From assembly GCA_021772935.1 (NCBI GenBank), contig JAJFLA010000056.1:1-64000 (forward strand): 64,000 nucleotides of DNA. The letters are read 5' to 3'. The position numbers and the translations under genes are program-made. Source of the DNA: Gammaproteobacteria bacterium (GTDB lineage: Bacteria > Pseudomonadota > Gammaproteobacteria > Xanthomonadales > SZUA-36). Positions 1 to 64,000 of this stretch are shown here, piece after piece (within the stretch, counting starts at the first letter, position 1; the number at the start of each line of letters is the position of its first letter). The notes below the pieces were generated by a model that worked only from the letters and a program-made list of their open reading frames with translations, made no database searches and was not told the origin of the DNA.

Positions 1-101
1 AGGAATATGCAACCCGGTGGCTGTGGACGTACAATCATGAGCGACCTAACATGGGTCTGGGTGGTATTACCCCGATTCAGAAACTGGCCATGGTGGCCTG
101 A
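1..101 (+). CDS. IS3-family transposase (OrfB), C-terminal fragment cut by the window start
   Basis: The reading frame entering from the left edge (frame starting at base 3) encodes about 32 residues ending in NHERPNMGLGGITP and a TGA stop. This HERPN plus 'ITPIQ' tail is characteristic of the rve integrase domain of IS3-family OrfB transposases, which catalyse copy-out-paste-in transposition with a DDE site. Only the extreme C-terminus is visible, so the group cannot be set and it is unknown whether the whole element is intact. The sequence just downstream (about 105-146, with GGGAGGATTACC) probably contains the right end of the element, but no terminal repeat can be checked because the left end is outside. 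No gene is seen from 102 to 377. Confidence 0.8.
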   Translation, partial: EYATRWLWTYNHERPNMGLGGITPIQKLAMVA

Positions 102-377
102 CCTCTACTTTTGAAGTCGGTTAAAAAAGGGAGGATTACCCTGGCAAGTAGAGTAGGTAATAAAATACAGGAGATGTTCAAAGGTTTTTCGCTGCACCTA
201 TCGTGTGCTGTAAGCAGAGGAAATCGCAACTATCAAAAGAAGATAAGCGGCGTGAACAAATCGTTGGTATTTAGAGGTTGCCGGGAGCATCAGCGTGATT
301 ATTGACGAGACACTTCCTACAATCCCGGCGATTTCAAACAAAGGATGCCTTTCACTAAATATCAACTATTAGAAAAA

Positions 378-1466
378 CTAAGGGGTCGTCAACTTAAAAA
401 CAAGGATCCCGACAAAAAACGGAAATATTATACTGATTGATAGGAACTTGATGGTGACATCTAGCTTAAGTGGCCATTCACCAACAGCATGCAAATCAGT
501 GATAAGTTTTCTGTAAAACGAATATCTACAATAATTTGTATTCGTAAAATCACCGTTTAGTTTACCAATCAATTGATTTGCAACAGCACAATAAGACTGT
601 GAAAGATTCTCTTTCTCCAATATCAATTTTTTTCGAATAATCATTATCGGATAACAGAACGCAAAAGCAATAATTAGAACGTATAAACCAATAAGGGTAA
701 GCGCAACAATATATTCGTAAATCTGCCCATGATTACCAATTAGCAACACTAGCGGTACAATGAAAATACCAGATAGAAACATCATACTGGTATTCAATGC
801 AAAATTACCTATAAAAGAAAAACCAAAAACCCCATCTCTGTGATACACCCTGTTTTCAAGACCAGAAACATTTACTTTTTTCGTTAAAAGTATCGTTTTA
901 TAAATATAACAAAACCCTATAGATGAGTAGTACCCATACAATAAAACCCCCATGGAGAGAATCCACCAAAGCCAATCGTCATAACCTGATATTCCAAATC
1001 CTTTTACAAATTCTATTGCAAGTAAATATCCAATAAATACTATCGATACCCATAAGATAGATATAGCCCTACATATTGGCATACTAAATATATTTGAATA
1101 CACAAGTTTTCTTACACTACAGCGAAGTGAATCATTTTTAATTAAGCGTCTACAGTGCTTATAAAATATTGGCACCGTATATCTTTCGTAATACCATATC
1201 AATGATGGCCCAACCCACGCCCACGTTCCTGCAAGCCACAGGGCATTTATTTCTGTCATGCTGTGTGTGAGCTGGCCCTGTCGAAAATAAAATAGTGTTA
1301 ATAAGCCAACTATCACAGGGATTAAATGCAAAAGCCCTCCCCAAATCCACTTTCTTTTTTTTGATCCTGGGAGCATTTGAAAAGTCTTAGATACGGAGCA
1401 AAGATACTCAGGTAATGGAATCACCTTCCCAAACCAACTCATTATTAAGCGAATAAGTGTGCCCAT
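378..1466 (-). CDS. Polytopic membrane protein of unknown function
   Basis: This 362-residue protein is not recognised. Hydrophobic segments are visible near residues 45-62, 75-95, 135-155, 165-185, 215-240, 250-275 and at the C-terminus (about 340-358), so it is an integral inner-membrane protein with six to eight helices. A soluble stretch of about 60 residues lies before the last helix. It follows the flavoprotein gene upstream on the same strand after 27 bases, so the two are probably cotranscribed. Base composition is clearly richer in AT than in the housekeeping genes of the window, and an IS3 remnant lies beyond its 3' end, which suggests horizontal acquisition. No substrate can be assigned. 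A role in modifying or moving a lipid is only a guess from the partner gene. Confidence 0.6.
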   Translation of the reverse strand: MGTLIRLIMSWFGKVIPLPEYLCSVSKTFQMLPGSKKRKWIWGGLLHLIPVIVGLLTLFYFRQGQLTHSMTEINALWLAGTWAWVGPSLIWYYERYTVPIFYKHCRRLIKNDSLRCSVRKLVYSNIFSMPICRAISILWVSIVFIGYLLAIEFVKGFGISGYDDWLWWILSMGVLLYGYYSSIGFCYIYKTILLTKKVNVSGLENRVYHRDGVFGFSFIGNFALNTSMMFLSGIFIVPLVLLIGNHGQIYEYIVALTLIGLYVLIIAFAFCYPIMIIRKKLILEKENLSQSYCAVANQLIGKLNGDFTNTNYCRYSFYRKLITDLHAVGEWPLKLDVTIKFLSISIIFPFFVGILVFKLTTP

Positions 1467-1493
1467 AAAAGATTGTCCGTGACTTATATGGCT

Positions 1494-2711
1494 TTACTGT
1501 GTTTTGTTGTTTGATGTGTTTGTTAAAAACCGAAATAACTTCCTTATGGCTTTAGCAGTCTGCAATATAAACAGTCCGTACAGCCTGTTGTACTCATGCT
1601 CACCTGCGAGTATGTCGAGATAACCTTTTTGAAGTGTCCCCGCATCTGAAAAAGCCCACGCAAAGGGTTTTCTTATTAACTTAGGGAAAATAAGATATCT
1701 CCAAATTTTGGCTTGCCGGATTGATTTTGTAATTTCTTTATATCTCTTCCTATAGAGATCAAATGCGTTTCCTCTTCCATGTATATCATCTGATACCGAA
1801 ACAGCAGCAGCGTTGCCACTCTGCATCGCATAAGCGATCCCTTCTCCTGTTATTGGATCAACAATACCAGCGGCATCTCCGCAAAGTAACACAAGATCCC
1901 TTCCTGGCTGTGAACGATAGTCACCGAAAGGGATGAACTGACCTTTAACGTTTAACTTTTTGACATCAAGACCTTTAGCAGATAGAAAATTCGCAAAGCT
2001 TGTTTTTATATCAGAGTTGAGCCTATGTATCCCCCCAACACCGATTGTAAAGGTACTCTTTTTTGGAAAAACCCAGCCATAACCCCATTTGGCGGCACCG
2101 AAATCAATTTCAACATTTTCCGAATGAGTTGGTAACATTTCCCTAGGTACTTCAGCCTCCAACCCGAAACCAATAGTGTTTTTGTTGAATGATGATCCAA
2201 ATAACTCCTTTGCAACTTGACTATTTACACCATCAGCTCCTATCAGGAACCGGTAACCGATGGTATCACCATTTTTCAAATGCACGACTTTATCCACAAA
2301 ATCTAATCGATCAATTTTGACACCAAGTTTTAATGTTGTACCAGCATCCTTTGCGAGCCTCAATAAGTAGTCATCAAAATCTTTACGCATCGTGAAAAAT
2401 AATCGAGAGTACCCTTCGGTACTGGCAAGGAATTTCCCATCAGAATAAAAATCCACATGATCTGAATAGCTAATGATATTACTATCCAACTCCTGACCAA
2501 ATACAGTCTCGAATACATTTTTACTACGCTGAGTAATCAGTCCACCGCAAAGTTTTTCTCTAGGGAAATTGCTTTTATCAATTAGGCAGACGCGCAGTCC
2601 TTCTTTTGCAGCCGTAAACGCAGCGGCACTGCCCGCTGGCCCACCACCAACCACAACAAGATCATAAATTTCTATTTTTTCATTTAACATTCTTTCGCGA
2701 CTATTATTCAT
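1494..2711 (-). CDS. Geranylgeranyl reductase family FAD-dependent oxidoreductase
   Basis: The protein has an N-terminal FAD-binding Rossmann motif (VVVGGGPAGSAAA), then the family signature PREKLCGGLI, and a second FAD motif CGDAAGIVDPITGEGI in the C-terminal half. This order is that of the geranylgeranyl reductase/ChlP-like group, which reduces isoprenoid double bonds or hydroxylates aromatic and lipid substrates with FAD. Length (about 405 residues) is normal for the family. The frame is open to a TTG at 2726, but ATG codons at 2711 and 2690 are both plausible and none has a strong ribosome binding site; 2711 is a compromise. The gene is AT-rich and pairs with the membrane protein downstream. 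The substrate is unknown; the fold is certain, the exact reaction is not. Confidence 0.75.
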   Translation of the reverse strand: MNNSRERMLNEKIEIYDLVVVGGGPAGSAAAFTAAKEGLRVCLIDKSNFPREKLCGGLITQRSKNVFETVFGQELDSNIISYSDHVDFYSDGKFLASTEGYSRLFFTMRKDFDDYLLRLAKDAGTTLKLGVKIDRLDFVDKVVHLKNGDTIGYRFLIGADGVNSQVAKELFGSSFNKNTIGFGLEAEVPREMLPTHSENVEIDFGAAKWGYGWVFPKKSTFTIGVGGIHRLNSDIKTSFANFLSAKGLDVKKLNVKGQFIPFGDYRSQPGRDLVLLCGDAAGIVDPITGEGIAYAMQSGNAAAVSVSDDIHGRGNAFDLYRKRYKEITKSIRQAKIWRYLIFPKLIRKPFAWAFSDAGTLQKGYLDILAGEHEYNRLYGLFILQTAKAIRKLFRFLTNTSNNKTQ

Positions 2712-3017
2712 GGACTTTTGCCACAAGTTAATGGAGAGAAATGTCTCAAAAACAGGGTCTGTATAATACTCTCAAATTGTCCACAGCGACCCTTTGAACC
2801 ATTGAGCAAAACGGACTACCTCCGTCCACCGATCTACATTGTAGATTAGCAGCCTACGCCACACCAATTGTATCAAGTATTAACGACTCTGGTTCCAAAC
2901 TAACGCTAATACCCTCTTCCCTCCACCAATACACAAAGGTCAACTACTCTCGGTCGGCCTTTTTTGTTTCAGGTCATGGTGTACTGGTGCGGGTTCTTGC
3001 ATACACTTGCGGACTTC

Positions 3018-3109
3018 GGGGTGATGAGTTAGCCAGGCTTCAAGAGCGCGTAAGACTCTCTCACCCCCAGCCAATCATAAAAAGAGCCACCCTTGCGGTG
3101 GCTTTTTTT
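3018..3109 (+). ncRNA. Candidate small structured RNA ending in an intrinsic terminator
   Basis: GGGGTGA (3018-3024), one bulged T and GAG (3026-3028) pair with CTCTCACCCC (3058-3067), giving a 10-bp stem. It closes a 29-nt loop that can form a smaller hairpin of its own. Sixteen bases later comes a strong hairpin with a run of seven T. A closed stem followed at once by an intrinsic terminator, in an interval without genes, is the usual layout of a small RNA or the end of one. No known family was recognised, and the 5' end and promoter cannot be placed. Confidence 0.3.
3083..3109 (+). terminator. Intrinsic terminator
   Basis: GCCACC (3086-3091) and GGTGGC (3097-3102) form a GC-rich 6-bp stem with a 5-nt loop, followed by seven T (3103-3109). 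A run of five A precedes the stem, so it could also act weakly on the minus strand. It would end any transcript of the candidate RNA before the TetR promoter. Confidence 0.8.
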
Positions 3110-3293
3110 ATGACTGACAGAGGGAGGGGGCAAGAGCAGCGACGTCGAGCAAAACCCGAACGGGCCGATCCGTAATGCGGGTGGTCAGCGTTTGTTCCTG
3201 CTTTCCATCATCGTCCACAAGCCCGTCTCCGATCCTGCAGGAGACCCAAGCTTATTCTCCTTAGCTGTTAATTGACCGGACACAAAGATATAT

Positions 3294-3330
3294 TTGACAA
3301 TAACAAATCCATACCATACCGTATGGTATG
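3294..3330 (+). promoter_or_regulatory. Promoter and TetR-type operator upstream of the regulator gene
   Basis: A consensus -35 box TTGACA lies at 3294-3299. It is followed at 3310-3330 by a perfect inverted repeat of two 10-bp arms, CATACCATAC and GTATGGTATG, around a single C. The dyad covers the place where the -10 element must be (about 3317-3322), so a bound dimer would block RNA polymerase. Size, symmetry and position 39 bp before the start codon fit autorepression by the TetR protein encoded next. Confidence 0.75.
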
Positions 3331-3368
3331 TTTAATGTCACAATCAAACATTAAGTCCACTAACCATC

Positions 3369-3908
3369 ATGAAACACCGCACCACTAAAAAATCATGGCT
3401 TAAAACGGGGCTGCAAATACTTGCACAACAGGGCGCCGAAAAACTTACCATCGCTGCCCTCTGCACTCAATTGAATGTCACCAAGGGTTCGTTTTATCAC
3501 CATTTCAAAAGCCGGGAAAACTTTATTGAAAATCTTCTTCAATACTGGGAAGAAGCCAATACGCTGGCAGTCATTCAGTTGAGTGAAAACCTTGGCAGCA
3601 CGCGGGCGAAAATCAGGGAAATAACTACGATTGCTGTTGCCAGCATGTCTTCCAGCCCTGAAGTATCCATTCGTGCCTGGGCATTAAAAAATGACAAGGT
3701 CAGATTGTTTCAGGAGCGGGTGGATAAAACCCGTCTGGATTATGCCCAAAAATTATGGACAGAGCTTTTAAATAATGATGAGAAAGCCAGATCTGTTTCC
3801 AGACTTCATTATTCTTTCTTTGTTGGTTGTCAGGAAATTATGCCGACCATGAAGGAAGCCGAAATTTACGCCATGTTTGACCTGTTTATAGACAAGATCA
3901 CTCAGTAA
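3369..3908 (+). CDS. TetR/AcrR-family transcriptional regulator
   Basis: This 179-residue protein has the N-terminal TetR helix-turn-helix at about residues 10-55 (LTIAALCTQLNVTKGSFYHHF), where the turn and the 'GSFYHHFKSRE' recognition helix are diagnostic. The C-terminal ligand-binding domain is of ordinary length and diverged, so the effector cannot be read directly. A perfect dyad overlaps its promoter, so it very likely represses itself. An acyl-CoA dehydrogenase gene begins 59 bp after its stop on the same strand, so it probably controls that gene too and may sense an acyl-CoA or fatty acid, as FadR-like TetR proteins do. That last point is inference from the neighbour. Confidence 0.85.
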   Translation: MKHRTTKKSWLKTGLQILAQQGAEKLTIAALCTQLNVTKGSFYHHFKSRENFIENLLQYWEEANTLAVIQLSENLGSTRAKIREITTIAVASMSSSPEVSIRAWALKNDKVRLFQERVDKTRLDYAQKLWTELLNNDEKARSVSRLHYSFFVGCQEIMPTMKEAEIYAMFDLFIDKITQ

Positions 3909-3967
3909 GGCGGAGTGTCTTTTGTGGATAAGGGTTGACCAGAAACCAGAGCACACGGAGAAATTTC

Positions 3968-5665
3968 ATGATCCTTCTGAATCCCAAAAAATATTATCGT
4001 GAAAACTCAGACGATAGATCCCGTGAGGTGATGCAAAAGACCATTCAGTTTTTTGAAAACAAGGGACTGGAAAAACTTAAAGAAGATTTCCACGAAAGGA
4101 CCTGGTACGCCGACTTCATTGAATTTATGAAGCAGGAACAGATTCTGGCTACCATGATGACCAATGCCGAAAACGGTGATGAAAATGCGAGATGGGATTC
4201 ATCCCGGGTTTGTGAGTTTGCGGAAATATTAGGTTTTTACGGCTTGTGTTATTGGTATACCTACCAGGTTTCCGTATTGGGTATCGGGCCAATTTGGATG
4301 GGTAAGAATAAGGCACTAAAAATGCAGGCGGCCCAGTATCTAAAAGACGGCGAAATTTTTGCGTTTGGGCTTTCTGAAAAAGAACATGGTGCTGATATTT
4401 ACGCCTCCGATATGGTCGTGACACCGAAAGCAGATGGCAAATACTCTGTAACAGGTGGCAAATATTATATTGGTAATGCCAACCAGGCGCGCATGGTTTC
4501 CACGTTTGGAAAAATGTCAGATACAGGTGAATATGTGTTTTTTGTAGCAGATTCCCAGCACCAGGATTACCACCTGGTTAAAAACGTAGTAAACAGCCAA
4601 TCATACGTAGCCCAATACGAATTGAAAGACTATGAGATTTCCCAGGAGCAGATATTGGCCAAGGGCGATGATGCCTGGAATGCTGCCTTGAACACAGTCA
4701 ATGTTGGTAAGTTTAACCTCGGCTGGGCATCCATTGGTATGTGTACGCATGCCTTTTATGAAGCCATTGATCATGCAGCCAACAGAAATCTTTATACGAT
4801 GTATGTTACCGATTTCCCACATGTAAAAAGACTGTTTACCGATGCCTGGGCAAGGCTGGTTGCAATGAAATTATTCGCACTCAGGGCGTCTGATTATCTG
4901 CGCTCTGCGGCATCGGATGACCGCAGGTATTTACTCTATAACCCCATCGTCAAAATGAAAGTTACAACACAAGGGGAGGACGTTATTAACCTGCTTTGGG
5001 ATGTGATTGCTGCAAAAGGATTTGAAAAGGACATGTACTTTGAAATGGCTGCGATTGATATACGCGGATTGCCAAAGCTGGAAGGTACGGTTCATGTGAA
5101 CATGGCGCTGATCATCAAATTCATGGCTAATTATTTCTTCGCACCGAAAGATTATGAAAAGGTGCCACAAAGACTTGATGCGGCTGATGATTCTTTTCTA
5201 TTTGATCAGGGTCCAGCCAAGGGTCTCAGTGATATCCAGTTCCATGACTACAATACGGTGTATAACAGCTACGATTTCCCAAATCTGACAGTTTTCAAAG
5301 CGCAAATTGCCTTGTTCAGGGAAACACTGATCAGAGCCCCGGCATCTACCGAACAAGCCAAAGATGTTGATTTTTTATTGACCGTGGGTGAGCTCTTTAC
5401 ATTGGTCGTGTATGGGCAGTTGATTTTGGAAAATGCTAAAATTTGTGATGTTTCGATTGAGGTGCTGGATCAGATTTTTGACTTTATGGTCAGGGATTTT
5501 TCCAGCTTTGCATTAGAGCTTCACAACAAACCTTCCAGTACTGAAAACCAAATGGCATATGCGCGTAAAATGATTAAAAAACCGCTGGTTGATGAAGCGC
5601 GTTACCAGAAAGTCTGGAAACAGCATGTTTACAGCATGAAAGGTCAGTACGAAATGAATGCTTAA
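3968..5665 (+). CDS. Acyl-CoA dehydrogenase family protein
   Basis: About 565 residues. It has the acyl-CoA dehydrogenase layout: an N-terminal helical domain, the middle beta domain containing FGLSEKEHGADI and VTGGKYYIGNA (flavin and substrate contacts, near residues 135-180), and a C-terminal helical domain. These enzymes introduce the alpha-beta double bond in acyl-CoA esters using FAD and pass electrons to ETF. The length, longer than the usual 380-400 residues, and the extended C-terminus place it near the long FadE-like or prokaryotic ACAD9-like variants. The frame is open from 3935, but ATG 3968 has a GGAG seven bases upstream and gives the natural start. It is downstream of and probably regulated by the TetR protein. 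The preferred chain length is not readable from sequence. Confidence 0.82.
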   Translation: MILLNPKKYYRENSDDRSREVMQKTIQFFENKGLEKLKEDFHERTWYADFIEFMKQEQILATMMTNAENGDENARWDSSRVCEFAEILGFYGLCYWYTYQVSVLGIGPIWMGKNKALKMQAAQYLKDGEIFAFGLSEKEHGADIYASDMVVTPKADGKYSVTGGKYYIGNANQARMVSTFGKMSDTGEYVFFVADSQHQDYHLVKNVVNSQSYVAQYELKDYEISQEQILAKGDDAWNAALNTVNVGKFNLGWASIGMCTHAFYEAIDHAANRNLYTMYVTDFPHVKRLFTDAWARLVAMKLFALRASDYLRSAASDDRRYLLYNPIVKMKVTTQGEDVINLLWDVIAAKGFEKDMYFEMAAIDIRGLPKLEGTVHVNMALIIKFMANYFFAPKDYEKVPQRLDAADDSFLFDQGPAKGLSDIQFHDYNTVYNSYDFPNLTVFKAQIALFRETLIRAPASTEQAKDVDFLLTVGELFTLVVYGQLILENAKICDVSIEVLDQIFDFMVRDFSSFALELHNKPSSTENQMAYARKMIKKPLVDEARYQKVWKQHVYSMKGQYEMNA

Positions 5666-6080
5666 AGTACGCTGTTGGTGTGTTGTCAGGTGAAGGTGTG
5701 GCTGGGTTGTGAAAAACCCCACAGCCTGGCCGGAAACCTTATCCTCATCGGGCTTCCGGCTCGTGCTACGAGTTTCGCCTATCCTTGGCGTTTTCAACTT
5801 CCTTGTTGGGTTAGTGCATCCTTGCTGGATTCATCCGTGAATCCTTAACCTCAGTTGTAGAATGCTTCAAATTCGTAAATGGTGATACTGTAGAAAGTAA
5901 CAGTCTTTCACCCAAGTTTTACCCGTCTTGAATAAGCCATGCCTTTAAATCTTCTCGATCGGTTGCCTTTTCTGCCTTTTCTGCCTTTTTTGCCTTTTTT
6001 TGGCTTTTACGCACCCAACCGCCCCTTAGCTGATCGACATCATGTGCTTCGGCTCGTAAGACTTTTACTCTACAGGCCTT
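5666..6080. other. Gene-free interval upstream of ygfK
   Basis: No gene is seen. The interval has an inverted repeat GCCGGAA/TTCCGGC at 5729-5735 and 5754-5760, which may stop transcription from the dehydrogenase gene although no T run follows. It also has a pyrimidine-rich tandem repeat at 5964-6004 (listed separately). The promoter of ygfK must lie in the last 100 bases, but no clear -35/-10 pair was found. Confidence 0.5.
5964..6004 (+). repeat. Tandem repeat of a TGCCTTTTY nonamer
   Basis: Four head-to-tail copies of TGCCTTTT followed by C or T occupy 5964-5999. The T tract then grows longer and ends in GGC at 6004. Short pyrimidine-strand repeats like this slip during replication. It lies 77-117 bp before the ygfK start codon, so a change in copy number would alter promoter spacing or leader length. 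Confidence 0.6.
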
Positions 6081-9000
6081 ATGTCTGACTTATTTAATCC
6101 GATTTCATCGGCACAATTAATCGAGTGGGTGTTTACTGAACTGGAAACCCACGATTCCATCTTTTCTATTCCCCGGCAGCATTTCTTTGTGCCGAGCGAA
6201 GACGACCCATTCCGAACCAGTGCTTTTTCTCATCCGCTGGAAACTCCATTTGGTCCGGCCGCTGGACCCCACTCACAGATGGCGCAAAATATCGTTGCAG
6301 CGTGGTTGTGCGGTGCCCGTTATATCGAATTAAAAACCGTGCAGACTCTGGATGTGCTCGATGTATCCAAACCGTGCATCGATATGGAAGACGAGGGCTA
6401 CAACGTCGAGTGGTCGCAGGAACTGAAAATCTACCAGTCGTTTGATGAATACCTGCGTGCCTGGGTACTGATCCATGCCTTGCACCACAAGCTTGGTTTT
6501 GCGGGTGAGTCACCCGGCATTGTGTTCAATCTCAGTGTCGGCTACGACCTCGCAGGAATCCAGAAACCGAATGTGCAATGGTTTCTTCAACAAATGCGTG
6601 ACTGCTCCGGCTACAAGCAGACGCTGGTTGATCAGGTGGCCCGTTTTTATCCCGCTATCAGGCAACTACAGGTACCTGATCGTATCTCTGACAATGTGAC
6701 TTTGTCCACGATGCACGGTTGTCCGCCTGCGGAGATAGAGCGAATTTGTGCATACCTGATGCAACAACAGGGCCTGCATACTTATGTTAAATGCAACCCG
6801 ACGCTGCTGGGCCCTGAACGCGTGCGCGGGTTGTTACATGATGAATTGGGATACAACGATGTGGTCGTGCCCGATTCTGCCTTTGAGCACGATCTGAAGT
6901 ACACGGCGGCGGTGCCGATGTTGCACTCGCTGAAGGCGGTCGCGCGTAAAAATAATTTGCATTTTGGTGTGAAGCTCAGCAATACACTCGAGGTGGAAAA
7001 CTTTCGCAGTGTGTTTGATGCCTCAGAAAAAATGATGTATTTGTCTGGACGGCCGCTACATGCAATCACGGTTAATCTTGCCCATGAGCTGTTGGAAGAA
7101 TTCGACGGTGATTTACCAATGTCATTTTCCGCCGGTGCGGACTGTTTCAACTCGGCCGACCTGCTGGCTGCGGGTATGCAAACCATCACAGTATGTTCCG
7201 ACCTGCTAAAAACTGGTGGGTATATGCGTCTGTTGCAGTATATCGAGCGGGTCAGAGATGCCTTTAAAAATGCCGAGGCGAGCAATACCGACGAATTTGT
7301 GCGTGCAAAAGCGGCGACTGTCACCAAGGAGACAGATAACAGTACCAACACTCGTGTCAACTTGGCTCGGTATGCGGAACAAACACTCGGACAAAGAAAG
7401 CTAAAGAAAGCTACATTTCTGACGTCTCGCAGTAAGACCGAGCGCAAGCTGGGTTTATTTGATTGTATTCAGGCGCCCTGCATTGATCGCTGTGCGGTCA
7501 AGCAAAAAGTCCCGCAGTATATGAACGCGGTTCGGGAAGGTGATTTTGAAGAAGCCCTACGTTTGACTCAGAGCGATAATCCGATCGCCACGACGCTCGG
7601 TCGGGTTTGCGATCATCTATGTGAGACCACGTGTATCCGCACCCACCTTGATGAACCACTGGCAATTCGCGATATCAAGCGCTTCATTATGGATCATGAG
7701 CTCCGACCCGGTCTGAGCACCCAGGTGCCGCCACGGGGCCTGAAAGTAGCGATAATCGGCGCTGGTCCCGGTGGCATGGCGGCGGCATCAGAATTAGCAC
7801 AGGCTGGTTGTGCGGTCGAAATCTTTGAAATGCATACTTACGCGGGTGGCATGGTAGGTGGTGCGATTCCAGAATTCAGGCTGCCACAGGCGATGTTCGA
7901 CCGCGACCTCGAACGTCTGTTGCAATTGGGTGTGCGTATTCATTATGGAGTTAAGGCAGGGCGGGACATCCATCTCTCACAACTGCGCCAGCAGGGATTT
8001 GACCGTGTAGTCATCATGGTTGGGGCCCAGCTGGGCAAGAAACTGGGCTTGGCGGGTGAAGAAAGTGATGGTGTCATGGACGCCTTGTATTTTCTACGGC
8101 AGGCGCGGGAAGGACAACCAGCCCACATCGGTCAGCACGTCGGCATTATCGGTGCAGGTGACACGGCCATGGATTGCGCGCGCACCGCCTGGCGGCAGTC
8201 CGACAGTCGTGTCAGTGTAATCTACCGACGTAGCATCGATCAGATGCCGGCAGATCGTGAAGAGGTGGCTTTGTTGGCCGAGGAAGGAATCGACGTTGTA
8301 GAAATGACAAAGCCACAACAGCTGCTGATCGAACACGGCGCACTACGCGGCCTGCTGTGCCGACGAATGGAATACAAGGGTCAACGGGATGCCTCTGGTC
8401 GTAAAATCCCATACGAAGTGCCTGACTCAGATTTCGAAATACCGTTGGATACGCTGATTCTGGCCATCAGTCAGCACGCGATTTTGGATTTCTTCGATCA
8501 GGAACCGATCACGGTCAACCAGTGGGGTTACATCGAGGCTGATCCGATTAGCTTTGAAACGTCGGTGCCTGGGGTCTATGCCGGTGGTGACGTGGTCAAT
8601 GACGGACCTTCGTCTATCGTTGAGGCGGCCGCCGACGGTAAGGCGATAGCCGCGGCCATTCTGGATCGACATTCTGTCGATGCTGTACCGGTGCCAGGTT
8701 TCGATACCACGAAGCTGTTACGCAAGCGCGCCCAGCGGCAATGGCGGGTGCCCGTGCAGCACACGGCGCTTGAGAATCGGCACAATGATAAGGAGGTGGT
8801 TCTCACTTACAGTGAACAGCAGGCACAGAGCGAAGCTGCACGCTGCCTCGATTGTCACAAGTACTGCAGCCTTTGTGTAGGTGTGTGTCCAAACATGGCT
8901 TTGCAAACGTGGCAAATGGAGCCATTTGAGGTACATTTGCCTGATATCTACATTGGATCGGAGGGTGTTAACACACGTCCAGGTAAGGTTTACTCGGTGC

Positions 9001-9482
9001 AGCAGGCTTTTCAGATCGCTGTCTTGACAGATTTCTGTAATGAGTGCGGCAACTGCACCACGTTTTGCCCTACTGCGGGTGAGCCCTATCGCGATAAACC
9101 ACGGCTCTATTTGAACCAGAATGAATTCGAAGCGCAGCAGGACAATGCGTTTATAGTTTCCCGCGAGTCAGATCAATGGGCGATGGACGCGCGCTGGCGG
9201 GGACAAACGCACCACATCGAATTGAACGGAACCCTGGATTACGATGGTCCGTGGTTCAGTGCAAGCCTGGACCCGGTCAGCTTCGAAGTTGAAAATATAG
9301 CGCTAAAACAGAGCGAAGCAGCGATCAGTGCCAGCGACAATGAGGTGCTTTCACTCGAACCCGTCGCTGCGATGTATGTACTGCTAAACGGGCTTCGGCG
9401 GTCCCTACCTCAGCTTCCAAGCGCTTTACCCGCCGAGCAGACGGTCGATGGCAAAATTGCCCACCCGGGATACGAGGAATGA
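6081..9482 (+). CDS. ygfK: YgfK-type iron-sulfur flavoprotein (putative selenate reductase subunit)
   Basis: A 1133-residue multidomain protein. Residues 1-420 resemble a dihydroorotate/dihydropyrimidine dehydrogenase-like barrel. The dihydropyrimidine dehydrogenase-type Fe-S domain starts near residue 460 (CIQAPCIDRC, then CDHLCETTC). A glutamate-synthase-small-subunit-like FAD/NAD(P) reductase module spans about 555-860 (VAIIGAGPGGMAAA, VGIIGAGDTAMDCAR, GVYAGGDVVNDGPSSI). The C-terminus has ferredoxin-like cysteine sets CLDCHKYCSLCVGVCP (~920) and CNECGNCTTFCP (~985). Length and domain order match E. coli YgfK, which belongs to the selenium-dependent molybdenum hydroxylase cluster now linked to purine/uric acid catabolism. 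It is probably the electron-transfer partner of the hydroxylase encoded at 23456, but here it is separated from that operon by about 12 kb. Confidence 0.88.
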   Translation: MSDLFNPISSAQLIEWVFTELETHDSIFSIPRQHFFVPSEDDPFRTSAFSHPLETPFGPAAGPHSQMAQNIVAAWLCGARYIELKTVQTLDVLDVSKPCIDMEDEGYNVEWSQELKIYQSFDEYLRAWVLIHALHHKLGFAGESPGIVFNLSVGYDLAGIQKPNVQWFLQQMRDCSGYKQTLVDQVARFYPAIRQLQVPDRISDNVTLSTMHGCPPAEIERICAYLMQQQGLHTYVKCNPTLLGPERVRGLLHDELGYNDVVVPDSAFEHDLKYTAAVPMLHSLKAVARKNNLHFGVKLSNTLEVENFRSVFDASEKMMYLSGRPLHAITVNLAHELLEEFDGDLPMSFSAGADCFNSADLLAAGMQTITVCSDLLKTGGYMRLLQYIERVRDAFKNAEASNTDEFVRAKAATVTKETDNSTNTRVNLARYAEQTLGQRKLKKATFLTSRSKTERKLGLFDCIQAPCIDRCAVKQKVPQYMNAVREGDFEEALRLTQSDNPIATTLGRVCDHLCETTCIRTHLDEPLAIRDIKRFIMDHELRPGLSTQVPPRGLKVAIIGAGPGGMAAASELAQAGCAVEIFEMHTYAGGMVGGAIPEFRLPQAMFDRDLERLLQLGVRIHYGVKAGRDIHLSQLRQQGFDRVVIMVGAQLGKKLGLAGEESDGVMDALYFLRQAREGQPAHIGQHVGIIGAGDTAMDCARTAWRQSDSRVSVIYRRSIDQMPADREEVALLAEEGIDVVEMTKPQQLLIEHGALRGLLCRRMEYKGQRDASGRKIPYEVPDSDFEIPLDTLILAISQHAILDFFDQEPITVNQWGYIEADPISFETSVPGVYAGGDVVNDGPSSIVEAAADGKAIAAAILDRHSVDAVPVPGFDTTKLLRKRAQRQWRVPVQHTALENRHNDKEVVLTYSEQQAQSEAARCLDCHKYCSLCVGVCPNMALQTWQMEPFEVHLPDIYIGSEGVNTRPGKVYSVQQAFQIAVLTDFCNECGNCTTFCPTAGEPYRDKPRLYLNQNEFEAQQDNAFIVSRESDQWAMDARWRGQTHHIELNGTLDYDGPWFSASLDPVSFEVENIALKQSEAAISASDNEVLSLEPVAAMYVLLNGLRRSLPQLPSALPAEQTVDGKIAHPGYEE

Positions 9483-9769
9483 AGCATTAACCCAGGATTC
9501 CTGGTGGAGCATACTGCTGAAGTAGGGTATTCGTCCCTGAAATTAACTTTTACTCTATCGTATCCAAACTCAAAATTAATAGTATCTGACATCCAATATT
9601 CTGGATTATTTTTAAAACTACACCCTCAACGGCAAACAAGGGGGAACTCAAAGTTATCAGTATCAAAGAACTGATTTACTCCGGAACGGAAGTGAGCGTC
9701 TAAAAATATAGGGGCGATCGTGGGAATAATCGGTGAAGTACCTCGGCCAATAACCACTCTTCATTCCTC

Positions 9770-10744
9770 ATGGAGTATGATCTACAAAATATGGCGAATC
9801 AATTGACCCATCTAAATGTAATCTACCAAAACCAGACTGATCAAATCATTAATCAGCCTGGTCGACGGTTTGAAGATGTGAAATTTAGTCCATCAAATAA
9901 TTTCATTGCGTTAGCTGATTACGGACTTAATCAAATTGTACTTCTCAATTTCACGTACCTCAAACGGTCGAGTTCTCTTTGTATTGTCGATTGCCGAATA
10001 ATTACATCTGATACATTGTGCCAACCACACGGACTTGATTTCATAGATGATATGGCAATTGTGGTGGCCAATCGTGCTGGGAATACAATTGAAGTGTACC
10101 AAGTACCGAGTGTCAGCTGCCATCAAGTCCCCACTCAATCAATCACATATCCAGCTGCCTCAACCGTAACGATTAAGGGTGATCGATGTCTGGTGTGCAG
10201 TAATTCTAATCACACTGTTTCAGAATTTCTGATCGATCAGAAAGGGCAACTGTTGGTTCCACGAGGAATCTTAATTCCCGATGGACTCAATATCCCAGAC
10301 GGAGTAGCTATTAGTTCTAGTGGACATCGAATTGCGGTCAGTGATCACGCGACTCACCGTGTCTTGATTTTTGACAAATCTGGGAAACCCGTAGGAACAT
10401 TATCTGGATCTGAACTATCGTATCCACATGGTCTGTGTTTTTCGTTAGATCAAAAAAAGATCTATGTGGCAGATGCTGGCGAACAAACACTCAAGATCTT
10501 TGAATCAGAAAACGGAGAATGGATTGGTCCCCAGGAAACAGTCAAAGACGACATCAAAGTAATTCATGATCACCCTTTCGCCCTGGGTCGAATCAGCCCA
10601 GAAGAAGGAGGAGGGAAGGGACTCGGTATAGATCGAACAGGTCGACTCTTGGTTGTCACATGTGAATATCAGCCGATCAGATGGTATCGAATACGACCTA
10701 ATAGGTCTCCTTTTTCTTCATACGTCGGTTTTTCAAACAATTGA
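9770..10744 (+). CDS. NHL/YVTN-type beta-propeller protein
   Basis: The 324-residue protein contains repeated blades of the pattern GVAISSSGHRIAVSDHATHRV and CFSLDQKKIYVADAG, typical of NHL or YVTN beta-propellers; about six blades can be counted. There is no signal peptide, transmembrane segment or catalytic motif, so a cytoplasmic scaffold or lactonase-like fold is possible, but no function can be given. No good ribosome binding site precedes ATG 9770; ATG 9791 is an alternative. Composition is AT-richer than ygfK before it and the histidine kinase after it, and the gene has no operon partner, which suggests a foreign insertion between ygfK and the rest of the purine genes. Confidence 0.6.
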   Translation: MEYDLQNMANQLTHLNVIYQNQTDQIINQPGRRFEDVKFSPSNNFIALADYGLNQIVLLNFTYLKRSSSLCIVDCRIITSDTLCQPHGLDFIDDMAIVVANRAGNTIEVYQVPSVSCHQVPTQSITYPAASTVTIKGDRCLVCSNSNHTVSEFLIDQKGQLLVPRGILIPDGLNIPDGVAISSSGHRIAVSDHATHRVLIFDKSGKPVGTLSGSELSYPHGLCFSLDQKKIYVADAGEQTLKIFESENGEWIGPQETVKDDIKVIHDHPFALGRISPEEGGGKGLGIDRTGRLLVVTCEYQPIRWYRIRPNRSPFSSYVGFSNN

Positions 10745-10896
10745 AATTGTAACGGCAATTCATTCTTACTCTTGAACTGACCAGGCCACACAGTTCGCTA
10801 AGTTATCAACCACCGACAATGTTCGCCCAACAGGCAGCCTGATATGATTACCTTCCCACACTAAAACTGGACCGACTACGGGGAAAGGTCAATTGC

Positions 10897-11589
10897 TCAG
10901 AGCTTAAGCCAATAACCCGCACCGCGGGCAGTGAGCAGATGGACCGGTCTGGCAGGATCGGCTTCCAGTTTTCTTCTGAGCTCACCCATGTGGGTATCTA
11001 CGGTGCGTGTCGCCACTTCCTCGTTGTGCCCCCAAACCCGATTTAACAACGTATATCTGCTTTGCACCTGACCGGAATGATCTGCCAGCGCAAGTAGCAG
11101 GTCGAATTCTTTCGGAGTCAGTGCAACTTCCTTATCGTTCATGAGTACCTGGCGACTGGCGCGACGTAGTAGCCAGGGGCCAATGTGTTGCTCGGCGGGA
11201 GCTTGGGGCTTTCCGCCAGATCGGCGTAACAGTGCCTCTACCCGGGCCAGTAGTTCCATCAGGCCAAAGGGTTTGGTGACATAATCGTCAGCACCTTTGC
11301 GCAGAGCCTGTACTTTGTCCAACTCCTGACCGCGGGCCGTCAGCATCAGCACCGGGCTTGAGTATTGACGCTTGCGTAAGGCCTGCAACACGCTCAAGCC
11401 ATCGGTACCCGGCAACATGACATCAAGGATGATGAGGTCGAAGTTACGGGTTTTCAGCAAAGACAACACTTCATCACCGCGCGCGCAATGGCTCACGACG
11501 TGGCCTTCAAACTCCAGGTTGGCTATTAAACCCCGGGCAAGATCTTGATTGTCTTCAACCAGTAATAATTCAGCCATCGGCCTTTTCAC
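10897..11589 (-). CDS. OmpR/PhoB-family response regulator
   Basis: 230 residues: an N-terminal receiver domain with the acidic pair near the start (LLVEDNQ), the phosphoacceptor Asp in LIILDVMLPGTDG (about residue 55) and the conserved Lys in DDYVTKPFG, followed by a C-terminal winged-helix DNA-binding domain (EVATRTVDTHMGELRRKLE). The gene overlaps the upstream histidine kinase by 20 bases, so kinase and regulator are translationally coupled. An internal ATG at 11577 (MAELLLVEDN) is an equally good start. The likely target is the divergent cytochrome gene, because tandem 11-bp repeats lie between the two (13259-13280). The signal is unknown. Confidence 0.92.
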   Translation of the reverse strand: MKRPMAELLLVEDNQDLARGLIANLEFEGHVVSHCARGDEVLSLLKTRNFDLIILDVMLPGTDGLSVLQALRKRQYSSPVLMLTARGQELDKVQALRKGADDYVTKPFGLMELLARVEALLRRSGGKPQAPAEQHIGPWLLRRASRQVLMNDKEVALTPKEFDLLLALADHSGQVQSRYTLLNRVWGHNEEVATRTVDTHMGELRRKLEADPARPVHLLTARGAGYWLKL

Positions 11590-13216
11590 CTGGTGGTGCT
11601 TTGGTAGCTGGCAGGGTCAGAACAAATTGACCGCTTGAAGATTCACCTTCAAAGCAGAGCTCTCCCCCCATTGAAATGGCGATGTCTCGCGCCACACTGA
11701 GACCAATACCTGTACCGGTGGAGCCATTTTTTTGATCCCGGCTCAAGCGTCGATAGGGCTCAAAAACTGATTCCCGTCGCGCCGCCGGTACACCGGGCCC
11801 CTGATCCGCAAAGCCCAGTTGCCAGCCATTTTCCAAAGCCAGATAACTGATCACTATCTGTTGGCCATTCGGGCCGTATTTCAGTGCATTGTCCAGCAGA
11901 TTACCTGCAATCTGAGTCAAAGCATCACGATTGTGCCGAGTCGCAACATTTGGTGGAATTGAAGCAAGCAATGTTACGTTTTCTGCATCCAGCAAAGGTT
12001 GATATTCAACCTTGAGGGCATTGCTCCACTTTTTAAGTAGGTAAGGTGTCTGCTCAAATGCTGGTGCGATGGTTTGTGGACCTTCGAAACGCAGAATACT
12101 GTCCACCATATTGCCAAGTCTCAGGGCTTCCCTGTTGATCACTGCCAATGCGTCCTTGCGCGCATCATCATCCAGAATCCGTTTGTGCAACAAGGATTCA
12201 GCATACATGCGAATCTGGGTCAGGGGTGTGCGCAGTTCATGTGAAACACGTGCAACAAAGTCATCACGTAAAGCATGCACATCGCGTTGCCTGCGCATCA
12301 GGAAAAACCCGAACGCGCCCAGTGCCAAGGCGATGAAGAGCAAAGCAAAGAGAAATGGAAGCCGGTCATATGGCAAGCCGCCAATGATGAGTTCGGTACT
12401 TATTGCCGGGTTGATAGACGCGCGGATTTCAAAACCTGCCATCAAACCAGAATAATCACCGTCGATAATGCCAGCCCGGGCCAGACTTCCATCAGGTGGA
12501 TGCTCAGTGCTGAAAATAATGCGGCCTGCACTATCAGCCAGGGATAGATTGATATTAGACCGGAGTTTTTCCGGGTCACCCAAGGCTGCGGGTAACAAGG
12601 TTGCTGTTTCAAGTTGTTGCCGTACCGTTGATACGATGACGCCGGGGTCAAGCCAAATAAGTAGCTCTGTGTCCTGACCGGGTACAGGTACTGTAATCAG
12701 GGTATGTGTTACTCCGTTGAGCTCAGGGTGGCGCAGCTGAAACTGTGCCTGGTCGAAGATGGGTTCACCAAGTGTCTGCAGTAAATTCACTAGCTTGATG
12801 TTTATATCAGTATCCGGTTTAAGCCACAAAAAACGTAAGCTATCTTGCTGTTGCGCTCTCGTTACAACGGCGAGAATATCTTCAGTGGCCACCGGCAACG
12901 GTGTTGAATCAGCAAATGCGGTAGGTTCCCAGGCCCGGTCCAGTGGAAACAAAGCCGGCTGGTTTTGCAGCCCTTTCACCAGGGCGTAAAATGTTCGGAA
13001 CCCCAGTGCGACATTAAAACCACGTTCGGCATTTTCAACAATGAGCTGTGCATAATCGCCCATCAGGTCGCGTACGATCTGCTGCTGGGTCCGGGCAGCC
13101 ACAATGCCCTGCCAGGCCAGCACTGTTACCAGGGCTAGTAAAGTAATCTGGCTCACAAGGATCCAGTGATTAAGACGTAGCTTGCTCATCATATAAAACC
13201 CATTGTTACCAGTCAC
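11570..13216 (-). CDS. Membrane sensor histidine kinase
   Basis: The 548-residue protein has a transmembrane helix at about 15-37, a large periplasmic sensor region of about 240 residues, and a second helix near 285-307 (ALLFIALALGAFGFFLM). After these come a HisKA domain with the phosphorylated His in RVSHELRTPLTQIRM and an HATPase_c domain with N box (NLLDNALKYGPNG), G1 box (FADQGPGVP) and G2 box (GTGIGLSVA). No HAMP domain is obvious between the second helix and HisKA. It phosphorylates the regulator encoded directly downstream. The sensor domain is not recognised. It is divergent from the reaction-centre-type cytochrome gene, which may be its regulon. Confidence 0.92.
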   Translation of the reverse strand: MTGNNGFYMMSKLRLNHWILVSQITLLALVTVLAWQGIVAARTQQQIVRDLMGDYAQLIVENAERGFNVALGFRTFYALVKGLQNQPALFPLDRAWEPTAFADSTPLPVATEDILAVVTRAQQQDSLRFLWLKPDTDINIKLVNLLQTLGEPIFDQAQFQLRHPELNGVTHTLITVPVPGQDTELLIWLDPGVIVSTVRQQLETATLLPAALGDPEKLRSNINLSLADSAGRIIFSTEHPPDGSLARAGIIDGDYSGLMAGFEIRASINPAISTELIIGGLPYDRLPFLFALLFIALALGAFGFFLMRRQRDVHALRDDFVARVSHELRTPLTQIRMYAESLLHKRILDDDARKDALAVINREALRLGNMVDSILRFEGPQTIAPAFEQTPYLLKKWSNALKVEYQPLLDAENVTLLASIPPNVATRHNRDALTQIAGNLLDNALKYGPNGQQIVISYLALENGWQLGFADQGPGVPAARRESVFEPYRRLSRDQKNGSTGTGIGLSVARDIAISMGGELCFEGESSSGQFVLTLPATKAPPGEKADG

Positions 13217-13280
13217 CGCCGCGGTAACAAGTACTGCTTAGTGCTACAGGTATGAATCCTGACAAAACCCTGACAAAACC
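13203..13280. promoter_or_regulatory. Divergent regulatory region with tandem 11-bp direct repeats
   Basis: Between the kinase and the cytochrome gene, CTGACAAAACC occurs twice in direct tandem (13259-13269 and 13270-13280). Head-to-tail repeats with an 11-bp period, one helical turn, are how OmpR/PhoB-type regulators bind. An 8-bp inverted repeat TTGTTACC/GGTAACAA lies nearby at 13203-13210 and 13223-13230. Autoregulation of the two-component pair and control of the cytochrome are inferred. Confidence 0.55.
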
Positions 13281-13396
13281 CCTACCCAATGATGTCAGTG
13301 GCGGTACCTATTTTTGCTACGCTGAAATCACACTATCTGGGCAGACTATCAGCTGATCCCTGTTGTTGTTTTCATTTTGAGCCTAAGGAGCTTGCC

Positions 13397-14155
13397 ATGT
13401 GTTTTCCCCATCGTTTTATCCTGACGTTTGTAACATCGATACTGCTCGCCGTGTCATCACCGGTTGCCGGGCAGATATTCGATGAGCCCAGTAACCTTCA
13501 GGTACTACCCAAAAACACGGATGCCACGACGCTGAGAAACACGATGAAATCGATTGCCATGGGCACCGGTTTGCGTTGTTCGTCATGTCATGTCGGTGAA
13601 GAAGGACAAAATCTTACAGAGTACGACTTCGCCAGCGATGATAAGGCACTGAAAAAGAAGGCACGAGTGATGTTGAAAATGGTCAATGAAATCAATCAAA
13701 CCCACCTGGCCCAATATGGAGAAGACCGCGTGAAAGTGCAGTGCATCACCTGTCATCGTGGTGTTTCCAAACCTCGCCAGATCGGTGAAGAACTGGCATT
13801 GGCAGCCAGTGAGGGTGGTCCGCAGGGTCTAAAAACCCGCTATGTCGAACTTAAAGAAAAGTATTACGGCAGTCATAGTTATGACTTCCGTGAATTCACG
13901 ATTTCTGAAGTTGCCCGCTCACGGGCACAAGCTGGCAGGATGGATGAAGCGACCGTGTTACTCGACACCATGCTGGAAGAAAATCCCCAGAGTATCTCCG
14001 GCCACTTTATCTATGGAGAAGTCAAGCGCAATTCAGGCGATCTTCAGGCTGCCCTGGCTCACTTTAAAAAGGCACTGGAAATCAGACCTGAGTCTGTATC
14101 TATAAACCGCAGAATCAGTGAAATCGAAAAGGAACTTGCTGGTAAAAGTGAGTAG
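13397..14155 (+). CDS. Periplasmic c-type cytochrome of the reaction-centre cytochrome family with C-terminal TPRs
   Basis: The frame is open from 13289, but ATG 13397 follows AAGGAG at the right distance and begins a signal peptide (hydrophobic core FILTFVTSILLAVSS, cut near VAGQ). The mature part has two CXXCH haem sites, CSSCH and CITCH, with Met-containing helices before them (LRNTMKSIAMGTGLRCSSCH). This arrangement resembles the photosynthetic reaction centre cytochrome c subunit family, but with two haem sites instead of four. Residues from about 155 on form TPR-like helices (ATVLLDTMLEENPQSISGH, AALAHFKKALEIRPES). It acts in the periplasm as an electron carrier or haem-bearing scaffold. 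The gene stands alone, divergent from a two-component system. Confidence 0.8.
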   Translation: MCFPHRFILTFVTSILLAVSSPVAGQIFDEPSNLQVLPKNTDATTLRNTMKSIAMGTGLRCSSCHVGEEGQNLTEYDFASDDKALKKKARVMLKMVNEINQTHLAQYGEDRVKVQCITCHRGVSKPRQIGEELALAASEGGPQGLKTRYVELKEKYYGSHSYDFREFTISEVARSRAQAGRMDEATVLLDTMLEENPQSISGHFIYGEVKRNSGDLQAALAHFKKALEIRPESVSINRRISEIEKELAGKSE

Positions 14156-14249
14156 TTTCAATAACGGAATACACTATGCGTGAGAACATCTGGAAATTTG
14201 GCAAGTGGCAAACTTCGGCTCGAAATAGATATCATCCACTGTAGTAGTA

Positions 14250-14969
14250 TCAAATGCTGCGGGATAGCTTTCTTTCCAGAAAAATTCCAACCAGTCCCAG
14301 TATCGTCATCAACACGCCGATGAAAGTGACGAGCTTGTTTTGCCAGGGATCAATTCTCTTTTCGTTTTCGAGGTAATAGGTCCGTGAACCACCCTCGACT
14401 TTCACGTTATAGATATGACCGCGAAATTCATTGTGTAACAGGTAGTCCTCATCGGTTCTGGCCGTCGCCGCATCAAACCGCTCGATAGCTGCCTTATGTT
14501 GAGGGGATTGAGCTGAAAATGAACGCGTTTGCCTGGGTCTGAAAAACTCTTTCGACTCGCCCTCATGTACAACCCCATGTGACATATATTGATAAACGGT
14601 ATCGGAGAAGAACAGATGCACCTGGCCTGCATATATGAAAGCAACCCCGAACGATACCAGCACTGCTGATACAAGTAACCAGCGTCGACGGTTACCAATT
14701 AGCTGCTGTTTCTGGCGCTTGAAGTGGTCCGCCACATCGGGTATCTGGCGTAATTGATTTTGAGTGCCCTGATCCAGATCACCTAACAAATCGCCGATTT
14801 CCAGACCAAAAACATCCAGAATCCGGTTTAAGACGTCGTTTGATGGTAGTGACTTATTGTTCTCCAGCTTGGATAGATACGACTGCTCTATTCCCATTGC
14901 CTCGGCCAGCTCTGGTTGTCCAAGTTTTTTGGCATGTCTGAGTTGTTTGAGTTTGTTACCGAAGTTCAT
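14250..14969 (-). CDS. Membrane-anchored XRE-family regulator
   Basis: 239 residues. The N-terminus (about 5-60) is a Cro/C1-type helix-turn-helix (LGQPELAEAMGIEQSYLSKLEN). A transmembrane segment follows near residues 96-115, then an outside region of about 90 residues, and a second helix at 213-231 (LVTFIGVLMTILGLVGIFL). A DNA-binding domain tethered to the membrane with an external domain suggests one-step signal transduction, as in CadC or ToxR, but with an XRE head. It is divergent from the penicillin-acylase-type gene, and a perfect palindrome lies between them. The signal is unknown; a link with the hydrolase is inferred. Confidence 0.8.
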   Translation of the reverse strand: MNFGNKLKQLRHAKKLGQPELAEAMGIEQSYLSKLENNKSLPSNDVLNRILDVFGLEIGDLLGDLDQGTQNQLRQIPDVADHFKRQKQQLIGNRRRWLLVSAVLVSFGVAFIYAGQVHLFFSDTVYQYMSHGVVHEGESKEFFRPRQTRSFSAQSPQHKAAIERFDAATARTDEDYLLHNEFRGHIYNVKVEGGSRTYYLENEKRIDPWQNKLVTFIGVLMTILGLVGIFLERKLSRSI

Positions 14970-15008
14970 GGCTGTTCCCTATGGGTTGTTGATAACCGTA
15001 GTCTTGGG

Positions 15009-15024
15009 TATTCATGCATGAATA
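15009..15024. promoter_or_regulatory. Perfect 16-bp palindrome, candidate operator
   Basis: TATTCATGCATGAATA at 15009-15024 is fully self-complementary. Related AT-rich motifs (AGATGAATATATA, AGATGAACATATATG) follow at about 15028-15070. It lies 40 bp upstream of the XRE gene start and 127 bp before the hydrolase gene, a suitable place for a dimeric XRE repressor controlling both directions. Confidence 0.55.
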
Positions 15025-15150
15025 GGTAGATGAATATATAGGAATAACCGAGAATAGATGAACATATATGTGAAAAGCGACGAGCTTGCACTATTGATGC
15101 GCAGTATGTGATTAAAATCTCTGATAAATAGCAGCCCGGATAGATAAAGT

Positions 15151-17571
15151 ATGAAGCGACTAAAATGGTTTGGTGTTGGACTTATATTGTTAGTGGTTAC
15201 CACTACTTTGTTGGCTGTTTTATACGTCTATCAAAAAACACCCGACAGAAACCAAACCCTGACGATGCCGGGCTTAAAAAATGAAGTTGAAGTGATCTAT
15301 GACGACTTCGGCGTACCGCACATCTATGCGCAAAGTGATGAAGACATGTATCGGGCATTTGGTTATGTTCACGCGCAGGACAGGTTGTTTCAGATGGATC
15401 TTTTACGACGTCTTGGCGAGGGCAGGTTAGCTGAGTTATTTGGCAAGGATGCAGTAAAAATCGATCGATTGTTCAGGACAGTACAGGTCAATCGTTTTAC
15501 CAAAAGGTGGATGGCACAGTACGCAGAGAAGGCACCAGAAAAAATACTCAATGCGATTGATGCTTATATTGACGGTATCAATCAATTCATAAAAGAAGGG
15601 CCAACACCGATCGAGTTCGAAATACTGGGCGTTGGTAAGACACCCTTCACGCGTGAAGATATGGCAGCCGTTCTCGGGTATACCGCTTATTCGTTCACGT
15701 TCGGTCTGACTCAGGATCTGGTCGTAAGCAATCTGATCCAGGGTTTAAGCGACGAATATGTTCAAGACCTGGGCATCAGGTGGCAAAAAGGCTCCGCGCG
15801 GATTCCGGTCAATAGAAAAGGCATCGAGGTTTTATCAAAAGAACTCAGTGCTGTCATCGGACAGTTAAACCCGGTGGGTATTTTTCAGGGCAGTAATGGC
15901 TGGGCTGTTGCACCAGCAAAGACGCGTTCGGGTAAGGCCATGTTGGTGAATGATCCCCATATGGGTTTTAGTCAACCATCTGTATGGTATGAGGCCCATT
16001 TGGTATCCCCCGAGTCAGAGATATATGGTCATCACCTCGCCTTGGTGCCGTTTGCATTTTTAGGAAACAATCGTGATGTTGCATGGGGTCTGACGATGTT
16101 CATTAATGATGATATTGATCTGTTTAAAGAGACGGTAAACCCCGAAAACCCAAATCAGTACTGGGCCATCGACCATTGGCAGGATTTTGAGCTGTTTAAA
16201 GAAACTATCAAGGTAAAGGATGCGGAAGATATTGTATTAAATTTAAAAAAATCACGACATGGCCCCATCATCAGCGATGCATTTTCAGGCTTTGATGGTC
16301 GTGACAATCTGTTTCTTAATTCCAGGGATCAACTCGCCATGTGGTGGGTGTTTTACGATGAAGGTAGTGATCTGGTGGGCTCATTGTACGGCCTAACCCG
16401 TGCGAAGAATGTAAAACAGGCTGAGCAAGCAGTTAGAAAGATCTATTCACCGGGGTTAAACGTGATGTACGCGGACAAACATGGCGATATAGCCTGGTGG
16501 GCGGCAGCAAAACTGGTTAAAAGACCTGCGCATGTGAACAGCAGCAGTATTCTGGATGGTGCATCAGGTAAGGATGATCCTTTAGGGTTTTATGACTTTT
16601 CGAACAACCCCCAGATACTTAACCCTGAAAGTGGTGTGTTGTATTCTTCAAATAATCAACCCGCTGATACCGGTATAGGTTTGATACCGGGCTACTATGT
16701 TGCAAGGGACAGAGCCCAACGCATTGAGGAGTATCTGCTCAGTGACGAACAGCAGTGGGACGCGGATAAAATGAAGTCCATGCTGATGGATAACACACCG
16801 CCGTTAGTGAGTAAGTTTCAACAGGATGTTTTACCCATCCTAAGCCACTTACCTGTTGTTGGTGACACCACCTTAAGTAAAAATGCATTGCAGGTTTTTA
16901 GTGATTGGCACGGCAATCATGATCCAGAAGAGGTTGCGGTGACTTTATTTTATTATTTTAAGAAACAACTACTGCAACAGACCTTTCTGGATGAAATGGG
17001 TGAGCATACTTATGGGGTATTTGAAGACGGCTTTTTACGCCACAAAACATTGTGGAAAATGCTGGGTAATGAAACCTCGCTTTGGTGGGATAATGTCAAC
17101 ACAAGCGATGTAGTAGAGACACAAAAGGATATCGTACTCAGCAGTTGGATAGCCATGCTCCAGGCACTGGAAGACAAATTCGGACCGGATATCAACAACT
17201 GGCAATGGAAACGCGCGATAGTGCTCGAGCATTCACATCCAATGGGTAGCGTAAAACCGTGGAATTACATTTTTAATATCGGACCATTTGAAGCCGCAGG
17301 TGGCAATGAAACAATCAATAACATGATTTTCAAAATTTCAGATGAAAATTTCAAAGCAGCCTGGGGGCCATCAACCCGGCGAATCATCGATTTTGGCAAT
17401 ATTGAAAATAGTTGGGGGATCAACCCGACCGGTCAATCAGGCGTCCTTTTAGATAAGCACTATGGTGATCAGGGTGAAATGTTTGCAAAAGGTGTTTTCA
17501 GACGACAATACACACTGAAAAGTGAAATACTGGAACATCAGGAAGGACGCCTGGAGTTATATCCGGAGTAG
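15151..17571 (+). CDS. Penicillin acylase family (S45) N-terminal nucleophile hydrolase
   Basis: The 806-residue precursor has an N-terminal membrane or signal segment (about residues 5-25). It is followed by the conserved alpha-chain start (VEVIYDDFGVPHIYA), 'GYVHAQDRLFQMDLLRR' and RLGEGRLAELFG. The autocatalytic site is QGSNGWAVAP, where Ser at about 248 would become the N-terminal nucleophile of the beta chain after cleavage. VNDPHM and the later GNE motifs fit the family. Such periplasmic enzymes hydrolyse amide bonds of acyl-amino acids, beta-lactams or acyl-homoserine lactones (quorum quenching by PvdQ/QuiP types). The substrate cannot be told from sequence. The divergent XRE membrane regulator may control it. 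Confidence 0.88.
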   Translation: MKRLKWFGVGLILLVVTTTLLAVLYVYQKTPDRNQTLTMPGLKNEVEVIYDDFGVPHIYAQSDEDMYRAFGYVHAQDRLFQMDLLRRLGEGRLAELFGKDAVKIDRLFRTVQVNRFTKRWMAQYAEKAPEKILNAIDAYIDGINQFIKEGPTPIEFEILGVGKTPFTREDMAAVLGYTAYSFTFGLTQDLVVSNLIQGLSDEYVQDLGIRWQKGSARIPVNRKGIEVLSKELSAVIGQLNPVGIFQGSNGWAVAPAKTRSGKAMLVNDPHMGFSQPSVWYEAHLVSPESEIYGHHLALVPFAFLGNNRDVAWGLTMFINDDIDLFKETVNPENPNQYWAIDHWQDFELFKETIKVKDAEDIVLNLKKSRHGPIISDAFSGFDGRDNLFLNSRDQLAMWWVFYDEGSDLVGSLYGLTRAKNVKQAEQAVRKIYSPGLNVMYADKHGDIAWWAAAKLVKRPAHVNSSSILDGASGKDDPLGFYDFSNNPQILNPESGVLYSSNNQPADTGIGLIPGYYVARDRAQRIEEYLLSDEQQWDADKMKSMLMDNTPPLVSKFQQDVLPILSHLPVVGDTTLSKNALQVFSDWHGNHDPEEVAVTLFYYFKKQLLQQTFLDEMGEHTYGVFEDGFLRHKTLWKMLGNETSLWWDNVNTSDVVETQKDIVLSSWIAMLQALEDKFGPDINNWQWKRAIVLEHSHPMGSVKPWNYIFNIGPFEAAGGNETINNMIFKISDENFKAAWGPSTRRIIDFGNIENSWGINPTGQSGVLLDKHYGDQGEMFAKGVFRRQYTLKSEILEHQEGRLELYPE

Positions 17572-17576
17572 TTACC

Positions 17577-17618
17577 ATGATGGAGCCATTGTGTGAACAT
17601 TCACTTAATTTCCATCAT
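17577..17618 (+). terminator. Hairpin after the acylase gene, possible terminator
   Basis: ATGATGGA (17577-17584) pairs with TCCATCAT (17611-17618), and a smaller GTGA/TCAC stem sits inside the loop. It begins six bases after the acylase stop codon. The T run that should follow is poor, so it may be a weak or factor-dependent stop or an mRNA-stabilising hairpin. Confidence 0.35.
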
Positions 17619-17695
17619 TCTTGCAGCTGTCAGTCAATAAATGGCCTGCACAGAATGAATGGTTTAATCGGACTCACAAGCGGAGGGGGGTGGTG

Positions 17696-18340
17696 ATGGA
17701 TATGGCCCTGCTGAATCTTTTTATTGCGTCTTTTGTCACTTTATTTGTGGTGATCGATGCGCTGGGCGTAGCGCCGGTTTTCGCAACGCTGACAGCCGGT
17801 ACCAGCCCTGCACACAGTCGCAATATGGCTATTCGCGGAACGGTCTACGCAGCGATGCTCTTGCTTGCGTTTGCTTTTGGCGGCGAATGGTTGCTCACCC
17901 GCATGGGGGTTAGTCTTGATGCTTTTCGAACTGCAGGCGGACTTCTTCTGCTTTTGATGTCGATCGAAATGTTGTTTGAAAAACGGCAGGCCAGACGGGA
18001 AAACCGTGCTGAGCACATGCTGGATGATGAAGATGGGCCAGAGGATATTTCTGTTTTTCCTCTCGCCATTCCGTTGCTGGCTGGGCCAGGTTCTATTGCC
18101 GCAGTTATGATTTTCATGTCTCAGCATCACGCTGACCCCAGGGGGCAGCTCGTGGTGGTGGCAGCAATACTGGCCAATCTTCTGATCGCACTGGTGCTGT
18201 TGTTGATGGCGCCCTGGCTGTTGCGGGTGATGGGGCATACTGTCGGTGCACTGATCACCCGTGTGTTCGGGGTCATTCTGGCAGCGTTATCGGTACAGCT
18301 CATCTTTGATGGCGTCAAAAATGTCTTTTTTAACGGCTGA
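17696..18340 (+). CDS. MarC (UPF0056) family integral membrane protein
   Basis: About 214 residues with six transmembrane helices. The first starts LLNLFIASFVTLFVVIDALG and includes the family's early helix pattern 'DALGVAPVF'; ISVFPLAIPLLAGPGSIAAVM is the typical central signature. A soluble acidic stretch (RRENRAEHMLDDEDGPED) lies between helices 3 and 4. The frame is open from a CTG at 17621, but ATG 17696 follows a strong GGAGG-type site and begins directly before the first helix. MarC proteins have no proven function; the earlier antibiotic-resistance assignment was withdrawn. The next gene starts immediately at its stop codon, so the two form an operon. Confidence 0.88.
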   Translation: MDMALLNLFIASFVTLFVVIDALGVAPVFATLTAGTSPAHSRNMAIRGTVYAAMLLLAFAFGGEWLLTRMGVSLDAFRTAGGLLLLLMSIEMLFEKRQARRENRAEHMLDDEDGPEDISVFPLAIPLLAGPGSIAAVMIFMSQHHADPRGQLVVVAAILANLLIALVLLLMAPWLLRVMGHTVGALITRVFGVILAALSVQLIFDGVKNVFFNG

Positions 18341-19783
18341 ATGTGGTGTCAGACAAAGCATGTCTGTCTGGAACGGGCCCTGGAGAGTGAATTAAACGTG
18401 GATTTACCGTCAACACAAATATTATTGATGGATCAATTGCAGTCGTTAATGGATGCCTATGACGCTTCGGAGCTGGAAAATACATTTTATTCTCCACAAG
18501 ACATTCAAAAAACTGTTTCACTTTCGATTCAGGATGAACCGATGTCGGATCAGTCCTTGTTGAAAAGTCTCGCAACTATTGTCAGCTGTACACCAAAAAC
18601 GTCCAATCCCAGTTTTTTTAACCAGTTATTTGGTGGCAAAGAAGATGTCGCGGTGCTGGCAGACATGATGGTTGCACGGATGAATAATTCTATGTACACC
18701 TATAAAGTTGCCGGCCCCCATATCCTGATTGAACAGGAAGTTCTCAGTCAAGCCTGCTCGGTATTGGGTTATGAGAATGGCGAAGGTGTGTTCTGTCCAG
18801 GGGGTTCAATAGCCAATCTGATCGCGATGATACTCGCACGTAATAGCATTGATCCCAATAGTCGCGATCAGGGCTTAAGCCAAAATGGTTATGTCGCTTA
18901 TACCTCAGAGCAGGGTCATTATTCGATCAAAAAGAACGCAGGCATCATCGGGATTGGTCGCAATAACGTACGAGAAATCGCGGTGAACGAAAGTGGGGAA
19001 ATGTCGGCCGAGGCATTGTCTGAGCAACTTGAGTGGGATTTAGCTGCAGGCTTAACCCCGTTTTTCTTGAATTTGACAGCGGGGACCACCGTGCTGGGCG
19101 CATTTGATGATGTTGCTCGAATGAGTGACATTGCAAACCAACACAAGCTATGGGTGCACGTGGATGGGTCCTACGGTGCAAGTGTGTTGTTGAGCAAGAA
19201 GTATGCTGTATTGCTGCGTGATGTAAACCTCGCCCACTCGGTTGCTTGGAACCCACACAAGATGATGGGGGTTCCACTGACAAGCTCCATGTTACTGTGC
19301 AAAAACAAGGGTCTTTTGGCGAACAGTTTTTCTGAGGTTTCAGATTACCTGTTTCAGGAGGATACCGATGAGCTGAATCCGGGAATAAAATCTATCCAGT
19401 GCGGACGCAGAAACGATGCTTTCAAAGTCTGGGCCTTATGGAAGCAACTTGGAAATAAAGGCTTTTCACGGAGGATAGAAAAACAGTTCTACTTGCGTGA
19501 TAAAGTGGTTTCAATGATAAATTCAGACCCTGACTTTGAATTGATCATGGAGCCGGTATCATTGAACGTGTGTTTCAGGTATCGCGATATTGCCAGTGAT
19601 AAGATCTGCTCGGCTCTGGATAAGCGGGGTCTTGGCAAGGTGGGTCACGGTAGTTTCAATCAACAGCACTTTATTCGCATGGTTATTGTGAATCCAAACC
19701 TTGCCTTGGAGGATCTTGAGAATTTCCTGGCGACGATAAAACGGGTGGCGCGAACACTTAAGGATCGGGGCCGCACAGAATAA
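18341..19783 (+). CDS. PLP-dependent group II amino acid decarboxylase
   Basis: The 480-residue protein has the group II decarboxylase fold: FCPGGSIANL (phosphate binding), HVDGSYGAS with the Asp that contacts the pyridine nitrogen, and NPHKMMG with the PLP-binding Lys near residue 306. Family members decarboxylate glutamate, cysteine sulfinate, aspartate, 2,4-diaminobutyrate or aromatic amino acids. The spacing and 'SVAWNPHKM' resemble the cysteine-sulfinate/glutamate decarboxylase branch, but the substrate is not certain. The ATG at 18341 touches the MarC stop codon. GTG 18398, preceded by GGAGAG at long spacing, and ATG 18428 are possible later starts. The product is cytosolic and could make GABA, taurine precursors or beta-alanine. 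Confidence 0.85.
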   Translation: MWCQTKHVCLERALESELNVDLPSTQILLMDQLQSLMDAYDASELENTFYSPQDIQKTVSLSIQDEPMSDQSLLKSLATIVSCTPKTSNPSFFNQLFGGKEDVAVLADMMVARMNNSMYTYKVAGPHILIEQEVLSQACSVLGYENGEGVFCPGGSIANLIAMILARNSIDPNSRDQGLSQNGYVAYTSEQGHYSIKKNAGIIGIGRNNVREIAVNESGEMSAEALSEQLEWDLAAGLTPFFLNLTAGTTVLGAFDDVARMSDIANQHKLWVHVDGSYGASVLLSKKYAVLLRDVNLAHSVAWNPHKMMGVPLTSSMLLCKNKGLLANSFSEVSDYLFQEDTDELNPGIKSIQCGRRNDAFKVWALWKQLGNKGFSRRIEKQFYLRDKVVSMINSDPDFELIMEPVSLNVCFRYRDIASDKICSALDKRGLGKVGHGSFNQQHFIRMVIVNPNLALEDLENFLATIKRVARTLKDRGRTE

Positions 19784-19914
19784 ACCAAAACTTGCCCGGG
19801 CATGTTGGTCGTTGGGGTAGCGTTGCGAAAGAACAAAACGAAAGCCAAAGGCGATGTTGAAGTCTGTTATTGGTTTTTGAAAAATTATCATTTTGAATAG
19901 GAGTCTGAGAGTTA

Positions 19915-20361
19915 ATGAAATATAAAACGATGATCGTTGTAGCCTCGCTGGCAGTCGTTGCTGGCAACCATGTATTGGCCGCGGGTGGAGTTTCTGCCAA
20001 TACTGAATTGAATAAAGGCAAGGAGGCTATTGTTGAAGCTGTGGCCGAACAAGTTGAAGCGACAGCTATTGAGGTGGTGTTGGAGCGTGGTGCGGAGGTC
20101 TTTGATCTCTGTTCGGGCTGTCATGGTGACCAGGCGGAGGGTAGTGAAGACCTTGGTGCGCCCAAGCTGGCAGGCCAGCATGGTTGGTATCTCAGTCGCC
20201 AGTTGAATAATTTCAGGGCCGAGATTCGTGGTGCGCACGATGACGACGAGTACGGTTCAATCATGCAACCGATGGTTGCTGACCTGGAAGATCAGGAAAT
20301 CAAGGATGTAGTTGTTTATATCGGCACACTCGACGCCAACTTCGTGCCTGAAGACGATTGA
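19915..20361 (+). CDS. Periplasmic monohaem cytochrome c (class I)
   Basis: 148 residues. A signal peptide (MKYKTMIVVASLAVVAGNHVLA) is followed by an Ala/Glu/Val-rich linker of about 40 residues and a class I cytochrome domain. This has CSGCH near residue 64, the following 'APKLAGQHGWYLSRQL' helix seen in cytochrome c4/c553-type domains, and a distal Met in IMQPMVADL as the sixth ligand. It is a soluble or linker-tethered electron carrier. It is convergent with another small cytochrome gene, with a perfect hairpin between them. Spacing of about 130 bp from the decarboxylase suggests its own promoter. Confidence 0.88.
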   Translation: MKYKTMIVVASLAVVAGNHVLAAGGVSANTELNKGKEAIVEAVAEQVEATAIEVVLERGAEVFDLCSGCHGDQAEGSEDLGAPKLAGQHGWYLSRQLNNFRAEIRGAHDDDEYGSIMQPMVADLEDQEIKDVVVYIGTLDANFVPEDD

Positions 20362-20387
20362 TTGCAGAGGTATCTCAGAATAATCAA

Positions 20388-20414
20388 GAGTATCCAGCGC
20401 TGCGCTGGATACTC
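20388..20414. terminator. Bidirectional terminator-like hairpin between convergent cytochrome genes
   Basis: GAGTATCCAGCGC (20388-20400) and GCGCTGGATACTC (20402-20414) are perfect 13-bp arms around one T. The hairpin lies 27 bp after one cytochrome stop codon and 16 bp before the stop codon of the opposite gene. T tracts are weak on both sides, but position and strength fit a shared terminator. Confidence 0.65.
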
Positions 20415-20429
20415 CTTAAACTACTTGCC

Positions 20430-20873
20430 TCACTGTGCCGCAAGATAGTCTTTTTGCACGACATCTACGGTATAAGCGGTCAATGCGGCCAACTCTTCAG
20501 AATCCCAGGCGAAAATTTCGTCCCGTTTCATGGCCGCGATCATGCAAAACTGTACCATTTGCTCTGCATCGACCTGAGTCATCTTGGATTTGCTCTTGGC
20601 CATCTTCACTTGGTGTGGGTAATCCTTAGCGAATGACTTCTTAAATGTCTTGGTGTTGCCTTTATGGCAACTGGCGCATGCTTTTTTACCTTTCTTGCTC
20701 AGACTTTTATCGTTCCAAAGCAATTCGCCTTTTGCAACCAGTTCAGCACGGTCGCCCTGGAAAGGCACGCTGCCTTCCGGTCGTGTCATTCTTTCTTTTG
20801 AGAAATCTGCCGCAACAGCAGAGTCGGCCGTAACGATTAGAGCCAAACTTAAGATGAGTGAGGTTTTTTTCAT
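20430..20873 (-). CDS. Small c-type cytochrome
   Basis: 147 residues with a signal peptide (LILSLALIVTADSAVA cut before ADF) and a single haem site CASCHKG near residue 66. The region after it is rich in Lys (TKTFKKSFAKDY), and AEQMVQFCMIAAMKRDEIFAW carries Met residues able to act as distal ligand. The GELLWNDKSLS...GKKACASCH pattern recalls SoxA/diheme-type or cytochrome c-like carriers, but no exact family is recognised. It is convergent with the class I cytochrome gene at 19915. Two small cytochromes side by side next to a molybdenum-hydroxylase operon suggest an electron path to the respiratory chain, which is inference. Confidence 0.8.
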   Translation of the reverse strand: MKKTSLILSLALIVTADSAVAADFSKERMTRPEGSVPFQGDRAELVAKGELLWNDKSLSKKGKKACASCHKGNTKTFKKSFAKDYPHQVKMAKSKSKMTQVDAEQMVQFCMIAAMKRDEIFAWDSEELAALTAYTVDVVQKDYLAAQ

Positions 20874-21187
20874 GATTGATGATCCTGATTAGATGAGAAA
20901 TAGGACTGCCTGTTCAATTGACCCTGCAAAACACGATTACATTGCATGCAGGAGGCATTTTTATCCAAATGCAATGTATCAGAGGTTCCCTAAGTAAATT
21001 CGTATCGGCGACGAAAGTTAGCGGGTATTTGTTAAGCTAGCGAGCCTTTCAGTTTCCAAAAAATACTCACCCTGGATATACCCAACGGGCAGCAAGCTGA
21101 CGTAGATCAACGCTTGGTGTAAGGATTCCATTCAGAATAAACCAAAATAAAGAAAAACAATCCTTCTACCTCAGGAGAAAAAAACGG
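20874..21187. other. Intergenic region between cytochrome and ssnA operon
   Basis: This must hold the minus-strand cytochrome promoter and the plus-strand promoter of the ssnA operon. A 9-bp inverted repeat ACATTGCAT/ATGCAATGT lies at 20939-20947 and 20969-20977 with a 21-nt loop. Right after it, ATCAGAGGTTCCCTAA (20978-20993) resembles one end of the 212-bp element at 42666-42877. An AGGAG about ten bases before GTG 21188 is the ssnA ribosome binding site. No gene and no recognised riboswitch was seen. Confidence 0.45.
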
Positions 21188-22510
21188 GTGAGCTCACTGC
21201 TGATCACCAATGGACATCTGGTGACGCTCGACGAAGCCAATCGCTTCGTCGTCAATGGCTGTGTGTACATCGAGAATAACCAGATTATTGAGGTTGGCGG
21301 GTCATCCATAGCCCCGCGCAAGGCGGACCGTACCATAGATGCGAGGGGTAGTATTGTCATGCCGGGGCTGATCAATGCCCATCATCACCTCTACTCCACT
21401 TTTGCGCGCGGGTTCACGCCACCGGGCTTACCAGCACAGAATTTTGAAGAAATTCTTTCGAAGTTGTGGTGGAAGCTCGACGCCGCGCTGGATACTGAGG
21501 ACGTTTATTATTCTGCTTTACTGGCGTTGATGGACGCAGCTCGAGCCGGTTGCACCACGATCATCGACCATCACGCGTCGCCAGGCTGTGTTGATGGCAG
21601 TCTCGACCAGGTGGAACGGGCTTTCAGAGAAGTGGGCTTGAGTGGTTGTCTCAGCTATGAGGTCTCAGATCGTAACCGTGAAGGGGAGGGGATTGAAGAA
21701 AACGAGCGCTGGATCCACAAATGCCGTGAAAGCGGTGATGGGCAGATGTCTGCGCTGTTTGGTATGCATGCCCTGATGACACTTGGAACAAAAACACTGC
21801 AGCGTTGCGCTGATCTCGGACATGCCCTGGATACCGGTTTCCATGTCCATGCGGCTGAGGATGAGATCGATGCGCGGTTGACCATGGAGCGTTACGGTCG
21901 GAAGATCATGGATCGTTTCCAGGATTTTGCAATCCCTGGAGAGAAGACTGTTTTTGTCCACGGTAGCTATTTTGAACCACGCGAAATGGAGATGTTGAGC
22001 TCCAGTGGTTCCATGTTGGTGAATAACCCTGAATCCAACATGAATAACGGGCTCAAGGTCGCGCCGATCCTGGACTTGCTGAAACAAGATGTTACCGTCG
22101 GGGTCGGCACTGACGGTATGTCCCCACACCTGATTTCCCAGGCTCGCGCCATGTATCTCCACCAACGCACATACTACCGGGACCCCACCCTGGCTTTTAC
22201 TGAAGCCTGTCGGATTCTGTTGGAAAACAACCGCTCAATCGCTAACCGTCTTTTTAATGAGCCCCGCGGTACGCTGGCACCAGGACAACAGGCCGATATT
22301 ATGATTCCTGAGTACCTGCCGTTCACGCCACTGAATGCCGATACTTTCTATGGGCACCTGCTGTTCGGTCTGAGCTTTGCCCCTGTGCGCACAACCATTG
22401 CGCGTGGCCGGGTGGTCGTGGATGAAGGTCGTTTACCGCATTTGGATGAAGATGCCATCCGTGCCCGTTGCGCGGAACGAGCATCGCGCATCTGGAGCCG
22501 GATTCACTGA
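21188..22510 (+). CDS. ssnA: SsnA-type aminohydrolase (amidohydrolase superfamily)
   Basis: 440 residues, starting with GTG after AGGAG. The amidohydrolase metal-site motifs are in order: NAHHHLYSTF (HxH-type, about residue 65), FHVHAAEDEID, VFVHGSYF and VGTDGM with the catalytic Asp. The N-terminal beta sandwich (TNGHLVTLDEANRFV) and the C-terminal ADIM...GRVVVDEG strand complete the fold. The closest family by these motifs and by context is SsnA, the guanine-deaminase-like aminohydrolase that always accompanies ygfK, ygfM and xdhD. It would deaminate or open a purine-derived ring in the cytosol. It is the first gene of the eight-gene operon reaching to 32360. Confidence 0.88.
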   Translation: MSSLLITNGHLVTLDEANRFVVNGCVYIENNQIIEVGGSSIAPRKADRTIDARGSIVMPGLINAHHHLYSTFARGFTPPGLPAQNFEEILSKLWWKLDAALDTEDVYYSALLALMDAARAGCTTIIDHHASPGCVDGSLDQVERAFREVGLSGCLSYEVSDRNREGEGIEENERWIHKCRESGDGQMSALFGMHALMTLGTKTLQRCADLGHALDTGFHVHAAEDEIDARLTMERYGRKIMDRFQDFAIPGEKTVFVHGSYFEPREMEMLSSSGSMLVNNPESNMNNGLKVAPILDLLKQDVTVGVGTDGMSPHLISQARAMYLHQRTYYRDPTLAFTEACRILLENNRSIANRLFNEPRGTLAPGQQADIMIPEYLPFTPLNADTFYGHLLFGLSFAPVRTTIARGRVVVDEGRLPHLDEDAIRARCAERASRIWSRIH

Positions 22511-22547
22511 GTGTGAAAGTCCGGTTAATTACAAGAGGAACGCAGTA

Positions 22548-23459
22548 ATCAGAATTTGCTGGAACAAGTACCACAGCCCACGATCCATTGATGAAGCAAT
22601 CGAGTGGCTGACACACTATGACGGACGAGCCCAGGTGATTGGTGGTGGCACCGACCTTTTGCTGGAAATTCAGCAAGGTCTGAAACCCGCAGTGGAGGCC
22701 ATGGTGGACCCCTGCCGTATTGCCGGTTTGAACCAGGTTACGATCGATGAAGATTACATCGTCATCGGTTGCGCAGTCACCCACACACAGGTCGTAAGCG
22801 ATAAGCGCATCATTCGTGATGGCACCTGTCTGGTGGAAAGTTGTGGCGTCATCGGTGGTCCACAAGTCCGAAACGTGGCCACACTGGCAGGAAACGTTGC
22901 CCATGCTCTGCCCGCGGGCGATGGCAGCATTGGCTTATTGGCACTCAATGGAGAGGTCGAAGTGGCCGATACCTGTGGTCGCCGATGGATGCCCTTGCAG
23001 GCGGCTTTTCTCGGCCCTGGGAAAAGTGCAATTGATCACCACCGCAGCTTATTGACACGCCTGCGATTTCGAGCCACCGGAGCATCTGCGGGTTCAGCTT
23101 TCACCCGTGTTATGCGGCCACAGGGCGTGGCGCTTCCAATGATTTCTATGGCGGCACGAGTTCAGTTGGATGCAGACAATACCATTAGCGCTGTTCGTAT
23201 CGCCCTGGGACCAGCCGGACCCGTGCCCTATCTGGCCGAGCCGGCAATGGAGGTGCTCACAGGAGGGCCAGCCGAGCCAGGGCAGTTTGATAAGGCGGTA
23301 AAAGCGGTATTGGCTTCTGCGCCATTGCGCACCAGCAAGTACCGGGCCACGCGGGAATACCGTGCAGAAATGATTCGTACACACTTACCGTTGGTACTGG
23401 CTCGCGCCACCGAGCGCGCCTGCAGTAGTGACGCAGTGCCAGTGGGAGCCGGGCAATGA
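22548..23459 (+). CDS. ygfM: YgfM-type FAD-binding subunit of molybdenum hydroxylase
   Basis: About 303 residues with the CO-dehydrogenase/xanthine-dehydrogenase medium-subunit FAD fold: the N-terminal IDEAIEWLTHYDGRAQVIGGGTDL (phosphate loop), the central GPQVRNVATLAGNVAHALPAGD (isoalloxazine site) and a C-terminal domain. It passes electrons from the Fe-S/Mo subunit to an acceptor. No normal start codon is found between the ssnA stop and the first conserved residues. The frame is open upstream to 22377, inside ssnA. AGAGGA at 22534-22539 points to the ATC at 22548, where homologs would begin, so this coordinate implies a non-canonical start or a base error. Its stop overlaps the next gene by 4 bp (ATGA). 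Confidence 0.82.
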   Translation: MRICWNKYHSPRSIDEAIEWLTHYDGRAQVIGGGTDLLLEIQQGLKPAVEAMVDPCRIAGLNQVTIDEDYIVIGCAVTHTQVVSDKRIIRDGTCLVESCGVIGGPQVRNVATLAGNVAHALPAGDGSIGLLALNGEVEVADTCGRRWMPLQAAFLGPGKSAIDHHRSLLTRLRFRATGASAGSAFTRVMRPQGVALPMISMAARVQLDADNTISAVRIALGPAGPVPYLAEPAMEVLTGGPAEPGQFDKAVKAVLASAPLRTSKYRATREYRAEMIRTHLPLVLARATERACSSDAVPVGAGQ

Positions 23460-26362
23460 GTCGGTTGCTGATGACAGTCAATGGCAGAGCGGTGGATATT
23501 GAGGTGGCTGAATCACGGTTTTTGTCCGATGTTTTACGTCTTGACCTGGGTCTGACCGGCACCAAAATCGGTTGCAACGAGGCCGAATGTGGTATCTGTA
23601 CCGTATTGGTCAATGGCACACCGGTTGTCAGTTGTACTTATCCCGCATTCAAAGCACTGGGTGCTCAGGTTGAGACCATCGAAGGCTTGTCAACAGATGA
23701 GCGGTTACATCCTTTGCAGCAGGCGTTTCTGGATCATGGTGCGATTCAGTGCGGCTTTTGCAGCTCGGGTCTGATCATGACAGCCAAGGCTTTGTTGGAT
23801 GAAAAACAAGCGACAGGAGAAGTGCCTGGCGAAGCTGATATCAAGACTGCACTAAAAGATACGTATTGCCGTTGCACGGGCTACCAGAGTGTCATCAATG
23901 CCATCCAACAGGCGTCTGGCCAGGATGTTCCGCCCTATATTCCATCGACAGTCACTGCTGGTTTTGAGGTTGGTAAGGCGCAACCGAACCCGGATGCGCT
24001 GGCCAAAATTCGCGGTACGGCAAAGTTTACCGATGACTACAGCTTCCCGGGCATGCTTTACGCACGCACATTGCGTGCTGGTGTGCCGCATGCCCGCATC
24101 CGTTCGATTGACACTGCTGCGGCGCGTAGCCTTGCTGGTGTGCGCGCTGTGTTGACCCACAAAGATGTATCTGGTCGCAACCTGCATGGCATCGTCGACC
24201 TTGACTGGCCAGTGCTGTGTGATGACAAGGTGCGTTATTCTGGTGATGCGGTGGCGATTGTCGCTGCCGACACTGAAACCATTGCAGCCCAGGCAGTTGA
24301 GCGGATCCGGGTCGAGTACGAACTACTTGCAGTGGTGAGTGACGCGATGGATGCGGTCAGACCGGGTGCGCCCGTGTTGCACGAGGGTCGTCCGGATGGC
24401 AACTTGCTGAAGCATATCAAGGTCAACAAAGGTGACGTCGCAAGTGGCTTCGCCGCGGCCGATGTGATCGTCGACCGGACCTATCGCACGCCCACCACCG
24501 AACACCTGTTCCTAGAACCGGAATGCGCCATTGGTGTGCCGGCTGGTTACCATCCTGCTGATTTTGGCGGGAACCAGGATGCCGAAGCCTTGCGTGGCGA
24601 AACGGCAATTCACGATAAGACTTCGATCTATGTTGGCAGCCAGATACCCTATCTTGACCGAGACCAGACTGCGGCCGCTCTGGGCGTAAAGCCAGAGAGT
24701 GTGCGAGTGATTGCAACACTAATGGGTGGTGGTTTTGGCGGTAAGGAGGACGTTGCGGGTCAAGTACATGTGGCCATGCTCAGTGAAACAACACAGCGTC
24801 CGGTGAAAATGCTCTATTCACGTCAGGAAAGTCTGCTTTTCCACCCCAAGCGGCACGCTACCGTCATCCGCATTCGCACTGGTGCCACTCGGAAAGGTCA
24901 ACTCACTGCCGTTGAAGCGACCCTATATGGCGATGGTGGTGCCTATGCCAGCCTCAGTGAAAAGGTACTTACCCGTGCCACCACTCATGCCACCGGTCCT
25001 TACACCGTGCCGCATGTAAAGGTTGATTGCTTTGCGGCGTATACCAATAACGCGCCCTGTGGGGCATTCCGTGGATTTGGTGTGTCGCAAAGCTGTTTCG
25101 CGGTGGAAAGCAATATGGATATCCTCGCAGAGGAATTGGGTCTAGATGCAGTTGAATTCCGCCGTATGAACACACTGGATGTCGGCTCGGTGACTGCAAC
25201 TGGCCAAAAGATGCGTGAAAGCGTCGGCCTGAACGAGTGTATTGAGCGGGTCGATCACGATATGCGTGGTGATGATTTTCGCTGGGCCTGGAAACAGGGC
25301 CACCGCCATTTTGCCTGGGGTTTGGCTATTGGTTACAAAAACACCGGCCTTGGTGGCGGTGCACCGGACAAGTCGATTGCCGAGGTTGAGGTATGGGTGG
25401 AGCCAGCAGACAGTGGCGACCCTGTTGTACACGCTGAAGTGCGGACCTCCTCTGCAGAAATGGGTCAGGGCTTGCCAGCCGTGTTGGCTGCCTGCACGGC
25501 AGAGGAATTAGGTATCCCCAGTAGTCGTATCAAGGTGTTACTTGGAGATACCGATTATTGCCCTGACGGTGGTCCGACCACCGCCAGTCGTCAGACGTAC
25601 GTGAGTGGAAATGCCGCCCGGCATGCGGCAAAGGCTGTGCTGGCGCAACTTGCCCCAACGGCTGCCGGGTTACTGGAGTGCGCTGCCGGGGCAGTGACCT
25701 TTGCTGCCAATGAAGCCACAGCCGAGGGTAAGTCCGTGGGCCTGGCTGAGGTGATCATGCAGGCGGCAGATTCCGGTGTTCCACTACTGGCCGAGTACGA
25801 ATACTGGGCACCGAAGACCCAGGCATTGGGCAGTGGAGGTGATATGCACTTTGCCTTCGGGTTCTGTGCCCAGGCGGTATTATGCGAGGTTGACTCGCGC
25901 ACTGGCAAAGTCCATGTGCATAAAGTGATCGCCGCTCACGATGTCGGTCGCGCGATCAACCCATTAACACTGGAAGGCCAGATCGAAGGCGGTATCGTCA
26001 TGTGCATTGGTTATGCTTTGACCGAGCACTACATCCAGGAACAGGGTGAACCCTGGACCAAGGTGATGGCGCGCTACAAGATGCCTGGTATCAAGCACAC
26101 GCCGAAGATCATCTCGCACATCGTGGAGCACGCAACTGCCAGTGGGCCATATGGGGCCAAAGGTGTTGGTGAATTACCAAGTATCCCTACCAGTGCCGCC
26201 ATCACCAACGCCATTTACCGCGCAACCGGTGTACGGGTGCGCAGCTTGCCCGTCGACCAGGACGAACTACTACGGGCCATGCGATCCGGGGCGAAGGAAA
26301 TTGAACTGGGATGGGGTCACGAGCAAGCCATTCCCACAGTCACCCTTGGAGGTGAAATGTGA
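23456..26362 (+). CDS. xdhD: XdhD-type molybdenum hydroxylase, fused [2Fe-2S] and molybdopterin subunits
   Basis: 968 residues. The N-terminal domain holds a plant-type [2Fe-2S] site (C40, C45, C48, C60 in GCNEAECGICTVL and following). The second [2Fe-2S] domain has CGFCSSG and CRCTGY (about 99-136). From about 180 on comes the molybdopterin-binding domain with GGGFGGKED, APCGAFRGFG-like (CGAFRGFGVSQS) and the C-terminal GAKGVGELPS, whose Glu is the catalytic base of xanthine dehydrogenase-type enzymes. It hydroxylates a heteroaromatic ring, probably a purine. Fusion of small and large subunits with the FAD protein encoded separately is the XdhD/YgfM arrangement of E. coli. It overlaps both neighbours by 4 bp, so expression is tightly coupled. 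Confidence 0.9.
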   Translation: MSRLLMTVNGRAVDIEVAESRFLSDVLRLDLGLTGTKIGCNEAECGICTVLVNGTPVVSCTYPAFKALGAQVETIEGLSTDERLHPLQQAFLDHGAIQCGFCSSGLIMTAKALLDEKQATGEVPGEADIKTALKDTYCRCTGYQSVINAIQQASGQDVPPYIPSTVTAGFEVGKAQPNPDALAKIRGTAKFTDDYSFPGMLYARTLRAGVPHARIRSIDTAAARSLAGVRAVLTHKDVSGRNLHGIVDLDWPVLCDDKVRYSGDAVAIVAADTETIAAQAVERIRVEYELLAVVSDAMDAVRPGAPVLHEGRPDGNLLKHIKVNKGDVASGFAAADVIVDRTYRTPTTEHLFLEPECAIGVPAGYHPADFGGNQDAEALRGETAIHDKTSIYVGSQIPYLDRDQTAAALGVKPESVRVIATLMGGGFGGKEDVAGQVHVAMLSETTQRPVKMLYSRQESLLFHPKRHATVIRIRTGATRKGQLTAVEATLYGDGGAYASLSEKVLTRATTHATGPYTVPHVKVDCFAAYTNNAPCGAFRGFGVSQSCFAVESNMDILAEELGLDAVEFRRMNTLDVGSVTATGQKMRESVGLNECIERVDHDMRGDDFRWAWKQGHRHFAWGLAIGYKNTGLGGGAPDKSIAEVEVWVEPADSGDPVVHAEVRTSSAEMGQGLPAVLAACTAEELGIPSSRIKVLLGDTDYCPDGGPTTASRQTYVSGNAARHAAKAVLAQLAPTAAGLLECAAGAVTFAANEATAEGKSVGLAEVIMQAADSGVPLLAEYEYWAPKTQALGSGGDMHFAFGFCAQAVLCEVDSRTGKVHVHKVIAAHDVGRAINPLTLEGQIEGGIVMCIGYALTEHYIQEQGEPWTKVMARYKMPGIKHTPKIISHIVEHATASGPYGAKGVGELPSIPTSAAITNAIYRATGVRVRSLPVDQDELLRAMRSGAKEIELGWGHEQAIPTVTLGGEM

Positions 26363-27846
26363 AACTGATACCAGAAATACGCGAAGACGTTCTCAGAAAA
26401 AGTATCGCCCGTGCCCGCGAGCGCAACATCATCCTGCCGACCTTTGCCCAGATGAAAGACCCCGGCCTGATACCGGCAAAGATCGCCACGCGGCTTCAGG
26501 ATGTCGGCTTGTGGGACATGGATCCGGCTAATCTGTTCCGTATCAGCTGGAAAAATGAGCCGGTGAAACACGGTGGTGGCTTCGGTGAAGGTAACTGGAT
26601 CGAATTTCCCTCCAGTCTCACCGGGGTGGACGCGACTATCGTTGGCATCGTTGGCAAATGGTTTCCCACCGGTGCACATAAAGTCGGCGCAGCATACGGT
26701 TGCCTGGTGCCACGCCTGGTAACAGGGGCTTTTGATCCGGATACGCAAAAGGCTGTCTGGCCATCCACTGGTAACTACTGCCGTGGCGGTGCTTATGACT
26801 GCGCCTTGCTGGCTTGTCCTGCGGTGGCCATCCTGCCCGAGGGAATGAGCCGCGAACGTTTTGAGTGGCTGCAGGAAATCGGCACCGACGAGATCATCGC
26901 TACGCCTGGGACGGAATCCAACGTCAAGGAAATATACGATAAGTGTTGGGAATTACGCAGAGAGCGTGGTGACGGCATTATGATTTTCAACCAGTTTGAG
27001 GAGTTTGGGAACGCCATCTGGCACTACCAGACGACCGGCTCGGTAATCGAAGAGATTTTTAGCCATCATTATGGCGATAAGCATGAGGACGGTAAGAGTC
27101 GTCTATCGGCTTTTGTCAGCGCGACAGGTTCTGCTGGAACATTGGCAGCCGGTGATTTTCTGCGCAGCCGCCACCCTGACATCCGTGTAGTGGCCACCGA
27201 AGCCCTTCAATGTCCCACGTTGCTTAGCTTCGGTTTTGGTGAACACCGTATCGAGGGCATTGGTGATAAACACATACCGTGGATTCACAATGTACGTAAT
27301 ACTGACATGGTGGTCGCTGTGGATGACGAACAGACGATGCAATTGATGCGTCTGTTTAACGAGGACGAAGGCCGCGCCTGCTTGCGTCGTGAGGGTGTCG
27401 ATGAAACCACCATCGAAGCACTGGGTCAGATTGGTATCTCTGGTCTGTGCAACCTTGTCGCCAGCATCAAGACCGCCCGCTATTACGATATGGATGGCCG
27501 AGATGTGATCTTTACACCGTTGACTGACTCAATGGAACTGTATTCATCCCGCGTCGAAGAGATGCTGGATAAGCACGGAGCCTACACCAGCCACCAGGCC
27601 GACCAGCATTATGGACGGTACCTGCTAGGCACCGGCACCGACCATCTTCGGGAACTGACCTACGCCGACCGCAAAGCACTGCACAACTTCAAGTATTTCA
27701 CCTGGGTGGAGCAGCAGGGGCGGTCAGCAGAAGAGTTGCGCCAACTGTGGGATGTGGATTTCTGGCACGAAGTCTTTTCGCAGGATGTGGTCGATGAATG
27801 GGATCAACTCATCAACAACTTTAACCAGGCCGCCGCGATAGGCTAA
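26359..27846 (+). CDS. Fold-type-II PLP-dependent lyase-like enzyme of unknown substrate
   Basis: 495 residues, GTG start overlapping the xdhD stop (GTGA) behind GGAGG. The motif KWFPTGAHKVGAAYG offers a PLP-binding Lys, followed by WPSTGNYCRGGAYDCALLA (an S-T-G-N-type phosphate/carboxylate loop) and a Gly-rich loop SATGSAGTLAAGD. These belong to the cysteine synthase/tryptophan synthase beta fold. It is not close to E. coli YgeX (diaminopropionate ammonia-lyase, about 398 residues): the K-containing motif, length and C-terminal 100-residue extension differ. In the operon it lies between xdhD and ygeY, next to where ygeX stands in E. coli (ygeW-ygeX-ygeY), so it may perform the same or an equivalent ammonia-releasing step. 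That role is inferred from position only. Confidence 0.75.
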   Translation: MKLIPEIREDVLRKSIARARERNIILPTFAQMKDPGLIPAKIATRLQDVGLWDMDPANLFRISWKNEPVKHGGGFGEGNWIEFPSSLTGVDATIVGIVGKWFPTGAHKVGAAYGCLVPRLVTGAFDPDTQKAVWPSTGNYCRGGAYDCALLACPAVAILPEGMSRERFEWLQEIGTDEIIATPGTESNVKEIYDKCWELRRERGDGIMIFNQFEEFGNAIWHYQTTGSVIEEIFSHHYGDKHEDGKSRLSAFVSATGSAGTLAAGDFLRSRHPDIRVVATEALQCPTLLSFGFGEHRIEGIGDKHIPWIHNVRNTDMVVAVDDEQTMQLMRLFNEDEGRACLRREGVDETTIEALGQIGISGLCNLVASIKTARYYDMDGRDVIFTPLTDSMELYSSRVEEMLDKHGAYTSHQADQHYGRYLLGTGTDHLRELTYADRKALHNFKYFTWVEQQGRSAEELRQLWDVDFWHEVFSQDVVDEWDQLINNFNQAAAIG

Positions 27847-27893
27847 TCCTGGCAGACTTGCGCAATAATTTATTAAAAAGTGAGAACAAACAA

Positions 27894-29102
27894 ATGCTGA
27901 GCAACAGCCACTACTATACGGATGCCAAGGAACTCGAATCTGAGCTGGCGTGTTTTATGCAGGATATTATCCGCATCCCGTCGTTGAGTTCCAAAGAGGG
28001 TGCCGTCATCGAACGTATTCGTGAGGAAATGCTGCATGTTGGCTTTGATGAAGTCAAGGTTGACCCGATGGGCAATCTGATTGGCCGGATTGGCTCAGGA
28101 CCGTATAAGATTGCCTTGGATGGTCACGTAGATACGGTCGATACCGGTGACTTGTCATTGTGGGATCGTGATCCGCACTCCGGCGATATCGAGAATGGAA
28201 TCCTGTACGGCCGGGGTGCCAGTGATATGAAGGGTGGTGTAGCCTCGAGCGTTTATGCGGGTGCATTGCTCAAAAAAATCGGGGTGCCGGACAACGTTTC
28301 CTTGTACGTGACCGCGACCGTGCAGGAGGAAGACTGCGATGGTTTATGCTGGCAATACATCGTCAAAGAAGACCAACTGCAGCCTGACCTGGTTGTTATC
28401 ACCGAACCGACCAGCCTGAACATTTACCGTGGACATCGTGGTCGGATGGAGATGGAAGTCCGTACCTCGGGTATTTCCTGTCATGGTTCGGCACCTGAGC
28501 GTGGTGTAAACGCGGTCTACAAGATGGCTGGCATCATTGCCGATATCGAGAAGCTCAATGAACAGTTGGAAGCACGTGAGCCGTTGGGCAAGGGTACTGT
28601 GACGATCAGTGAGATACGCTCAACTTCGCCCAGCTTGTGCGCAGTGGCTGACGGTTGCACGATTCATCTCGACCGGCGATTGACCGTAGCAGAAACCGAA
28701 AAGACGTCGGTGGCGGAAATCCTTGCGCTGCCATCAGTGCAGGCCGCGGATGCCATGGTGACGGTATTGGACTATGCGGTAGCCAGCCATACCGGACTGA
28801 CCTATCCGACTCGCAAGTACTATCCGACCTGGGATATCGACGAAGACGACCCTGCTATGCATAGTGCGAAGCTTGCTTACCAGGCAGCGTTCGGCAGTGA
28901 GCCCAAAACCGGCTTCTGGACCTTTAGTACCAACGGCGTCGCGACGGCGGGTATGCACAACATTCCATCCATCGGCTTCGGGCCCGGCCATGAGCACTTT
29001 GCTCACGCCCCGAATGAACAGGTTGAAATCGAACACCTGGTGCGCTGCACAGCCTTCTACACCGCGCTGGTGAAGACCATCGCCCAGGAACAGGGAGAAT
29101 AA
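27894..29102 (+). CDS. ygeY: YgeY-family M20 metallohydrolase
   Basis: About 402 residues. The M20 dinuclear zinc motifs are present: LDGHVDTVDTG (metal His and Asp), YGRGASDMKGG (bridging Asp), VQEEDCDGLCWQYI (catalytic Glu pair) and the late FGPGHEHFAHAPNE (metal His). The dimerisation-domain motif SCHGSAPERGVNA is also there. EEDCDGLCWQYI and the surrounding residues match E. coli YgeY closely, a hydrolase of the purine-catabolic cluster thought to cleave an N-carbamoyl or ureido intermediate. The frame opens at a TTG (27858), but ATG 27894 begins nearer to the family start. It lies two bases before ygeW. Confidence 0.9.
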   Translation: MLSNSHYYTDAKELESELACFMQDIIRIPSLSSKEGAVIERIREEMLHVGFDEVKVDPMGNLIGRIGSGPYKIALDGHVDTVDTGDLSLWDRDPHSGDIENGILYGRGASDMKGGVASSVYAGALLKKIGVPDNVSLYVTATVQEEDCDGLCWQYIVKEDQLQPDLVVITEPTSLNIYRGHRGRMEMEVRTSGISCHGSAPERGVNAVYKMAGIIADIEKLNEQLEAREPLGKGTVTISEIRSTSPSLCAVADGCTIHLDRRLTVAETEKTSVAEILALPSVQAADAMVTVLDYAVASHTGLTYPTRKYYPTWDIDEDDPAMHSAKLAYQAAFGSEPKTGFWTFSTNGVATAGMHNIPSIGFGPGHEHFAHAPNEQVEIEHLVRCTAFYTALVKTIAQEQGE

Positions 29103-29103
29103 A

Positions 29104-30105
29104 ATGACTCGGGAAGTACTGGCACTAACGGATCGTATGAAGGGTCGTGACTGGTTGATGACGCAGGATTGGGTGGATGATGAGATCGAACTGGTGTTAA
29201 ACACCGCCAACCAGCTCAAGACGGATTTTAAAACAGGTGTACAAACACTACACCTGCCACATAAGACGATCTTCCTGATTTTCTTCGACAAGTCCACTCG
29301 CACGCGCAATTCATTCGAAGCCGGTATCACACAGCTCGGTGGTCACGGACACTTTATCGATTCGGCAACATCTCAGATTGCGCACGGCGAAAGCCCCAAG
29401 GACATGGGTATCATTCTCTCTAGTTACGGACACGGCATTGCCATACGCCACGATACCGTGCCCGGTGAAGGCCAGGCCTATATGCGTGAGGTGGCTGAGT
29501 GGGCTACTGTACCGGTGATCAACATGCAATGTGATGTGGATCATCCCTGCCAGACACTGGCCGACCTGATGACCATCCGCGAGGAGTTTGGTAAAGACCT
29601 GCGTGATCTCAAGATTGCTGTCTCTTGGGCCTACGCCCCCAGCTATGTCAAGCCGATGTCTGTACCGCAGGGGCTAATCATGTTGATGACCCGCTATGGT
29701 ATGAACGTGACACTGGCCCATCCACCGGAATACACCTTGATGGAAGAGCCCATGCGCCTGGCCCGTGAGAACACGATGCGTTCCGGCGGCAACTTCGAAG
29801 TGGTTGACAACATGGAAGAAGCCTTCGCTGACGCAGATATCGTGTATCCAAAGAGCTGGGGTCCGGAATCCCTCTATGGCAATCCGGAAGAGGCGATGAA
29901 GGTGGCCGCGCAGTACCGCCATTGGATTTGTGATGAACCGATGATGTCGAAGGCAAAACAAAAAGCGATTTATATGCATTGTCTGCCTGCAGATCGCGGC
30001 AGCGAAGTGGTCGATGCCGTGATTGACGGACCACAGTCGCGAGTTTATCCGGAAGCTGAAAACCGGATGCACACGGCCAAGGCATTAATGGCGCTGACGA
30101 TGTAG
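29104..30105 (+). CDS. ygeW: YgeW-type carbamoyltransferase
   Basis: 333 residues of the aspartate/ornithine carbamoyltransferase superfamily. The carbamoyl phosphate loop is FDKSTRTRNSFEAG (the STRTR signature), HPCQTLADLMT is the HPxQ motif, and CLPAD near the C-terminus corresponds to the HCLP loop. The substrate loop differs from the anabolic enzymes, as in YgeW. In this cluster the enzyme should work in the catabolic direction, phosphorolysing a ureido group to make carbamoyl phosphate for the carbamate kinase encoded next. It is shorter than E. coli YgeW (about 396 residues) because the N-terminal extension is missing. Confidence 0.88.
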   Translation: MTREVLALTDRMKGRDWLMTQDWVDDEIELVLNTANQLKTDFKTGVQTLHLPHKTIFLIFFDKSTRTRNSFEAGITQLGGHGHFIDSATSQIAHGESPKDMGIILSSYGHGIAIRHDTVPGEGQAYMREVAEWATVPVINMQCDVDHPCQTLADLMTIREEFGKDLRDLKIAVSWAYAPSYVKPMSVPQGLIMLMTRYGMNVTLAHPPEYTLMEEPMRLARENTMRSGGNFEVVDNMEEAFADADIVYPKSWGPESLYGNPEEAMKVAAQYRHWICDEPMMSKAKQKAIYMHCLPADRGSEVVDAVIDGPQSRVYPEAENRMHTAKALMALTM

Positions 30106-30111
30106 CATGAG

Positions 30112-31095
30112 ATGATCAAAATGACACACAAGTCCAGCTCTGATAATGGTCACGAAGCACCCCTGGTGGTGATTGCCATTGGGGGCAATTCACTAATCAA
30201 GGACAACAAACACCGCACGGTGTTGGATCAGTACAATGCCGTTGGCGAAACAGCTCGCCACATTGTGCCGATCGTACAAGCGGGTTATCGCGTTGTAGTA
30301 ACACACGGTAATGGACCTCAGGTCGGCTTTATCCTGCTGCGCTCCGACCTGGCCCGTGATGTGTTGCACGAAGTTCCGTTGGTCAGTTGTGTCGCGGACA
30401 CCCAGGGTGCGATTGGTTACCAGATTACACAGACACTACAAAATGAATTGCATTTGCAAGGTATCGATAAAGAAGTGGTCTCAATTGTGACTCAGGTGGT
30501 TATTGACCCTGACGATCCGGGTTTTCAACACCCGGATAAACCCATCGGGCCGTTTATGAAAGAAGACGAAGCGAAAGAGCGGGAAACAGAGGAAGGCTGG
30601 GTTGTTGGTGAGGATGCGGGTCGTGGATGGCGGCGACTGGTGCCAGCACCGGCACCGCTGGAGATCATCGAACTGGACGCAATCAGGGCGCTGCTGGATC
30701 GTGGAACGCTGGTGGTCGCAGTGGGTGGTGGTGGCATCCCGGTCGTGCGTCGACCGGATGGCACGCTGAAGGGTCGTGATGCGGTCATCGACAAGGATGC
30801 GGCCACGTGCATACTGGCTTGCGAGCTCGGTGCGTCAATATTGATAGAGTCCACCAGTGTGGACAAAGCCGCACTGAATTTCGAAACACCACAGCAGCTT
30901 GACATTGACCATATGAACAGCGTCGAGTGTCGTCGTTACCTGGATCAAGGACATTTTGCCCCCGGTAGTATGCAACCCAAGATCGAGGCCGCGTTGACCT
31001 TTCTGGAACAGGGTGGAGACAGGGTGATTATCACCCAGCCCCATCACCTCGAACAGGCCTTGCAAGGGATATACGGCACCCATATCGTGCCCTGA
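30112..31095 (+). CDS. arcC: Carbamate kinase
   Basis: 327 residues of the amino acid kinase fold. AIGGNSLI near residue 25, VVTHGNGPQVG, VAVGGGGIPVV and VIDKDAATCILACE are the nucleotide- and carbamoyl-phosphate-binding motifs of ArcC/YqeA. The enzyme makes ATP, CO2 and ammonia from carbamoyl phosphate and ADP in the cytosol, the energy-yielding end of the pathway. It begins six bases after the ygeW stop; ATG 30112 and ATG 30121 are both possible. Directly after its stop a threonine-synthase-like gene follows. In E. coli the equivalent in this cluster is yqeA. Confidence 0.92.
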   Translation: MIKMTHKSSSDNGHEAPLVVIAIGGNSLIKDNKHRTVLDQYNAVGETARHIVPIVQAGYRVVVTHGNGPQVGFILLRSDLARDVLHEVPLVSCVADTQGAIGYQITQTLQNELHLQGIDKEVVSIVTQVVIDPDDPGFQHPDKPIGPFMKEDEAKERETEEGWVVGEDAGRGWRRLVPAPAPLEIIELDAIRALLDRGTLVVAVGGGGIPVVRRPDGTLKGRDAVIDKDAATCILACELGASILIESTSVDKAALNFETPQQLDIDHMNSVECRRYLDQGHFAPGSMQPKIEAALTFLEQGGDRVIITQPHHLEQALQGIYGTHIVP

Positions 31096-31109
31096 AAGGA
31101 AGCCATGAT

Positions 31110-32360
31110 ATGAGCATGAATGGATACCGGTGTATTGCCTGCTCTGCGACACAAGCAGCAGATTTTGAAGGCTTTCTGTGCACCTTTTGTGGTGGCAACC
31201 TCGATATCAGTTATGACTATGGGGCAGTTGCAAACAAAATTGGCGACAGTTTTTTGAAAGGCCCCCATGATCTGTTCCGGTTTGCAGCATTGCTGCCACT
31301 GGAACAACCCCGGTCGCCTTTCCCGCTTCGAGTGGGTGGTACACCGCTTTACCTGGCGACTCGCCTGGGTGAATTGCTCGGTATGCGAAAACTGTATCTT
31401 AAGGACGACAGCCTGAACCCCAGCGCTTCACTTAAAGACCGTGCCAGCGCGGTAACCATTGGACGTGCCCTTGATATAGGTGCAGGTGTCGTATCCGTTG
31501 CCAGCACGGGCAATGCCGGTTCTTCACTGGCCTGCCTGGCGGCTGCTACCGGTCTGGATGCCGTGGTCTTCGTACCAGCCAATGCACCGTTGGCGAAGCT
31601 TACCCAGATGCTTGCTTTTGGAGCCCAGGTGCTCGCAGTACAGGGTAACTATGACGATGCCTATGATCTTTGCCTGGCTGCTTCCGCTGAATTTGGCTGG
31701 TTTAATCGAAGCACCGGTTTTAATGCGTTTACCCGAGAAGGTAAAAAAACCTGTGCTTACGAAATCTGGCAAGATATGGGTGGCCAGGTGCCGGACCGGG
31801 TTGTAGTCTCCACTGGGGATGGCAATACCCTCAGCGCCATCTGGAAAGGTTGGTGTGATCTGAAAGCTATCGGCTTGATCGAGCGCTTGCCGAAAATAGA
31901 CTGTGTGCAATCGACCGCCAGTGCTGCCATCTGCAAGACTGTGCATCAAATTCGTAATGGCGCTGGGTTAAAAGTGGATTGGTCCACATTGGTGGTAGGG
32001 GAAGTGAAGGCGGCGACCGTTGCCGACTCCATATCCGTTGACCGGCCACGTGATGGCTTGGCCGCCGTAAAAGCCGTGATTCAATCCGGTGGCGAAGCGG
32101 TGACAGTTACGGACCAGGAAATCCTGGCTGCCATCCCTGAGATGGCACGGGCCAGCGGCGTATTTCCAGAGCCAGCTGCGGCGGTACCATGGGCCGGTGT
32201 GAAACAGATGATAGGCAATGCTCGGGTTGCCAGCGAAGAACGGGTGGTATGCATTGTTTCCGGCAGTGGTCTCAAAGATATCGCCAACGCCCGGGCTGTT
32301 GTCGGCGAGCCGCAACTGATCGAACCTTCAATCGAAGCCGTCCGGAAGTGTCAGATATAA
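31110..32360 (+). CDS. Threonine-synthase-like PLP enzyme with N-terminal zinc ribbon
   Basis: 416 residues. The N-terminus carries two Cys pairs (CIAC at about 8-11 and CTFCGGNL at about 23) forming a zinc ribbon. The PLP domain follows: GGTPLYLATRL, LKDDSLNPSASLKDRAS with the PLP Lys, VASTGNAGSSLA (phosphate loop) and STGDGNTLSA. This is the archaeal-type threonine synthase architecture. However, position as last gene of a purine-catabolic operon, and the absence of thrA/thrB nearby, suggest a lyase or replacement activity such as diaminopropionate or serine/threonine deamination rather than threonine biosynthesis. Function therefore stays open; the family call is secure. Confidence 0.8.
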   Translation: MSMNGYRCIACSATQAADFEGFLCTFCGGNLDISYDYGAVANKIGDSFLKGPHDLFRFAALLPLEQPRSPFPLRVGGTPLYLATRLGELLGMRKLYLKDDSLNPSASLKDRASAVTIGRALDIGAGVVSVASTGNAGSSLACLAAATGLDAVVFVPANAPLAKLTQMLAFGAQVLAVQGNYDDAYDLCLAASAEFGWFNRSTGFNAFTREGKKTCAYEIWQDMGGQVPDRVVVSTGDGNTLSAIWKGWCDLKAIGLIERLPKIDCVQSTASAAICKTVHQIRNGAGLKVDWSTLVVGEVKAATVADSISVDRPRDGLAAVKAVIQSGGEAVTVTDQEILAAIPEMARASGVFPEPAAAVPWAGVKQMIGNARVASEERVVCIVSGSGLKDIANARAVVGEPQLIEPSIEAVRKCQI

Positions 32361-32430
32361 AAATAAATGGTTTTGACGTAGGATTACGCGTTCAAGAGTC
32401 GGCTCGAGATTCGAAAACAGGTTTTGTTAA

Positions 32431-32877
32431 ATGATGCAAAAAGAAGATGTTGGAGAGGCTATTCAAACAGGCTGGGCACTGCTTTTTGCCGCCTGGATTA
32501 TCGCAAGTAGCGCGACGCTGGGCAGCCTTTTTTTCAGTCACATTATGGACATTCCGGTATGTGTGCTGTGCTGGTATCAACGTATAGCCATGTACCCGTT
32601 GGTGTTGATTCTGGCCATTGGCCTGTTGACCTATGATCCCAGGGTGGTGCGTTATGCCGGTGCGCTGGTAGCGGTCGGGTGGCTTTTGGCTTTGTTCCAC
32701 ATATTGCTGCTCGCCGGGATTATTCCGGAAAGTGTTCAACCCTGTGTGCAGGGTATCCCTTGTTCGGAAACACACATTTTACTGCTTGGTTTTTTGAACA
32801 TTCCCGTTCTCTCTCTTTTGACGTTTACTATCATTGGCGTTTTGTTGTTTTATACACATAGGAAGGAAGCATCATGA
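32431..32877 (+). CDS. DsbB/BdbC-type disulfide bond formation membrane protein
   Basis: 148 residues with four transmembrane helices. The first periplasmic turn holds CVLCWYQR (the CxxC that passes electrons to quinone in DsbB/BdbC), and the second has CVQGIPC near residues 110-116, the pair that reoxidises the DsbA-like partner. The short length and motif place it with the BdbC group. Its ATGA stop overlaps the start of the thioredoxin-like gene, so the two form a disulfide-introducing module. ATG codons at 32431 and 32434 are both possible. Confidence 0.88.
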   Translation: MMQKEDVGEAIQTGWALLFAAWIIASSATLGSLFFSHIMDIPVCVLCWYQRIAMYPLVLILAIGLLTYDPRVVRYAGALVAVGWLLALFHILLLAGIIPESVQPCVQGIPCSETHILLLGFLNIPVLSLLTFTIIGVLLFYTHRKEAS

Positions 32878-33524
32878 GTCGAAAACTCCTCTTTATTTCC
32901 GTGGCCGGGTTACTTTTATTGGCCTTCGTGATGGCCACGGTGATTTATCAGAATTACAAAACTACGCAGCAGGGTGCATCTGTGACCAGGAACCAGAGCG
33001 TCGTGGAACGGCAAGGTGCGCCCATCAAAGGTCCCATCGATGCCAAGGTTACCATTGTAGAGTTTTTGGATCCGGCTTGCGGAACCTGTCGGGATTTCTA
33101 TCCCCTCATGAAACGACTTATTGACCAGTATCCGGGAAAGGTCAGAGTGATGGTTCGCTATGCTCCGCTTCATACCGGTTCAGACCAGGTTGTGAAGATG
33201 CTGGAGGCAGCTCATCGTCAGGGTAAATTTTTTCAGGCTCTGGAATTGCTGTTCGACAACCAACATCGCTGGGTTGTTAATCATGTGTCTCAGCCAATGC
33301 GTGCCCGGGGCATATTAAATGGTCTGGCTATGGATCATAAAAAGTTGGATGCTGATATGAATAGAGCCGATGTGGCGAATGTCATTCAACAGGATGTGAC
33401 CGATGGTCAAGCGCTTAAAGTCCAGGCAACTCCGGAATTTTTTGTTAATGGGCAACCTTTGCCCAGCTTTGGCTACGAATCCTTGAGTCAAATGGTCAAA
33501 GAAGCGGTGGCTGACATTGAGTGA
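32874..33524 (+). CDS. DsbA/BdbD-like thiol:disulfide oxidoreductase
   Basis: 216 residues. An N-terminal hydrophobic segment (LLFISVAGLLLLAFVMATV) anchors or exports it. The thioredoxin-fold catalytic site is FLDPACGTCRDFYPL with a CGTC motif near residue 66, a helical insertion follows, and the cis-Pro loop is QATPEFFVNG. It acts in the periplasm and accepts disulfides from the DsbB-like protein encoded upstream (4-bp overlap). c-type cytochromes encoded on both sides are possible clients, since cytochrome c maturation depends on periplasmic thiol chemistry. Confidence 0.88.
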   Translation: MSRKLLFISVAGLLLLAFVMATVIYQNYKTTQQGASVTRNQSVVERQGAPIKGPIDAKVTIVEFLDPACGTCRDFYPLMKRLIDQYPGKVRVMVRYAPLHTGSDQVVKMLEAAHRQGKFFQALELLFDNQHRWVVNHVSQPMRARGILNGLAMDHKKLDADMNRADVANVIQQDVTDGQALKVQATPEFFVNGQPLPSFGYESLSQMVKEAVADIE

Positions 33525-33589
33525 GAGGCACTAGGGTGCCGGGTTAATCGGCTAACAGACCCGAAACGGAAAGTTTGCAGAACCCATGC

Positions 33590-33616
33590 AAAAAAAAGCC
33601 GGGATTGGATCCCGGC
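33590..33616 (-). terminator. Intrinsic terminator of the minus-strand cytochrome gene
   Basis: GCCGGGAT (33598-33605) and ATCCCGGC (33609-33616) form an 8-bp stem with a 3-nt loop. On the minus strand it is followed by eight T (A run at 33590-33597 on the plus strand). It lies 22 bp after the cytochrome stop codon and also ends the window between the convergent Dsb operon. Confidence 0.88.
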
Positions 33617-33637
33617 TTCAACTCAAACTAACAAAAT

Positions 33638-33937
33638 CTATTGGGCAGCGAAATAAGCAGCCAGGTTGGCAATGTCGTCATCGCTGAGGGCGGCAACCAT
33701 GGGCGCCATCATTGGGTCTTTGCGTGTGCCGTCACGGAAGGCCGTAATCTGTTTGGCCAGGTACTGCTCTTTCTGTCCCGCGAGGTTAGGCCACATAGGA
33801 TTCAGGCTGATACCGTTGGCGCCATGGCAGCTTGCGCAGATGGCTGATTTAGCTTTGCCTGCTGCCGCATCTCCGGCCATGGCTGATGATGCTGCAAAAA
33901 GCAGTGCCGTAAGTAGCGCAAAAAGGAATAGTTTCAA
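33638..33937 (-). CDS. Small periplasmic cytochrome c (c553/c4-like)
   Basis: 99 residues: signal peptide [21 protein letters not shown], haem site [10 protein letters not shown] near residue 34, [13 protein letters not shown] helix and distal Met in [16 protein letters not shown], ending in the LAAYFA helix. This is the common single-domain class I cytochrome c-553 pattern. The start is TTG at 33937 with GGAGG eight bases upstream. Its own terminator lies just downstream. It is probably a soluble electron shuttle between respiratory complexes or for cytochrome peroxidase. Confidence 0.92.
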
Positions 33938-34154
33938 TGTAAAGTCCTCCGTAGAATTCGGTAAATAATTTTATGGGTGGTTTAAGTGGCAGGGATTTTA
34001 CCGGAAAATGAGCACCTTAGTAACCAAAACAACAACAAATAGACAGCCTTGGTCGCAACAGGATGTAGCAGGGTGCGCCCACTTGAACAAACCCGCGAAA
34101 ATGACATGGTGGTCTGTTAGGCTGAGCGGCAATCATCAATAACGGAAGCTTGGA

Positions 34155-35396
34155 ATGCGACAGATAGTTTTTTTAGTATTGGTCTTTTTGGTATGCGCTT
34201 GTGGTTCCAAAGAACCGGTTGGTGTTCCCCCGGTAAGCAAACAAGCCACCACAGATTGGCGACTGATTATTCATTTACCTGATGTTGAGCTACCGGTGCA
34301 CCTACACTTGGCGGCTGATGCAAGCGAAGCGTGGCTCTCCAATGGTTTGGAAAAGGTCAGCATACCGGAGGTCAGCCGACAAGAGGAAAACTGGCGTCTG
34401 CATTTTCCAGCATTTAACAATACACTTGTACTGCATCAACAGGGAGATTCTCTTGTCGGTAACCTGACGTTGGTAAAGCGGGGTTATGAACAGCTCATGC
34501 AAATTACAGGGGAGCCTGATCCAGGTTACCGATTCGTGCCGGAACCCCGGCCAAACGGTGAATTTACCGGGCGCTGGGATGTGACGTTCGTAGATGATGA
34601 CGGTAAAGAAACGGTTGCCATTGGTGAGTTTGATCAGCAGGGCGGTAAACTAAGCGGGACCTTTCTGACCCCGTTAGGTGACTACCGTTATCTTGCCGGA
34701 GAAGTGGATGGTGACGCACTTCATCTGTCAACCTACGATGGCGCACACGCGTTCGTGTTTGAAGCACACATGCAGCCGGACGGTAGCCTGAGAGGTGATT
34801 TTTGGTCGGGTACACGTTGGCATGAAAGCTGGGTTGCACACAGGAATTTTGAAGCACAATTGCCGGATGCGTATTCCCTGACCTACCTGAAGGACGGTTA
34901 TGAGCAAATGGAATTCAGTTTCCCGGACCTGGAGGGGAACACGGTTGCACTGACCGACCCGAAATATCGACACAAAGTTGTACTCGTGGTCCTGTCGGGT
35001 AGTTGGTGCCCCAACTGTGCGGATGAAGCGGAATTCCTGTCTGGCTATTATCGTGAGAATCAGGCCAGGGGGCTGGAGGTAATAACGCTGTTGTACGAGC
35101 ATTCTGAAGTGTTCGAGTTAGCCGCAAAGCAGGGCCGGGCGCTGCAGGCCAAACACGGGATCGAATTCGATCTATTGATTGCTGGCACGTCAGACAAGAC
35201 ACTGGCATCGGAAACGCTTCCGATGCTGAATAGTGTACTGGCATTCCCCACCATGATCTTTATTGATCGCATGGGCGGCATTCGTAAGATTTACACAGGT
35301 TTTTCCGGGCCGGGAACCGGTCAGCACTACACGCAATATGTAACAGAGTTTAAGGCCCAGATGGAAGTGTTACTTGAAGAGGGGACAGGCCCTTAA
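34155..35396 (+). CDS. TlpA-like thioredoxin-domain lipoprotein
   Basis: 413 residues. The N-terminus MRQIVFLVLVFLVCACGSKEP has a lipoprotein signal with the modified Cys at residue 16. Residues about 25-235 form a beta-rich domain seen in large TlpA-type proteins, and the C-terminal ~160 residues are a thioredoxin fold with LSGSWCPNCADEAEFL (WCPNC active site, near 280) and cis-Pro loop AFPTMIFIDRMGG. It is a periplasm-facing, membrane-anchored disulfide reductase/isomerase, perhaps serving cytochrome maturation. Its 217-bp upstream region holds the divergent start of the small cytochrome gene. Confidence 0.85.
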   Translation: MRQIVFLVLVFLVCACGSKEPVGVPPVSKQATTDWRLIIHLPDVELPVHLHLAADASEAWLSNGLEKVSIPEVSRQEENWRLHFPAFNNTLVLHQQGDSLVGNLTLVKRGYEQLMQITGEPDPGYRFVPEPRPNGEFTGRWDVTFVDDDGKETVAIGEFDQQGGKLSGTFLTPLGDYRYLAGEVDGDALHLSTYDGAHAFVFEAHMQPDGSLRGDFWSGTRWHESWVAHRNFEAQLPDAYSLTYLKDGYEQMEFSFPDLEGNTVALTDPKYRHKVVLVVLSGSWCPNCADEAEFLSGYYRENQARGLEVITLLYEHSEVFELAAKQGRALQAKHGIEFDLLIAGTSDKTLASETLPMLNSVLAFPTMIFIDRMGGIRKIYTGFSGPGTGQHYTQYVTEFKAQMEVLLEEGTGP

Positions 35397-35430
35397 CAGT
35401 GCAGTCCAGCAGACAGGTCCCATTGAAATT

Positions 35431-36084
35431 TTAAAGTTGTTCTACTCCATCTTCTGTGGCTATCAAAACCAGGTCTGCCGGGCGTAAGGCAAACAGCCCA
35501 CAGGTCACCACGCCGGCCAGGTTATTGATGGTTTTTTCCATCCTCACTGGGTCGACCAGGTCGAGGTTATGGATATCAAGAATCCAGTTACCATTGTCGG
35601 TCGTAAAGCCTTCGCGCCATTGTGGCCGACCACCCAGTGCAACCATTTTTCGTGCGACCAGGCTGCGCGCCAAAGGGATGACCTCAAGCGGCAACGGAAA
35701 AGCACCCAACACATTGACCCGCTTGGTCTGATCAGCGATACATACAAATGTTTTGCTCGCGGCCGCAACAATTTTTTCCCGGGTCAATGCGCCACCGCCA
35801 CCTTTGACCAGACGTCGGTGTGCATCGAATTCGTCCGCACCATCAATATATACATCCAGGCCACCGGTTTGATTCAGATCCACAACTTCGATTCCGCCTG
35901 CCCGCAAAAGCACACTGGTGGCTTCGGAGCTGGATACCGCTGCTTCAATGCGGATACCACTGTTAATTAGTGCTTCAATAAAGCAATTGACAGTGCTACC
36001 TGTGCCGACACCGATAATGCTGTCAGGCCGGACATGCTCCAGTGCGGCTGTGCCGACCAGTCGTTTTAATTGAGACTGGTTCAA
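35431..36084 (-). CDS. rpiA: Ribose-5-phosphate isomerase A
   Basis: About 217 residues of RpiA. GVGTGSTVNCFIEAL, YIDGADEFD, VKGGGGALTREKI (with catalytic Glu/Lys) and CIADQTK are the active-site motifs. The enzyme interconverts ribose 5-phosphate and ribulose 5-phosphate in the pentose phosphate pathway. The frame is open to GTG 36114, but alignment with E. coli RpiA (TQDELKKAVG) indicates a start at TTG 36084, whose TTGA overlaps the stop codon of the EVE-domain gene. This would make translation coupled to that gene. The 3' end is convergent with the TlpA-like gene, 34 bp apart, without a clear terminator. Confidence 0.9.
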   Translation of the reverse strand: MNQSQLKRLVGTAALEHVRPDSIIGVGTGSTVNCFIEALINSGIRIEAAVSSSEATSVLLRAGGIEVVDLNQTGGLDVYIDGADEFDAHRRLVKGGGGALTREKIVAAASKTFVCIADQTKRVNVLGAFPLPLEVIPLARSLVARKMVALGGRPQWREGFTTDNGNWILDIHNLDLVDPVRMEKTINNLAGVVTCGLFALRPADLVLIATEDGVEQL

Positions 36085-36548
36085 GCTGCTTGCAACGACA
36101 TGATGTAATCCCACTGCTCGACGGCAACGGGCATTACAGACAAACGGTTTCCTCTGCGGATCAGAGGCAGATCGCCCAATACTTCGCCATGTTCCTTGAT
36201 GGTTCTGAGCGAAATCGGCTGATCCAGTTTGTGGGTCAGGCGGATATCCACCAGGAACCAGCGTGGGTTTTCGGGGTCGCTCTTTGGGTCAAAGTATTTG
36301 GCCTTCGGGTTGAAGGCATCAGGGTCCGGATAGGGTCCTGAAGCGATCTCAGCAACACCGACGATGGCTGGAATATCAGTGTTGGAGTGGTAAAAGAAAA
36401 CACGGTCACCTATTTGCATATCGTCACGCATGAAGTTGCGAGCCTGATAGTTGCGTACATGTTTCCACCAGCGTGTCTGGTCAGGGCATTCTGCAAGATC
36501 ATCAACACTGAAAACGATCGGTTCGCTTTTTACCAGCCAATGCTTCAT
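36081..36548 (-). CDS. EVE domain-containing protein
   Basis: 155 residues covering one EVE (PUA-like) domain: MKHWLVKSEP, the WWKHVRNYQARNFMR helix, RVFFYHSN and VGVAEI are the family signature, an aromatic cage that binds modified bases in nucleic acid. Bacterial stand-alone members occur near folate and nucleotide genes, as here between fau and rpiA. No enzymatic residues are expected. It is in a minus-strand operon with fau upstream (25 bp gap) and rpiA downstream (overlap). Confidence 0.9.
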   Translation of the reverse strand: MKHWLVKSEPIVFSVDDLAECPDQTRWWKHVRNYQARNFMRDDMQIGDRVFFYHSNTDIPAIVGVAEIASGPYPDPDAFNPKAKYFDPKSDPENPRWFLVDIRLTHKLDQPISLRTIKEHGEVLGDLPLIRRGNRLSVMPVAVEQWDYIMSLQAA

Positions 36549-36573
36549 TCAATTCTCCGGGCCATTACAATTA

Positions 36574-37179
36574 TCATTCGACAAATGTAAACCATCCGTG
36601 CTCATTTACAAGACCATGTAATGGAATATCCCACTTATTCGTGTCAATCAGGTCAATTTTCTGAAGACTGTAAGCAATACCCACCCTCAATGGTTTTTCC
36701 AGATCACGCAATGATTCGAGATGACGGTCATAGTAACCGGCACCCATGCCCAGGCGGTTACCAAGCTGGTCATAGCCCAGCAGTGGCATGATCAGCAGAT
36801 CAAAATCGGAAATCGACGTTGATGGGCTTGCTTCTGGTTCGAGGATGCCGTATTTATTTTTCGTCAGCAGAGTGTCCGCCCGCCACCAATGAAATTGCAT
36901 CGAAAAGTTGTCGCTTGTTGAGATTACCGGTAGTGCAAGCTCATGACCGTCAGCCATCAACTGCCTGCAAACTGGTGTGATGTCGGGCTCACCGTTACAT
37001 GGCCAATAACACGCGATCGAGTTGGCTTTTTGGGACTTGATCAGTTGCGATATATGTTGTTGTATCGATTCATCAAAACTGGTGCGCATATGGCTTGACA
37101 GACTTCGCCGCTTGCGGCGTAGTGCGCGACGTATGATTGATTTGGAATCGTTTGCGGATTGACCAGTGGGTGGAGGCAT
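36574..37179 (-). CDS. fau: 5-formyltetrahydrofolate cyclo-ligase
   Basis: 201 residues of the YgfA/MTHFS family. N-terminal Arg/Lys-rich ATP-binding segment (RRALRRKRRSLS), IACYWPCNGEPDI, and the signature MPLLGYDQLGNRLGMGAGYYDRHL for substrate and nucleotide binding. It converts 5-formyl-THF to 5,10-methenyl-THF using ATP. As in E. coli, it lies immediately downstream of the 6S RNA gene and on the same strand, so it is probably cotranscribed with it. ATG 37179 is the natural start. A candidate alternative start further upstream is not supported. Confidence 0.92.
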   Translation of the reverse strand: MPPPTGQSANDSKSIIRRALRRKRRSLSSHMRTSFDESIQQHISQLIKSQKANSIACYWPCNGEPDITPVCRQLMADGHELALPVISTSDNFSMQFHWWRADTLLTKNKYGILEPEASPSTSISDFDLLIMPLLGYDQLGNRLGMGAGYYDRHLESLRDLEKPLRVGIAYSLQKIDLIDTNKWDIPLHGLVNEHGWFTFVE

Positions 37180-37354
37180 GCGTGGACTGCTCTAGCTCGG
37201 ACTAGCGTGGCGTAACGTATAAATGGCACATATCAGCGTTGTGAGAAGTAGTTAGATGCAAGGTGGGTCTCGTAGGGAATGGCATGTCCTTTCCAGGAGG
37301 GGCCACACTAGCGTGACGCTGACAAGGTGAAAAATAGACGCGGTACAACGAAAA

Positions 37355-37541
37355 GGCCCTCCGTGGATGCCGCTGTGGACCTGATTACCTTGAACCAAAG
37401 GTTCAAGTGGGCCGGCTGTCTGCGCATCAGGCTTTTCGCACCAGGGCGAACATGCACAACAGCAGTCAGATATGCCACCCCGAAGTCACAAATTAGGGAC
37501 AAGGTATCTATCATGTCTACTGGCCAACACCACAGAGGGCA
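37355..37541 (-). ncRNA. ssrS: 6S RNA
   Basis: Between zapA and fau, the minus strand carries the conserved closing stem GCCCTCTGTGG (37530-37540) paired with CCACGGAGGGC (37356-37366, one G-U), giving a 187-nt RNA. Inside are the conserved 3' half CTTGAACCTTTGGTTCAAGG, GCGGCATC, and GCATGTTCGCCC followed by CGAAAAGCC, which align with E. coli 6S RNA. Gene order zapA-ssrS-fau is identical to E. coli. TAGAAT at 37548-37553 (minus strand) is a good -10 box six bases before the 5' end. 6S RNA binds sigma70 RNA polymerase and damps transcription in stationary phase. The T run after the stem may help end or process the transcript. Confidence 0.9.
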
Positions 37542-37558
37542 CCTTTATTCTAGACCAA

Positions 37559-37858
37559 TTATCCTTCGAGTGCATCATCGAGTTTATCGGCCAGCATGCG
37601 GATACGGCCATCGACTTTTTCCTGGCGATAGGTTTCGTTCTTTTGCAACTTGAGCAATTCATCAGACAGATTCAAGGCAGTCATTACGGCAATGCGCTCA
37701 AGTGTCATCAACCTGCCTGCACCTTTAATGGAGCGCATACGCTCATCCAGAAATATAGCAGCTTCTTTCAGTGCTTTACGCTCCTCTGCCTTACAAGCGA
37801 ACTGGTATTCCCGGTCAAGGATGGAGACAGAGATGGGTTCAGATGATGATTTGTCCAC
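37559..37858 (-). CDS. zapA: Cell division protein ZapA
   Basis: 99 residues. The N-terminal part (EPISVSILDREYQFACKAEERKALKEAAIFLDERM) is the ZapA globular domain, then RIAVMTALNLSDELLKLQ and a C-terminal coiled coil. ZapA dimers and tetramers crosslink FtsZ filaments at the Z-ring. The stop codon is 18 bp upstream of the 6S RNA 5' end, so the ssrS promoter overlaps the end of the gene. It follows the small coiled-coil gene at 37865 with a 6-bp gap, so the two are one operon. Confidence 0.9.
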   Translation of the reverse strand: MDKSSSEPISVSILDREYQFACKAEERKALKEAAIFLDERMRSIKGAGRLMTLERIAVMTALNLSDELLKLQKNETYRQEKVDGRIRMLADKLDDALEG

Positions 37859-37864
37859 GTTTCT

Positions 37865-38086
37865 TCAGGTCTGTTCCAATCCTTTGAGACGATTGATCAT
37901 AGCCTCAATTTTGGTGCGGGCTTCATCATTTTTGACCACCAGTGAGGCACGCTCTGTTACCAGGGTATCCTGGCGTACGTGTAAAGACTGATTTTCTTCA
38001 CGAAGCTTCTGAATTTGACTTAGCAGGTTCCGCAGTTGCGTTTCGAGCCGTTGAAGGTCTTTGTCGGTTTGTTCTATGGAGTCCAT
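37865..38086 (-). CDS. Small coiled-coil protein (TIGR02449-like), upstream of zapA
   Basis: 73 residues, almost entirely heptad-patterned (LQRLETQLRNLLSQIQKLREENQSL), so a coiled-coil dimer. Small proteins of this kind precede zapA in many gammaproteobacteria outside the enterics and are annotated as TIGR02449 or ZapB-like. Position 6 bp before zapA suggests a partner of ZapA in division, which is inference. It is divergent from ygfB, with about 150 bp between them for both promoters. Confidence 0.7.
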   Translation of the reverse strand: MDSIEQTDKDLQRLETQLRNLLSQIQKLREENQSLHVRQDTLVTERASLVVKNDEARTKIEAMINRLKGLEQT

Positions 38087-38238
38087 AGCAACACTATAAT
38101 TTGGTGGCTAATAGGGGTCAATCAGCAATGTGGATATCCGCAGGATTTAATCATCCTGCTTTGAAGCCAACCACCCAACTGATAACATCGCTTCTTTCAG
38201 GGTTTGTTTATACACCCTCAATTTCAAAAGATTAGAGA

Positions 38239-38808
38239 ATGACAGTTATGAGTGCAACGCGCCTACCTGATTTTGAACACACGCTGGCCATTGCTCAAGG
38301 CAACCTTGAGGCTCCTGAACTGGCGGAGTGTCATGGTGTTGCCTGCGGCTTGTTGTGTCGGCAATCGGATGCCAGTCCAGCGGTGTTTGTCAGTTTGCTT
38401 GATATGCTTGAACTGGTAAAAGTCCCGGGAGAGGGGCTCAAAATATCATTGCAAGAGCTGTTAGATTCAAGCAGGGAGCAATTGGCGGATGAGGACATGG
38501 CTGTATCTTTGTGGTTGCCGAACGACAATGAGACGCTGGAAGACCGGACCATGGCGCTATCACAATGGTGCAGCGGGTTTCTCGCAGGCCTTGGCAGTGG
38601 TGGTGGCGATACCTTAAAAGCCATGTCTGAAGAAGCCAATGAAGCATTGAAGGACTTGCAACAGATATCTGCAGCAGACGTGGCTGATACATCGGAAAGC
38701 GAAGAAGAAGAACAAGCATTTGTAGAAATTATTGAATATATTCGCGTTGTAATTTTGCTGATAAGGGAAGACCTTCGTGGCCCTGATGGACAAGATCTAG
38801 TTCACTGA
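38239..38808 (+). CDS. ygfB: YgfB (UPF0149) family protein
   Basis: 189 residues. LAECHGVACGLLCRQ near the N-terminus, WCSGFLAGLGSGGG in the middle, and the acidic helix ending in EIIEYIRVVILLIREDL are family features of the helical YgfB fold. In Pseudomonas a YgfB homolog affects antibiotic tolerance via AmpDh3, but its biochemical role elsewhere is not known. It heads the operon ygfB-pepP-ubiH-ubiI in E. coli order. ATG codons at 38239 and 38248 are both possible. Confidence 0.88.
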   Translation: MTVMSATRLPDFEHTLAIAQGNLEAPELAECHGVACGLLCRQSDASPAVFVSLLDMLELVKVPGEGLKISLQELLDSSREQLADEDMAVSLWLPNDNETLEDRTMALSQWCSGFLAGLGSGGGDTLKAMSEEANEALKDLQQISAADVADTSESEEEEQAFVEIIEYIRVVILLIREDLRGPDGQDLVH

Positions 38809-38841
38809 AGACCGCATAAATAAAGAGACCGGAACAACGTC

Positions 38842-40149
38842 ATGATCAAACAAAAAGAATTTGCAAAACGCCGCCTCCAGTTAATGGGGGTCGCTGGCGC
38901 TGGGTCCGTCATCATCGTACGCGCGGCTGCGCAAAAGGTTCGTAACAACGATGTGCACTACCCCTATCGTCAGAACAGTGATTTTTTATACCTGAGTGGG
39001 TTTTCGGAACCTGACGCGATGATGGTGTTGCTACCGCAGGAGAAGGGATCTCGTTCAATTCTTTTTTGTCGAGCGAGGGATAGTCATCGTGAAATGTGGG
39101 ATGGCCTGATGACTGGGACTGAAGGTGCAGTCGAGCAATTTGGCTTTGATGAGGCTTTCCCTATTGGCGAAATGGAAAAGCGCCTGCCTCAATTGCTGCG
39201 TGGCTGTGAAAGGATTTATTATGATCTCGGCAAAGACCCGGATTTTGACCAGGTTCTGATTGGTTGGATGAATGACTTTCGCGCCAAGACCCGAAAGAAA
39301 TTTCTTGCCCCTGATGAGATCGTTGCGCTTGATCATAGTCTTCATGAAATGCGTCTGTTTAAGAGTCGTACAGAAATTACCGCCATGAGAAAATCAGTGC
39401 GCATTGCGGCCAAGGCCCACCAGCGTGCGATGCAAGTTTGCAAGCCAGGTATGAATGAAGCGGAAATTCATGCGGAGTTGCTGCATACGTTTACAAGTAA
39501 TCAGTGTGAAGCCTCTTATATTCCTATCGTTGGTGGCGGTGTCAATGCGTGCGTGCTGCATTACATTTCCAATCGTGACCCGCTCAACGACGGTGATCTG
39601 TTGCTGATTGATGCTGGCGCTGAATACGATGGCTATGCCTCGGATATTACCCGCACATTCCCGGTCAATGGGAAATTCAGTGGGCCACAAAGAGATCTTT
39701 ATCAGGTAGTGCTGGCGGCACAACAAAAAGCCATAGACGTGGTTCGTGCGGGTAATCCCTGGGATCATGTACATGAAACAGCAGTACAAGTCGCAACCGA
39801 GGGCATGATTGACCTGGGTATCTTGAAAGGCAGTCTCGACGAAGCGCTGGAAGAGGAGTATTTCAAAGATTATTACGTACATAACACAGGCCACTGGCTG
39901 GGCCTGGATGTACATGATGTGGGCGAGTATGAGATTGACGGTCACTCGCGAGTGTTGGAACCCGGAATGGTTTTAACCGTGGAGCCGGGGATATATATCC
40001 CGAAAAATGCCACCGCTATCGATGAAATCTGGCGTGGCTTGGGGATACGTATCGAGGATAATGTTGCGGTGACCAGGGATGATGCAGATATATTGTCCTC
40101 CGATATTTGCAAGACCATGGAGGATATTGAAGAGTTGATGGCATCATGA
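38842..40149 (+). CDS. pepP: Xaa-Pro aminopeptidase P
   Basis: 435 residues. The N-terminal AMP_N domain is followed by the pita-bread metallopeptidase domain with the metal ligands in LIDAGAEYDGYASDITRTF (two Asp), HNTGHWLGLDVHD (His), VEPGIYIP (Glu) and GIRIEDN (Glu). It removes N-terminal residues before proline using two Mn ions. It ends in ATGA, overlapping ubiH, and belongs to the conserved ygfB-pepP-ubiH-ubiI block. Length and motifs match E. coli PepP. Confidence 0.93.
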   Translation: MIKQKEFAKRRLQLMGVAGAGSVIIVRAAAQKVRNNDVHYPYRQNSDFLYLSGFSEPDAMMVLLPQEKGSRSILFCRARDSHREMWDGLMTGTEGAVEQFGFDEAFPIGEMEKRLPQLLRGCERIYYDLGKDPDFDQVLIGWMNDFRAKTRKKFLAPDEIVALDHSLHEMRLFKSRTEITAMRKSVRIAAKAHQRAMQVCKPGMNEAEIHAELLHTFTSNQCEASYIPIVGGGVNACVLHYISNRDPLNDGDLLLIDAGAEYDGYASDITRTFPVNGKFSGPQRDLYQVVLAAQQKAIDVVRAGNPWDHVHETAVQVATEGMIDLGILKGSLDEALEEEYFKDYYVHNTGHWLGLDVHDVGEYEIDGHSRVLEPGMVLTVEPGIYIPKNATAIDEIWRGLGIRIEDNVAVTRDDADILSSDICKTMEDIEELMAS

Positions 40150-41363
40150 GTTTGACCTGTGATGTGGCAATTGTTGGCGGCGGCCTTGCCGGGGCCAGTC
40201 TGGCAGTTGCGCTGGCGCCGTTGGGTTATGACATCAAAGTAATCGAGGCTGTTGCCTACAAGGCAAGCGAGCAACCCAGTTATGATGACCGGACCTTGGC
40301 GCTTAGTCACAGTTCATGCCGGATTCTTTCCGGAATAGGTTTATGGGAAAAGCTTGAAGCGGACGCAACGGCTATTCGCAAGATTTATATCACCGAGTTG
40401 GCGCGCCCGGGACGGGTCGTGCTGGATTCGGTTGAAATGGGATTAGCAGCGTTTGGTCATGTGGTCGAGGCGCGCAGGTTTGGTGCTGCGGTAACGCAGC
40501 TGTTGCAGGAGACCGTCAATATTGGCCTTATTAGTCCTGCCAGTGTCAGTGATATTACAATAGGTGACACAAAGACTGTTTTAAGTCTTGAGTCCAGTCG
40601 TGGCACTGATGAGTTGGAAGCACGTCTGGTGGTGGCCGCTGACGGCGCCAATTCTTTCATCAGGCGTCATTTACAGATACCCACACACAGTCGGGATTAT
40701 GGTCAGACTGCCGTAATCTGCAATATCACACCGGAAAAACCTCATAAAGGACAAGCTTTTGAATGCCTGACGAATACCGGGCCGTTCGCGGTGCTACCGC
40801 ACACGGGCAACCGATGTGGGCTGGTCTGGTCGGTTGCCAGTGAAAAAGCAGCTGAGATATTGGATCTGGATGATGCCACCTTCCTGTCATGTGTAGAAAA
40901 ACGCTTTGGAAACCAATTGGGTGCATTCACAAAAGCAGGTAAACGTACGGCCTACCCGTTGAAACTGGTGCGCGCGAAGGAAGATATCCGCGAGCGTTTG
41001 GTTCTGCTGGGCAATGCGGCCCACGCCATCCACCCGATCGGTGCTCAGGGTTTTAACCTGGCATTAAGGGATGCAGCGGTGTTGGCAGAAGTGTTGGCTG
41101 ATGACGATCAGCATGATCCAGGTGAAAGCGGGCTTCTACATACATACAGTCAATGGCGTCAACAGGATCAGCGTGGCACGATTGCGACTTCAGATGGCAT
41201 GACGCGGCTTTTCTCCCACCCTTCTCTACTGGCGGCCGGTTTACGTACAACAGGTTTGATCGCACATGCACTATTGCCATCCCTGCGTCGCAGGTCAGCG
41301 ATCAAGGCGATGGGTTATCGTGGCAGGGTTCCCCGGTTAGCGCTGGGCGAACCGCTAGCATGA
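40146..41363 (+). CDS. ubiH: 2-octaprenyl-6-methoxyphenol hydroxylase (UbiH)
   Basis: 405 residues of the aromatic flavoprotein hydroxylase family: VAIVGGGLAGASLAVAL at the N-terminus (FAD), the DG motif VVAADGANSFIR in the middle, and LGNAAHAIHPIGAQGFNLALRDA (GD-like FAD motif) near 295. UbiH-type enzymes hydroxylate the ubiquinone ring with O2 and NADPH. The GNAAH instead of GDAAH form is common in UbiH. It overlaps pepP and the next hydroxylase gene by 4 bp each. Presence shows an oxygen-dependent ubiquinone pathway, so the organism respires aerobically at least in part. Confidence 0.88.
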   Translation: MSLTCDVAIVGGGLAGASLAVALAPLGYDIKVIEAVAYKASEQPSYDDRTLALSHSSCRILSGIGLWEKLEADATAIRKIYITELARPGRVVLDSVEMGLAAFGHVVEARRFGAAVTQLLQETVNIGLISPASVSDITIGDTKTVLSLESSRGTDELEARLVVAADGANSFIRRHLQIPTHSRDYGQTAVICNITPEKPHKGQAFECLTNTGPFAVLPHTGNRCGLVWSVASEKAAEILDLDDATFLSCVEKRFGNQLGAFTKAGKRTAYPLKLVRAKEDIRERLVLLGNAAHAIHPIGAQGFNLALRDAAVLAEVLADDDQHDPGESGLLHTYSQWRQQDQRGTIATSDGMTRLFSHPSLLAAGLRTTGLIAHALLPSLRRRSAIKAMGYRGRVPRLALGEPLA

Positions 41364-42592
41364 GTATTTCACATTACGATGTAGTTATTATTGGTGCAGG
41401 CATGGTTGGTGCCACACTGGCCAGTTTGCTTTCCCGTAGCGGTTTCACCGTGGCGCTGATAGAAGCTTATAAACCTGAGCCGTTTGATACCGAGGCTGAA
41501 GTCGGTTTGCGTGTATCAGCTATTTCACCTGGCTCAGCGGCAATTTTGGAACAGGCGGGGGCATGGCAGCAAATCAGCACACAACGGTCCCGGCCGTATC
41601 GACGTATGCAGGTTGAAGACGGTGTGGAGTTGGACCCTCTTCTATTCGACGCGCCTCAATTCAACTTGCAAAGCTTGGGTACTATCGTTGAAAACGCGTT
41701 GCTGCAGTGGTCTGTTTGGCAGGTGGTCAGCTCGGCTGGACTGGTGGATATATATTGCCCAGACCAGCTTGATAACATCGAATTTTCAACGCAACAGAAC
41801 CATGTGTCGCTTAAAAGTGGCAAGGCAATAACTGCCAGTCTGGTGGTGGGTGCTGACGGTGCTGCGTCCGGGGTGCGCAAGGCCTTGGGTATTCGCCAGG
41901 ATCATTACGCCTATAATCAACATGGTCTGGTCGCGGTTGTGGGTAAACATAAGCCCAATCCGGGAGTGGCTTGGCAACGATTTTTACCGGGTGGTCCCCT
42001 GGCTTTTTTACCACTTGACGACGGACGTTCATCTATCGTTTGGACACGACCGTCAGCCGAGAGTGAACATCTGCTGGCAATGAGTACAGAAGAGTTCATC
42101 AAGGAACTGGACACAGCCAGTAGTGGTTGGTTGGGCCGGGTTGAGTCTTGTGGGCCGCGGGCAGCTTTCCCATTGAGCATGCGCTTGAGCGAGTCTTACG
42201 CCGCACAGCGCACAGTGTTGGTCGGAGATGCAGCACATGTCGTTCACCCATTGGCTGGTCAGGGTGTAAACCTTGGCTTTGCGGATGCAGCTGGCCTGGT
42301 TGAATCAATGATTAGCGTACGTTGCGAGGGTGGTGACTTTGGTTCAGCGACCATGCTGCAAAAATACGACCGCTGGCGCCGTTCAGAATCCGAAGCAATG
42401 GCATTTGGCATGCATGCCTTACGCAGTCTGTTCAACCTGGATGGGTTGTCTCCCTTACGGCGCGTGGGCTTGGCGCTGGTTAAACGCAGCTGGACCATCA
42501 AAGACATATTTTTGCAGCGAGCGGCCGGGGTAGGAAAAAACGCACCACAACTGGCGAGGGGTGTGAAGCTTCGGGACTTAATGCAGCGGTGA
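41360..42592 (+). CDS. ubiI: UbiI/VisC-type ubiquinone hydroxylase
   Basis: About 410 residues in the same family as the preceding gene: DVVIIGAGMVGATLASLL, VVGADGAASGVRKALG and LVGDAAHVVHPLAGQGVNLGFADA (the classical GDAAH motif). E. coli UbiI performs the C5 hydroxylation of ubiquinone and lies in the same place, directly after ubiH. The frame is open from 41153 within ubiH, but the ATGA overlap at 41360 and the FAD motif near residue 10 fix the start. UbiF/UbiM-like specificity cannot be excluded without alignment. Confidence 0.85.
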   Translation: MSISHYDVVIIGAGMVGATLASLLSRSGFTVALIEAYKPEPFDTEAEVGLRVSAISPGSAAILEQAGAWQQISTQRSRPYRRMQVEDGVELDPLLFDAPQFNLQSLGTIVENALLQWSVWQVVSSAGLVDIYCPDQLDNIEFSTQQNHVSLKSGKAITASLVVGADGAASGVRKALGIRQDHYAYNQHGLVAVVGKHKPNPGVAWQRFLPGGPLAFLPLDDGRSSIVWTRPSAESEHLLAMSTEEFIKELDTASSGWLGRVESCGPRAAFPLSMRLSESYAAQRTVLVGDAAHVVHPLAGQGVNLGFADAAGLVESMISVRCEGGDFGSATMLQKYDRWRRSESEAMAFGMHALRSLFNLDGLSPLRRVGLALVKRSWTIKDIFLQRAAGVGKNAPQLARGVKLRDLMQR

Positions 42593-42665
42593 GACGGTTT
42601 TTCAACAGGCAATGAAGACCGTGCCTGGTTTAAATAGTCAGCACCATCAAGCAAATTGATCTATA

Positions 42666-42877
42666 TTAAGGAACCTCTGATTTATTCTGAACGAAGTAGA
42701 TTGTGATTCAAAATGTACAGGTTCAAGGCGCGAATCGCACGTAATAGCTAGCTATTGCGAAGATTTGCACCAAGAGTAGGCGCTTGAAGCGACGCGGAAA
42801 CTGGACATTTTGGACGCACCAAGAGAAGGCGCCCTTAGGCGAGATACGATTTCATGAATAGATCAGAGGCTCCTTAA
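42666..42877. repeat. 212-bp MITE-like element with 22-bp terminal inverted repeats
   Basis: The left end at 42666-42687 (TTAAGGAACCTCTGATTTAT and two more bases) and the right end at 42856-42877 are inverted copies matching at 20 of 22 positions. The ends share the outer TTAA, which may be a target duplication or part of the repeat. The middle has no ORF. It has a 14-bp palindrome AATAGCTAGCTATT at 42743-42756 and GC-rich pieces. It lies between ubiI and the cysteine synthase gene, 32 bp before the latter, and fills most of that 316-bp interval. It is best explained as a non-autonomous mobile element; a partial end is seen near 20978. Confidence 0.7.
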
Positions 42878-42908
42878 CTTTTTACAAAGATTAAAAAAGG
42901 ACAGCACT

Positions 42909-43862
42909 GTGATCTATAGCAATATTCTGGAAACCATTGGCAACACGCCCGTTGTAAGTATCAACCGTCTCGCACCTGAAGGCATTAACATGTATGTGAA
43001 GGTGGAAGCCTTTAACCCGATGGCTTCGGTCAAGGACAGGTTGGCCATTGGCATCATTGAGGATGCAGAGCGTAAAGGTTTGCTAAAACCCGGACAGACA
43101 GTTGTCGAGGCTACTTCTGGAAATACAGGTATTGCGTTGGCCATGGTCTGCGCAGTTAAAGGCTATCCTTTTGTAGCGGTGATGGCTGAGTCGTTTTCCA
43201 TAGAGCGTCGGAAATTAATGCGTGCATTGGGTGCTCGCGTGGTGCTGACCCCGGCAGCAGAGCGTGCAACCGGTATGTTGCGTGTTACCAAGGCGCTTGC
43301 CAAAAAACATGGCTGGTTTATGACCGAACAGTTTGACAATCAGGCCAACCCGGATTACCACCGCAATACGACAGGGCCGGAAATTATTCGAGATTTTGCC
43401 GGGCGACGTCTGGATTATTACGTTTCCGGCTGGGGTACCGGTGGCACTATCACTGGTACAGGTGAGATTATCAAACTGGCGCGACCAGAAGTTCAGGTAA
43501 TTGCCACGGAGCCTGAAGGGGCGGCGATGTTAAATGGCAAAGAATGGGCACCCCATAAAATCCAGGGATGGACACCCGACCTCATCCCTTCTGTACTGGA
43601 CCGGGAAGTTATTGATGAAGTACTGACCGTAACCGATGATGAAGCGATAGCCACAGCGCAAGCTCTGGCGACAGAGGAAGGTATATTCTGTGGGATTTCA
43701 TCGGGCGGAACCTTTGCAGCGGCACTGAAAGTAGCCGCACGCGCCGAGCCGGGTTCGGCCATTCTGGCGATGTTGCCGGATACAGGTGAGCGCTACCTGT
43801 CAACACCGTTGTTCGAGGGTGTGAAGGAAGGTGGGGATGACGAATTGCTGGAGGGGTTGTAG
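42909..43862 (+). CDS. cysK: Cysteine synthase (CysK-type)
   Basis: 317 residues of the O-acetylserine sulfhydrylase family: ETIGNTPVVSINRL, FNPMASVKDRLAIG with the PLP Lys, EATSGNTGIALA (substrate loop), GWGTGGTITGTG (phosphate loop) and GISSGGTFAAAL. SIERRKLMRALGARVVLT and HKIQGW resemble CysK more than CysM. It forms cysteine from O-acetylserine and sulfide. GTG start after AGGA nine bases upstream. The 212-bp repeat element directly upstream may supply or disturb its promoter. It is convergent with oxyR, 37 bp apart. Confidence 0.85.
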   Translation: MIYSNILETIGNTPVVSINRLAPEGINMYVKVEAFNPMASVKDRLAIGIIEDAERKGLLKPGQTVVEATSGNTGIALAMVCAVKGYPFVAVMAESFSIERRKLMRALGARVVLTPAAERATGMLRVTKALAKKHGWFMTEQFDNQANPDYHRNTTGPEIIRDFAGRRLDYYVSGWGTGGTITGTGEIIKLARPEVQVIATEPEGAAMLNGKEWAPHKIQGWTPDLIPSVLDREVIDEVLTVTDDEAIATAQALATEEGIFCGISSGGTFAAALKVAARAEPGSAILAMLPDTGERYLSTPLFEGVKEGGDDELLEGL

Positions 43863-43899
43863 CCTGTTGGTCGTTTAAATATTGGTACCGCCCATAACA

Positions 43900-44802
43900 T
43901 CAGGGCTCTAGCAATGAAGCCGGCTGCACCTTCAGGCATTCGGCCAGCTTGCGTAAAAAACCACCGAGTGGTGAGCTGCTACGCCAAACCAGGGCAATCG
44001 TACGACTGGGTGCCGGCGACTTGAAAGGTCGAAGAGCGATATTATCTGTAGATGGTATGGGTGGTTTAACGGATAACACAGGCATTAGGGTGACACCGGC
44101 ATTGCTGGCAACCATCGCACGCAGGGTTTCCATACTGGTGGCATGAAAATCAACACGTTCGTGTGCACCGGCCAGTTCGCAGACGGCCAGGGCATGTTGC
44201 CGCAGGCAATGACCCTCTTCCAACAACAATAGCTCTTCACCTTCAAGGTCCTGTAACTCAATGGTTTGTTTTTCGCACAAAGGGTGGCAGGACGGCATTG
44301 CAGTGACAAAAGGTTCTTCAAATAATATTTCGACTTCCATGCCGTGCTCTTTGACCGGTAATGCAAGCAATCCTGCATCCAGTCGTCCCTGATCAAGCAT
44401 GTTCAGAATGTCGTCGGTTTTCTCTTCGGCGAGTTGCAATCGTAGTTCGGGGTATCGCTGACGAATGACCGGAATGACATGCGGCAGCAAATAAGGTGCA
44501 AGCGTCGGGAAAATCCCCAATTTTATCGTACCTGTTTCAGGATCCTTACTGCGTCGCGCCGCATCTTTTATATGCGCAATATCACGCAAAATGTGTCGCG
44601 CACGGTGTGCTATATCTTCACCGATAGGTGTCAACATCACTTTTCGAGGTGCCCGCTCGACCAGGCAAACACCGAGTTCCTGCTCAAGTTTACGTATTTG
44701 TGTGCTCAGTGTGGGCTGGCTCACAAAGCACGCGTCAGCTGCCTTACTGAAATGTTTCAGCTCAGCGAGTTTGACAAAATACTGTAATGCACGAAAATTC
44801 AT
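43900..44802 (-). CDS. oxyR: OxyR, hydrogen peroxide-sensing LysR-type regulator
   Basis: 300 residues from ATG 44802; the longer open frame to 44916 has no support. The LysR helix-turn-helix is at MNFRALQYFVKLAELKHFSKAADACFVSQPTLSTQI. The regulatory domain has both redox cysteines in GHCLRQHALAVC, aligning with C199 and C208 of E. coli OxyR, and the surrounding LLLLEEGHCL and TSMETLRAMVASNAGVTL are near-identical to the family. It activates catalase, peroxiredoxin and related genes when the disulfide forms. None of its usual targets lies next to it here. Confidence 0.92.
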   Translation of the reverse strand: MNFRALQYFVKLAELKHFSKAADACFVSQPTLSTQIRKLEQELGVCLVERAPRKVMLTPIGEDIAHRARHILRDIAHIKDAARRSKDPETGTIKLGIFPTLAPYLLPHVIPVIRQRYPELRLQLAEEKTDDILNMLDQGRLDAGLLALPVKEHGMEVEILFEEPFVTAMPSCHPLCEKQTIELQDLEGEELLLLEEGHCLRQHALAVCELAGAHERVDFHATSMETLRAMVASNAGVTLMPVLSVKPPIPSTDNIALRPFKSPAPSRTIALVWRSSSPLGGFLRKLAECLKVQPASLLEP

Positions 44803-44916
44803 AGCTGTATTATAGATTGTAACTATAATATTTGTGCGCGCGATATACTGCAATAATGAATGAAAATACGACGATGTTCGGTCGTTTTTATATGCTCTAC
44901 TGATAATCAGGCTCAT

Positions 44917-45618
44917 ATGCAGGTAACCACCATCAGAATTGACTTGAATACTGCCCCATCGAGCATACTTTTTTTGCGGTCACTTATACTGCTGATTCTA
45001 ATCTTGATCACCGGCACGAGACCCGCCGGAGCTGCTTTAACTGACTTGAGTACAGAAGATATGGCGCGTTTGAAGGACGGTAAAATCCTGCTGCAAACCA
45101 TACATAGTGAAAAGCCTGGTGCTGCGGCTCGGGTCATTGCTTTGTTTCACTCTAATGCCAATGCAGTATGGGACATCATTGGCTATTGCAAGTATGAATT
45201 CATCTATATGCAGGGTCTCAAGTTATGTGAAATGCTGGAAGGGGATCAGTTTCATATGAAGATGCGTCATCGTGTGCGTAAGAGTTGGTACACACCGACG
45301 CTGGATTTTACTTTTGAAGCAAACCGGGAGCCCGGTGGCAATGGTGAAGCTCATCTTATTGGCGGTGACCTGAAAGTCCTGCAGGGTGAGTGGAAACTCT
45401 TTCCACTCAAGCATGACAACAGTGTGATTGTTGTGCATGAGATCAGGATTCAGCCAAAAATCCCTGCCCCCAAATGGCTGGTGCGTCGTAGTCTGAGAAA
45501 AGACCTGTCAGGGATGTTGGCCTGTATACGGGGTTTGGCAAAGGCCTCGGGGGATAAAGCCCGCACCGAAGCCGATCTGAAACGTTGCCCGGGCAAGAAG
45601 ACTGCAGTGTCTGAATAA
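44917..45618 (+). CDS. Exported SRPBCC/START-like domain protein
   Basis: About 233 residues from ATG 44917; an earlier ATG at 44860 lacks a reasonable leader. A signal peptide or anchor (LILLILILITGTRPAGA) is followed by a START/polyketide-cyclase-like fold: ARVIALFHSNANAVWDII, a central cysteine-containing helix (YCKYEFIYMQGLKLCEML) and HEIRIQPKIPAPKWLVRRSLRKDL, the usual final amphipathic helix. Such proteins bind hydrophobic ligands such as lipids. The function is unknown. It is divergent from oxyR with about 115 bp between them. Confidence 0.65.
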   Translation: MQVTTIRIDLNTAPSSILFLRSLILLILILITGTRPAGAALTDLSTEDMARLKDGKILLQTIHSEKPGAAARVIALFHSNANAVWDIIGYCKYEFIYMQGLKLCEMLEGDQFHMKMRHRVRKSWYTPTLDFTFEANREPGGNGEAHLIGGDLKVLQGEWKLFPLKHDNSVIVVHEIRIQPKIPAPKWLVRRSLRKDLSGMLACIRGLAKASGDKARTEADLKRCPGKKTAVSE

Positions 45619-45687
45619 AGCCAACTATTTGGTTAACGATTGGCTTAAAATACCGCATCTGGATTCTTGAAGACCAAAAAGCCAATC

Positions 45688-46695
45688 ATGAATAAACGTA
45701 CTATATTGACCGGTATTACCACGACCGGGACCCCGCACCTTGGAAACTATGTTGGGGCCATCAAGCCTGCCATTCAGGCCAGCCATGGTGATGGTGTCAG
45801 ATCCTGTTATTTTTTGGCGGATTATCATGCGCTGATCAAGTGCCGCGACCCGGGTGTTGTGCACCAGTCTACGCTCGAGATTGCCGCTACCTGGCTAGCC
45901 CTGGGACTGGATACCGACAAAGCCCTTTTTTATCGCCAATCTGATATTCCAGAAATTTCCGAATTGACATGGCTTCTAACCTGTATCACTGCCAAGGGTT
46001 TGATGAACCGTGCGCATGCATATAAGGCTGCTGTACAGGAAAATGTGGAAAAAGGTGAAGATTCAGATTTGGCCATTGCCATGGGCTTGTTCAGTTATCC
46101 GATACTGATGGCTGCTGATATCCTGATGTTTAATGCGAACGAGGTTCCGGTTGGAAGAGACCAGGTGCAGCACCTGGAAATGGCGCGGGATATTGCACAA
46201 CGCTTCAACCATCATTTTGGCGAACATTTTATTCTGCCGGAAGCCGTAATCGATGACAACGTTGCGGTTTTACCCGGTACCGATGGCCGCAAAATGTCCA
46301 AGAGCTACAACAATTCGATTCCTTTGTGGTTGCCGGAAAAGAAATTGCGTAAAGCAATTATGAAGATCGTGACCAATTCACGGGAGCCCGGTGAACCCAA
46401 ACAGACTGATGATTCTGCGTTGTTTGCCATCTATTCTGCTTTTGCGAGTACTGAACAACGTGACGAGATGAAACAGGCATTTGCTGATGGTATTGCCTGG
46501 GGTGATGCCAAGCAGAGGTGTTTTGAATTGATCAATTCAGAGCTTACAACATCGAGATTGGTTTATGAGGATCTGCTTTCAGAACCTGCCAAGATTGAAA
46601 TCAGATTGCAGGAAGGTGCTGAACGGGCGCGTGAAATCGCAGGCCCGTTGATGCAACGGCTGCGTCATGCGGTCGGCATCCGACCACTGGTTTAG
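45688..46695 (+). CDS. trpS: Tryptophanyl-tRNA synthetase
   Basis: 335 residues of a class I synthetase. The HIGH-like motif is [15 protein letters not shown], and KMSKS is present exactly in [11 protein letters not shown]. The Trp-site motif [10 protein letters not shown] and the tRNA-binding helices are in order. The open frame has an upstream TTG at 45667, but ATG 45688 starts at the usual place (MNKRTILTG). It charges tRNA-Trp. It overlaps the next frame's open region, and the tRNA hydroxylase gene begins 13 bp after its stop. Confidence 0.93.
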
Positions 46696-46708
46696 GGCCT
46701 CGTTGGGC

Positions 46709-47650
46709 GTGGCCAACAACTCCGACATACCACTAACAGATACCGGTATACAGGTTGCTGCTTTTTACAAGTTTGTTCCTTTGCTTAATATCGAAGGCTT
46801 GCAAGCGAACATACGCCAGGTTTGTGAAACGGTCGGCTTACTGGGAACAGTATTGCTGGCAACCGAAGGTATCAACGGCACCATAGCGGGTACAGCGGGC
46901 GGTGTTGACGAATTGTTCAGGCATTTGCGACAGTACCCGGGCCTTGAGAATTTGGGCAAGAAGATTTCTTACTGTAGACGCAACCCGTTTTACCGGATGA
47001 AAGTGAGGCTCAAAAAAGAGATCGTCACGTTGGGGGTGCAAGGTATTGATCCAAGACAGGACGCAGGGCAGTACATAGCACCAGAACATTGGAATGAATT
47101 AATAAGCCAGCCAGAGGTGCGCCTCATTGATACCCGCAATGATTATGAAGTTGGTTTGGGCACCTTTTCTGGAGCAGAAAACCCGGGTACCCAGTCTTTC
47201 AGGGATTTTCCTGCCTGGGTCGAAGACCATCTGGGTGGCGACAAAGATCAGCAGATAGCGATGTTTTGTACTGGTGGCATCCGTTGTGAGAAATCTACCG
47301 CCCTGTTGAAAGGCTTGGGTTATCGCAATGTCTATCACCTTGAAGGTGGCATACTTAATTACTTGGATAAAGTGCCAACTGACAAAAGCTTGTGGCAGGG
47401 CGATTGTTTTGTGTTTGATAATCGCGTAACGGTTGATCACGAATTAGCCCAAGGCCGATTTGAGCTTTGCCCGGCCTGCCGTATGCCGTTGTCTGAAGAA
47501 GACCTCAACTCCCCAAAGTATGAAAAAAACGTTTCCTGTCCTTTATGTTTTGATCGTTTGACACCCGCACGGCGAGCAAGCCTTAAGGAGCGGGCCCGCC
47601 AGATCGTGTTGGCAGCGGCGCGTGGGGAAAAACACTTGGGCAGCCGTTGA
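46709..47650 (+). CDS. trhO: tRNA uridine-34 hydroxylase (TrhO/YceA), rhodanese-like
   Basis: About 313 residues from GTG 46709. The N-terminal half is the UPF0176 domain (LLGTVLLATEGINGTIAG), the middle is a rhodanese domain with the active Cys in FCTGGIRCEKS, and the C-terminus has a Cys-rich tail (CPACRMPL and CPLCFDRL) that binds zinc. TrhO hydroxylates U34 of some tRNAs to 5-hydroxyuridine using O2. Close spacing after trpS suggests one transcript. The frame extends to 46667 inside trpS, so the start is a choice. Confidence 0.88.
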   Translation: MANNSDIPLTDTGIQVAAFYKFVPLLNIEGLQANIRQVCETVGLLGTVLLATEGINGTIAGTAGGVDELFRHLRQYPGLENLGKKISYCRRNPFYRMKVRLKKEIVTLGVQGIDPRQDAGQYIAPEHWNELISQPEVRLIDTRNDYEVGLGTFSGAENPGTQSFRDFPAWVEDHLGGDKDQQIAMFCTGGIRCEKSTALLKGLGYRNVYHLEGGILNYLDKVPTDKSLWQGDCFVFDNRVTVDHELAQGRFELCPACRMPLSEEDLNSPKYEKNVSCPLCFDRLTPARRASLKERARQIVLAAARGEKHLGSR

Positions 47651-47720
47651 CGATGACTCGGGCTGGCAGCTTTTCCTGATCACGGATAAGATGAGCCTGA
47701 CTCAATCTCGGGCGTGATTC

Positions 47721-48866
47721 ATGCAAGCAACTGAAGCAGTAGATACAGGCACACCAGCTTCTGTGATCAGACCAGACCTGGATATGTCACATTACATTCC
47801 CGACTGGTTGCAACCTATGTGGGATTTTTTTGCGCCTTATCCGGGTTTGTTGACCCTGTTACTGATCGTGTTTGCCTATGCTTTAGGCAAAATTTTGAAA
47901 CTGGTGATCTCAAATAGCATGATGAGGATGGCCGTCAGGACCAGCAGCAAGGCAGATGATCACCTGATCGAATACCTGACCGCTCCATTGGTACTGACAA
48001 CGGTGACGTTGGCGCTCATGATGGCGGTTTCAGTCTACCGGTTACCTCAGGGCCTGAATGATGCGATGCTTTCGCTATTGGCGACCGTGCTGTTATTTTC
48101 ATGGCTGAGAGCCGGTTTGCGAGCTGCGCGTATAGTTTTGGAGTTGGTCGCAAGCAACCATCACCGTTTCGATATTATTCAGGAACGTACCATTCCACTG
48201 TTCGATATGACCATCAAGGTGTTGTTGGTCGGTTTAGGTGCCTATTTCTTCTTAATGATCTGGGGCATCAATCCTACTGCCTGGTTGGCATCCGCAGGTG
48301 TGATCGGTATTGCGGTAGGTTTTGCAGCGAAAGATTCTCTCGCAAACCTGTTTTCCGGTATTTTTATCGTCGCTGATGCACCGTATAAAATAGGTGACTA
48401 CATCGTTCTTGATACCGGTGAGCGTGGCAAGGTTACCAACCTTGGCATGCGTTCGACCCGGTTACTGACAAGAGATGATGTTGAGGTGACGATTCCAAAC
48501 GCTGTGATTGCGAATGCAAAAATTGTCAACGAAAGCGGTGGTCCATGGGTGAAGCATCGTATCCGTGTGCCGGTTGGCGTGGCGTATGGTAGTGACGTTG
48601 ACGTGGTCTGCAAGGTTTTGCAAGATACGGCCGATGGTCACCCAGAAGTCGTAAAACAACCGGTACCGCGTGTACGTATGCGGGCTTTTGGTAACAGTTC
48701 ACTCGATTTTGAGTTACTGGCCTGGATCGATCATCCTGAATTGCGTGGTCGCATTCGTCATGATTTGCTGATGAATATCTACAAGAATTTCAACCATAAT
48801 GGTATCGAGATCCCGTTCCCGCAAACAGATATTCATGTACGTAGCATGCCGGAAGATAGTGAGTAG
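47721..48866 (+). CDS. MscS-family mechanosensitive ion channel
   Basis: 381 residues. Transmembrane helices are near 38-58, 88-110, 118-140 and 160-185, followed by the MscS pore helix with alternating Gly and Ala (ASAGVIGIAVGFAAKDSLAN, about 190-212). The cytosolic beta domain (GDYIVLDTGERGKVTNLGMRSTRLLT) and the C-terminal alpha/beta vestibule follow. It opens under hypo-osmotic shock to release solutes. It is a short four-or-five-helix form, without the large periplasmic part of MscK. Gene context says nothing about special control. Confidence 0.9.
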   Translation: MQATEAVDTGTPASVIRPDLDMSHYIPDWLQPMWDFFAPYPGLLTLLLIVFAYALGKILKLVISNSMMRMAVRTSSKADDHLIEYLTAPLVLTTVTLALMMAVSVYRLPQGLNDAMLSLLATVLLFSWLRAGLRAARIVLELVASNHHRFDIIQERTIPLFDMTIKVLLVGLGAYFFLMIWGINPTAWLASAGVIGIAVGFAAKDSLANLFSGIFIVADAPYKIGDYIVLDTGERGKVTNLGMRSTRLLTRDDVEVTIPNAVIANAKIVNESGGPWVKHRIRVPVGVAYGSDVDVVCKVLQDTADGHPEVVKQPVPRVRMRAFGNSSLDFELLAWIDHPELRGRIRHDLLMNIYKNFNHNGIEIPFPQTDIHVRSMPEDSE

Positions 48867-48906
48867 CAAGAGTGTTTTGTAAGCTGCAACCACTGCCCTT
48901 ACGGAT

Positions 48907-50628
48907 TTAATTCATACCTAGTTTATGCAGGATAGCGTCAACCGCGCCATCGAGTGGGATTTCAGAATTTTCAGTGTCTTTACGCTGGCGGTATTCGAGC
49001 ATACCACTGTCCAGGCCACGCTCTCCTATGACTAAGCGGTGTGGGATTCCGATCAACTCCATATCATTGAACATCACGCCAGGCCGCAGGTTACGGTCGT
49101 CATAGAAAACATCAACACCGGCATCGATTAGCTCAACATACAGGTTTTCGGCTGCTTCACGTACGCGGTGGGATTTTTTTGCGTTCATCGGCAAGAGAGC
49201 AAGCTGGAAGGGTGCGATTGGCTCTGGCCAGCAGATGCCACTTTCATCATTATTCTGTTCTATGGCGGCGGCTACAATGCGTGAAACACCGATCCCGTAA
49301 CAACCCATATGCATAACATGAGATTTGCCGTCTTCACCGAGTACAACGGCATTCATTGATTCGGAGTAGGCGGTGCCTAACTGAAATATATGGCCGACTT
49401 CAATACCACGTGCCATTTGCAGAACGCCCTTACCATCCGGGCTATTATCGCCTTCGACGGCTGTCCTCAGGTCGGCTGTGAGTGGTGACTCCACATCCCG
49501 GTCCCAATTGATGCCGAAATAATGTTGGTCATCGCTGTTGGCCCCGGCCGTAAAATCAGACATCAGGGCAACCTCTTGATCTGCGACGACGGGTAAAGAA
49601 AGACCGACAGGTCCCAGTGAGCCTGGACCGGCTCCTATTGAGTCGTGAATGTCTTTATCGCTGGCAAACAACAGCGGACTGGCAACCTGTTCCAGTTTTT
49701 CGGCTTTGAGCGGGTTGAGTGTGCGGTCGCCGCGTACCAGCAAGGCTACAAAATCAGCTTCATTATCATCCGCTGCATGTACGACCAGCGTTTTGATCGT
49801 CTTTTCAATCGGCACACCATAACCGTTTACAAGTTCATCAATAGTGTGTGTGTCCGGTGTGTCAATCGTGCGTAATTCCTCAGTGGGTGCCGCCCGCTCG
49901 CCTCGTGGTGCTGCCACCGCTGTCATTTCTGTATTGGAGGCATAATCTGATTGGTCGGAGAATGCGATCTGGTCTTCACCGGATTCGGCCAGCACATGAA
50001 ACTCATGTGATTTGTTACCACCGATTGCGCCAGAATCAGCCTCTACCGAACGAAAATGCAATCCCGTGCGAGTAAATATGCGCGTATATACGTCGTACAT
50101 TTCCCAGTAAGTTTTATCCATGCATTGGTGGTCAGAATGAAAAGAATAGGCATCTTTCATCAGAAACTCACGTGCACGCATGACACCAAAACGTGGACGA
50201 ATTTCGTCTCGGAATTTGGTTTGAATCTGGTAGAAAGTGATAGGCAATTGCTTGTAACTGCGAATTTCATTACGAACGAAATCGGTCATGACTTCTTCGT
50301 GTGTTGGACCAAAACAGTAATCGCGGCCGGCACGATCCTGTATCTTCAATAACTGTCCGCCAAATTTTTTCCAACGACCGGTCTCTTGCCATAATTCAGC
50401 GGGTTGGACAGCTGGCATCAGCATTTCTTGATAGCCTGCCTTGTTCAGTTCATCACGAACGATTTCTTCAACCTTACGCAATACTCGCAAACCCAGTGGC
50501 CCCCAGGTATAAATGCCCGATGTGAGCTTTCGGATCATGCCGCAACGCAGCATAAGCTGGTGGCTGACAATTTCAGCTTCGGCCGGGGTTTCCCGGGTCG
50601 TGAACAGGTGGAATTTACTGGCTTTCAT
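48907..50628 (-). CDS. proS: Prolyl-tRNA synthetase
   Basis: 573 residues, bacterial-type ProS. Class II motifs 1 to 3 are present: motif 2 in [25 protein letters not shown], motif 3 in [11 protein letters not shown] with IEQNND following. The editing insertion domain that removes Ala-tRNA-Pro lies between about 225 and 400 ([21 protein letters not shown]). The C-terminus is the anticodon-binding domain (FQLALLPMN). Full length for the family. It is convergent with mscS and stands alone on the minus strand. Confidence 0.94.
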
Positions 50629-50726
50629 TTTGAATTCGCTAATTTACAGGCGGATTTGCCGCATCAAAGGGCAACATTTTAGCCTGCTACGCGGGCCAGT
50701 TACACGCTTCAATTTCGAAGTGTGGC

Positions 50727-51209
50727 CTATTTGTCACAATTCGCAGCAATATAGGCCTTGGCTTCATTCAGCTTATCGAGACGATCATTGTCATCCATGC
50801 GGATCACAGTGCCATCTTCTTGTTCCAGCATTACCTTGGTCACGGGCTCCAGTTTGGCAACTAATTGATGGCCTTTTTCACACTGTGCGGCAATAGCCTG
50901 TTGAGTTTCCGCGTTTTCTTTACGCTTTTTAGTACGCTCATCACGTCGTTGTTGCGCGTATGATGGCTGTGGTTCCTGTTGCTGGTCGGCGTCAGTTGGC
51001 ATTGAAGGTGAAGGAGGTTCGCTGCTGGCCGCCGGGCTTTTATGAATGTTGACCAGTTCAGCATTAGTTTGCTGGTCAGGCCGGTCACCGAAGTGAACAA
51101 CCCCGTTGTCATCGACCCAGCGATAAACTTTATCTTTTGCTACGGCATCCATTGGCAAGGGCATCAGTGTACCCATAACAACAATCATAATAATGGTTGC
51201 AATACGCAT
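50727..51209 (-). CDS. DUF4124-containing exported protein
   Basis: About 160 residues from ATG 51209, which follows AGGA at seven bases; the open frame extends to 51272. A signal peptide (IATIIMIVVMGTLMPLPMDAVA) precedes the DUF4124 motif DKVYRWVDDNGVVHFGDRPD at about 25-45. A Pro/Ser/Gln-rich linker and a Lys/Glu-rich helix follow. The family is common in gammaproteobacterial periplasms and has no known function. It is upstream of proS on the same strand and divergent from pssA. Confidence 0.8.
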   Translation of the reverse strand: MRIATIIMIVVMGTLMPLPMDAVAKDKVYRWVDDNGVVHFGDRPDQQTNAELVNIHKSPAASSEPPSPSMPTDADQQQEPQPSYAQQRRDERTKKRKENAETQQAIAAQCEKGHQLVAKLEPVTKVMLEQEDGTVIRMDDNDRLDKLNEAKAYIAANCDK

Positions 51210-51329
51210 TTTTGTATCCTTTTGCGAAGAAGTCCTTTCCGGTTTATAGCACAGTGCAGCAATCCTCCCCAATAATTTGGCAGGTTTGCGTGTTATTATC
51301 GACCTTAAAACGAAGGCGTGGAAGTTTTG

Positions 51330-52118
51330 ATGGAATCAAACAAATCAATTCGCAGGCGGGGTGTATACCTGTTGCCCAACCTGCTGACTTCGGCAGCATT
51401 ATTTGCCGGGTTCTATTCTGTTATTTCAGGAATTAACGGAAAATTCGAGGCTGCGGCTATCGCCATTATTGTTGCAGGTTTGTTAGACGGTCTGGATGGA
51501 CGTGTGGCACGCCTGACCAATACGCAAAGTGATTTTGGTGAACAATACGACAGCCTGGCAGATCTTATATCATTTGGTCTTGCGCCTGCATTGCTGGCTT
51601 TCAACTGGTCGCTCTCAAGTCTCAGCGAGATCAGCACACTGGCTGGCAAGCTTGGCTGGTTGGCATCATTTCTATTTGTGGCTTGCGCTGCTTTACGTCT
51701 GGCACGGTTCAATACCCAGGTTGGAATTGTTGACAAAAGCTATTTCCAGGGGCTCGCCAGTCCGGCGGCAGCGGGAACGCTTGTATTTACGATCTGGTTT
51801 TTTGTCGATAATGGTATCGCTGGAGATACCGTTCGTTGGTTGATTTTTTTTGAAGTAATCATACTCGGAATATTGATGTTTTCCCGGGTTCGTTATTATA
51901 GCTTCAAGGCTGGCCCAAGCGGCGACAAGGTGCCTGCGGCCTGGGTATTGCTCGCGGTGCTGATCATCGTGTTGCTGGCCCTTGACCCACCCATCATGGG
52001 GATGATATTCGGCAGTGTATATGTGTTGTCCGGGCTGCTCATTACGGTGGCAGGTCGTCGTAACTGGAAGGTGAAGCGCGAACAACGCCCACACAAACAG
52101 AAAAAATCCAGTGATTGA
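51330..52118 (+). CDS. pssA: CDP-diacylglycerol-serine O-phosphatidyltransferase
   Basis: About 262 residues with seven or eight transmembrane helices. The CDP-alcohol phosphotransferase signature is complete in DGLDGRVARLTNTQSDFGEQ followed by YDSLAD: two Asp, G, AR, G, D and D at canonical spacing, coordinating two metal ions. It makes phosphatidylserine, the precursor of phosphatidylethanolamine, in the inner membrane. It is the membrane-bound type, unlike the E. coli peripheral PssA. GTG 51318 is an alternative start; ATG 51330 has GGAAG five bases before it. Confidence 0.9.
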   Translation: MESNKSIRRRGVYLLPNLLTSAALFAGFYSVISGINGKFEAAAIAIIVAGLLDGLDGRVARLTNTQSDFGEQYDSLADLISFGLAPALLAFNWSLSSLSEISTLAGKLGWLASFLFVACAALRLARFNTQVGIVDKSYFQGLASPAAAGTLVFTIWFFVDNGIAGDTVRWLIFFEVIILGILMFSRVRYYSFKAGPSGDKVPAAWVLLAVLIIVLLALDPPIMGMIFGSVYVLSGLLITVAGRRNWKVKREQRPHKQKKSSD

Positions 52119-52154
52119 GTCTGAGTTTCAACCAGTTAAAGCTGAAAAATAGCG

Positions 52155-52634
52155 ATGTCTGACACCCGCACCCGACAACGGGCCTATCTTGATGCTATGG
52201 ACATCGAAGTTTGGTCTTTACGTGAAATATATTCGCCTTCAATACCTGACACCGACAATGCTCCGGGCCTGAATCTAGGTCCGGGTGGTGGAGGCGTATT
52301 GTTGATTTGTGCAGCCGATACCGATTCAGCCAGCCGCCTGGCTAATGATATCAGTCGTGCGCTGGGTGGTGCCCCGGTTTGGGCGTGGCCAGATGCCGGT
52401 GCCAGCGCGATTAAATTGCCCCATGCTATTGAAGAAAATCTTTTCACCACGGTTGCTATATTTGGCGATGAGCTGGCCCTGCAGTTTTTTGACGGCGAAC
52501 TGCCGACCAGCCTGAATGCGGCGAAAGTGGTTTTATTGCCGGCAATGCCGGATCTTCAGAGCCAATCTGAAGCCCGTCAGGCACTTTGGGCTACCTTTTG
52601 TCGGGCAGCTATGATTAGCCTGGATTCCAAATGA
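52155..52634 (+). CDS. holD: HolD-like protein, putative DNA polymerase III psi subunit
   Basis: 159 residues. The N-terminus (RQRAYLDAMDIEVWSLRE) matches the short chi-contacting segment of E. coli HolD (LQQLGITQWSLR), and the C-terminal EARQALWATFCRAAM matches HolD's TARAALWQQICTYE. Length and position right before rimI are the same as holD-rimI in E. coli. Psi links the clamp loader to chi (HolC), whose gene is present at 56143. The family diverges fast and the match is by eye, so the call is probable rather than certain. A Gly-rich stretch (LNLGPGGGGVLL) is unusual. Confidence 0.65.
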   Translation: MSDTRTRQRAYLDAMDIEVWSLREIYSPSIPDTDNAPGLNLGPGGGGVLLICAADTDSASRLANDISRALGGAPVWAWPDAGASAIKLPHAIEENLFTTVAIFGDELALQFFDGELPTSLNAAKVVLLPAMPDLQSQSEARQALWATFCRAAMISLDSK

Positions 52635-52654
52635 AATACTCGGGTTAGTCCAAA

Positions 52655-53134
52655 TTGATCATTAAGCCAGATAAGGGGCATCCCCTGATCCGTCGACTTG
52701 GGATGCAAGACGTAGACCTGATTTATGAGATCGAGCAGCTTGCCTACCCCTTTCCATGGTCCCGCGGTAGTTTTGTGGATTGCCTGCATGCTGGTTACAT
52801 CTGTTTTGGTTTGCAGATGGGAAAGGACCTGGCTGGTTACACGATATTTAGCTCAGCAGCCGACGAAGCACATTTACTGAACCTTTGCGTACACCCAGAC
52901 TGGCAACATCGGGGCTATGGTAGTTTGTTACTGGAATACTCGATTAATCATGCGGTAAAGCTAAAAAACGAAGCGATGTTTCTTGAGGTGCGCGTAAGTA
53001 ATCCGCGTGCTGCAGCCCTGTACGAAAACAGGGGCTTCAGAGTTATTGGTCAGCGGTCTTCGTATTACCAGGCCGGCGAAGGACGCGAGGATGCCATTGT
53101 CATGCACCTGGAGCTGGGCTGTACAAACACATAA
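52655..53134 (+). CDS. rimI: Ribosomal-protein-S18-alanine N-acetyltransferase (RimI)
   Basis: 159 residues of the GNAT fold: FPWSRGSFVDCL near the N-terminus, the acetyl-CoA loop HPDWQHRGYGSLLLEY (Q/RxxGxG/A), LEVRVSNPRAAALYENRGF and the final RSSYYQAGEGREDAIVM, all typical of RimI. The start is probably TTG 52655, 20 bases after the HolD-like stop. It acetylates the N-terminus of ribosomal protein S18. It converges with valS with two bases between the stop codons and no terminator. Confidence 0.9.
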   Translation: MIIKPDKGHPLIRRLGMQDVDLIYEIEQLAYPFPWSRGSFVDCLHAGYICFGLQMGKDLAGYTIFSSAADEAHLLNLCVHPDWQHRGYGSLLLEYSINHAVKLKNEAMFLEVRVSNPRAAALYENRGFRVIGQRSSYYQAGEGREDAIVMHLELGCTNT

Positions 53135-53136
53135 TC

Positions 53137-55887
53137 TCAATCGCGTAGTTTTTTAAGTTTTCCGATTTGTGCTTCGAAACCCGCAACCTTCGTCTTGTGT
53201 GTCGCCAAACGCTGGTGCTCTTGTTCGACCACAACAGGTGGTGCATTATCAACAAACCGCTTGTTATCCAATTTGCCCTCAGATCGTTTCAGGTCCGTCA
53301 GTTCGCGTTCCAGTAATTTGTTGAGGCGAGTCAATTCATCTTCCAGATCGACAAGACCTTTTAGTGAAACCAGGATTTTTAGGTCAGCGACCAGGGCGAC
53401 AGAGTATTGTGAGGTATCGGCTCCTTCCTTTAACCACTGGCTCGCCCCAATTTTTCCGAGGCCTTGCAGCAAGTTTGAAAACTGTTGTTGTCGCTTCTTG
53501 TCAGTGGTGGAACCTGCCTGGAATGCGATATCCAAGGTCTTTCCGGGCGCTACATTCAGCTCAGCACGTATATTCCGGATACCCTGCAATACGTTTTGCA
53601 ACCAGCTAATGTCATCTTCAGCTTGCCTGTCGGTGTCACCGGCTTGCGGATATGCTTGTAACATGATGCTCTCGCCCTCGATTTTAAGCGGTGCTTTGAG
53701 CCGTTGCCAAATGTCCTCGGTAATAAATGGCATGATTGGGTGTAAACAACGCAGGCTTCTTTCAAGTACGTACAACAAGGTATAGCGAGTGGCATTCTGC
53801 TCTTCTTTGTTGCCCTTTTGCAGCACAGGCTTTGATAACTCCAGATACCAATCACAGTATTCGTTCCAGATAAACTCGTACAGGCGCTGGGAGGCCAAAT
53901 CAAGTCGGTACTCATTGATATGTCCGCGAATAGCGGCAATCATTTTATGCATCCGGGAGATGATCCAGCGGTCAGCGGCACTGGATTGAGCTACGGCGTG
54001 AACCTCATGATCTGTAGTGCTCATCAACACGTAACGTGCTGCATTCCACAGCTTGTTGCAGAAATTCCGGTTGCCCTCAATGCGCCCGAGGTCAAAGCGG
54101 ATGTCACGGCCGTTGGTGGCCAGTGCCGCGAAGGTAAAACGCAATGCATCACAACCAAAAGCAGAGGTTCCATTTGGAAATTCTTTACGTAGATTTTTCT
54201 CAATCATCGGAGCCATGTGCGGCTGCATTAGACCGGTGGTGCGTTTTTTGACCAGTTCCTCCAACTCAATGCCATCAATCAGGTCGATGGGGTCAAGCAC
54301 GTTGCCCTTGGACTTGGACATTTTTTGTCCGTGTGCGTCTCTGATCAAGCCGTGAACGTAAACTTCACGAAACGGCACATCGCCCATAAACTTCAAGCCC
54401 ATCATGATCATCCGGGCGACCCAGAAGAATATGATGTCGAAACCTGTCACCAGCACATTGGTAGGATAGTATTTGTCCAGGCGTGGTGTCTTGTCCGGCC
54501 AGCCGAGCGTGCTGAAAGGCCACAGGGCGGATGAAAACCACGTGTCGAGTACATCGTCATCTTGTTTGAGTGGGATATCATCAGCGAGGTTGCCACGTTT
54601 ACGGGCGTCGGCCTCATCAAAGCCAACATAGATAGAACCATCAGGGCCATACCAGGCCGGAATTCGGTGACCCCACCATAGCTGACGGGAAATACACCAG
54701 TCTTCTATTCGATGCATCCAGTCAAAATAGGTTTTGTTCCAGTTATCAGGTACAAAACGGATTTTCCCATTCTGTACAGCTTCAATGGCGGGTTCGGCCA
54801 GTGGTGCAATTTTTACATACCACTGGTCGGTCAGGTAAGGCTCAACGATCGCCCCGGACCTGTCACCACGCGGAATCATCAGTGAGTGCGACTCAATTTT
54901 TTCCATCAGGCCAGCAGCTTCCAGGTCGGCTACGATTTGTTTCCGGGCCTTGAAACGGTCAAGTCCCCGGTAGGCTGGTGGGGCTTCATCATTGATGCTG
55001 GCGTCATCATTAAGAACATTGATTGTTGCCAATTGATGGCGCTTGCCCATTTCATAATCATTAAAATCATGTGCCGGGGTGATCTTCACGCAACCAGAGC
55101 CGAATTCGATATCTACGTAGCTGTCGGTAATCACCGGTATGGTACGCCCACTCAACGGCAGTTCCAGTTCCAGGCCTATCAGGTCTGTATAACGTGGGTC
55201 TTCCGGGTTTACCGCAACGGCAGTGTCTCCCAGCATGGTTTCTGGTCGTGTTGTGGCGACTACGACGTAACCCTTACCGTCCACTCGTGGATAACGGATA
55301 TGCCAAAGATGACCACTTTCTTCTTTCGATATGACTTCCAGATCTGAAAGTGCGGTATGTAATACAGGGTCCCAGTTCACCAGTCGCTTGCCGCGGTAGA
55401 TCAGGTCCTCGTGGTAAAGATCGACAAATACCTTTGTAACTGCAAGTGACAGCTCATCATCCATGGTAAAACGACTGTGGTCCCAATCCACCGATGCACC
55501 CAGTCGACGCATCTGTTTGGTGATCTGGCCGCCTGAGTCGTTTTTCCAATCCCACACGGCGTCGATGAACTTGTCCCGGCCAAGGTCATGACGGGAAAGA
55601 CCTTGGTCACCCAGTTGACGTTCGACCACCATTTGCGTGGCAATACCGGCATGGTCCATGCCGGGTTGCCATAATGCGGATTCGCCCTGCATGCGGTGAA
55701 AGCGTGTCAGCACATCCATAATGGTGTCCTGGAAAGCATGGCCCATGTGCAGGTTACCGGTTACATTGGGTGGTGGCAGCATGATGCAGTAGGGCTGTTC
55801 CTGTTCGGTGGGTGAAAAATAGCCCTTCTCTTCCCACAGTTGGTACCAGTGTCTCTCGATGGTATCCGGCTGATAACTCTTTTCCAT
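53137..55887 (-). CDS. valS: Valyl-tRNA synthetase
   Basis: 916 residues, full length for ValS. HIGH motif in [23 protein letters not shown] in [14 protein letters not shown], the CP1 editing domain between ([20 protein letters not shown]), the anticodon-binding domain and the C-terminal coiled coil ([17 protein letters not shown]). It charges tRNA-Val and edits Thr-tRNA-Val. It is third in the minus-strand pepA-holC-valS order of E. coli. Its AAGGAG site (55900-55905) is contained in the outermost arm of a long inverted repeat, so its translation may depend on that structure. Confidence 0.94.
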
Positions 55888-55899
55888 TATGTATTAGTA

Positions 55900-56156
55900 C
55901 TCCTTTAAGGTGATATTGCCGTGCTCAGCGAGTCGGGAAGCGGTTGGGCGCAAGGCACGTCACGCAGGCAATGGCTGGTCCTTGCCAAGAGGCATAACAC
56001 CGCGAACGACCGCTTCCCGACTCGCCCGAAGGGAGCCAAGCAGATGACCCAATGCGGCGTTACAGCCCTTAACAAGGACCAGTCATTGTCTGCGGATTGT
56101 GCCTTGTCTTGGGTCATCTGCTTGGCTCTGAACATGACAATATCACCTTGAAGGAG
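55900..56156 (-). repeat. Structured twin-module element between holC and valS
   Basis: A 257-bp element with outer inverted arms of 29 bp (55900-55928 and 56128-56156, 25 matches, centred on AAGGTGATATTG). Inside lie two head-to-head modules. Module A (55929-56024) is closed by perfect 16-bp arms (CGAGTCGGGAAGCGGT and complement). Module B (56033-56128) is closed by perfect 19-bp arms of unrelated sequence (GAGCCAAGCAGATGACCCA and complement). Between the arms both share a core in opposite orientation: AAGGCAC, then GCAG-CAATG-CTGGTCCTTG and TAAC-CCGC. An inner hairpin GGCAA/TTGCC in A is GACAA/TTGTT in B, so paired bases change together. The outer arms carry the holC stop and the valS ribosome binding site. 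Not a recognised family. Confidence 0.75.
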
Positions 56157-56604
56157 CACCAGTCTCGTGCGTTTGGGGTTTAAGCCCTAGATTACGATAG
56201 ACTTTATATTTCACTCTGGAGGCTTGCCTTTCGTCCTCTGCGTAAGGAACGATCTCCAATACACGGCGGAATCTCTCTGGTTGTGGAACAGCCTCAGGGC
56301 AAAGGTTAATCACGACGTCAGTTGGGTTCAAGCCGGAAAGCGTGCCAATATTGATTGGTGCCTTGTCGAAATCCTGATTGTCGACTCCGGCATGTGGTAG
56401 AAACCTGCCTTTCGGGTATTCCCACATCAGTTTAACCAGTTGCTCACTGGCCGCTTTCGTGGTCGTGATGATGAAGATTTTCTGCTTTCGCTCCCAAGCC
56501 ATCAACGCCAGACGGCAGGCAAGCTCGCCTGCCTGTGATGACGAGGCCCCCAATAGGTAAAAGTCAACCTGGCAAGTCTCTGGATTGGTGTTTTTGCGGG
56601 ACAA
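56143..56604 (-). CDS. holC: DNA polymerase III chi subunit
   Basis: 153 residues. CQVDFYLLGASSS at the N-terminus, LACRLALMAWERKQKIFI, the FLPHAGVDNQ segment and VINLCPEAVPQPERFRRVLEIV correspond to the HolC family. Chi links the clamp loader to single-strand-binding protein through psi. The last residues (ETGAPSR) and the TGA stop are encoded inside the outer arm of the structured element downstream, so the present C-terminus may have been set by that insertion. It follows pepA by 24 bp after the pepA stop, in operon order pepA-holC-valS. Confidence 0.9.
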   Translation of the reverse strand: MSRKNTNPETCQVDFYLLGASSSQAGELACRLALMAWERKQKIFIITTTKAASEQLVKLMWEYPKGRFLPHAGVDNQDFDKAPINIGTLSGLNPTDVVINLCPEAVPQPERFRRVLEIVPYAEDERQASRVKYKVYRNLGLKPQTHETGAPSR

Positions 56605-56628
56605 GGGTTGAAGAATACAGGATCAGGC

Positions 56629-58146
56629 TCAGCTGGCCTGGTCAATCAAAAATTGGCTTAGCAGACCGACCGGTCTGCCAGTTGATCCTTTGTCCCCGCC
56701 CCATATCCATGTCGAGCCAGCACAATCTATATGGGCCCAGCGCTGACCTTTTGTAAAACGGGAGAGGAAACAGCCTGCGGTGATACTGCCGGCCGCCATA
56801 CCACCGACATTCCTCATGTCAGCAAAAGTGGATTTGAGCTGAGGCTGATAATCATCCCAAAGTGGTAAACGCCAACCCCGGTCTATGGCTGCCTGGCCCG
56901 CGTCGATCAACTGCTTGGCGAGATCATCGTGCTTGCTCATGATGGCTGAGGCATGGTGTCCGAGAGCAACCACGCAAGCACCGGTGAGTGTCGCCACGTC
57001 GATCAGTGCGGCCGGATTGAAGCGCTGGCTATAAGTAAGTGCATCGCATAATACGAGGCGTCCTTCTGCATCCGTATTGAGTATTTCTATGGTCTTTCCT
57101 GACATGGATGTGAGAACATCGCCTGGCCGATAGGCATTGCCATCAGGCATGTTTTCAGCGGCGGCAACGATACAGATCAGATTGATGGGTAGTTGGATGT
57201 CTGCACAGGCTTCAAACGCGCCGATGACACTGGCTGCTCCGCCCATATCAAACTTCATCTGTTCCATGTTTGGACCAGGTTTGAGTGAAATACCACCGGT
57301 ATCAAAGGTGATCCCCTTGCCAACCAGGACGATGGGTCGTGTGTTTTCGTTGCTGCCCTGGTATTTAAGAACTATCAGTTTCGGTTCGTTGACACTACCC
57401 TGACCAACAGCCAGTAAGGCCGACATCTTGAGCTGGGCCATTTCATCTTTATCAAGAATTTCGACACTGACATTTTCATAGTCGTTTGCGATCGCCCGCG
57501 CTTGCTCTGCGAGAAAGGCTGGGTTGCAGATATTGGGAGGAAGGTTACCGAGCTCCATTGAACGCAGATAGCCTTTCACAATACCCCTGGCCTCAGCCAA
57601 TGCAAGCTCCATTTCAGCATCAGCATTGAATGAAGCGCTGACTAATGGTTTGTTATCATCATCTTTAGGTGCCTTGGTAGCAGTGTAGCTATAGTTAGCC
57701 CGACCCACATTGACAGCAGCCTGGCGAAGGCGCCAGTGGGCCTGGTCCAGACCAGCCTCTTGGCCGGTTCCCGACATCACTTTGCCAGGCTTGACGGCCT
57801 CGACCTCGTTCAGACAGATATGGGCACTGGTGGTGGCATGATCGCGCAAGAATACACCTGCGCTGCCGCAAACACGGTCATAACGCACCTCGCTGAATTT
57901 TTCAGTTTCACCACAACCCATGACCAGGATACGTTTTGCGACCACCCCTTCCAGTCCATGTAGCATGGTTGTGCCTTTCCAATCGGTATTGATATCCCCG
58001 CTATCGATCAATTGCTGCAGCGCGCCATTACTGGCTTGATCAATCAGTTCTGCAGACCCATGCAAGGCAGCGTGCTCAAATATTCCAATGACAAGGCAGG
58101 CTGTACCGAGCTCTGGTGCTGGTGTTGTGTCGAGTGTAAATTTCAT
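56629..58146 (-). CDS. pepA: Cytosol aminopeptidase (leucyl aminopeptidase, PepA)
   Basis: About 505 residues from ATG 58146, which is preceded by a GGGAGGG site; the open frame to 58206 is not needed. The N-terminal macro-like domain is followed by the M17 catalytic domain: GKGITFDTGGISLKPG (Lys and Asp metal ligands), MKFDMGGAA, and NTDAEGRLVLCDAL (the family signature). It is a hexameric Zn/Mn aminopeptidase that in E. coli also acts as DNA-binding accessory factor. It is divergent from lptF with 67 bp between the starts, as in E. coli. Confidence 0.93.
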   Translation of the reverse strand: MKFTLDTTPAPELGTACLVIGIFEHAALHGSAELIDQASNGALQQLIDSGDINTDWKGTTMLHGLEGVVAKRILVMGCGETEKFSEVRYDRVCGSAGVFLRDHATTSAHICLNEVEAVKPGKVMSGTGQEAGLDQAHWRLRQAAVNVGRANYSYTATKAPKDDDNKPLVSASFNADAEMELALAEARGIVKGYLRSMELGNLPPNICNPAFLAEQARAIANDYENVSVEILDKDEMAQLKMSALLAVGQGSVNEPKLIVLKYQGSNENTRPIVLVGKGITFDTGGISLKPGPNMEQMKFDMGGAASVIGAFEACADIQLPINLICIVAAAENMPDGNAYRPGDVLTSMSGKTIEILNTDAEGRLVLCDALTYSQRFNPAALIDVATLTGACVVALGHHASAIMSKHDDLAKQLIDAGQAAIDRGWRLPLWDDYQPQLKSTFADMRNVGGMAAGSITAGCFLSRFTKGQRWAHIDCAGSTWIWGGDKGSTGRPVGLLSQFLIDQAS

Positions 58147-58213
58147 TGTTTTGGGTCCCTCCCTAAATGCTCCAGCTCTAAAAATGGCCAGTGAGTCATT
58201 TAACACTGCTAGA

Positions 58214-59350
58214 ATGCGGATGAATCAGGCATTCTACAACGATTTAATTGCGAAGATACTAAATTTGAGCATACTGCAGAAATACATATTGCGTGAGTGG
58301 TTCTGGACCTCACTGGCTGTAAGCAGTGTGCTTATCATTGTGTTGCTTGGTACCTACCTTGGCGACATGCTCAATGACATCGCTGATGGCCGGATGCCCG
58401 CAGGGCTGATGACCATACAGTTATTGCTGCATATGCCTGAAACGCTTAGTAATATTTTGCCGTTGGCAGGTTTTGTTGCGATCATGTGGGGCCTGGGTCG
58501 TCTGTACCGGGATCAGGAAATGGCAGTCATGCGCTCCAGTGGTTTCGGTTGGTGGAAACTGTTAAAACCACTGCTCAGTCTGGTGATTCCACTGGCAGTC
58601 CTGTTACTGGTGTTGGGCCTGATTGTTGCCCCGAAAACTGCACGCCTGGCTGAACAACAATTGGAACTGGCCTTTCGTTCTGCGGCTGTCTGGGGTTTGC
58701 AAGCCGGTAAATTTCATGTGCTTCGGCATGGTGAACTGGTTATATATGCTGAAACCATTGAAGAAGATGGCAGTACCCTGCGAAATGTTTTTATCAAGCA
58801 ACGTCAACAGGAAAGAGAACAGATTTGGGTGGCTCAGAAGGGGCGCTACTGGATGGACCCCGATACCGGTGACCGTTATCTGATTCTTGAAGATGGTAAG
58901 GTCACTGATGTTACTCCCCAGCAGCTCGATATACGGGTGTTGCGCTTTGCGCGCAATGATCTGCGTTTGCCCGAGCCAGAGTTTCGAGATCAGAAAAAGA
59001 AAAATTTTAGCTCAAAACCATCAGCAGAATTGCTGAATGACGCAAGTGCAGAATCCATCGCAGAACTGCAATGGCGTTTATCCCCCGCAATCACCGTTAT
59101 TGTTTTGGGTTTGCTGGCTATTCCTCTCGCACACTCAGCGCCTCGTGAAGGTAGAGGTGTCAGGATTGTACTGGGCATTCTGGTTTACTTATTGTATGGC
59201 AACATGCTCTACCTGTGCCGCTCCTTGGTGGCAGATGGCCTTCTACCCACTTATATCGGGATGTGGTGGGTCCACGTTGTTTTCCTCGCTATTAGTTTTG
59301 TATGGGTTCGGCGACAAGGGCGATTTCCTGTGAAGACAAAGTTGACATGA
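58214..59350 (+). CDS. lptF: LPS export permease LptF
   Basis: About 378 residues. Helices near 25-50, 60-85, 105-125 lie before a periplasmic beta-jellyroll region (EDGSTLRNVFIKQRQQEREQ), and three more helices follow from about 290. 'LREWFWTSLAVSSVLIIVLL' and 'GFVAIMWGLGRLYRDQEMAVMRSSGF' are the LptF/YjgP coupling-helix region contacting the LptB ATPase. LptFG with LptB extracts LPS from the inner membrane. ATG 58184 and 58220 are other possible starts. Its ATGA stop overlaps lptG. Confidence 0.92.
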   Translation: MRMNQAFYNDLIAKILNLSILQKYILREWFWTSLAVSSVLIIVLLGTYLGDMLNDIADGRMPAGLMTIQLLLHMPETLSNILPLAGFVAIMWGLGRLYRDQEMAVMRSSGFGWWKLLKPLLSLVIPLAVLLLVLGLIVAPKTARLAEQQLELAFRSAAVWGLQAGKFHVLRHGELVIYAETIEEDGSTLRNVFIKQRQQEREQIWVAQKGRYWMDPDTGDRYLILEDGKVTDVTPQQLDIRVLRFARNDLRLPEPEFRDQKKKNFSSKPSAELLNDASAESIAELQWRLSPAITVIVLGLLAIPLAHSAPREGRGVRIVLGILVYLLYGNMLYLCRSLVADGLLPTYIGMWWVHVVFLAISFVWVRRQGRFPVKTKLT

Positions 59351-60432
59351 TCAGGACCGTGGACAGGTACATAGGTAAAGTTGCCATTGTTGGCATTCTG
59401 ATGGTGTGGGTCAGCCTCACAGCCTTGATGATGATGTTCAGCTTGTTGAATGAGTTACGCGACACCACGGCCAATTATATGGCGTCTGACGTTTTCTGGT
59501 TTGTATTGCAAACGGGTCCCACCTCGGCATACCAGATTTTTCCTGTGTCGGCCTTGATGGGCTCCTTGTTAGGTGTTGGTAGTCTGGCAAGCGCAAATGA
59601 ACTGGTGGCATTTCGCACATCTGGTGTGTCCCGACTCAGACTGGCGGTTGCAGTAATGGTCGCAGCGTTGTTGATAACCATTCCTGTGATGATGATTGGG
59701 GAGTGGGTTGCACCAGGTGCTGAGCAGCAAGCCCGCGCATTCAGGTTAAATCAACTGGTCGGGCAGATGATTATAGGTGGGCCATCTGGTATGTGGATGA
59801 GAGACGGCAGCGATATTGTCAATATCCGGCGACCGCTGCTTACCGCGGACCGGGGGCAGCAATCCATCAGTTTTCAGGATATAGAAATTCACCATTTTGA
59901 TGGGTTTTCGGAGTTGCAGAAAATTACCCGTGCTGAACGAGCCTTTTTTGATGGGGATCAATGGACACTTGAAGGTGTTTTTGAAATAAACATCGGTCCC
60001 TTGGCGGTGACTCCTTTGACGGTTGAACGAACACCTTGGGTTTCCGGGATCAAACCTGAGTTGCTTGAATCGGCAGTAACACGCCCCCCTTATTTGTCAA
60101 TGCGGGTTTTGTGGGACCAGCTGAATTATCTGCAAAGCAACGGTTTGGATGACAGTGTTTATCAATCTGCGTTTTGGGAGAAAATTATTTACCCGTTCGC
60201 AGTTGTTGCGCTGATCTTGGCGGGCATGCCTTTTGTTTTTGGATATTCCAGACAACAAAATCTTGGCTTCAGGCTTTTTGCCGGCATGATACTGGGTGGC
60301 TTGTTCATGTTGGTCAATGGTGCTGCCCAAAATTTTGCAGCCGCCTACTCGTTACCAGTGGCGTTGAGTACAGCGTTGCCCTCGTTCATTCTGATGATTG
60401 TGGCGATCACAGTTTTACGTCGATCGGTTTGA
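59347..60432 (+). CDS. lptG: LPS export permease LptG
   Basis: 361 residues with the same architecture as LptF: first helix AIVGILMVWVSLTALMMMFS, coupling helix LGVGSLASANELVAFRTSGVS, a periplasmic beta domain from about 130 to 265, and three final helices (FAVVALILAGMPFVFGYSRQ). It is the LptF partner in the LptB2FG transporter. Start at ATG 59347 overlapping the lptF stop; the frame also runs back to 59302 inside lptF. The pair in tandem, divergent from pepA, matches E. coli. Confidence 0.92.
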   Translation: MIRTVDRYIGKVAIVGILMVWVSLTALMMMFSLLNELRDTTANYMASDVFWFVLQTGPTSAYQIFPVSALMGSLLGVGSLASANELVAFRTSGVSRLRLAVAVMVAALLITIPVMMIGEWVAPGAEQQARAFRLNQLVGQMIIGGPSGMWMRDGSDIVNIRRPLLTADRGQQSISFQDIEIHHFDGFSELQKITRAERAFFDGDQWTLEGVFEINIGPLAVTPLTVERTPWVSGIKPELLESAVTRPPYLSMRVLWDQLNYLQSNGLDDSVYQSAFWEKIIYPFAVVALILAGMPFVFGYSRQQNLGFRLFAGMILGGLFMLVNGAAQNFAAAYSLPVALSTALPSFILMIVAITVLRRSV

Positions 60433-60481
60433 GGTTTGACAAAGGTCGTCGGCCTGTCAGGGTTCACGGGGGTCGTCAGTT

Positions 60482-60955
60482 TTATTGCTCGCAGGATTTA
60501 ATTAACAGGGTATAAGCGGCGAGGTCATGCCAACCCCGGTTTTTTGAATCTACCAGCGCCCAGAGAATACCGATGCCGAAGACGGATAGTGAAATCACAC
60601 CGATAAAAAACCGCAACAGACACCTTGGCCATGAAATTATTTGGTCATCACCGCTGATAAGTTTTATGTGCCAGGCGCGCATGCCCAGGGTCAGACCTCC
60701 GTATCGCCAGCAACTGCCAAGGTAGGCGAAGCAGACTCCCAACAACCAGAGAGTAAACCAGAAATCCTGAAAAGCAACCTTGTCCACACTACCAAACGGC
60801 AACGCAATTGCTGTTCCCAACATCAGTAAGCCGAGCATAACGACAGCATCATACAACATGGCTAACAACCTCCGCGGTAGTGGGCAAAAGGCTGCGTCGG
60901 GGATTGAATTTGGCGGTAGATTTGCTTGCAATATAAATGTCCATTTACGTGTCAA
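60482..60955 (-). CDS. RDD-family membrane protein
   Basis: Up to 157 residues with the RDD signature near the start: PRRLLAMLYDAVVML (Arg then Asp), and three or four hydrophobic segments (VMLGLLMLGTAIALPF, FWFTLWLLGVCFAYL, LRFFIGVISLSVFGIGILW). RYGGLTLGMRAWHIKLI is the second family motif. RDD proteins are small transport-like membrane proteins of uncertain role. No ATG lies before the signature; a TTG at 60955 opens the frame and a later TTG (about 60931) is also possible. It is convergent with lptG. Confidence 0.8.
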   Translation of the reverse strand: MTRKWTFILQANLPPNSIPDAAFCPLPRRLLAMLYDAVVMLGLLMLGTAIALPFGSVDKVAFQDFWFTLWLLGVCFAYLGSCWRYGGLTLGMRAWHIKLISGDDQIISWPRCLLRFFIGVISLSVFGIGILWALVDSKNRGWHDLAAYTLLIKSCEQ

Positions 60956-61240
60956 TTTAAGAATGGTGGCTTAATGTTGCCGATGACCGTATACCGCCTC
61001 GATGCATATCGCCGTTATGAGGAATAAAGTATCATTTTTTTGACTCAGTGCCTGAAAAAAATGCTCTTTAGTATGATTCCAGATTGGTTTTTCACTAAAA
61101 AATATTGCAGTCTTGTGGCACAAGATACTGCCCTCGGTTATTCTGAGCCACCCGGTTTTCGGGAATGAATATAAAAATCCATTGATATCGTTTTACTGAA
61201 CTGGAATTATTCTTCGAACAAACCAATATGGAAACAAGCC

Positions 61241-62017
61241 ATGCCAGATAAATTTATTCGACGAACCTCAGGCCTGGTTTTAAGCGCCATGGCCGTGCTG
61301 CTTCTGATGTCCCCTGTCTATGCCCAGATGTTAGAAACCTCGGTGAAAACAGAAACCACTATTAACGAGGCGGCATCAATTTCGCAAAAACGTGTAACCC
61401 GGTTGTCGCAGCAGACAGCTGATTTGCTGGCTGAATACCGCATAATTGTGCGTGAAACTGAAAGCCTGAAGATTTATAACGACAATCTTGAGAGGGTTGT
61501 TATGGATCAACGTAAAGAAGTTGTGTCGATCAACCATCAATTGAGTGGTCTTGAAGCAACCAATCGCGGTATCGTGCCTTTGATGTTGGAAATGATTGAT
61601 ACATTACATAAAATCGTTGAAAACGATATGCCATTCCGATTGGAAGAACGTCGTGCCCGGGTTGTACGATTGCACGATATGATGGATCAGGCCGATGTGA
61701 CTGCCTCAGAAAAATATCGTCGGGTTATGGAGGCTTATCAAGGTGAAATGGAATATGGTCGTACCACTGAGGCTTATGCGGAAACGTTGCCCTCAACGGG
61801 GCAGACAGTGGACTTCCTGCGTGTTGGGCGGACCTTGCTTGTCTATCAAAGTAGTGATCAGGTGACGACAGGTTGGTTTAACCCCACCACACGTCAGTAT
61901 GAAGACCTGCCAGACCGTTACCGTCTGGAAGTCAAAGAAGGGCTGGCCATTGCCAGGAATGAAAAAGCACCAAATCTCGTCATGCTTCCTGTACCGGGTG
62001 CGAGGGTGGAAAAATGA
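61241..62017 (+). CDS. DUF3450 periplasmic coiled-coil protein of a TonB/ExbB system
   Basis: 258 residues. A signal peptide (LVLSAMAVLLLMSPVYA) precedes a long coiled coil (about 35-130: ISQKRVTRLSQQTADLLAEY), and a small C-terminal domain (TTGWFNPTTRQYEDLP). DUF3450 proteins are encoded directly before TtpC-like and ExbB/ExbD genes in Vibrio and Shewanella TonB2-type systems. It is likely a periplasmic helper that connects the motor to TonB-dependent outer-membrane receptors. It overlaps the next gene by 4 bp. The preceding 285 bp (60956-61240) hold no gene and should contain the operon promoter, which might be iron-regulated; no clear Fur box was picked out. Confidence 0.82.
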   Translation: MPDKFIRRTSGLVLSAMAVLLLMSPVYAQMLETSVKTETTINEAASISQKRVTRLSQQTADLLAEYRIIVRETESLKIYNDNLERVVMDQRKEVVSINHQLSGLEATNRGIVPLMLEMIDTLHKIVENDMPFRLEERRARVVRLHDMMDQADVTASEKYRRVMEAYQGEMEYGRTTEAYAETLPSTGQTVDFLRVGRTLLVYQSSDQVTTGWFNPTTRQYEDLPDRYRLEVKEGLAIARNEKAPNLVMLPVPGARVEK

Positions 62018-63360
62018 AAAAAATTATTATCATTTTAGCCGTCGCCCTGTTGTCGTTTTCTGCGGTCGTTGCTGCACAAACACTTGATGAGTTGGCGGAA
62101 ATCGTACGGCGAGCCGCAAGCAGTGAAGGGCAAATTAACCAGGAGAGGGAAGAGCAGTTCCTGCGTGGACGTGATGATCAACGCAAGCTGCTGGCCAAGG
62201 CCAAGGCAGAAAAGAAACGAGAGGAAAAGCGCAGTGATGACCTGAAATCAGAATATGATCGCCTGGAGAGGGTGTTGGCTGAGCTGACCACCGTACTGCA
62301 AGAGCGTATGGGCAACCTTGGCGAACTGTTTGGTATCGTGCGACAGTCTTCAGGTGATATCCAGGCGGCGCTAAACGACTCCATGGTCTCTGCCCAACGC
62401 CCCGCGCGTGGTGTGTTCCTGTCTGAACTGGCACAACGCAAGGCATTGCCAAATGTTCAGGAACTGCGCACCGTCTGGTCGAGGATGGTCACAGAAATTG
62501 CTGAATCCGGCAAAGTGGTGAAATTCAACACAACAGTTGAGCGTGCCAATGGTGTTAAAGAAGAGCTGGAAGTTGTTCGGGTCGGTGTGTTCAATGCAGT
62601 GGCCAATGGGAGCTATCTTGATTGGGATTCGTCCAAAAGCACTGAAAACCTGATTGAACTTGCCCGCCAACCCCCAACCCGTTTTCAGGCAATGGCAAAA
62701 GACCTGCAAACAGCTAGTCCAGGGGAAATTACTGCGATGGCGGTAGACTTCACACGAGGTCAGATTCTGCGCGCGGTTGTACAGAGCAAAACACCGATTG
62801 AGCGTGTTAAAGAAGACGGTGGCCCGGTAGGTTATGTCATTATCGGTGTGGGTATGTTCGGCTTGCTGTTATGTCTCTGGAGAGCATTCATGCTTTATAC
62901 CACTGGCGGCCGGATAGGCAAGCAGCTCAAGAATGAAACTGCGAATAAAGGCAATCCATTGGGTCGTGTTATGTCAGTTTATTCTGACAATCCGGATATC
63001 GATATAGAGACACTTGAATTAAAGCTCGATGAGGCTATCTTGCGTGAATCTGCACCACTTGAGACGGGTCTGAGCTTTATCAAAGTGCTTTATGTTGTTG
63101 CACCCTTGCTTGGTCTGCTGGGTACCGTTGTAGGTATGATTGCGACCTTCCAGATGATTACTTTGTTTGGCACCGGTGATCCCCGTATGATGGCCGGCGG
63201 TATTTCCACCGCCCTGGTAACTACGGTACTGGGTCTGGTGGTAGCCATTCCCCTGACTTTGCTACATGCATTCCTGCAAGGTAAGAGTAAGGCATTGATC
63301 CAGGTGCTTGAAGAGCAGGCTGCAGGCATTATTGCCAGGCTTGCGGAGCGCAATGGATGA
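62014..63360 (+). CDS. Large MotA/TolQ/ExbB-family proton channel protein (TtpC-like)
   Basis: 448 residues. A signal peptide (IIIILAVALLSFSAVVAAQ), an N-terminal periplasmic coiled coil (about 40-110) and a mixed domain lie before the ExbB-type channel. This has helices near 275-295 (VGYVIIGVGMFGLLLCLW) and the paired channel helices in VAPLLGLLGTVVGMIATFQM and STALVTTVLGLVVAIPLTLL. This long form with a periplasmic front half is the TtpC type found with TonB2 systems. It works with the small ExbB/ExbD pair encoded next to carry proton motive force to TonB. It overlaps both neighbours by 4 bp. Confidence 0.85.
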   Translation: MKKIIIILAVALLSFSAVVAAQTLDELAEIVRRAASSEGQINQEREEQFLRGRDDQRKLLAKAKAEKKREEKRSDDLKSEYDRLERVLAELTTVLQERMGNLGELFGIVRQSSGDIQAALNDSMVSAQRPARGVFLSELAQRKALPNVQELRTVWSRMVTEIAESGKVVKFNTTVERANGVKEELEVVRVGVFNAVANGSYLDWDSSKSTENLIELARQPPTRFQAMAKDLQTASPGEITAMAVDFTRGQILRAVVQSKTPIERVKEDGGPVGYVIIGVGMFGLLLCLWRAFMLYTTGGRIGKQLKNETANKGNPLGRVMSVYSDNPDIDIETLELKLDEAILRESAPLETGLSFIKVLYVVAPLLGLLGTVVGMIATFQMITLFGTGDPRMMAGGISTALVTTVLGLVVAIPLTLLHAFLQGKSKALIQVLEEQAAGIIARLAERNG

Positions 63361-63881
63361 TTTGGTTTTATGACGCACTGGCTTCCATCAGGAGTTTTCT
63401 TGATTTAGGTGGCGATGTCCTTTATGCCATCATGTTGGTATTGTTCCTGATGTGGACTTTTATACTTGAGCGTCTATGGTATTTCTACAGGGTTCACCCG
63501 GATGAAAAACGCGCCACCGTATCTACCTGGGAAGCTCGAGCAGACACCCAGTCATGGTATGCCAAGCGTATTCGCGATGAAATGATTTCGAATACGTCCA
63601 TCGCGCTAAATAGCAATATCGGTTTGATCAAGGCTTTAATCGCAATTTGTCCGCTATTAGGGTTGATGGGAACAGTTACCGGTATGGTCAGTGTTTTCGA
63701 CGTTATGACTTATTCGGGTTCCGGCAACGCTCGTGCTATGGCTGCGGGTGTTTCCATGGCGACCGTGCCGACTATGGCCGGGATGGTTGCGGCACTTTCC
63801 GGTGTGTATTTCGGTACATGGCTGGAGCACAAGGCAACCACCGAAACTGAAGCACTTGGTGATTTACTGCAGTCACACTGA
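63357..63881 (+). CDS. ExbB-family proton channel protein
   Basis: 174 residues with three transmembrane helices: AIMLVLFLMWTFILERLWYF, ICPLLGLMGTVTGMVSVFDV and the third MATVPTMAGMVAALSGVYFG. The last two contain the Gly- and Thr-rich pore of MotA/TolQ/ExbB proteins. It is the short ExbB2-like partner in the operon. It probably forms the pentameric channel around an ExbD dimer. ATGA overlap with the TtpC-like gene upstream; the ExbD gene starts five bases after its stop. Confidence 0.88.
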   Translation: MIWFYDALASIRSFLDLGGDVLYAIMLVLFLMWTFILERLWYFYRVHPDEKRATVSTWEARADTQSWYAKRIRDEMISNTSIALNSNIGLIKALIAICPLLGLMGTVTGMVSVFDVMTYSGSGNARAMAAGVSMATVPTMAGMVAALSGVYFGTWLEHKATTETEALGDLLQSH

Positions 63882-63886
63882 TTACG

Positions 63887-64000
63887 ATGCCTAACATGAA
63901 ACGACATGCGCACACAGAAGATGCAGAAATCAATATCACGCCTATGCTTGATATCGTTTTTATAATGCTGATCTTTTTTATTGTCACGACATCCTTTACC
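63887..64000 (+). CDS. ExbD/TolR-family protein, N-terminus only (cut by window end)
   Basis: The first 38 residues are visible. After a short cytosolic stretch comes EINITPMLDIVFIMLIFFIV, where the ITPMLDIVFIML motif holds the conserved Asp in the membrane helix that takes part in proton transfer. ExbD dimers lie within the ExbB pore and have a periplasmic domain. ATG 63887 and 63896 are in frame; the first is taken. tonB and a TPR gene are expected beyond the edge, by analogy with TonB2 operons, but are not seen. Confidence 0.85.
   Translation, partial: MPNMKRHAHTEDAEINITPMLDIVFIMLIFFIVTTSFT

Follow-up and report, generated by a model that had tools for sequence, protein, structure and literature searches.

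The interval between valS (53137–55887, minus strand) and holC (56143–56604, minus strand), both confirmed by Pfam, in the 64,000-nucleotide stretch of DNA analyzed here (the window, from genome G000) holds a single 263-bp element at positions 55897–56159. The element consists of a 31-nt left terminal arm (55897–55927, plus strand), detected as an inverted repeat by sequence, module A (55928–56025, plus strand), the 7-nt linker CCGAAGG (56026–56032), module B (56033–56128, minus strand) and a 31-nt right terminal arm (56129–56159, minus strand). The right arm is an inverted, slightly diverged copy of the left arm; it extends into the 3′ end of the holC frame, whose stop codon (56143–56145) it provides. 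Module A comprises a closing stem, a conserved core and an apical hairpin, and module B lies head-to-head with it. The two were matched at 85.6 bits (E = 2.1e-18) and 88.6 bits (E = 4.1e-19), respectively, by the covariance model R1, which was built on an alignment (A1) of 20 modules from different copies, the window's two included. The linker can form a tiny hairpin, and similar linkers occur in other copies. The left junction carries TA (55895–55896), identified as the target dinucleotide on the basis of TA at 41 of the 44 junctions of young copies in genome G181. CA (56160–56161) stands at the right junction instead of the expected TA, and the empty site described below accounts for one copy only. 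The element has the architecture of a miniature inverted-repeat transposable element (MITE), being <500 bp in length, with inverted terminal repeats and no recognized protein gene; ten open frames from five elements contained no Pfam or NCBIfam family at the curated cut-off.

The original prediction described twin structured modules, head-to-head, between holC and valS. The pair itself was borne out by the R1 matches, but the two modules form the interior of a larger, mobile element. The outer inverted arms (55897–55927 with 56129–56159), the copies elsewhere and the holC stop codon were not part of that prediction. The closing arms of the modules are perfect and have no sequence in common, as claimed, although they measure 17 bp in module A and 20 bp in module B rather than 16 and 19 bp. 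The inner hairpin likewise differs by paired changes, GGCAA/TTGCC versus GACAA/TTGTT (with one G-T pair), and the combination of a conserved core with freely changing, still paired stems recurs in many further copies.

The predicted RNA fold of the element had a free energy of −148.7 kcal/mol, compared with −87.5 ± 5.0 kcal/mol for 200 dinucleotide shuffles (z = −12.4); the minus strand (z = −11.1) and DNA parameters (z = −10.6) gave the same picture. The outer arms and the two modules together make up a predicted four-armed fold. RNAalifold predicted 36 pairs from A1, of which 30 showed two-sided change. A second alignment (A2) is composed of the best 150 of 164 matches. Across 142 distinct aligned modules, 92.3% of 4,878 cells were paired, and two-sided changes were present in 35 of the 36 pairs. 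The covariation score was 0.712, whereas column shuffles scored 0.218 and slid controls no more than 0.111. Scores of this kind are inflated in favor of structure, because the aligned modules are related and were fitted to the model. The first arms were detected from sequence alone. The outermost 15 nt of the module stems fell into 23 clusters among 131 distinct modules. Within 34 elements, identity between modules A and B was 0.69 in a 24-nt core stretch, anchored on AATGG (an anchor that favors the core), and 0.35 in the closing arm, and core identity exceeded closing-arm identity in 32 of the 34. The terminal arms of 58 of 59 elements (L214 was left out) formed about 12 families, a number that may be too high since greedy clustering splits families on one-base shifts; five of these families occur in the window's own genome, and the arms are mostly still paired. 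The anatomy of the element is thus conserved from the inside out: terminal arms and stems are variable yet paired, and the interior core is conserved.

The mismatches in the module stems were biased by strand. In the outermost 15 pairs, read in module orientation, there were 91 G-T mismatches versus 25 A-C mismatches among the 131 distinct modules, which were hand-picked from full-length matches with cut, partial and most low-scoring matches omitted. Neutral change in double-stranded DNA was expected to yield about equal numbers of the two. When the modules were divided by their 5′ start, the G-T:A-C counts were 50:13 for GC.., 20:11 for GA.. (a weak bias, p = 0.15) and 21:1 for GT/GG.., and counting each state once per stem cluster gave 49:21. 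These p values are optimistic, because the modules are related and not independent. The terminal arms of 58 oriented elements, which served as an internal control, contained 63 G-T and 51 A-C mismatches and showed no bias. Since the bias is present in the modules, which lie on opposite strands, and absent from the arms, it is apparently on its own strand that the fold of a module matters, whereas the terminal arms behave like plain double-stranded DNA. The strand bias therefore suggests that a single-stranded fold is what is recognized. Selection on either a folded RNA or single-stranded DNA, as originally proposed, would fit the G-T bias of the module strand.

With the interval as query, BLAST gave 17 matches in the window's genome; of 21 close genomes, the window's among them, 9 had matches, with 37 in G003. 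The covariance model, whose use had been proposed with the original prediction, found many further copies in the same and related genomes. R1 gave 76 module matches in the window's genome at E≤0.1 and matches in 29 of 61 near genomes, four of which had more than 50 matches each; in the class, 87 of 321 genomes and 67 of 243 genera were positive at E≤1e-6 (own genome included in each of these samples). The per-genome copy numbers are lower bounds, as at most 68 candidates were scored per near genome and at most 12 per class genome. Named carriers include Microbulbifer, Sedimenticola, Thiohalobacter, Guyparkeria and Candidatus Thiodiazotropha. A core-pattern scan of genome contigs, which provided the coverage outside Gammaproteobacteria, yielded at least 107 stretches; among the matches listed, 82 of 107 hold a module at E≤0.01 (45 of 50 and 37 of 57 in two batches) and 25 hold none, and the record titles of those 82 name Gammaproteobacteria, gammaproteobacterial groups or plain Proteobacteria. 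Contigs end inside copies in G255, G007 and G003, indicating that assemblies break there and that draft genomes underestimate the copy number. The holC/valS junction of G003 is without a copy, but a full two-module copy is present upstream of holC (L264:211–412). Overlapping module matches in both orientations were present in a Thiotrichales genome (L135:3075–3309), suggesting modules fused core to core.

Empty counterparts of four insertion sites were sought by searching their joined flanks against the window's genome and 11 others, and clear ones were obtained for two of the four. The valS/holC junction was empty in G004, G002, G001, G005 and G006, with a length equal to that of the joined G000 flanks apart from two extra bases in G006, and a sequence from G007 also lacked the element at this position. 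The second site, L218, was empty in all six genomes aligned. An assembly chimera, which would have been a simple explanation of the locus, is ruled out by the copies in many genomes together with these empty sites. The junction of L218 and its empty site are explained by duplication of TA with one element base on each side, and a single additional TA is consistent with the empty-site lengths. The complete 2.96-Mb genome G181 carries 22 near-identical copies with 11 distinct sequences; 16 are full-length and differ from the commonest sequence by 0–1 base, and six further copies, one base shorter, were outside the base-by-base comparison. TA was found on both sides of 19 of these 22 copies (the 41 of 44 junctions cited above). 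In an older, mixed set of 57 placed elements (of 58), TA stood on the left of 38, on the right of 40 and on both sides of 27. Given the 27 of 57 in the older set and the CA to the right of the window's element, the case for TA duplication is carried mainly by G181 and by the empty-site lengths. We infer that the element inserts at TA, probably duplicating it, and that the junctions then decay. As a whole, the dispersed copies, the empty sites and the TA junctions identify a non-autonomous transposable element with a TA target. In a G+C-rich genome, a stop-to-stop test of insertion inside genes did not discriminate, with 19 of 22 sites compared with 378 of 404 controls.

IS630 elements prefer CTAG around the TA, and CTAG was seen at many junctions here. 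A four-base CTAG duplication was nevertheless rejected: the tetramers on the two sides differ in 44 of the 57 placed elements, and in none of the 29 elements with a non-CTAG left tetramer does it equal the right one. Three copies in G181 (L321:799, L357:497 and L363:497) lack TA on one side and border GGCNTGTTAACACTA or its complement there; this sequence, perhaps another repeat family, also flanks L327.

Two further members of the family lie in the window. A copy at 42669–42874 (plus strand) has a single module (42702–42793; R1, 35.1 bits, E = 3.9e-6), other terminal arms (AGGAACCTCTG...) and TA on both sides. It belongs to a second element class, with one weaker module and other arms (AGGAACCTCTGATTTATTCTG...) at TA, that was also found at L226–L229, L232, L241 and L263. 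The valS/holC interval of G008 holds a different copy, of this second class, in which one module was weakly matched (24.6 bits, E = 4.8e-4). The other member (37205–37308, plus strand) is an internally deleted remnant of another subfamily with TA on both sides, its ends placed by eye from likeness to L013 and L014; R1 matched it partially (37256–37314) at 24.9 bits (E = 0.0012). Internally deleted copies that keep both ends and have mostly lost their modules were also observed at L282:623, L286:265, L287:440–505 and L366:6257–6311, and such deletions would be expected of unstable palindromes. Many modules contain an optional 26-nt insert, CACCAAGAGTAGGCGC-NNNN-AGGCGA, which occurs in the window at 42768 and 42817, in L009–L012, L021, L030–L032, L038, L043, L045–L048, L056, L214, L217 and L236, and in others. 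It stands on the 5′ side of the core in 8 contexts, on the 3′ side in 23 and on the other strand once; 5 of 37 contexts had no core within 70 nt, as judged by pattern. Possible identities for the insert are an accessory hairpin and an independent micro-element.

MITEs usually originate from an autonomous element with which they share terminal repeats, although this partner is not always known. In G181, the terminal sequence of the element had 45 matches with up to three mismatches, 44 of which were the ends of the 22 elements. The 45th was an arm of a deleted remnant, 55 bp long, in which the two arms adjoin; this remnant lies 4.3 kb from an IS630-type gene but does not flank it, and was rejected as the end of an IS630 carrier. 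An autonomous carrier with the same ends was thus not found in the complete G181 genome for its one subfamily. The arm of one subfamily had 42 matches in G000; 13 of the 14 module-free matches were examined (the 14th, with three mismatches, was left out), and no inverted pair around a gene was found in the stretches fetched. These 13 were arm remnants, internally deleted copies or single arms, and among them only L287 had a second inverted arm, 66 bases away. In L340, the module close to an IS630 remnant appears to be a separate copy and not a carrier. The transposase search covered two families, RAYT and IS630, neither of which was supported as the mover. A phage or plasmid carrier was likewise unsupported with the copies tried: PLSDB had no match for the window element and two other copies, INPHARED none for the window element, and IMG/VR six pattern matches, none with a module. 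A Sedimenticola copy had no match in E. coli genomes.

A fixed core, stems and arms that change while remaining paired, a strand-specific bias and the lack of a visible carrier are together best fitted by a folded core that serves as an address. We therefore consider it somewhat probable that the element is a non-autonomous transposable element that inserts at and duplicates TA, and that the folded core of its module is recognized by an enzyme acting in trans. A full copy consists of a terminal arm (about 31 nt), a module, a small linker hairpin, an inverted module and a second terminal arm. The core fold would form on one DNA strand, while the element is single-stranded or extruded; the enzyme would recognize the folded core of each module and bring the two element ends together. 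The arms would need only to complement each other and to border TA, and terminal arms and stems would consequently be free to drift. The core could also be kept for a reason unrelated to movement. A broader proposal, which we put forward tentatively and hold to be possible rather than probable, is that these elements form a class in which the folded shape of one DNA strand, or of an RNA folded alike, is recognized and the end sequences are not, with a transposase shared across Gammaproteobacteria. The address of the ends would then lie in the two inverted hairpin modules, whose core is fixed and whose stems can be exchanged, and any complementary arms that border TA would do.

The main rival is an ordinary MITE, in which the terminal arms are read by a transposase that targets TA, whether Tc1/IS630-like or of another kind, and the modules are passengers, retained by common descent or for a side role. 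TA junctions, inverted terminal arms, the absence of genes and a length <300 bp are usual features of such elements in the portions of the published descriptions considered here (PMC10969869, PMC2229807). Among near genomes, the IS630 transposase domain DDE_3 was somewhat more frequent in those with modules (7 of 29) than in those without (3 of 32). However, DDE_3 was not found in the window's genome, nor in 13 of 16 genomes picked for at least eight module matches; it was present in the other three. Furthermore, the element ends of G181 were not found at its five identical IS630 copies (up to six mismatches), nor elsewhere outside the elements and the one remnant. The main difficulty for this rival is that about 12 unlike families of terminal arms share one core, the reverse of a MITE, where the ends are the common part. 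On this evidence we regard an ordinary MITE as rather unlikely.

The modules might instead act as RNA, with a fold that binds a protein of the host or of the element, protects or regulates a transcript, or guides an enzyme. Strong covariation and the G-T bias of the module strand are traces that selection on RNA would leave, and A1 columns 48–55 are mostly a G-U pair (15 of 20 modules). However, the modules lie on opposite strands, so that one transcript would carry one of them as antisense, and yet G-T exceeds A-C in all three module types. A simple scan of 55850–56220 found no promoter-like or terminator-like site, and a search of Rfam 15 with window positions 54000–58500 gave no match above the gathering score; L135, L116 and L085, searched at E≤1, gave two weak matches to microRNA families, both below it. 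A role as RNA therefore seems improbable. Still less credence can be given to the idea that replication or repair keeps the stems paired by copying one arm from the other, the fold itself not being selected. Such copying would suit the long, nearly perfect arms, whose sequences differ wholly between related copies, and the internally deleted copies typical of unstable palindromes, but it predicts neither a G-T preference in one orientation nor a conserved core, both of which were seen. The original prediction rightly set the modules apart from REP sequences, and we regard as negligible the chance that the elements are REPINs or BIMEs moved by a RAYT (Y1) transposase: the hairpins share the head-to-head plan and Y1 genes exist in the window's genome, but no module lay near the five Y1 loci fetched, Y1 genes showed no link to modules (17 of 29 near genomes with modules versus 21 of 32 without), G020 (99% complete) has modules and no Y1 match, and TA at both junctions does not fit Y1 insertion.

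Recognition of a folded core, the reading that we prefer, bears on a family carried by about one quarter of the 321 class genomes sampled. The inside-out conservation raises the testable question of whether the shape of a fold can guide a transposase to its substrate. G181, where 22 near-identical copies occur and the same ends are found elsewhere only in one remnant, offers a starting point in the search for the enzyme. In addition, the repeats interrupt assemblies and can provide the ends of genes, as they do for holC. No description of the family was found in what were mostly the titles and abstract openings of open-licence papers, so that one published elsewhere may have escaped notice. 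The members searched against Rfam had no match at the gathering score.

Among known systems, the TA-flanked MITEs Correia/NEMIS, ERIC and RUP are described, in the parts of the reports considered, as small, gene-free elements with inverted ends, a terminal TA, many copies and stable predicted hairpins (PMC2229807, PMC10969869), and the present element resembles them in each of these respects. Unlike them, it has variable terminal arms, a conserved interior and two inverted structured modules, and its modules occur in 67 of the 243 genera sampled; most module matches are G+C-rich, whereas MITEs are said to be AT-rich. QMITE1 of Coxiella burnetii is 300–400 bp in length and has about 50 copies, a very stable predicted fold and short direct repeats, and a reported IHF site, promoters and DUF1658 peptides, with no orthologues in its authors' BLASTn searches, according to the portion of that report considered (PMC5896051). 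As far as that description goes, the present element is similar in size class, copies, stable fold and short direct repeats; the ten open frames of the family had no match to DUF1658, a feature of QMITE1. REP, REPIN and BIME sequences are likewise paired inverted hairpins dispersed in genomes, but compared with those associated with RAYT the element is much larger, has TA junctions and lacks a link to Y1. In the attC sites of integrons, a folded single strand is recognized and the stem sequence is free. The modules might work alike in principle, although, unlike attC (compared here by Rfam models only), they belong to dispersed elements with terminal arms and TA junctions. If the element class is indeed recognized by its fold, it would be a TA-duplicating counterpart of the structure recognition seen in attC-type systems.
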